A DNA stretch of 21,375 nt from positions 1 to 21,375 of the IMG/VR virus record IMGVR_UViG_3300032435_000083; one strand, written 5' to 3'. Shown here one piece after another: positions 1-21,375 of this stretch; within the stretch, counting starts at the first letter, position 1, and the number at the start of each line of letters is the position of its first letter. Made by a program: the position numbers and the translations under genes. Below the pieces are notes generated by a model. That model was not told the origin of the DNA. It did no database searches and was given only the letters and a program-made list of their open reading frames with translations. The stretch comes from a virus.

Positions 1-755
1 TCTGGACCGATGCTGAAACCGCCTGGATGGCGCGCTCGACGCTCGAGCCCCTGCTGGCCGAATTCGAACCCAAGCGCGGCCAGTCCGTCTGGCTTGGGCT
101 GGACCTCAGCCAGAACCGGGATTTGACCGCACTGGCGGGCGTCCAGCGCAATGGCGAAAAGGATGGCAAGCCCTGCTTTGATGCATGGGTCGAGGTTTGG
201 ACGCCGGGCGATACGCTTGGTGCCAGAGTGCTGCGTGACAAGCAGCCCTATGATGTCTGGGTCGCTGGCGGATTTCTGAATGCGCCCCAAGGCGAGAACA
301 TCAGCTTGCGCCAAGTGGCGCAGGCGCTGGCTGAACTGGACAGTGATTACCGCATCGAGACCGTGGCCTATGATCGATATGCCTTCCGCAGGTTCGAGGA
401 GGAAGTCAGCGACCTTGGACTATCGGTCAATTTCATCGAGCATCCGCAAGGCGGCACTAAACGCGGTAAGCCTCAGGATGGGATGAGTGAAGGCCTGTGG
501 ATGCCGGGTTCTCTGCGGCATCTTGAAGAACTGATCCTCGAAGGCAGGATCCGGCTCAAGCGCAATCCGGTGCTGATATCGGCAATGATGTCGGCGGTCA
601 CAGAGACTGACCGCTGGGACAACAAGTGGCTCTCCAAACAGCGGGCCATCAACAAGGTCGACGCAGCCGTGGCGCTGTGCATGGCAGTGGGGGCGGCAAT
701 GGCAGGCGATAGCACTGGCTCGATCGACGACTGGCTCAAGAGCCTCTCGCCGTGA
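1..755 (+). CDS. terL: Phage terminase large subunit, C-terminal part (5' end outside window)
   Basis: The frame is open from base 3 to the TGA at 753-755 (about 250 residues), so the start codon and ATPase domain lie upstream of the window. What remains looks like the RNase H-like nuclease domain of an HK97-type (Terminase_1) large subunit, which cuts concatemeric phage DNA at the packaging motor. Three acidic positions fit the metal-binding set: the Asp in GLDLSQNRDLTAL (base 102), the Asp in AYDRY (base 372) and the Asp in NKVDAAVAL (base 660). The stop overlaps the portal GTG start by four bases (GTGA), the usual terminase-portal order. An ATG at 27 exists, but the frame continues upstream with plausible sequence, so it is not the true start. 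Family assignment is from motif and context; the exact terminase group cannot be fixed without the ATPase half. Confidence 0.9.
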   Translation, partial: WTDAETAWMARSTLEPLLAEFEPKRGQSVWLGLDLSQNRDLTALAGVQRNGEKDGKPCFDAWVEVWTPGDTLGARVLRDKQPYDVWVAGGFLNAPQGENISLRQVAQALAELDSDYRIETVAYDRYAFRRFEEEVSDLGLSVNFIEHPQGGTKRGKPQDGMSEGLWMPGSLRHLEELILEGRIRLKRNPVLISAMMSAVTETDRWDNKWLSKQRAINKVDAAVALCMAVGAAMAGDSTGSIDDWLKSLSP

Positions 756-2017
756 ACCTATTCCAAAAGGCGCTCGGTTACGTCGCGCGCTCCATAGGGC
801 TTACAGATCCGCGCCTTAGCCAGGCAGTCGGTGGCCGCATGACAACCACCGGCGAAGTGGTTTCCACAGCCTCGGTGTTGGGCCTTGCTTCTGCATGGGC
901 CTGCGTCAACTTACTTGCAGGAACGATCGCCTCGCTGCCGCTCATGGTCTACCGGACCCAGGGCGGCGCAAGGATGGTTGCAAGCGATCATCCGCTTTAC
1001 ATGATTTTACATAACAGCCCGAATGCAGATCAGACTGCGGTCGACTTTTGGGAGTTCATTTGCGCTTGTATCGAACTTGGCGGTAACGCCTATGCCGAGA
1101 TCATAAGGTCCAGCGATGGCCGAGTGATAGCGCTCAGTGTGCCAATTGCTCCGGAAATCATGACCGTTCGCCGTCTGCGTGACGGCAGTCTGCAGTATGA
1201 ATGGTCAGATGGCGGTATCCGTTTGGTCGCTGCCCAGGAGAATATGCTCCATATCCGGGGATTTGGGGGCAATCCGTTAGGCGGGCTCTCTACCTTGTCA
1301 TTTGGCCGCCAAACCTTTGGGTTAGCCCAAGCCATAGAACGCGCCTCGGGCGATACATTCCGCAATGGGGTGCGGCCTTCGGGGCTCCTGAAGACCGCAG
1401 ATACGCTCACCCTTGACCAGCGCAAGCAGGCCGAGGAACTGCTGCAGGAGAAGTTTACAGGCGCCATCAATGCCGGGCGGCCGATGTTGCTCGACCGGGG
1501 TATGGACTGGGTCCAGCTCTCGATTAGCCCGGAAGATGCACAGATGCTTCAGAGCCGGGCGTTCTCGGTCGAGGAGGTCTGCCGGTTTTTCGGCGTGCCG
1601 CCGTTCATGGTTGGCCACACCGAGAAGACCACCAGTTGGGGTACGGGTCTTGAACAGCAGACATTGGGGTTCCAGAAATTCACTCTACGCCGGCGCCTCA
1701 AACGTATTGAGCAGGCGCTCTCCAAGCAGCTCCTGTCGCCTGCCGATCGGCAAGCCGGGATCGTTATTGAGTTTAACCTAGAAGGCTTGCTGCGCGGAGA
1801 CAGCGGCGCGCGGGCCTCCTTCTACCAGCAGATGTTGAGCAATGGCGTGATGACCATCAACGAGGTTCGTGCGCTTGAAAACCTTGCACCAGTCGAAGGT
1901 GGCGAGGTTCCGCGCATGCAGATGCAAAATGTTCCCATCAACCAGATCAGCCGTGGATCCGTGCAATCCGATACATCTGCTGTGCTGCCTGTGATTGACA
2001 ATGGAGTTACCCCATGA
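752..2017 (+). CDS. Phage portal protein, HK97 family
   Basis: A 421-residue protein starting at GTG 752, inside the terminase stop. Portals form the dodecameric ring at one capsid vertex through which DNA enters and to which the tail attaches. Family hallmarks include an N-terminal ASAWACVNLLAGTIASLPL segment (about residues 45-65), the segment QAIERASGDTFRNG (about 193-206), and the motif FFGVPPFMVG followed by a TSWGTGLEQQ stretch (about 279-305) typical of HK97 gp3-like portals. Length is normal for the family (about 380-430). The stop overlaps the next gene's ATG (ATGA at 2014-2017), implying coupled translation with the protease. Confidence 0.93.
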   Translation: MNLFQKALGYVARSIGLTDPRLSQAVGGRMTTTGEVVSTASVLGLASAWACVNLLAGTIASLPLMVYRTQGGARMVASDHPLYMILHNSPNADQTAVDFWEFICACIELGGNAYAEIIRSSDGRVIALSVPIAPEIMTVRRLRDGSLQYEWSDGGIRLVAAQENMLHIRGFGGNPLGGLSTLSFGRQTFGLAQAIERASGDTFRNGVRPSGLLKTADTLTLDQRKQAEELLQEKFTGAINAGRPMLLDRGMDWVQLSISPEDAQMLQSRAFSVEEVCRFFGVPPFMVGHTEKTTSWGTGLEQQTLGFQKFTLRRRLKRIEQALSKQLLSPADRQAGIVIEFNLEGLLRGDSGARASFYQQMLSNGVMTINEVRALENLAPVEGGEVPRMQMQNVPINQISRGSVQSDTSAVLPVIDNGVTP

Positions 2018-2640
2018 ACCACCTGGATTTCACATTAGATACAAAGGCGGTTTCTGACAGTGGCCTCATTGAGGGGATCGCTGCTGGTTACGGCAATATT
2101 GATGCTGGCGGCGATATCATTGTGCCAGGCGCCCTTAACCGATCGCTTAAAGGTCGCAAATCTGTGCCCATGCTGATGTTCCATGATCAAACCCGTCCTG
2201 CAGGGGTATGGACTGAATTTGTAGAAAGTAGCGAAGGTCTTGTTGTTAAAGGCCAGCTTTCACTATCTTCCCAGTGGGGCCAGGAAGCCCATGGGTTGGT
2301 GCGTGATGGCGCCATTGGCGGGCTTTCTATTGGGTATAGGACGGTGCGCGAACAGCTCGTTGGCAAGACACGCCAGTTGCTTGAACTTGCACTTTACGAA
2401 GTGAGCCTGGTGACCATTCCAATGAATGAGCGGGCAGTCATAACCAATGTAAAATCGATCCTCGAAGATGGCCGCCTGCCAACCCTTCGCGAATTTGAGC
2501 ATTTCCTGCGTGAGGCAGGGTTCTCGAAAAGTCAGGCTACCGCAGTCGCGGGTAAAGGCCTGGCGCCGCTGTTCCAGAGTGAGTCTGGCAGCACTTCTTC
2601 CGACTTTCTGTCGGCCCTTATGGCGCAAATGCGCGCCTGA
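2014..2640 (+). CDS. Prohead maturation protease, HK97 gp4-like (peptidase S78/U35)
   Basis: A 208-residue protein. This family is packed into the procapsid, where it removes the N-terminal delta domain of the capsid protein and then digests itself. The residues 25-45 segment GYGNIDAGGDIIVPGAL is typical. Candidate catalytic residues are His57 in MLMFHDQ, Ser105 in GGLSIGY and an acidic residue near Glu129 in LYEVSLVTIP, in the same order as the HK97 His-Ser-Glu set. The gene lies directly upstream of a capsid protein with a long N-terminal scaffold, which is its expected substrate. It starts in a four-base overlap with the portal stop. Confidence is high from motifs and synteny; residue roles are by family analogy. 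Confidence 0.93.
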   Translation: MNHLDFTLDTKAVSDSGLIEGIAAGYGNIDAGGDIIVPGALNRSLKGRKSVPMLMFHDQTRPAGVWTEFVESSEGLVVKGQLSLSSQWGQEAHGLVRDGAIGGLSIGYRTVREQLVGKTRQLLELALYEVSLVTIPMNERAVITNVKSILEDGRLPTLREFEHFLREAGFSKSQATAVAGKGLAPLFQSESGSTSSDFLSALMAQMRA

Positions 2641-2668
2641 ATGTTATCCTGCAAATAAGGACTATTAC

Positions 2669-4000
2669 ATGAGCGATCAAAAAACCGCCGAGCAGCTTGC
2701 CGGCGAAGTCAAAGGCGTGCTCGATGCCCGCTACAGTGAAGTGCAAGCCAGCCTTGATACCAAGCAGGCAGAATTGCGGTCCATGCTGGAAACAAGACAC
2801 GACGAGATCAAATCGGACCTTGATGGCAAGCACGACAAGGTAAAGGCCCTGGCTGAAGAAGCGTTAGGCAAAGCCCAGCGCGGCGAAGATTTATCTGCTG
2901 CGACCAAGCAACTGGCTGACGAGGCACTGACCGCGCTTAACGAGGCCAAAGCGCGCCTTGACGAGGTTGAGCAAAAGCTTGCCCGCAGAGTATCTGAAGA
3001 CACAGCCCATCAGTTCAAAACCATCGGCGAACAGGTTGTAGCCGATAACGCCATGAAGGCATTTTTAGGCAACAGTTCGGTGCGCGGCCGCGCGAGCGTC
3101 GAGGTAAAGGCGATTATTTCAGCGCTTACCACTGACGCGAATGGCTCGGCGGGCGACCTTATCGTTGCTGACCGTCTGCCTGGCATAGTAATTCCAGGCC
3201 AGCGCCGTTTAACGGTGCGCGACCTGCTGACGCCAGGACGGACTGCCAGCAATTCAGTGCAGTATGTTAAAGAGACAGGCTATGCCAATGCAGCAGCCTC
3301 GCTCTCGGAAACGTCAGGGGCGACTAAGCCGCAGTCGGACATCAAGTTTGATGTCCTAACCAGTAACGTCACGACTATCGCGCATTGGGTTTTGGCGACA
3401 CGCCAGATCCTTGATGATGTGCCGATGCTTCAATCCTACATTGATGGAAGGCTTCGTTACGGGCTGGCGCTCGTTGAAGAAAACCAGCTCTTAAATGGCA
3501 GTGGTACAGGCACAGATCTTGCCGGCATTTACACGCAGGCAACTGCGTTCACGCCTCCAATCACGATCCCTGCAACGGTGACCCGGATCGACGTCCTGCG
3601 CCTTGCTATGTTGCAGACAGCGCTCTCGGAACTGATGTCCACTGGCGTGGTGCTTCATCCAGCTGATTGGGCAGCCATTGAACTGCTTAAGGACAGCCAG
3701 GGCAGGTTTATTGTTGGCAACCCGCAAGGGACGATCACGCCTACGCTCTGGGGGCAGCCAGTGGTTTCGACCCAGTCGATGGCAACGGGCAAGTTCCTCA
3801 CGGGGGCCTTCCAGCTCGGCGCGCAGATATTCGACCGCATGGACGCAGTGATCGAAATTTCGACCGAAGATGACCAGAACTTCCGCAAGAACTTGGTGAC
3901 GGTGTTGGCCGAAGAGCGGCTTGCCCTCGCGGTCTATCGCCCCGAGGCCTTCGTGAAGGGCGACTTTGCGGCAGCTGCCACGGCAGCCACCAAGGTTTGA
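2669..4000 (+). CDS. Major capsid protein, HK97 gp5 family, with N-terminal scaffold domain
   Basis: A 443-residue protein. I chose ATG 2669 because AAGG (2657-2660) sits just upstream and the protease gene ends at 2640; the open frame extending upstream overlaps the protease. Residues 1 to about 150 are charged and helical, the delta (scaffold) domain, including hendecad-like repeats at 25-68. From about residue 155 the sequence follows HK97 gp5 closely: LPGIVIPGQRRLTVRDLL, TTIAHWVLATRQILDD, a GLALVEENQLLNGSGTG segment and the C-terminal LAEERLALAVYRPEAF. Lys220 (TKPQSD), Asn408 (RKNLVTVL) and Glu415 correspond by motif and spacing to the HK97 cross-link residues Lys169, Asn356 and Glu363. 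The delta domain is about 50 residues longer than in HK97. Predicted mature N-terminus near residue 153. Confidence 0.95.
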   Translation: MSDQKTAEQLAGEVKGVLDARYSEVQASLDTKQAELRSMLETRHDEIKSDLDGKHDKVKALAEEALGKAQRGEDLSAATKQLADEALTALNEAKARLDEVEQKLARRVSEDTAHQFKTIGEQVVADNAMKAFLGNSSVRGRASVEVKAIISALTTDANGSAGDLIVADRLPGIVIPGQRRLTVRDLLTPGRTASNSVQYVKETGYANAAASLSETSGATKPQSDIKFDVLTSNVTTIAHWVLATRQILDDVPMLQSYIDGRLRYGLALVEENQLLNGSGTGTDLAGIYTQATAFTPPITIPATVTRIDVLRLAMLQTALSELMSTGVVLHPADWAAIELLKDSQGRFIVGNPQGTITPTLWGQPVVSTQSMATGKFLTGAFQLGAQIFDRMDAVIEISTEDDQNFRKNLVTVLAEERLALAVYRPEAFVKGDFAAAATAATKV

Positions 4001-4005
4001 TAAAC

Positions 4006-4035
4006 AGCGGGGCTAGCATTGTTGCCAGCCCCGCT
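4006..4035 (+). terminator. Hairpin after the capsid gene, probable partial terminator
   Basis: AGCGGGGCTAGC and GCCAGCCCCGCT form a 12-bp stem with one mismatch around a six-base ATTGTT loop, five bases after the capsid stop codon. The following bases (CATTTCATAGG) have only a short T-run, so termination may be partial. A hairpin here would allow abundant capsid transcript with reduced readthrough into the connector genes. Role is inferred from position and structure. Confidence 0.6.
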
Positions 4036-4057
4036 CATTTCATAGGAAATCGCAGAT

Positions 4058-4318
4058 ATGTTTTTGCAGGCATTAGATACTATTCACGTGAGCAGCGTGA
4101 GTTCGGACAACATACTAACCGGTCAGAGTTTTGAGATTGACGATCTGGCAGCAGTCAGTCTGATCAAGCGCGGTCTTGCCATGGAAGTTGGCGCTAAGGC
4201 TCAAAAGTCAGGATCGGACGTGGGTTCCAAATCTGAAATTACCCCTGAAGCAGAGCTGGAAGAAACACAGCCGACCTTGCCCAAATCAGGAACCAACAGT
4301 CGTAACAAGGCAGGCTGA
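4058..4318 (+). CDS. Small capsid-adjacent protein of unknown function
   Basis: An 86-residue protein with a good ribosome site (AGGAA, 4044-4048) before ATG 4058. Residues 1-45 look folded (QSFEIDDLAAVSLIKRGLAMEV), matching the small proteins often found between capsid and connector genes in HK97-type phages, where a short beta/alpha domain ends with an acidic, residue-ID motif. The C-terminal half is low-complexity, rich in Ser, Glu, Lys and Pro, and probably disordered. The stop overlaps the next ATG (TGATG). It could be a minor head or head-joining protein, but I do not recognise a characterised family, so function is only suggested by position. Confidence 0.7.
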   Translation: MFLQALDTIHVSSVSSDNILTGQSFEIDDLAAVSLIKRGLAMEVGAKAQKSGSDVGSKSEITPEAELEETQPTLPKSGTNSRNKAG

Positions 4319-4860
4319 TGTCTGAAATATTCATAATCGATCCGCCACATGACCGAGCTGTCACCCTTGAAGAAGCCCGGCAGCAACTGCGGCTTGATGC
4401 CAGGGACGAGGACCTTTTGCTTGGCTCCAAATTAGATGCAGCGCAGGCTGAATTGGAACAGCAAACCGGACTTAAACTGTGCGAACAGACTTTGGAATTT
4501 CAGATCGAAAATTGGGAAAATGATATAATTGTCCCGGTCCGGCCATGCACAGTAATCCAAATCCTTTATACTGCGGCAAACGGCATCACTGCGGCCCTGC
4601 CGGAAGGTGATTATGTCGCTCGGCGGCGTAACGGATTTACGCGCATCCGCCCTGCATCGGGCAAACCTTGGCCAGAGCTGGGCCCAGACGGTCTGATCCA
4701 GATCAGCCTGTCTGCGGGATTTGCGGATACGGCCCCAGACCTTCAGATCGCGCGAGCCGCAATTCTGGTCAAAGTCGCCTCAATGTTTGAAAACCGGGAA
4801 GGTGCGGCCTGTCTTGCCTTTGATACGTTGGCAGGTCAGCTTAAATGTCGCTGGATCTAG
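4318..4860 (+). CDS. Head-tail connector protein, gp6-like (phiE125 gp8 family)
   Basis: A 180-residue protein. The N-terminus VTLEEARQQLRLD followed by a helical DEDLLLGSKLDAAQAELEQ segment is the hallmark of the gp6-like connector / phiE125 gp8 group, and the C-terminal half carries the typical beta-strand insert and a final helix (ARAAILVKVASMFENREG). Such proteins form the ring beneath the portal (adaptor). Length is normal for the phiE125 gp8 subgroup, longer than HK97 gp6. Its start overlaps the previous stop by one base and its end overlaps the next gene by 16 bases, supporting one co-translated head-tail junction cluster. Confidence 0.85.
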   Translation: MSEIFIIDPPHDRAVTLEEARQQLRLDARDEDLLLGSKLDAAQAELEQQTGLKLCEQTLEFQIENWENDIIVPVRPCTVIQILYTAANGITAALPEGDYVARRRNGFTRIRPASGKPWPELGPDGLIQISLSAGFADTAPDLQIARAAILVKVASMFENREGAACLAFDTLAGQLKCRWI

Positions 4861-5198
4861 CCTCGAAGCTTGGAACCCGGATCCAGATTGAGCGTAAGGT
4901 TGTCACGCGCCATCTGCAATACGGGACGCAGCAGGTCACTTGGGAGCAGTTTGCCAGCGTTTGGGCCGAGGTGAAGGATATTCTTCCTTCAAAGGCCGAG
5001 CGCATAGCCGATAGTATTCAGGTGAGCCGAAGGCCTGCACGCATCCGTCTGCGCTATTTAGCAGGTCTTACTGGCGACATGCGGATCAGAATTGATAATC
5101 GCCTCTATCAGATTGTCTCTGGTCCAGCCACGCTTGGCCGGCGTGAGGCCACAGAAGTCATGGTGGAAGAACACTCGACTGAAGGGGCCGCGCCATGA
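4845..5198 (+). CDS. Phage head closure / head-tail adaptor protein (SPP1 gp16-like)
   Basis: A 117-residue, all-beta looking protein. Features of the head-tail joining family are visible: an N-terminal RIQIERKVVT strand, the central VWAEVKDILPSKAERIAD segment (about 42-59) and the C-terminal DMRIRIDNRLYQIVSGPA stretch (about 78-95). Members stack under the connector and close the capsid after packaging. The ATG lies inside the end of the connector gene (16-base overlap), and the stop overlaps the following start (ATGA). Assignment rests on length, motif layout and position; confidence is good. Confidence 0.87.
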   Translation: MSLDLASKLGTRIQIERKVVTRHLQYGTQQVTWEQFASVWAEVKDILPSKAERIADSIQVSRRPARIRLRYLAGLTGDMRIRIDNRLYQIVSGPATLGRREATEVMVEEHSTEGAAP

Positions 5199-5758
5199 CC
5201 ATTAGGCTGAAGGGTGGGCCAGAGTTAATGCGCTTACTTGATGAATTGCCCAAGAACCTTGAGCGTAATGTCATCCGCGGCGGCCTTCGCGCTGGCGCCA
5301 AGGTCATCCAGCAACAGGCTAAAGCAAATGTCTCTGTTAAGACTGGCAAACTGAAGAAGGCGATCGGCATTGGCACAAGGGTGGAGGGATCGAAGCTATC
5401 GTCCTACGTGAAGCTGCGCGGTTCAGGCTCCTATCTGGGCCTATTCATTGAATATGGCGTCGCACCTCATTTGATTTCGGTTTCTGATGCAGACAAGCAA
5501 GTCCGCAAAACGCCTGGTGGCCCACAAGCAGTGTCGATCGGCACCATCAACCAGATGGTTAAGCGCGGCAGCCTGAAGATCGGCGAGAACTTCGTTGGCC
5601 CTTTGATCATGCATCCTGGCCATGCTGCCAAACCGTTCCTGCGACCTGCTCTCGACCAGAAGGCCGAGGAGGCCGTCAACGCCATGGGCGCGTACATTGC
5701 CCACCGGGTCCAGATTGGCGATCTCAAGGCTCCAAAGCTTGAGGTCGACGACGAATGA
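5195..5758 (+). CDS. HK97 gp10-like head-tail/tail completion protein
   Basis: A 187-residue protein. The early segment ELMRLLDELPKNLERNVI, then RAGAKVIQQQAKANVSVKTG and LKKAIGI, are diagnostic of the HK97 gp10 family, followed by LGLFIEYGVAPH and PFLRPALDQKAEEAVNAMG near the C-terminus. In HK97-like phages gp10 sits between head closure and tail terminator genes and is needed for tail completion. Length is at the long end of the family because of an insert around residues 100-140. Four-base overlaps on both sides (5195-5198 and 5755-5758) tie it to its neighbours. Confidence 0.9.
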   Translation: MTIRLKGGPELMRLLDELPKNLERNVIRGGLRAGAKVIQQQAKANVSVKTGKLKKAIGIGTRVEGSKLSSYVKLRGSGSYLGLFIEYGVAPHLISVSDADKQVRKTPGGPQAVSIGTINQMVKRGSLKIGENFVGPLIMHPGHAAKPFLRPALDQKAEEAVNAMGAYIAHRVQIGDLKAPKLEVDDE

Positions 5759-6171
5759 ACGGGGTCATTACGGTCCGTTCTCTTCTTGTTGGCTGCGCCG
5801 CGGTGACAGCGCTTGTTCCTGAAGCACGAATTGTGACCGGGTCCTTGTCGCTCGGGACAATGATACCAGCGATTGCGATAATGTCCGTCGGCAGCGTCGA
5901 TCGGAATATTCCGGCTCCAGGTGCCAAGCGCCGTGTGACGGAGCGTGTGCAAGTGACCGTGCTTGCGCGATCTTATCCTGAAGCCAAGACGCTAATCGCA
6001 GCGGTTCGCGCTGCAGTCGCCGACCAGATGCCTACAATTGATGGGCTCACCGACATTAATGTCCACACAGATTCCACAGGGCCTGATTTTCTCGATGAGG
6101 AGACCGGTATCCACATGCAAAGCCAAGATTTACGCGTCTCATTCAACGAGGCACGGCTAGCCTCATTTTAA
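5755..6171 (+). CDS. Tail terminator/completion protein, DUF3168 family
   Basis: A 138-residue protein. The N-terminal helix VRSLLVGCAAVTALVP, the paired-strand segment ERVQVTVLARSYPEAKTLI and the C-terminal DLRVSFNEA pattern match DUF3168, a lambda gpU/SPP1 gp17-like fold that caps the tail tube and binds the head connector. It is positioned directly before the tail tube gene, as expected. The ATG overlaps the previous stop (ATGA). The codons are intact and nothing is odd. Confidence 0.86.
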   Translation: MNGVITVRSLLVGCAAVTALVPEARIVTGSLSLGTMIPAIAIMSVGSVDRNIPAPGAKRRVTERVQVTVLARSYPEAKTLIAAVRAAVADQMPTIDGLTDINVHTDSTGPDFLDEETGIHMQSQDLRVSFNEARLASF

Positions 6172-6186
6172 TAAGGACCCATTGCT

Positions 6187-6648
6187 ATGACAGTTCGGAC
6201 TTCTGCCGGCACCACATTGAAGGTGTCGGCATCTTCTCCTGCGACCTTTGATCCCACAGGCTACAACGCGCTCAATATGACGGTGGTTGGCGAAGTGTCA
6301 GACCTTGGCGAGTTTGGTCGCGAGTTCAATCTTGTAACCTTTAACCCAGTTGGTAGCCGCGGCGTGGTCAAGAAAAAGGGCAGCTTTAATCAGGGTACGA
6401 TGACCATCCAAATGGGTCTTGATACCGATGATACTGGCCAGATCTTGCTCAAATCCGCATCGATGTCCGATGCCGATCACAGCTTCCTTGTTACCACCCA
6501 GAACGGCGATAAATACTTTTTCCAGGCGCAGGTGATGAGCTTCAAGGTCAACGTCGGCTCTGTTGACCAGATCACCACTGCCACCGTGACGCTGGAACTC
6601 ACCACCAACTCTGCCGGCGTAGGCGTGGTTGAAGTGTTGGCGCCGTGA
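6187..6648 (+). CDS. Major tail tube protein
   Basis: A 153-residue protein with a clear ribosome site (AAGGA, 6173-6177). It is rich in beta strands, and the sequence FNPVGSRGVVKKKGSFNQG followed by a TIQMGLDTDDTGQILL segment and the final VTLELTTNSAGVGVVEVL is typical of the siphovirus tail tube proteins of alphaproteobacterial phages. Position after DUF3168 fits. It polymerises as hexameric rings around the tape measure protein. Unusually, the gene is followed by a toxin-antitoxin cassette rather than directly by the tail assembly chaperones. Its stop codon is the first three bases of a perfect 11-bp inverted repeat. Confidence 0.88.
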   Translation: MTVRTSAGTTLKVSASSPATFDPTGYNALNMTVVGEVSDLGEFGREFNLVTFNPVGSRGVVKKKGSFNQGTMTIQMGLDTDDTGQILLKSASMSDADHSFLVTTQNGDKYFFQAQVMSFKVNVGSVDQITTATVTLELTTNSAGVGVVEVLAP

Positions 6649-6673
6649 TCGATAAAATTCTATTTATCGATCA
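6646..6673. repeat. Perfect 11-bp inverted repeat overlapping the tail tube stop codon
   Basis: TGATCGATAAA and TTTATCGATCA are exact reverse complements around a six-base ATTCTA loop. The first three bases are the tail tube stop. There is no T-run after it, so it is not a classical intrinsic terminator. It may be an mRNA-end hairpin or a protein-binding palindrome, and it marks the left edge of the toxin-antitoxin cassette. Confidence 0.7.
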
Positions 6674-6690
6674 TCCTGACCTGACTAAGC

Positions 6691-6745
6691 ATCAATGTTC
6701 ATTTTCTGATATTATCTTGACATTTTCAAGTAAAGTGAACACATG
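6691..6745 (+). promoter_or_regulatory. Candidate promoter and operator of the toxin-antitoxin pair
   Basis: An AT-rich block lies upstream of the antitoxin. Nested palindromes are visible: TGTTCATTTT (6696-6705) faces AAAGTGAACA (6732-6741) with 9 of 10 pairs, and within them CTTGA-CATTT-TCAAG (6716-6730) is a perfect 5-bp inverted repeat. Promoter-like elements overlap them: an extended -10, TGATATTAT (6707-6715), and a TTGACA (6717-6722) whose -10 partner is weak. Antitoxins of this family commonly repress their own promoter by binding such palindromes. The operator role is inference. Confidence 0.55.
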
Positions 6746-6768
6746 AGTTGTCAGAAAGGTGCCCCAAT

Positions 6769-7155
6769 ATGCAAGCTGCTAGCACTGCACGACAGCCCGA
6801 ACGCAAGGATTTGACTGGCCCTGCGCTGCGGACTTTTTTCAGGATTGCCGAGGCTTGGGGGCTCAAGGAACAGGAGCAGATGCGGATCCTCGGACTTGAT
6901 AGCCGTTCGACCTTTCAGTCTTGGAAACGCGGCGCTGTCGCTGCAATTCCCAAAGATGCGCTGGAGCGCATCTCCTACGTCATGGGCATCTACAAGGGTT
7001 TGCAAATTCTGCTACCCCAAAGTGCCAATGACTGGGTGCGCAAGCCCAACAAGGCCAGCGTTTTCGGTGGCCGTCCGGCTATCGATCGTATGACTTCGGG
7101 CAATGTCGCCGATCTCTATGTGGTGCGCCAGTATATGGATGCACAGCGCGGGTGA
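6769..7155 (+). CDS. Xre/MbcA/ParS-type antitoxin (RES toxin partner)
   Basis: A 128-residue protein. ATG 6769 is chosen because AGAAAGG (6753-6759) lies nine bases upstream; a TTG at 6748 would add seven residues and would place that ribosome site inside the gene. Residues about 18-60 form a helix-turn-helix of the Xre-like type (LGLDSRSTFQSWKRG). Residues about 85-127 match the MbcA/ParS toxin-binding domain: SANDWVRKPNKASVFGGRP followed by AIDRM and a final amphipathic helix. Known partners block the RES toxin active site and repress the operon. The stop overlaps the toxin GTG (GTGA), fixing the pair as one operon. Confidence 0.9.
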   Translation: MQAASTARQPERKDLTGPALRTFFRIAEAWGLKEQEQMRILGLDSRSTFQSWKRGAVAAIPKDALERISYVMGIYKGLQILLPQSANDWVRKPNKASVFGGRPAIDRMTSGNVADLYVVRQYMDAQRG

Positions 7156-7835
7156 CCGACATTCCGGTTGCGCGAATTAATTGGCGACCATGCTACCGGA
7201 TCGTTCCTAGCCGCTTTCCGCCGGTGGGTTTGTTTGATGCGGTTGCCGATCCTGCGGATCTGGAGGCCGTGTTCCAGATCGAGGCGATGACGAACGATCG
7301 CCTGCGCGACGAAGCCGGTGAAATTGCCCTCGTTACACCTGAAGACCGTGTTTCAGGCCCAGGCACAACACCGATCATGACGGCTTTCACGCACCTCAAT
7401 ATCCAGGGTGACCGCTTCACGGATGGCAGTTACGGCGTGTTCTACGCCAGCCTGACGATCGAGACCGCAATTTCCGAGACGAAGTATCACCGTATTCGGT
7501 TTTTGCAGGCGACCGAAGAACCGGCGCAAGAACTCGATATGCGTGTCTATGCGGTCGATTTGGGGGCGGACTTGCACGACATTCGGGGAATGCGGGAAAG
7601 TCACCCGGCGTGGTACCATGCAACAAACTACGCCATGTCGCAGGAACTGGCCCGCAGTCTGAGAGAAAACGGTTCGGATGGCATCGCTTATGCCAGCGTC
7701 AGACACAGTAGTGGAGAATGCGTAGCTATCTTTCGTCCCCGGCTTTTGTCTAACTGCCGACAGGAACGGCATCTCTGCTACGTCTGGGACGGGCAGGCGA
7801 TTGCCATGATCTACGAGAAGAAGAACTTCGATTAA
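7152..7835 (+). CDS. RES-domain toxin (NAD+-consuming/ADP-ribosyltransferase type)
   Basis: A 227-residue protein starting at GTG 7152. The RES fold resembles ADP-ribosyltransferases; characterised members degrade NAD+ (P. putida Res, M. tuberculosis MbcT) or modify ribose-phosphate pyrophosphokinase (Sphingobium ParT). Candidate active residues are Arg88 in GDRFTDG, Tyr98 in GVFYASL, Glu109 in ETAISETKYH and Ser182 in YASVRHSSG. The Arg-Tyr and Tyr-Glu spacings (10 and 11) equal those I recall for P. putida Res (Arg31, Tyr41, Glu52). All candidates are present and the frame is intact, so the toxin is probably active and must be neutralised by the antitoxin before it. Which substrate it uses cannot be told from sequence. 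Confidence 0.9.
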   Translation: MTDIPVARINWRPCYRIVPSRFPPVGLFDAVADPADLEAVFQIEAMTNDRLRDEAGEIALVTPEDRVSGPGTTPIMTAFTHLNIQGDRFTDGSYGVFYASLTIETAISETKYHRIRFLQATEEPAQELDMRVYAVDLGADLHDIRGMRESHPAWYHATNYAMSQELARSLRENGSDGIAYASVRHSSGECVAIFRPRLLSNCRQERHLCYVWDGQAIAMIYEKKNFD

Positions 7836-7844
7836 CTGGCTAGC

Positions 7845-7869
7845 ATTCACCACAAATTTTGTGGTGAAT
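7845..7869. repeat. Near-perfect palindrome after the toxin gene
   Basis: ATTCACCACAAA (7845-7856) and TTTGTGGTGAAT (7858-7869) are exact reverse complements around a single T. As RNA it would fold as a 9-bp stem with a seven-base A/T loop. It lies ten bases after the toxin stop. There is no following T-run. It could be a transcript-end hairpin or a dimeric protein-binding site. Confidence 0.65.
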
Positions 7870-7885
7870 AGCTCGATCAATCACC

Positions 7886-7936
7886 GCAAGCACAAGCAAG
7901 CTTCCTGACAAGATCAGGCGGCTTGCTTGTGCTTGC
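7886..7936 (+). terminator. Long hairpin (16-bp perfect stem) between toxin and tail chaperone
   Basis: GCAAGCACAAGCAAGC (7886-7901) pairs perfectly with GCTTGCTTGTGCTTGC (7921-7936). The loop carries a second 5-bp stem, CCTGA/TCAGG (7904-7908, 7914-7918). The stem is itself built from reiterated CAAGCA units. The bases after it are CCCCTCACAAC, so a U-tract is missing and a simple intrinsic terminator is unlikely; an attenuator, RNase-processing site or insulator is possible. It sits 10 bases before the ribosome site of the next gene. Confidence 0.55.
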
Positions 7937-7959
7937 CCCTCACAACAAAGGAATTTTCT

Positions 7960-8376
7960 ATGTTTGATATTACCACACTGTCTGCCGCCGATACCTCCAC
8001 CGTGGATCTGGTTGGCGGTGATGATGCCCCGCTTTTTGACGATAAGGGCAAGCGCCTCTCGATCACGGTCTACGGCCCGGGTTCAAAGGTCTACCAGCGC
8101 GCACAGGCCCGCCAGCAGAACCAGCTGATGGACAAGATCAAGAAGCGCGGGAAGATGGATCAGTCGGCCGAGGAGAAGCTCTCCGAACAGGCAGATTTTC
8201 TTGCAGCCTGCACGCTCAGCTTCAATGGCTTCACCTATCCACCTGCAGACGGAATTGAAGGCGCAGACCACTTCTGTAAGGCCTATGCCGATCCCTCGAT
8301 TGGCTTCATCGCCGCCCAGGTTGCGGCCCACATCAATGACTGGGCAAATTTTACGAAGAGCTCAGTTCAGAGCTGA
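7960..8376 (+). CDS. Tail assembly chaperone, gpG-like
   Basis: A 138-residue protein. The start is ATG 7960, with AAAGGAA (7947-7953) upstream; an in-frame TTG at 7927 lies inside the hairpin and is rejected. The sequence has an N-terminal beta part (LFDDKGKRLSITVYGPGSK), a charged helix (about 50-72) and an alpha-helical C-terminus, as in small chaperones that coat the tape measure protein before tail assembly. It sits immediately before the tape measure block and ends in a canonical -1 frameshift cassette, which is the classic lambda G/GT arrangement. No sequence motif is strong on its own; position plus frameshift give the call. Confidence 0.8.
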   Translation: MFDITTLSAADTSTVDLVGGDDAPLFDDKGKRLSITVYGPGSKVYQRAQARQQNQLMDKIKKRGKMDQSAEEKLSEQADFLAACTLSFNGFTYPPADGIEGADHFCKAYADPSIGFIAAQVAAHINDWANFTKSSVQS

Positions 8377-8378
8377 GC
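8346..8378 (+). promoter_or_regulatory. Programmed -1 ribosomal frameshift signal
   Basis: In the frame of the upstream gene the heptamer A AAT TTT (8346-8352) fits X XXY YYZ exactly. Seven bases later a hairpin begins: GCTCAG (8360-8365) pairs with CTGAGC (8373-8378) around a seven-base loop. The zero-frame TGA (8374-8376) lies in the 3' arm. A -1 slip continues into the open frame of the following gene, which has no ATG, GTG or TTG between its upstream stop (8337-8339) and ATG 8484. Confidence 0.82.
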
Positions 8379-8831
8379 CTTTACGTCCGGCAACTAGCCT
8401 GGCTTGGCACGGCGCCTAAGCCGCGCTCCAATAAGCAGATCAAGCCGGACGCCGACACCGAACCGCTGACCCGGCTGCAGCGCATGGCTATCGACGATCT
8501 GACGCCGGACTTCCCAGCCATCCGCACCCCTTGGGTGATTGACTGGCTGATGGAAGTGGGCCCAACCGATCCCGGAGCCATGGGCGCAGTGCCGATCTCA
8601 TGGGGCTCGATAGGCAACTGGCAGCAGTGTGTGGGGCACGATCTGCAGCCGTGGATTGCTCGTCTCCTGCGCCGATTGTCGGCCGAGTTCGTCGCCGAGA
8701 CAGTCCGTGCCCGCGAACCTGATTGCCCGCCGCCCTGGGCAGCCGCCGCCAGCCTCAACCGTGATGAAGTCTCCCGGAAAGTGACCAACGCCTTTCGGGC
8801 GCTGATGATGTCGAAGGAGCCTGCAAAATGA
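8352..8831 (+). CDS. Tail assembly chaperone T-part, expressed as a -1 frameshift fusion (gpGT-like)
   Basis: This frame encodes 159 residues read after slippage at 8346-8352, giving a fusion of the first 131 residues of the upstream chaperone with this part (about 290 residues, codons 7960-8352 then 8352-8831). It begins with YEELSSELSLYVRQLAWLG, well-formed coding sequence that precedes any usable start codon. An internal ATG at 8484 could make a separate 115-residue protein but leaves 44 good codons unexplained. In lambda the equivalent GT product links the tape measure protein to the tail tube subunits. The stop overlaps the tape measure ATG (ATGA at 8828-8831). The region is rich in Trp and Pro (PDCPPPWAAAASLNRDE). 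No domain recognised by sequence alone. Confidence 0.75.
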   Translation, partial: YEELSSELSLYVRQLAWLGTAPKPRSNKQIKPDADTEPLTRLQRMAIDDLTPDFPAIRTPWVIDWLMEVGPTDPGAMGAVPISWGSIGNWQQCVGHDLQPWIARLLRRLSAEFVAETVRAREPDCPPPWAAAASLNRDEVSRKVTNAFRALMMSKEPAK

Positions 8832-11800
8832 AGGCTGGCACTTTGGAAATCGAGATGATCACCAATGTCGCCCGTCTCCAAAAAGAGATGGCGGACATCA
8901 AGCGGTCGGTTGCAGGCGCCATGGGTGATGTTGCGGCTTCGTCTGCTCAGGCTGACCGGGCCATCGAGGCTGTTGGCTCGCGCGGAATGACCCGCATGGG
9001 TGGTTCAGCAAAACTTGCCGGCCATCAGATGCAAAATCTCGTCTACCAACTCAACGACGTGGTGGTCAGCCTGTTCTCCGGCCAGAAGCCGATGACCGTG
9101 TTCATGCAGCAGGGCAGCCAGATCGGTCAGATCGCTATGCAGGCAGGTGTAGGGATCGGCGGGATGGCGCGCGCATTGCTTGGCCTTGCCGCCAGCGCTG
9201 CCATGGTCGCGCTCACCAATCCCTATCTGCTTGCGGCAGCGGCTGCCGCAGCGCTCGCCTTCGGGGCATTCAAGATGTTCCAGTCCAGCGTCAAACAATC
9301 GGGCGAACTCGACAAATATGCCGCAAGCCTTGGGCTCACTAAGAAAGAAATGGAGAAGCTGGGCCCGGTCGGAATTACTGTTGGCGATACCATGAGGGGT
9401 TTGTGGAAGACTGTGTCCGATGGCCTCAATCTTGGCCCAGTCTTCTCCACCCTGAAAGATTGGGCGGTCGTCGCCTTTGAAGCGATCCTTCAGGCCGGCA
9501 AATATGCTGTCGCGATCCTTTATGCTGGCTGGGTTGGCGGGTTCAACGCGATCCGGATCATCTGGTCGTCGCTGCCGGGCGTGATAGGTGAGGCAGCCGT
9601 TGGTGCTGCCAATCTGGCTATCACCGGCATCGAATATCTGGCCAACAAGGCTATTGCCGCGCTCAACTGGCTGGCAAGCTGGGTCAATCCGTTGCTCGAC
9701 CGGGTGGGCCTCGCTACCATCGGGCAGATCGAGAGTGTGGCGCTGCCGCGCATGGAAAACAGCTTTGCTGGATCGACGGCGCGGATGGGGGCTCAGGTCC
9801 GGGACGAGTTTTCTTCCGCCTTTGGCGATGCCATGGGCATGATGGACAGCTTCTCTGCAAAGTGGCGCGAGAACAGCATTGCCGCAGCCAAAGCCCGTCT
9901 TTCTGCCAAGGCCGACGAGATCAGGGGCGATAAGACGAACAAGGCGGACAAGACAGGAACGCAAAAAACAACTGACGCGGAAAAAGCGCTGCAAGCAGCC
10001 CAGCAGTTTGCCGCCAATCTCGCGATGGAAACCGCCAAGATCGGCAAGACCCCAATCGAAATCAAACGCATGGAAGTCGCCATTGCGGCGCTGAAGGCGC
10101 CAACCGACGCGGCGCGTATCGCTATTCTCGAAGCCGGTGAAGCATGGGAACAGACAACCCGCGCGTTCACCGCGTCTGAGTTCCTGCGCCAAACGGTCGC
10201 CCCGCTTGAACAGCAGGTCGCACTTCTGGGCCAGTCCGCGCGGGCGCAGGCACTCGCCAATCTTGAGGCGGAGCGCGAGCAGATTGTGCTCGAACGCGGC
10301 GCGGAAGCCTGGGAACGATATCGGGCCGCACGCACCCGCCTGATGGAGGCTGACTTTGCCCAAACGGACCAGGAGCAGTTCCTCACAAGCCTCGAGGACA
10401 TGGTCTCCGCGACAGAAGCTGCGGCTCAGGGCATGGCCGATGCTTTCGGTTCAGTTGGCAGGGCGATTGGCGGTATCACCGTCGAGATCACCCGTTTTGC
10501 CTCTGCGCAGGTGGCCGCTGCTAGCCGCGTCGCCGATGCAGAGCGTGAATATGGAAGGTCCTCGTTCCAGTACGCGGACGCGCGCACGGCGCAAGCTTCA
10601 GCCGAGATCAACCATTATGGCAATTTGGCCGCGGCCGCGAAGGGCTTCTTCAAGGAAGGCTCCCATGGCTTCAAAGCCATGGCAGCTGCCGAGATGGTGT
10701 TCCGTGCCTTTGAGCTTGCCATCGCCATCAAGAACGCAGCGGTGAAAATCGGGCTGATCGGTGCACAGACCGCTGCCAAGGTGACCTCCGATACGACGAT
10801 GGCGGTCTCCGACACCGCGCGGGCCGGCGTCGAACAGGGCAATTCGATTATCACCACCGGCATCAAGGCGGTTGAGGCGGTCGTGAACGCCATCCGCTCG
10901 CTGCCGTTCCCGCTTAACATTGCCGCAGGGGCCGCCACCGCAGCGGTGATAGCATCGCTCGGCATCGCAATTGGCGGTGCCTTTGGCGGTGGCGGCACCA
11001 AGCCCACGCCTGCCAATAATGGCTCCGGCACCGTCTTTGGCGATAGCGCGGCCAAATCCGAGAGCATTGCCAAAGCGATCGATCATCTGCGTGAGGTCGA
11101 CACGCTGACCATGCGCTATTCCGCTGCGATGCTGGCATCGCTGAAAAGCATTGAAGCCAATATCGGCGGGCTCACCAATCTGATCATTCGCACCAACGGC
11201 ATGGAAGGGTCGGCCGCCGGTATCCAGACCGGTACCAAGCTCACCGGGCTTTTGGGCACAGCCAATTCGATGCTTACCGGTATCTCCAACTTTGCCAGCA
11301 GTAAGACAGGATCGCTGATTGGTGCAGGCATTGGCATGGCCATCGCTGGACCGATTGGCGCTGCAATCGGCTTTCTGGGCGCCAAGCTGCTGGGCGGTCT
11401 GGGCAAGGTCCTGGGCAGTATCGTCAATGCGCTGTTTGGCACCAAGACCAGCATCGTTGGCCAGGGCATTTATGGCGGTGCACAGTCGCTCGGATCGATC
11501 ATGTCGGGCGGCTATGACGCGAGCTATTATTCCGACATCAAGAAGACCAAGAAGTTCCTCGGGATCAGCACCGGCTCGAGCTACTCTAAGCAGTACAGCG
11601 CGGCTGACGCCGAACTCGAACGCCAGTTCAGCCTGATCTTCGAAGGCTTCTACAGCGCAATCTCGGCGGCCGCCGGCCCTCTCGGTATGTCGCTCGGCGA
11701 GGTTCAGTCCCGCCTTTCCGGCTTTGTCGTCAACATCGGCAAGATCGATTTGAAGGGGCTGACCGGCGCGGAGATCCAAGAGAAGCTGACCGCAGTCTTT

Positions 11801-13021
11801 GGCGCGGCCGCCGACAATCTGGCTCGCACTGCGGTGCCGGGGCTTGAGCAGTTCCAGAAGGTCGGCGAAGGCTATTTTGAGACGCTGGTTCGCGTCGCCT
11901 CCAGCATCGAGGCGGTCACCAGTTCGCTCAGCTTGCTGGGCACCTCGGTCGAGGGTCTGAGCCTCAGTGCGAAGATGAGCCTCTTCGACCTGTTCGGCTC
12001 GGCCAGCGACTTGGCGTCTGCGACAGGCGAGTATTTCAACCTCTATTACACCAAGGCCGAGCAGGCCGCGGCGCAGACCGCGCAGTTGGCCAGGGTCTTT
12101 GATAGCCTCGGGCTTGCGCTGCCCGGCAGCATCGCGGGGTTTCGCGCACTCGTTGAAGCGCAGGATCTTAGCACGGCATCAGGACAGGCCGCCTATGCAG
12201 CGCTGATCCTGCTCACCCCAGCGTTCGCCGACCTGGTGGGTGCTGCTCAGTATGCCGCAAGTGCCGCTGCCATTCTCGATGAGCGACTGTCACTCGAGCG
12301 GCGGATGTTGGAACTCCAGGGCGATACTGCGGCACTACGCGCGCTCGACCTTGCCCAGATCGATGCGTCCAACAAGGCACTGCAGGAACAGGTCTGGGCC
12401 CTCGAAGACCAGCAAAAGGCAGCCGAGGATGCCGCCAATGCCGCCGAGCAGCTTAGGAATGCTTGGGCCCAGATTACCGATGGGTTGATCGCGGAGATCA
12501 AGCGGATCCGCGGCGTGATGAGCGACACACCGACCAACTATTCATCGGCGCTCGCTGCATTCAACAATGCCTCGATGCTGGCGCGCGCAGGTGACCAGGA
12601 AGCGGCCAAAATGCTGCCGGGCTTGAGCCAGGCTCTGATCTCGGTCGCAGCCAACACCGCTCGGTCAGCCGAAGATCTGGCCCGGCTTCAGGGGCTGACC
12701 GCGGCGAGCATCGAACAGACATTGGCGATCATCAATCAGGCGAGCGGGACGGAACCCGCTGCTGCGACATCTGCCGCCGCTGCGCCAAGTTGGTGGGACC
12801 AGTTCGCTGCCAACCAGATCGGCGCGGCGACGGTCCCGGCCAATGATGGGCAGGCCGCGATGGTCGATGAACTCAAGGCGCTTAGGCAAGAAGTGTCGGA
12901 CCTTCGCGACGAGCAGCGCATTGCCGCAGCCACAATCGCGTCGGGTACCAGCAAAACTGCCCGTATCCTTGAGCGGGTCACGCCTGATGGCGATGCCATT
13001 TCCACTAGGGCTGCGGCATGA
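8828..13021 (+). CDS. Tail length tape measure protein
   Basis: A 1397-residue protein, the longest in the window. Residues about 60-115 match the prophage tape measure N-terminal type (QMQNLVYQLNDVVVSLFSG then PMTVFMQQGSQIGQIAMQAG). Three hydrophobic segments, near residues 113-150, 696-720 and 827-870, are Gly/Ala-rich as in tape measures that insert into the cell envelope on DNA entry. Long helical Ala/Glu/Gln regions lie between, and a coiled-coil segment (DELKALRQEVSDLRDEQR) ends the protein. By the usual rule of about 1.5 angstrom per residue this suggests a tail of roughly 200 nm. No lytic transglycosylase or peptidase motif is obvious. It follows the chaperones directly and overlaps the next gene (ATGA). 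Confidence 0.95.
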   Translation: MKAGTLEIEMITNVARLQKEMADIKRSVAGAMGDVAASSAQADRAIEAVGSRGMTRMGGSAKLAGHQMQNLVYQLNDVVVSLFSGQKPMTVFMQQGSQIGQIAMQAGVGIGGMARALLGLAASAAMVALTNPYLLAAAAAAALAFGAFKMFQSSVKQSGELDKYAASLGLTKKEMEKLGPVGITVGDTMRGLWKTVSDGLNLGPVFSTLKDWAVVAFEAILQAGKYAVAILYAGWVGGFNAIRIIWSSLPGVIGEAAVGAANLAITGIEYLANKAIAALNWLASWVNPLLDRVGLATIGQIESVALPRMENSFAGSTARMGAQVRDEFSSAFGDAMGMMDSFSAKWRENSIAAAKARLSAKADEIRGDKTNKADKTGTQKTTDAEKALQAAQQFAANLAMETAKIGKTPIEIKRMEVAIAALKAPTDAARIAILEAGEAWEQTTRAFTASEFLRQTVAPLEQQVALLGQSARAQALANLEAEREQIVLERGAEAWERYRAARTRLMEADFAQTDQEQFLTSLEDMVSATEAAAQGMADAFGSVGRAIGGITVEITRFASAQVAAASRVADAEREYGRSSFQYADARTAQASAEINHYGNLAAAAKGFFKEGSHGFKAMAAAEMVFRAFELAIAIKNAAVKIGLIGAQTAAKVTSDTTMAVSDTARAGVEQGNSIITTGIKAVEAVVNAIRSLPFPLNIAAGAATAAVIASLGIAIGGAFGGGGTKPTPANNGSGTVFGDSAAKSESIAKAIDHLREVDTLTMRYSAAMLASLKSIEANIGGLTNLIIRTNGMEGSAAGIQTGTKLTGLLGTANSMLTGISNFASSKTGSLIGAGIGMAIAGPIGAAIGFLGAKLLGGLGKVLGSIVNALFGTKTSIVGQGIYGGAQSLGSIMSGGYDASYYSDIKKTKKFLGISTGSSYSKQYSAADAELERQFSLIFEGFYSAISAAAGPLGMSLGEVQSRLSGFVVNIGKIDLKGLTGAEIQEKLTAVFGAAADNLARTAVPGLEQFQKVGEGYFETLVRVASSIEAVTSSLSLLGTSVEGLSLSAKMSLFDLFGSASDLASATGEYFNLYYTKAEQAAAQTAQLARVFDSLGLALPGSIAGFRALVEAQDLSTASGQAAYAALILLTPAFADLVGAAQYAASAAAILDERLSLERRMLELQGDTAALRALDLAQIDASNKALQEQVWALEDQQKAAEDAANAAEQLRNAWAQITDGLIAEIKRIRGVMSDTPTNYSSALAAFNNASMLARAGDQEAAKMLPGLSQALISVAANTARSAEDLARLQGLTAASIEQTLAIINQASGTEPAAATSAAAAPSWWDQFAANQIGAATVPANDGQAAMVDELKALRQEVSDLRDEQRIAAATIASGTSKTARILERVTPDGDAISTRAAA

Positions 13022-13911
13022 AGCTAATCCGTCCCACTACCATCGCTAGTGGGATGCTCACCAGCAGCACCGCGCCTGAAAATGACTATGCGGCTTGGGG
13101 CTCGAGCACAGCCTATGCCGTGGGTGCCAGGGTTATCCTGACGGCCACCCACCGGCGCTACGAGGCCTTGGCTGCATCAACCGGGGTCACCCCGGCCAGT
13201 GATCCCACCAAGTGGCTCGACATTGGCCCGACAAACCGCTGGGCAATGTTTGACGAACGTGTTGGCACAGCCACAACGCGGGCAGGGTCGCTGCAGGTGG
13301 TTTTGGCGCCCGGGGCTACAGACGGCGTTGCTCTGATCGACACCATCGCGGAGAGCGCCACGGTGACGCTGACAGTTTCTGGGGCACCGCTCTATACAAA
13401 GACCCAGAGCTTCAATGCTGGCGGCAATGCTATCGACACATGGTTTGCCTGGTTCTTTGAGCCATTGGGCCAGAAAAATAATATGTTGTTTCTCGACGTG
13501 CCTGTTTACGAAACCGGCGTGCTGACTGTCAGCATGACCCGCGATAATCCGGCAGATCAGGTTTCCTGCGGGACGCTGCTGGTAGGCCGCCAATTTGACA
13601 TTGGTGAAACCGAGCACGGGGTGGACATCGGCATCATCGACTATTCGCGCAAGGAGACCGACCAGTTCGGGGTAACCTCGGTTGTCGAACGTGCCTTTGC
13701 AAAACGGATGACCGCGCGTGTGGTCATGCACACTTCGGCAATGGATGATGTTCACCGCACACTTGCTGCAATTCGTGCAACGCCGGTTCTCTGGATTGGC
13801 TCGGAGGGCTTTGAGAGCCTTACTGTATTTGGTTTTTACAAAGAGTTTTCGATCGATCTTGCATACCCGACCGTCAGCTACTGCAGCCTGACTATTGAGG
13901 GCCTGACCTGA
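13018..13911 (+). CDS. Tail-tip protein candidate with carbohydrate-binding-like N-terminus
   Basis: A 297-residue protein starting in the tape measure stop. Residues about 24-52 (AAWGSSTAYAVGARVIL and a following YEAL) resemble the small Trp/Tyr-rich module of chitin-binding type 3 domains. The remaining all-beta part includes DGVALIDTIAESATVTLTV (about 101-119) and a final FYKEFSIDLAYPTVSYCSL. Similar proteins occur after tape measures in alphaproteobacterial and other prophages, but I know no assigned function. Being the only large gene between the tape measure and the fibres, it is the best candidate for a distal tail/hub protein and fibre attachment. That role is inference from position. 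Confidence 0.7.
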   Translation: MKLIRPTTIASGMLTSSTAPENDYAAWGSSTAYAVGARVILTATHRRYEALAASTGVTPASDPTKWLDIGPTNRWAMFDERVGTATTRAGSLQVVLAPGATDGVALIDTIAESATVTLTVSGAPLYTKTQSFNAGGNAIDTWFAWFFEPLGQKNNMLFLDVPVYETGVLTVSMTRDNPADQVSCGTLLVGRQFDIGETEHGVDIGIIDYSRKETDQFGVTSVVERAFAKRMTARVVMHTSAMDDVHRTLAAIRATPVLWIGSEGFESLTVFGFYKEFSIDLAYPTVSYCSLTIEGLT

Positions 13912-13945
13912 TCCTTTTCGCCTGATTGACCTTGAAGGGTATCCC

Positions 13946-15082
13946 ATGCCGATAACTGACCTGCCAACGCCGCCCACCAGGGCGGACGCGGCGAACTTTA
14001 ATGCGCGCGCTGATGCATTCCTTGGAGCGCTGCCGACCTTTGCGGTCCAAGCCAACGCGCTTGCGATTGAGGCCAACGGCTACGCAAGCAATGCATCTGC
14101 AAGCGCTGCTACTGCCGTCAATGCGCCTGGTACCAGTGCAACCAGCACGACCTCGCTAGGGATTAGCGTTGGCTCCAAGTCGTTGACGATCCAGACAGCT
14201 AAAGCCTTCGTGGTGGGCCAGTGGGTCACCGTAACCAACACAGCGGCGCCGGCCAACTGGCTGCATGGCCAGATCACAGCCTACACCAGCGGTACTGGAG
14301 CGCTTGGCGTCAGCGTCTCTGCGACTGGCGGAAGCGGGACCTATGGCGCTTGGACGATTGGGCTCAGCGCGCCTGCGCAGTCGAGCGCTGCGTTGCTCTC
14401 GACGTCGAGCTATGCCGACCCTGTCTGGCTGACTTCGTTCGCAGCTTCCAAGCTGACCGGAACCATGCAGATCTCTAATGGCGGAACAGGCGCTGCGACC
14501 GGGGTCGATGCTCGCAATAATCTCGATGTGCCATCCAGAAGCGGTGTGGGAGCGGCAGGCACCTGGGGCATATCGATTAGCGGATCTGCCGCCAGTGCCA
14601 ATACAGCAACCACGGCCACCCTTGCAGGCACCGCCAATGCGCTTAACACAAGCGGCAATTATCAGGTCGGCTCGCTTGGGGTCGGCACTGCTGCTTCCGG
14701 CATGGCCGGTGAGATCCGCGCAACCGGCGACATCACTGCCTATTTTGCCTCCGATGCGCTGCTCAAGGAGAACGTCAAACCAATCGCAGATGCGCTTAGC
14801 GCAGTGCTCGGCATTGGCGGCAAGACGTTTGACTGGCGTGATAGCCACATTGCGGCGCGGGGCGGAGAGGACGGGCTGTTTGTGCGAAAGGCAGATTTTG
14901 GCGTCATCGCCCAGGATGTCGAGCAGGTGTTTCCATTGGCAGTCCGCTTCCGTGCAAACGGCGATATGGCTGTTGATTACGCCAAACTGACCGCGCTTGC
15001 GTTTCAGGCCATTGTGGAACTCAAGGCTGAGATTGATGCGGTTAAAGAGCAAATTACTGCCCCAACTAAGAAAAGAGGCTGA
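13946..15082 (+). CDS. Tail fibre with C-terminal self-cleaving S74 chaperone
   Basis: A 378-residue protein with GAAGGG upstream of ATG 13946. Residues 1-60 form a helical Ala/Asn-rich start (probable attachment); the middle (60-260) is Ser/Thr/Gly/Ala-rich beta repeats; the C-terminus, from about residue 265, is a peptidase S74 intramolecular chaperone. Ser269 and Lys274 in ASDALLKENV match the Ser-Lys dyad motif SDxxLK of that family, followed by KTFDWRD and DFGVIAQDVEQVFPLAV. The chaperone trimerises the fibre and cuts itself off. A middle segment (GTMQISNGGTGAATGVDAR) is shared in style with other fibre genes downstream. Receptor specificity cannot be read from sequence. Confidence 0.9.
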   Translation: MPITDLPTPPTRADAANFNARADAFLGALPTFAVQANALAIEANGYASNASASAATAVNAPGTSATSTTSLGISVGSKSLTIQTAKAFVVGQWVTVTNTAAPANWLHGQITAYTSGTGALGVSVSATGGSGTYGAWTIGLSAPAQSSAALLSTSSYADPVWLTSFAASKLTGTMQISNGGTGAATGVDARNNLDVPSRSGVGAAGTWGISISGSAASANTATTATLAGTANALNTSGNYQVGSLGVGTAASGMAGEIRATGDITAYFASDALLKENVKPIADALSAVLGIGGKTFDWRDSHIAARGGEDGLFVRKADFGVIAQDVEQVFPLAVRFRANGDMAVDYAKLTALAFQAIVELKAEIDAVKEQITAPTKKRG

Positions 15083-15084
15083 TC

Positions 15085-15300
15085 ATGTCTAACCAGGACC
15101 CTATTGTAGAAATGGCACTGATCCGGGCCGACCTCGAAGCCATGCAGTCCGAACTTAAGGCCGTCCGTAAGGAACTCAAAGACCTTCTTGATGCCTGGAA
15201 TACCGCCACAGGCGTCGTTCGGTTCGTTAAGTGGCTCTCCACGCTGGTCACAGCAGGGGCCATCATCTTTGCAGCCTTCAAAGGCTTTTCTGAGCGCTAA
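15085..15300 (+). CDS. Small coiled-coil membrane protein, holin or holin-like
   Basis: A 71-residue protein beginning two bases after the fibre stop. Residues about 8-38 form an amphipathic heptad helix (LIRADLEAMQSELKAVRKEL) and residues 43-64 a single hydrophobic segment (VVRFVKWLSTLVTAGAIIFA), ending in a basic tail. This coiled-coil-plus-one-helix plan is shared with XhlA-type lysis proteins and small holins. The endolysin is the next gene, 20 bases downstream, supporting a lysis role. I cannot assign a named family with certainty. Confidence 0.65.
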   Translation: MSNQDPIVEMALIRADLEAMQSELKAVRKELKDLLDAWNTATGVVRFVKWLSTLVTAGAIIFAAFKGFSER

Positions 15301-15320
15301 CCTCCCAAAGGAGAACAACT

Positions 15321-15857
15321 ATGAACCCGCTACCACCAGCCTATGCCTGGATCGATGACCTGCGTCCGCTGCCCCGGATGCTGGACGAAGCCCGCAAGCT
15401 TTACGGCACCCTTGAAGTGTCAGGGCCTGCGGACAATCCGATCATTCTGGACTGGGCCAAAGAAACCGGCCTCGCCAAGATCTTCACCGCTGACTCCATC
15501 CCCTGGTGCGGCCTGTTTATGGCAGTGGTTTCCAAGCGGGGCGGAAAGCCATTGGTGGAAGGCCCGCTGTGGGCACGCAACTGGGCCAAGTTCGGCAAAG
15601 CGGCCGACAAAGGCCAGTTGGGCGATGTGCTGGTGTTCCGGCGCGCGCATGGTTCGGGCCATGTCGGTCTCTATGTTGGCGAAGACTATGGCGCCTACCA
15701 TGTGCTCGGCGGCAATCAGTCTGATGGCGTGACTATCACCCGGATCGCCCGTGACCGCTGCATTGCAGTACGCCGCCCGCCTTACCGTAAGGCCCCGCCT
15801 ACCGCCAGCCCAATGCTGCTTGCAGCCACCGGCGTACTTTCGGTGAACGAGGCCTGA
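15321..15857 (+). CDS. Endolysin-like cysteine hydrolase (CHAP/NlpC-P60 type, TIGR02594-like)
   Basis: A 178-residue protein with strong ribosome site AAAGGAG (15307-15313). Candidate catalytic residues are Cys63 in PWCGLFMA and His114 in GSGHVGLYVG, with a polar residue in the following YHVLGGNQSDGV segment, the layout of CHAP/NlpC-P60 peptidoglycan hydrolases and of TIGR02594 proteins. There is no signal peptide, so release through a holin is needed; flanking genes for small membrane proteins fit. The C-terminal 25 residues (LLAATGVLSVNEA) are weakly hydrophobic. A true intrinsic terminator follows. A role in lysis is more likely than in tail entry, judged from its position between two membrane proteins. 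Confidence 0.88.
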   Translation: MNPLPPAYAWIDDLRPLPRMLDEARKLYGTLEVSGPADNPIILDWAKETGLAKIFTADSIPWCGLFMAVVSKRGGKPLVEGPLWARNWAKFGKAADKGQLGDVLVFRRAHGSGHVGLYVGEDYGAYHVLGGNQSDGVTITRIARDRCIAVRRPPYRKAPPTASPMLLAATGVLSVNEA

Positions 15858-15874
15858 TCACGCCACAACCACGC

Positions 15875-15894
15875 TAGCTTATTTGGGTAAGCTA
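15875..15894. repeat. 7-bp inverted repeat between endolysin and terminator
   Basis: TAGCTTA (15875-15881) and TAAGCTA (15888-15894) are exact reverse complements with a six-base TTTGGG loop. It precedes the intrinsic terminator by 10 bases and may be an mRNA-stabilising hairpin. Function unknown. Confidence 0.5.
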
Positions 15895-15904
15895 AATTCA
15901 ACCG

Positions 15905-15927
15905 CCCGCCGCTTTGGCGGGTTTTTT
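15905..15927 (+). terminator. Rho-independent terminator after the endolysin
   Basis: CCCGCC (15905-15910), loop GCTTT, GGCGGG (15916-15921), then six T (15922-15927). This is the only hairpin in the window with a full U-tract. It ends the endolysin transcript; no clear promoter is visible before the next gene, so the downstream genes may depend on readthrough or on an unrecognised promoter. Confidence 0.9.
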
Positions 15928-15941
15928 AATGGAGAAAAGAC

Positions 15942-16136
15942 ATGGAAGAACTCAAACCTTGGTGGACCTCGAAGGCCATCTGGACTGGCGTAATTGGAAG
16001 CCTGTGGGGCGTTGCCGGCGTTATTGGCATTCTGCCAGAAAATCTCAGCCAGGCTGATGTCCTGACCGTGGTTCTTGCCGCGACCGGGATCGGCGGCGTT
16101 GTGTTCCGCAAGACGGCCAAAACGCGGATTAGCTGA
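15942..16136 (+). CDS. Two-helix membrane protein, holin-like
   Basis: A 64-residue protein with GGAG upstream (15931-15934) of ATG 15942. The N-terminus carries a WW pair (ELKPWWTSKAIW), followed by two hydrophobic segments at about residues 13-31 and 38-54 separated by the short polar turn LPENLSQADV, and a basic C-terminus (RKTAKTRIS). Small two-helix proteins of this shape next to an endolysin are commonly holins. With the coiled-coil membrane protein on the other side of the endolysin, the pair could be holin and antiholin. Assignment is structural, not by recognised family. Confidence 0.65.
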   Translation: MEELKPWWTSKAIWTGVIGSLWGVAGVIGILPENLSQADVLTVVLAATGIGGVVFRKTAKTRIS

Positions 16137-16151
16137 TCCATCATAGACATA

Positions 16152-16177
16152 ATGGCGGGGGCTTCAGCCTCCGCCAT
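16152..16177. repeat. 11-bp hairpin before the second fibre block
   Basis: ATGGCGG (16152-16158) pairs with CCGCCAT (16171-16177), continued by a G-U pair and GGC/GCC around a TTCA tetraloop. No T-run follows. It may attenuate transcription between lysis and fibre genes. The ATG at 16152 that belongs to this stem is an unlikely start for the next gene. Confidence 0.55.
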
Positions 16178-16202
16178 GTTCATTCCCAATCGAGGTGCAA
16201 GC

Positions 16203-16514
16203 ATGACCAGGCTGACTATTCGCCGAGGCGGCACCAGAAGGCTGCGGGCTTCTCTTTACACAGATATTGCGGCAGGCGAACGCAGAGATCTGACCGGCGT
16301 GATCGCGATCGTTATTGATCAAAGCCCGAACATTGCTGTGCCAACTGTAGCCATTCGCATTCCGCCAGCTTTGGGTGAAATCGAAGTGCTATGGACTGAC
16401 GAACAGACATCCACCCTAAAGCCCGGGGCTGGCCGAGTTTGGCTGATCATCGGCCTCGAAAATGGCGAAGGGGAGCGTGAAGTCCTCCCGGTCTTTGCGT
16501 TCGATGTCGAATGA
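16203..16514 (+). CDS. Small beta-sandwich tail protein, BppU-like adaptor candidate
   Basis: A 103-residue protein. ATG 16203 is preferred over the in-frame ATG at 16152 because GAGGTG lies just upstream (16192-16197) and the earlier ATG is buried in a hairpin stem with no ribosome site. The pattern RGGTRRLRASLYTD, then DLTGVIAIVI, alternating strands and EREVLPVFAFDVE resembles the Ig-like N-terminal domain of baseplate upper proteins that dock receptor-binding proteins, though similarity is only by pattern. It overlaps the collagen-like gene by four bases and begins a tightly coupled fibre operon. Hypothetical with moderate confidence in the fold guess. Confidence 0.6.
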   Translation: MTRLTIRRGGTRRLRASLYTDIAAGERRDLTGVIAIVIDQSPNIAVPTVAIRIPPALGEIEVLWTDEQTSTLKPGAGRVWLIIGLENGEGEREVLPVFAFDVE

Positions 16515-16771
16515 CCAGCACAATCCAGATCCTGGAGACGGTACAGACAATCGTCATTGAGCCGCAAGGGATTGCCGGTCCTCGCGGCGCAACCGGTAGT
16601 ACTGGGGCCCAAGGCCTCCAGGGACCGCCGGGTCCGCTCAGCTCTCTCAATGATCTTTCCGACGTCAATCTCACGCAGCTCGAAGGTGGCGACGTGCTCA
16701 TTTTCTCATCCCCCGACAATCGGTGGAGCAACACGAATTCGGCCAGACTGGTCGATGGAGGTAATTTTTGA
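16511..16771 (+). CDS. Short collagen-like phage protein
   Basis: An 86-residue protein. Residues 20-43 are eight consecutive Gly-X-Y triplets, starting GIAGPRGATGSTGAQG, the collagen-like repeat used as a trimeric rod in phage fibres. The following SSLNDLSDVNLTQLEGGDVL motif (about 44-63) is a common trimerisation/hinge module in fibre proteins. It is too short to be a full fibre and overlaps the large fibre gene by one base (TGATG), so it may be a linker joining the adaptor to the fibre. It starts in a four-base overlap with the previous stop. Confidence 0.75.
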   Translation: MTSTIQILETVQTIVIEPQGIAGPRGATGSTGAQGLQGPPGPLSSLNDLSDVNLTQLEGGDVLIFSSPDNRWSNTNSARLVDGGNF

Positions 16772-18312
16772 TGGCCAATACCCTACGTATCAAGCGCCGT
16801 GCTGCAGGCAGCGCAGCAGGCGCTCCTGCATCGCTTGCCAATGCTGAACTCGCGTTCAACGAGCAGGACAACACGCTCTATTACGGCACTGGCACCGGCG
16901 GCGCTGGTGGCACTGCAACATCTGTTATTCCGATCGGTGGATCAGGTGGCTTTGTCGCGACAGCGGGCGCTCAGACCATTGGCGGGACCAAGACCTTCTC
17001 TAGTACGATCTCGGGCTCAATTGACGGCAACGCTGCAACCGCGACGAAATTTACAACTGCGCGCAATATTGGTGTTTCAGGTGACGTGACAGGATCTGCG
17101 AGCTTTGATGGCACTGCCAATGCTTCGATTGCTGCCACTTTGGCAAGCACCGGGGTCACGGCAGGCGCTTATGGTTCGGCAACTCAGGTGGGACAAGTTA
17201 CAGTCGATGCCAAGGGCCGCGTTACGGCGGCAAGTAACACCGCGATTGCATTCCCCATTACTTCTGTTGCCGGTCGCACGGGTGCGATAAGCCTATCCAC
17301 CAGCGATGTGTCGGAAGGCACTAATCTCTATTACACCGAAGCCCGTGTCCGCACGAACCGTCTCGATCAGTTGGCCGCGCCAACGGCGCCGGTTGCAATG
17401 GGTAGCCAGCGCATTACTGGCCTCGCAGAGCCAGCAGCAGCGCAGGATGCGGCGACCAAGAACTATGTCGATCTGACGGTCCAGGGGCTTGATCCCAAGG
17501 CCTCTGTGAAAGCAGCGTCTACCGCCAATATAGCGGCGCTATCTGGAACCATGACGATCGACGGTGTGGCGCTGATAGCCGGTGACCGCGTGCTTGTTAA
17601 AGACCAGACCAACCCGAGCGCAAATGGTGTTTACATCGTCGCTGCCAGCACTTGGTCACGGGCAGTGGATATGTCTACCTGGGATGAACATGTAGCGGCT
17701 TATCTATTTGTAGAACAGGGCACAATCAACGCTGATATTGGGTATCTGTGTACGGCAGATTCTGCCGGATTGCTTGGTGCCACATCAATTGCCTTCGTAC
17801 AGTTTAGTGGGGCCGGGCAGATTGTAGCTGGCAGTGGTCTCATCAAGACAGGCAATACGCTTGAGGTTGGCGCAGGTAGCGGCGTTGTGGTTGCTGCAAC
17901 CACCGTTGGGCTAACGGGTCAGGCGTTGGCCTTTCACAACTTGTCAACCAATGGCCTTGCTGCGCGCACGGCGTCAGGAACAGTCGCTGCGCGCACACTA
18001 ACAGCCGGTTCAGCTAAGGTTAGCATTACAAATGGCGACGGCGTTGCTGGAAATCCGACGGTCGACATCAACGAAGCCAACCTTACGCTTAGCAATCTTG
18101 CAGGTACGCTGGCTGTAACCAAAGGTGGCTCTGGGACGACGACTTTAACGGGCTACCTTAAGGGCAATGGAGGCTCAGCGTTCACAGCCTCTGCAACTAT
18201 CCCGAGCACTGACGTTTCTGGGCTTGGCAGTATGTCGGCGCAGGCTTCTGGCAACGTTTCCATCACCGGCGGCCTGATTGATGGCATAACGATTGATGGG
18301 GGTACGTTCTAA
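16771..18312 (+). CDS. Large tail fibre protein
   Basis: A 513-residue protein. ATG 16771 has GGAGG nine bases upstream; the preceding TTG is disregarded. Residues 1-40 (LRIKRRAAGSAAGAPASLAN then AELAFNEQDNTLYYG) resemble the N-terminal module of Mtd-like fibre proteins. The body is Gly/Ala/Thr-rich beta repeat, with the typical fibre motifs LYYTEARVRTNR (about 190), RITGLAEPAAAQDAATKNYV (about 214-233) and a domain AGDRVLVKDQTNPSANGVYI found in many tail fibres. No S74 chaperone is present, so folding may need another protein. Sequence modules (GNAATATKF, TVDAKGRVTAAS) recur in the next gene, suggesting duplication. Confidence 0.85.
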   Translation: MANTLRIKRRAAGSAAGAPASLANAELAFNEQDNTLYYGTGTGGAGGTATSVIPIGGSGGFVATAGAQTIGGTKTFSSTISGSIDGNAATATKFTTARNIGVSGDVTGSASFDGTANASIAATLASTGVTAGAYGSATQVGQVTVDAKGRVTAASNTAIAFPITSVAGRTGAISLSTSDVSEGTNLYYTEARVRTNRLDQLAAPTAPVAMGSQRITGLAEPAAAQDAATKNYVDLTVQGLDPKASVKAASTANIAALSGTMTIDGVALIAGDRVLVKDQTNPSANGVYIVAASTWSRAVDMSTWDEHVAAYLFVEQGTINADIGYLCTADSAGLLGATSIAFVQFSGAGQIVAGSGLIKTGNTLEVGAGSGVVVAATTVGLTGQALAFHNLSTNGLAARTASGTVAARTLTAGSAKVSITNGDGVAGNPTVDINEANLTLSNLAGTLAVTKGGSGTTTLTGYLKGNGGSAFTASATIPSTDVSGLGSMSAQASGNVSITGGLIDGITIDGGTF

Positions 18313-19193
18313 TGGCGAGCACCATATTACTCAAACGTTCCTCGACAGCATCGAGCGTTCCTACTGCCGCTGTGCTTCAGGCAGGCGAGCTTGCGGTTAA
18401 TCTTGCCGATCAAAAGCTTTACTCCAAGACCGCAGGCGGAACTGTGGTGCAGGTGGGTTTTGGCAATATGACTTCGTCACTGGTCACAGCAGCGCTTGGC
18501 TTTACGCCCTACAGTGCTTCTAATCCAAACGGCTATATAACGGCCAGCGCTTCGATAACTGGAGCGTCTGGATCGTGCTCAGGCAATGCTGCAACTTCGA
18601 CCAGATGGGCCACGGGACGAACCATCGCGCTCACCGGCGATATTACTGGAACAAGCTCTGCCTTTGACGGCACTGCTGCGCTTTCATTTGCGACAACGCT
18701 CGCGAACTCAGGCGTTGCTGTCGGAACTTATCTCAAGGTAGCGGTTGATGCTAAGGGCCGCGTAACAGCGGGGTCTGCAATGACGACCGGAGATGTGACC
18801 GGGGCGCTCGGCTACACGCCGGCAAATAGGGCAGGGGATACTTTGACAGGGAGTATCTCGGTGTCTGGAACGATTACAGCGACCGGCGATATAACGGCTT
18901 ATTCTGACGCATCGCTCAAAACTGACGTTGCTACAATTACAGGTGCGCTTGCGCTTGTAGAGCGAATGCGAGGGGTTACTTACGCGCGCATCGATACAGG
19001 GATTCGCGGAATTGGCGTAATCGCCCAAGAGTTAAAAAACGTGTTGCCTGCAGTTGTTGCGGAGAATCCCGATGGGATGTTGTCTGTAGCCTATGGGAAT
19101 TTGGTGGGTGTGCTGGTGGAAGCTTTAAAAGAACTTAGCGCAAGGTTCAATGACCAAGCCCGCGAAATTGCTAATCTAAAGGCCAAGCTATGA
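18312..19193 (+). CDS. Tail fibre with C-terminal S74 chaperone, second copy type
   Basis: A 293-residue protein whose ATG overlaps the previous TAA by one base. Residues 1-40 (ILLKRSSTASSVPTAAVLQA then GELAVNLADQKLY) are a paralogue of the preceding fibre's start. The middle repeats GNAATSTRWATGR and VAVDAKGRVTAGS also match it. From about residue 190 comes a peptidase S74 domain: Ser198 and Lys203 in YSDASLKTDV, then GIGVIAQELKNVLPAVV and a final helix (LVEALKELSARFNDQAREI). It overlaps the next gene by four bases. It may be a co-assembled fibre tip or an alternative fibre. Confidence 0.9.
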   Translation: MASTILLKRSSTASSVPTAAVLQAGELAVNLADQKLYSKTAGGTVVQVGFGNMTSSLVTAALGFTPYSASNPNGYITASASITGASGSCSGNAATSTRWATGRTIALTGDITGTSSAFDGTAALSFATTLANSGVAVGTYLKVAVDAKGRVTAGSAMTTGDVTGALGYTPANRAGDTLTGSISVSGTITATGDITAYSDASLKTDVATITGALALVERMRGVTYARIDTGIRGIGVIAQELKNVLPAVVAENPDGMLSVAYGNLVGVLVEALKELSARFNDQAREIANLKAKL

Positions 19194-19657
19194 CCCTGCA
19201 ATCATCTGGTCCCATCTCGCTTGGCAGTGTTGGTACCGAACTTGGTCGCAATGTGGGCACGGCCACATCCCTTGGCGAGACCGCTGTCAGAAATCTAGCC
19301 GCTGTTGTGTCAGGATCGATCAAGCTGTCGAACTTGTATGGCAAGTCTGCAGTTACATTTACGCCTGCAGGCGGCCTTTCCAGTGCCTCGCCTATTATGC
19401 TTTCCGATTGGACTGCCGGTGGATCTAGCGCATCTGTTACAATACAAAGTTCGCCGTCTGCAGTCTGGTCATGGACGAGAAGTGGGTCGGTTGCTGGCAC
19501 CGCAAGTGTTGTCAACGGCGGCGCTGCTCTCTCGATCATGTTTTCGCTTCCCAACAACGGTTACACAATCAGACAAACGAATTGGAATGTCAGCGCCACT
19601 GCTGGCGGCATAACGCGGTATTGGTCAGTTGAACTCATCAATGAGGGTTTTGTCTAA
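19190..19657 (+). CDS. Small tail protein with conserved fibre-associated N-terminus
   Basis: A 155-residue protein. The first 52 residues (LQSSGPISLGSVGTELGRNV then GTATSLGETAVRNLA and SGSIKLSNLYGKS) match a widespread N-terminal motif of small phage tail proteins. The remainder is Ser/Ala/Gly/Trp-rich beta (PSAVWSWTRSGSVAGTASVV), ending RYWSVELINEGFV, and looks like a compact Ig-like or lectin-like domain. It is the last phage gene before the insertion sequences; it may be a fibre tip, an adhesin or an assembly factor. Function not known. Confidence 0.7.
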   Translation: MTLQSSGPISLGSVGTELGRNVGTATSLGETAVRNLAAVVSGSIKLSNLYGKSAVTFTPAGGLSSASPIMLSDWTAGGSSASVTIQSSPSAVWSWTRSGSVAGTASVVNGGAALSIMFSLPNNGYTIRQTNWNVSATAGGITRYWSVELINEGFV

Positions 19658-19844
19658 ACTTATTCAACTCGGGTTTGATAAATGCCCAACTTTTTTGGGG
19701 GAGCAGCTTCCCAGTTAGAGTGAAAAAATCCGTTAAGGGCGGGGGTATTTCAGTTTTGATTTTTGGGCCTCTGGGTTACTTCTACTAAACGGCTACACGC
19801 GTTATAATTTCAAGTATCTCTTGGATTTTCATCACAGAGCAGAT
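19658..19844. other. Non-coding stretch between the last tail gene and the IS701 element
   Basis: This 187-base AT-rich region has no convincing gene. It contains a weak 5-bp hairpin CCCAA/TTGGG (19685-19699) and GGGGAG-CAG-CTTCCC (19699-19713), which may together end the late transcript, and homopolymer runs (A6, T5). I see no obvious attachment site, tRNA or integrase-related repeat. Confidence 0.4.
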
Positions 19845-19848
19845 CTAG
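19845..19848. repeat. CTAG, left target-site duplication of the IS701 element
   Basis: CTAG directly precedes the left inverted repeat and recurs directly after the right one (21263-21266). Four-base YTAR duplications are the IS701 family signature. Confidence 0.8.
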
Positions 19849-19861
19849 CTTTACAGTTGCA
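19849..19861 (+). repeat. IS701 left terminal inverted repeat
   Basis: CTTTACAGTTGCA; its reverse complement appears with one mismatch at 21250-21262. Confidence 0.85.
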
Positions 19862-19914
19862 TTTTTGATCAAACTCTGAATCAATAGGTCTCCATGATAT
19901 GGAGGTCATGTATA

Positions 19915-21260
19915 ATGAGTGCATCTATCGAGACAACGTTAGAACTTTGGGCATCTTCGCTACGGGATGTGAAGGGACGGATGCGGGAATTATTCACGCA
20001 GGACCGCGTCGCGGCATCGGCGGGTCTATTTCTGGATGGGTTGTTGTCCGACGAGCGGCGCAAGACGGGCTGGATGCGGGCCGAGGCTGCTGGCGATCCG
20101 GGACCTTGGCGGCAGCAGGCTATCCTGGGTCGTGGGCGCTGGGATGCGGACGGGCTGCGGGACATCGTGCGCGAATATGTCGTCGAGCATCTGGGCACTG
20201 ACGATGGGGTTCTGGTTATTGATGAGACCGGGTTCCTCAAGCAGGGCAAGTCATCGTGCGGCGTAGCGCGCCAATACACAGGGTCAGCTGGCAAGATAAC
20301 GAACTGTCAGATTGGTGTGTTTGCAGCCTATGTGTCTGCTCGCGGCCACGCCTTTATTGATCGCGCTTTGTACTTGCCCAAGACCTGGACCGGTAACTCT
20401 GCGCGGCTTTCAGCAACCCATATTCCTGAAGCTATAGTTTTCGCTACCAAACCCGCGCTTGCTGTGCAGATGATCGACCGTGCGATGGCATCAGGTGTTC
20501 CATTTTCGTGGGTTGCGGCGGATGCGGTATACGGTGTTGGCGATGTCGAACAAGCCTTGAGACGCGCTTGCAAAGGCTATGTTCTTGGGGTGAAATCCAA
20601 CCATCATTTTGGCTCGTGGTCGCGCGTGCCCCCGATCGGTGGAATGGCCCGGGATATCGCACAGGAACTCGAACCCGGTGCGTGGCATCGCCTATCGGCT
20701 GGCGAGGGTACCAAGGGCCCGCGGCTTCATGACTGGGCATATCTCGAACTCGCCGATCTCAACGCGGACGAATATGACGAGACGAAATCAGGGCTGTGGA
20801 CCCGCGGCCTGCTGATCCGCCGCAATATCAGCGATGATGATCTTGCCTTCTTTACAACCTGGTGCCCAGCAGGCACGGACATCCAGACGCTCGTCTGTGT
20901 TGAAGGACATCGCTGGGCGATCGAAGATAGCTTTGAAACCGCCAAGAACGAGCTTGGCCTTGATCACAACGAAACCCGATCCTGGCATGGCTGGCACCGC
21001 CATATGTCCCTCGTGATGCTTGCTTTTGCCATGATGGCAGCGATCCGGTACCGCGCCAATGATATGACGCCCCCAAAAAGACCAAAGATGAGGGCCATCC
21101 CTATCTGATACGCTGGTCCATCCAGGAAATCCGACGCATCGCAAACAGGCTTGCACAGTGCCATATTCAACCCGACTACATCATCGCATGGTCATGTTGG
21201 CGACGCGCCCATCAAGCAGCCGCTCGAAAAGCTCATCTCAAATCTAGAGTGCAACTGTAA
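19915..21260 (+). pseudogene. IS701-family transposase, frame-broken near C-terminus
   Basis: ATG 19915 has GGAGG (19901-19905) nine bases upstream. The first frame runs to TGA 21106-21108. DDE residues fit: Asp103 in VLVIDETGFLKQG, Asp203 in WVAADAVYGVG and a Glu near 337 in RWAIEDSFETAKNELGLDH. After MTPPK the expected family C-terminus is found in the -1 frame: AAG ACC AAA from 21078 reads KTKDEGHPYLIRWSIQEIRR, continuing through YIIAWSCWRRAHQ to TAA 21258-21260, just inside the right repeat. Joined, the protein is about 448 residues, normal for the family. The break is at CCCCCAAAAAG (21070-21080): one A lost from the run is the simplest cause. A programmed -1 slip at C CCA AAA (21072-21078) is also formally possible. 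Confidence 0.85.
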
Positions 21261-21262
21261 TG
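21250..21262 (-). repeat. IS701 right terminal inverted repeat
   Basis: TGCAACTGTAATG, reverse complement of the left repeat with one mismatch; it overlaps the displaced transposase stop codon. Confidence 0.85.
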
Positions 21263-21266
21263 CTAG
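21263..21266. repeat. CTAG, right target-site duplication, abutting an IS5-type end
   Basis: Second copy of the IS701 target duplication. The adjoining sequence GGTCAGGACTC looks like the terminal repeat of the next element, so this CTAG may serve both insertions. Confidence 0.75.
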
Positions 21267-21375
21267 GGTCAGGACTCATTAATTGAGCCAGAAGATGACG
21301 GTAGCCGCGATTGCTACGGCGGACAAGAAAGTGTGGGCGCACCTATCATAGCGTGTGTGGATACGTCTCCAGTCT
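21267..21375 (-). mobile_element. IS5-family element, end only (continues beyond window)
   Basis: The outer end begins with GGTCAGGACTC (21267-21277; the preceding G may belong to it), which resembles IS5-family terminal repeats. The minus strand encodes the transposase C-terminus a few bases inside. The remainder, the other end and any target duplication are outside the window. Confidence 0.7.
21279..21375 (-). CDS. IS5-family transposase, C-terminal fragment (N-terminal part outside window)
   Basis: Reading the minus strand from 21374 down to the TAA at 21281-21279 gives 31 residues: DWRRIHTRYDRCAHTFLSAV followed by AIAATVIFWLN. This is the conserved tail of IS5-family DDE transposases (typically DWRRIATRYDR...IAATVIFWL), where the Tyr-Asp-Arg helix ends the catalytic core. 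The rest lies to the right of the window, so intactness cannot be judged. Confidence 0.82.
   Translation of the reverse strand, partial: DWRRIHTRYDRCAHTFLSAVAIAATVIFWLN

Follow-up and report, generated by a model that had tools for sequence, protein, structure and literature searches.

The window analyzed here is a 21,375-nucleotide stretch of viral DNA that represents a siphophage-like structural region, with putative portal-, protease- and capsid-like ORFs (read off the ORFs alone) and connector genes. Its plus strand carries a major tail protein gene at positions 6187 to 6648 (phrog_158, E = 7e-16) and, further downstream, a tape measure protein gene at positions 8828 to 13021, which encodes 1,397 amino acids (Pfam TMP_2, E = 2e-16; phrog_7740, E = 5e-51). 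Between these two genes lies a pair of overlapping ORFs, with an RES-Xre cassette intervening on the major tail protein side in the window.

The upstream ORF of the pair (zero frame, plus strand) starts at ATG 7960 and stops at TGA 8374 to 8376, giving a product of 138 amino acids. Its 3' end reads GAC TGG GCA AAT TTT ACG AAG AGC TCA GTT CAG AGC TGA. A putative slippery heptamer, A_AAT_TTT, occupies positions 8346 to 8352; the codons around it are GCA (8344), AAT (8347), TTT (8350) and ACG (8353), which places the heptamer in the X_XXY_YYZ phase of the zero frame, a phase that suits a two-tRNA −1 slip. A spacer of 7 nucleotides (8353 to 8359) separates the heptamer from a putative stimulatory hairpin at positions 8360 to 8378, in which GCTCAG (8360 to 8365) pairs with CTGAGC (8373 to 8378) to form a 6-bp core (GCUCAG/CUGAGC in the RNA). 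The zero-frame TGA lies inside the 3' arm of this hairpin.

The −1 frame of the plus strand is open from position 8340 to position 8831, bounded by stops at 8337 to 8339 and 8829 to 8831, and reads FYEELSSELSLYVRQLAWLGT... as far as the second of these stops. A scan for starts found the earliest ATG, GTG or TTG in this frame to be ATG 8484, so that 44 codons past the heptamer (those at 8352 to 8481) precede it. Reading of the −1 frame after a shift (8352 to 8831) would add a T-like domain of 159 amino acids, and the predicted fusion is 290 amino acids long. The preliminary description had listed the in-frame heptamer, the seven-base spacer, the 6-bp hairpin with the stop in its 3' arm and the startless stretch before 8484; each was found as described when checked against the sequence, and all of its coordinates were correct. 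No Shine-Dalgarno-like stimulator was seen by eye in the upstream sequence CACATCAATGACTGGGC. Such a stimulator, found in dnaX, is an optional feature and is not required of a frameshift signal, so its absence has no bearing on whether the site belongs to that class.

The identity of the zero-frame product was approached by profile and structure comparison. Its match to phrog_313, "Tail assembly chaperone," was weak (E = 0.0013), while the homologue in phage 438212 matched the same family at 1.9e-14. The AlphaFold model (pLDDT of 77) had as its best solved match the HK97 tail assembly chaperone 2OB9, with a Z score of 6.0 over 100 residues at 5.3 Å (next match, 3.7), but with only 12% identity over the aligned residues. 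Most of the named structural matches in BFVD were chaperones of the tape-measure or tail assembly type, and the two forms from Caulobacter phage Sansa ranked among the best matches. Pfam and NCBIfam named neither product above cutoff, no solved structure was found by sequence search, and a Foldseek search of the PDB returned nothing significant. The model of the −1 domain (pLDDT of 58) was too poor for a structure search. Each of these pieces is weak alone; taken together with the gene order, the phrog_313, 2OB9 and BFVD matches make the predicted assignment of the zero-frame product as a short tail assembly chaperone, similar to lambda gpG, convincing.

Conservation of the heptamer and coding in the −1 frame

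Relatives were collected by scans of IMG/VR, which yielded 75 loci with the −1 product and 80 loci with the zero-frame product (largely the same contigs), and by one scan of GTDB genomes, which yielded 13 genome-contig loci. AAATTTT was kept in 75/75 relatives of the −1 product, in 80/80 relatives of the zero-frame product and in 12 of the 13 genome-contig loci. The zero-frame stop was at a constant offset of 24 nucleotides in all 75 relatives found with the −1 product; in L129, a locus of the zero-frame set, the stop comes later and the heptamer is still present.

For codon analysis the set was reduced to 66 cassettes differing by at least 3%. Codons 129 to 132 (GCA-AAT-TTT-ACG) did not vary in these cassettes, synonymous changes included. 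Among 74 codons that stand for the stop or for an invariant residue with degenerate codons, only 9 were invariant as codons, and 5 of these 9 were GCA-AAT-TTT-ACG and the stop. Elsewhere in the chaperone genes, Asn is mostly encoded by AAC (127 versus 78) and Phe by TTC (304 versus 138). The nucleotides of this block are thus selected for more than their protein meaning in one frame. The preliminary description had proposed an alignment of homologues as a check, and both the heptamer and the stem (see below) proved to be conserved.

Conservation is the deciding evidence here, since the presence of the heptamer alone is not informative. The window holds two copies of AAATTTT against 1.97 expected from shuffles, and the count was therefore rejected as evidence. 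In the genes of the window, in-frame XXXYYYZ words occur at 18 of 6,338 codons, which corresponds to a chance of about 3% of finding one within the stretch of approximately 11 codons in which the two ORFs could be joined by a −1 slip.

The −1 frame bears a coding pattern of its own just past the zero-frame stop. In the 12 codons that follow the stop, variation fell in 15, 4 and 188 cells at codon positions 1, 2 and 3, respectively, and this stretch is well upstream of the first start codon in the −1 frame. Residues E8, L9, L11 and R14 to L19 of the −1 product, all located between the heptamer and the first start, were invariant in relatives down to 36 to 39% identity. The first −1-frame starts were at differing offsets, with no ATG, GTG or TTG position common to the 75 relatives. 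The downstream ORF thus overlaps the upstream one in the −1 frame and has no conserved start of its own, and the coding constraint ahead of scattered starts favors a fusion and disfavors internal initiation.

Three other accounts of the overlap were weighed against this pattern. The downstream ORF might be an independent gene that starts at ATG 8484 or at another internal start, the overlap being incidental. An ATG is indeed present at 8484, and the first −1-frame start is at the same offset in 46 of the 75 relatives; in others, however, it is elsewhere (at +162 in L072 and L073 and at +174 in L074), and some relatives have none nearby. A start at 8484 would also leave out EL.LY.RQLAWL, the stretch of the −1 product that is conserved best and whose coding is constrained. 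The sequence ahead of 8484 (CTGCAGCGCATG) has no purine-rich ribosome binding site, and the invariant GCA-AAT-TTT-ACG would be left unexplained. We consider independent initiation highly unlikely. Slippage by RNA polymerase, rather than by the ribosome, could also change the frame, and a short A/T run is present; the run is, however, only A3T4, whereas runs of more than seven A or more than eight T are cited for transcriptional realignment (PMC3711429), and the codon phase of the heptamer and the hairpin at 7 nucleotides suit ribosomal slippage. This account is exceedingly improbable. That a single ORF was split by sequencing error or gene decay has a negligible probability and is already refuted by the relatives: about 90 independent assemblies, GTDB genome contigs included, show the identical split at one and the same base, and the same kind of split is found in sequenced phages of Acinetobacter, Roseobacter, Rhizobium, Pasteurella and Vibrio. 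Of the outcomes that the preliminary description had named as refuting its proposal, none was seen: the relatives showed neither a conserved separate start nor a homologue fused in one frame.

The hairpin downstream of the heptamer

Folding with ViennaRNA predicted a stem of 8 bp in the window copy (the 6-bp core plus UU/AG) with a 3-nucleotide loop, a free energy of −10.3 kcal/mol and a z score of −3.4. All 66 cassettes, representing 51 distinct 60-nucleotide sequences, folded a hairpin close behind the heptamer. The six-pair core could be formed in 94.8% of cells, compared with 16 to 48% in slid controls. A stem in another register was considered and rejected, as only 17% of its cells were paired. 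When the −1 frame was recoded synonymously, only 0.55% of the recodings were as stable as the window hairpin; the same test was weaker for three of the 13 relatives tested (L072, L175 and L064), for which 9 to 14% of recodings were as stable.

Compensatory double changes were seen at two stem pairs, each in a single sequence. In L080, a double change converts one stem pair from C-G to G-C. In L167 (hairpin at L167:2998-3022), a C-G to G-C swap keeps the stem but moves the stop, so that the 3' arm loses its TGA and the 5' arm gains a new one; the heptamer of this locus is CCATTTT. Between 7 and 16 of 500 column shuffles reached the observed covariation measures, which is modest support for the hairpin. 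RNAalifold gave a slightly different and weak consensus structure for the same alignment, in which four of the six core pairs were retained, and matches to Rfam near the site were at chance level only. Overall, the evidence that the hairpin is conserved downstream of the heptamer is good but not overwhelming.

Frameshifting could be real with the heptamer sufficient for it, the hairpin being a by-product of overlapping coding. Weak stems in some relatives are in keeping with this, as is the finding that, of 64 heptamers, 39 gave shifting above background with no stimulator present (PMC4066793), and two-frame coding constrains the hairpin region in any case. On the other hand, the core is paired in nearly all cells, the stem of L167 is kept by a swap while the stop changes arm, L080 swaps another pair, and the window hairpin is more stable than 99.4% of its synonymous recodings. 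A by-product hairpin is therefore unlikely in our judgment, and a hairpin that contributes to frameshifting is the reading followed below.

Proposed mechanism and comparison with known frameshift sites

These results led us to conclude, with high confidence, that positions 7960 to 8831, within the tail operon of a siphophage, carry a site of −1 programmed ribosomal frameshifting like that of lambda G/GT. The observed basis is the anatomy of the site, its nucleotide conservation, the coding constraint in the −1 frame ahead of any start, the chaperone-like fold and the gene order; that ribosomes slip here, how efficiently they do so and what the two products do is inferred. The preliminary description had likewise named a tail assembly chaperone pair that uses −1 frameshifting, and the conservation of heptamer and hairpin, the chaperone matches and the gene order support that proposal.

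In the proposed mechanism, most ribosomes would read 7960 to 8376 and end at TGA 8374, producing the 138-amino-acid tail assembly chaperone. A minority, delayed by the hairpin that starts 7 nucleotides downstream, would move back by one base at A_AAU_UUU. In the P site, tRNA-Asn would exchange its AAU codon for AAA, a near-cognate pairing, and in the A site, tRNA-Phe would leave one UUU codon for another and stay fully cognate. The slipped ribosomes would produce the 290-amino-acid fusion, ...DWANF-YEELSSEL..., with its extra 159-amino-acid domain. By analogy to lambda, the tape-measure protein would be coated by the short form, and the domain present only in the fusion would recruit the major tail protein.

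Lambda G/GT, in which a −1 frameshift at GGGAAAG generates two tail chaperone products, is the textbook case (PMC5009743). The locus described here shares with it the order of major tail, G/GT and tape measure genes, a short chaperone with a −1 fusion, and a downstream frame without its own conserved start. Unlike lambda, it has AAATTTT in place of GGGAAAG and a clear hairpin 7 nucleotides downstream that holds the stop. The comparison with lambda covered design and gene order. An annotated parallel is Caulobacter phage Sansa (KT001913, CPT_Sansa35/36), for which 161- and 310-amino-acid forms are annotated with ribosomal slippage, likewise between tail subunit and tape measure genes; the slip, however, is annotated at 20116 in the context GGGAAAAG and not at AAATTTT.

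The heptamer had been described earlier as a distinct solution. This stands insofar as AAATTTT is not the lambda word, but A_AA.U_UU.U is one of the H_HH.U_UU.Y words, a class that ranked with the most efficient for −1 shifting when tested in E. coli (Sharma et al. 2014, PMC4066793); those measurements were made with IS3/IS911 stimulators and not in a phage tail gene. Tail chaperone genes use many different slippery words (PMC10885494). In the literature searched, AAATTTT or AAAUUUU was not found as a phage tail frameshift site, although an earlier mention, as in the list of Xu et al. 2004, is possible. Although −1 frameshifting in tail chaperone genes is known, AAATTTT as the conserved word of a phage chaperone family is apparently undescribed.

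Distant phage homologues, with proteins about 23 to 33% identical where compared, share this architecture and could join the two frames by a −1 shift at roughly the corresponding position, in most cases with other words: AAATTTT in Acinetobacter phage Effie, AAATTTC in phage sp. 438212, GGATTTT in Roseobacter phage CRP-6, AACTTTT in Vibrio phage K67, GGGAAAC in Pasteurella phage Pm86 and TTTTTTC in Rhizobium phage RHph_X2_24. In the public records examined, these frameshifts are unannotated, and the two ORFs are listed as separate hypothetical proteins. The words CCATTTT (L167), GGATTTT (CRP-6) and AACTTTT (K67) retain only the U_UUU part and offer no clean P-site re-pairing; the tetramer U_UU.U alone works at a low level with a stimulator (PMC4066793). 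It is possible, though somewhat doubtful, that across the superfamily the A-site U_UUU is maintained by selection and the P-site half is being lost. Phage tail genes in nature would in that case form a graded series from heptamer to tetramer frameshifting at a single homologous position, and this series could serve directly to test the P-site contribution and the tolerance of tails to altered chaperone ratios.

The chaperone family was seen to be widespread among viral contigs and genome contigs of the sphingomonad type, and the phage is one of sphingomonad-type bacteria. A DNA-level search of phage records found nothing, and among 385 genomes sampled from the class to which one relative belongs, that relative was the sole hit; the spread of the family was therefore judged from the other collections. 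The fusion product would be missed by gene finders, and the homologous sites provide a series of slippery words for comparison of efficiency. The finding leaves the understanding of the frameshifting mechanism unchanged.

Cargo between the major tail protein and chaperone genes

The interval between the major tail protein and chaperone genes (6649 to 7959 in the window; loci L076 to L175) is a cargo hotspot. In 46 of the loci examined, roughly half of the relatives, it is only about 30 bp long; elsewhere it spans 0.1 to 1.7 kb. In the window it holds an RES-Xre toxin-antitoxin pair at positions 6748 to 7835. SoFic-like Fic proteins occur in two orientations in L124 and L097 (PADLOC SoFic, E = 1e-38 and 2e-45), and other cargo includes a ROS/MUCR regulator (L108), a YnfA/UPF0060 membrane protein (L159), a TonB-C protein (L141) and PilZ (L129), among others. 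The same interval also holds tRNA-Leu genes (anticodons TAA and TAG), singly or in pairs, on the minus strand; they lie within the tail operon but run opposite to it, in L088 (L088:2264-2449), L163 (L163:2375-2560), L104, L155, L141, L115, L148, L031 and L109.

A repeated half-site, ATCACCGCA, often arranged as the palindrome ATCACCGCA-N5-TGCGGTGAT, was found in 19 of 80 loci at most 220 nucleotides ahead of the chaperone gene, in up to five copies, beside different cargos and at two nearly empty sites; elsewhere it was nearly lacking, at 0.013 per kb. It is a candidate operator, terminator or exchange site. It occurs in the window at 7846 to 7869 and 7880 to 7888, and also in L097, L080, L121, L124, L077 and L078. 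A long inverted repeat, GCAAGCACAAGCAAGC...GCTTGCTTGTGCTTGC, lies at 7886 to 7936 of the window, just upstream of the chaperone start, and has no T run. On the other side of the chaperone gene, Rhizobium phage RHph_X2_24 has an annotated homing endonuclease gene between the chaperone and tape measure genes (L182:2246-2872). At the right end of the phage region in the window, an ORF at positions 19894 to 21108 encodes a DDE-type transposase (Pfam DDE_5, E = 2.5e-45).
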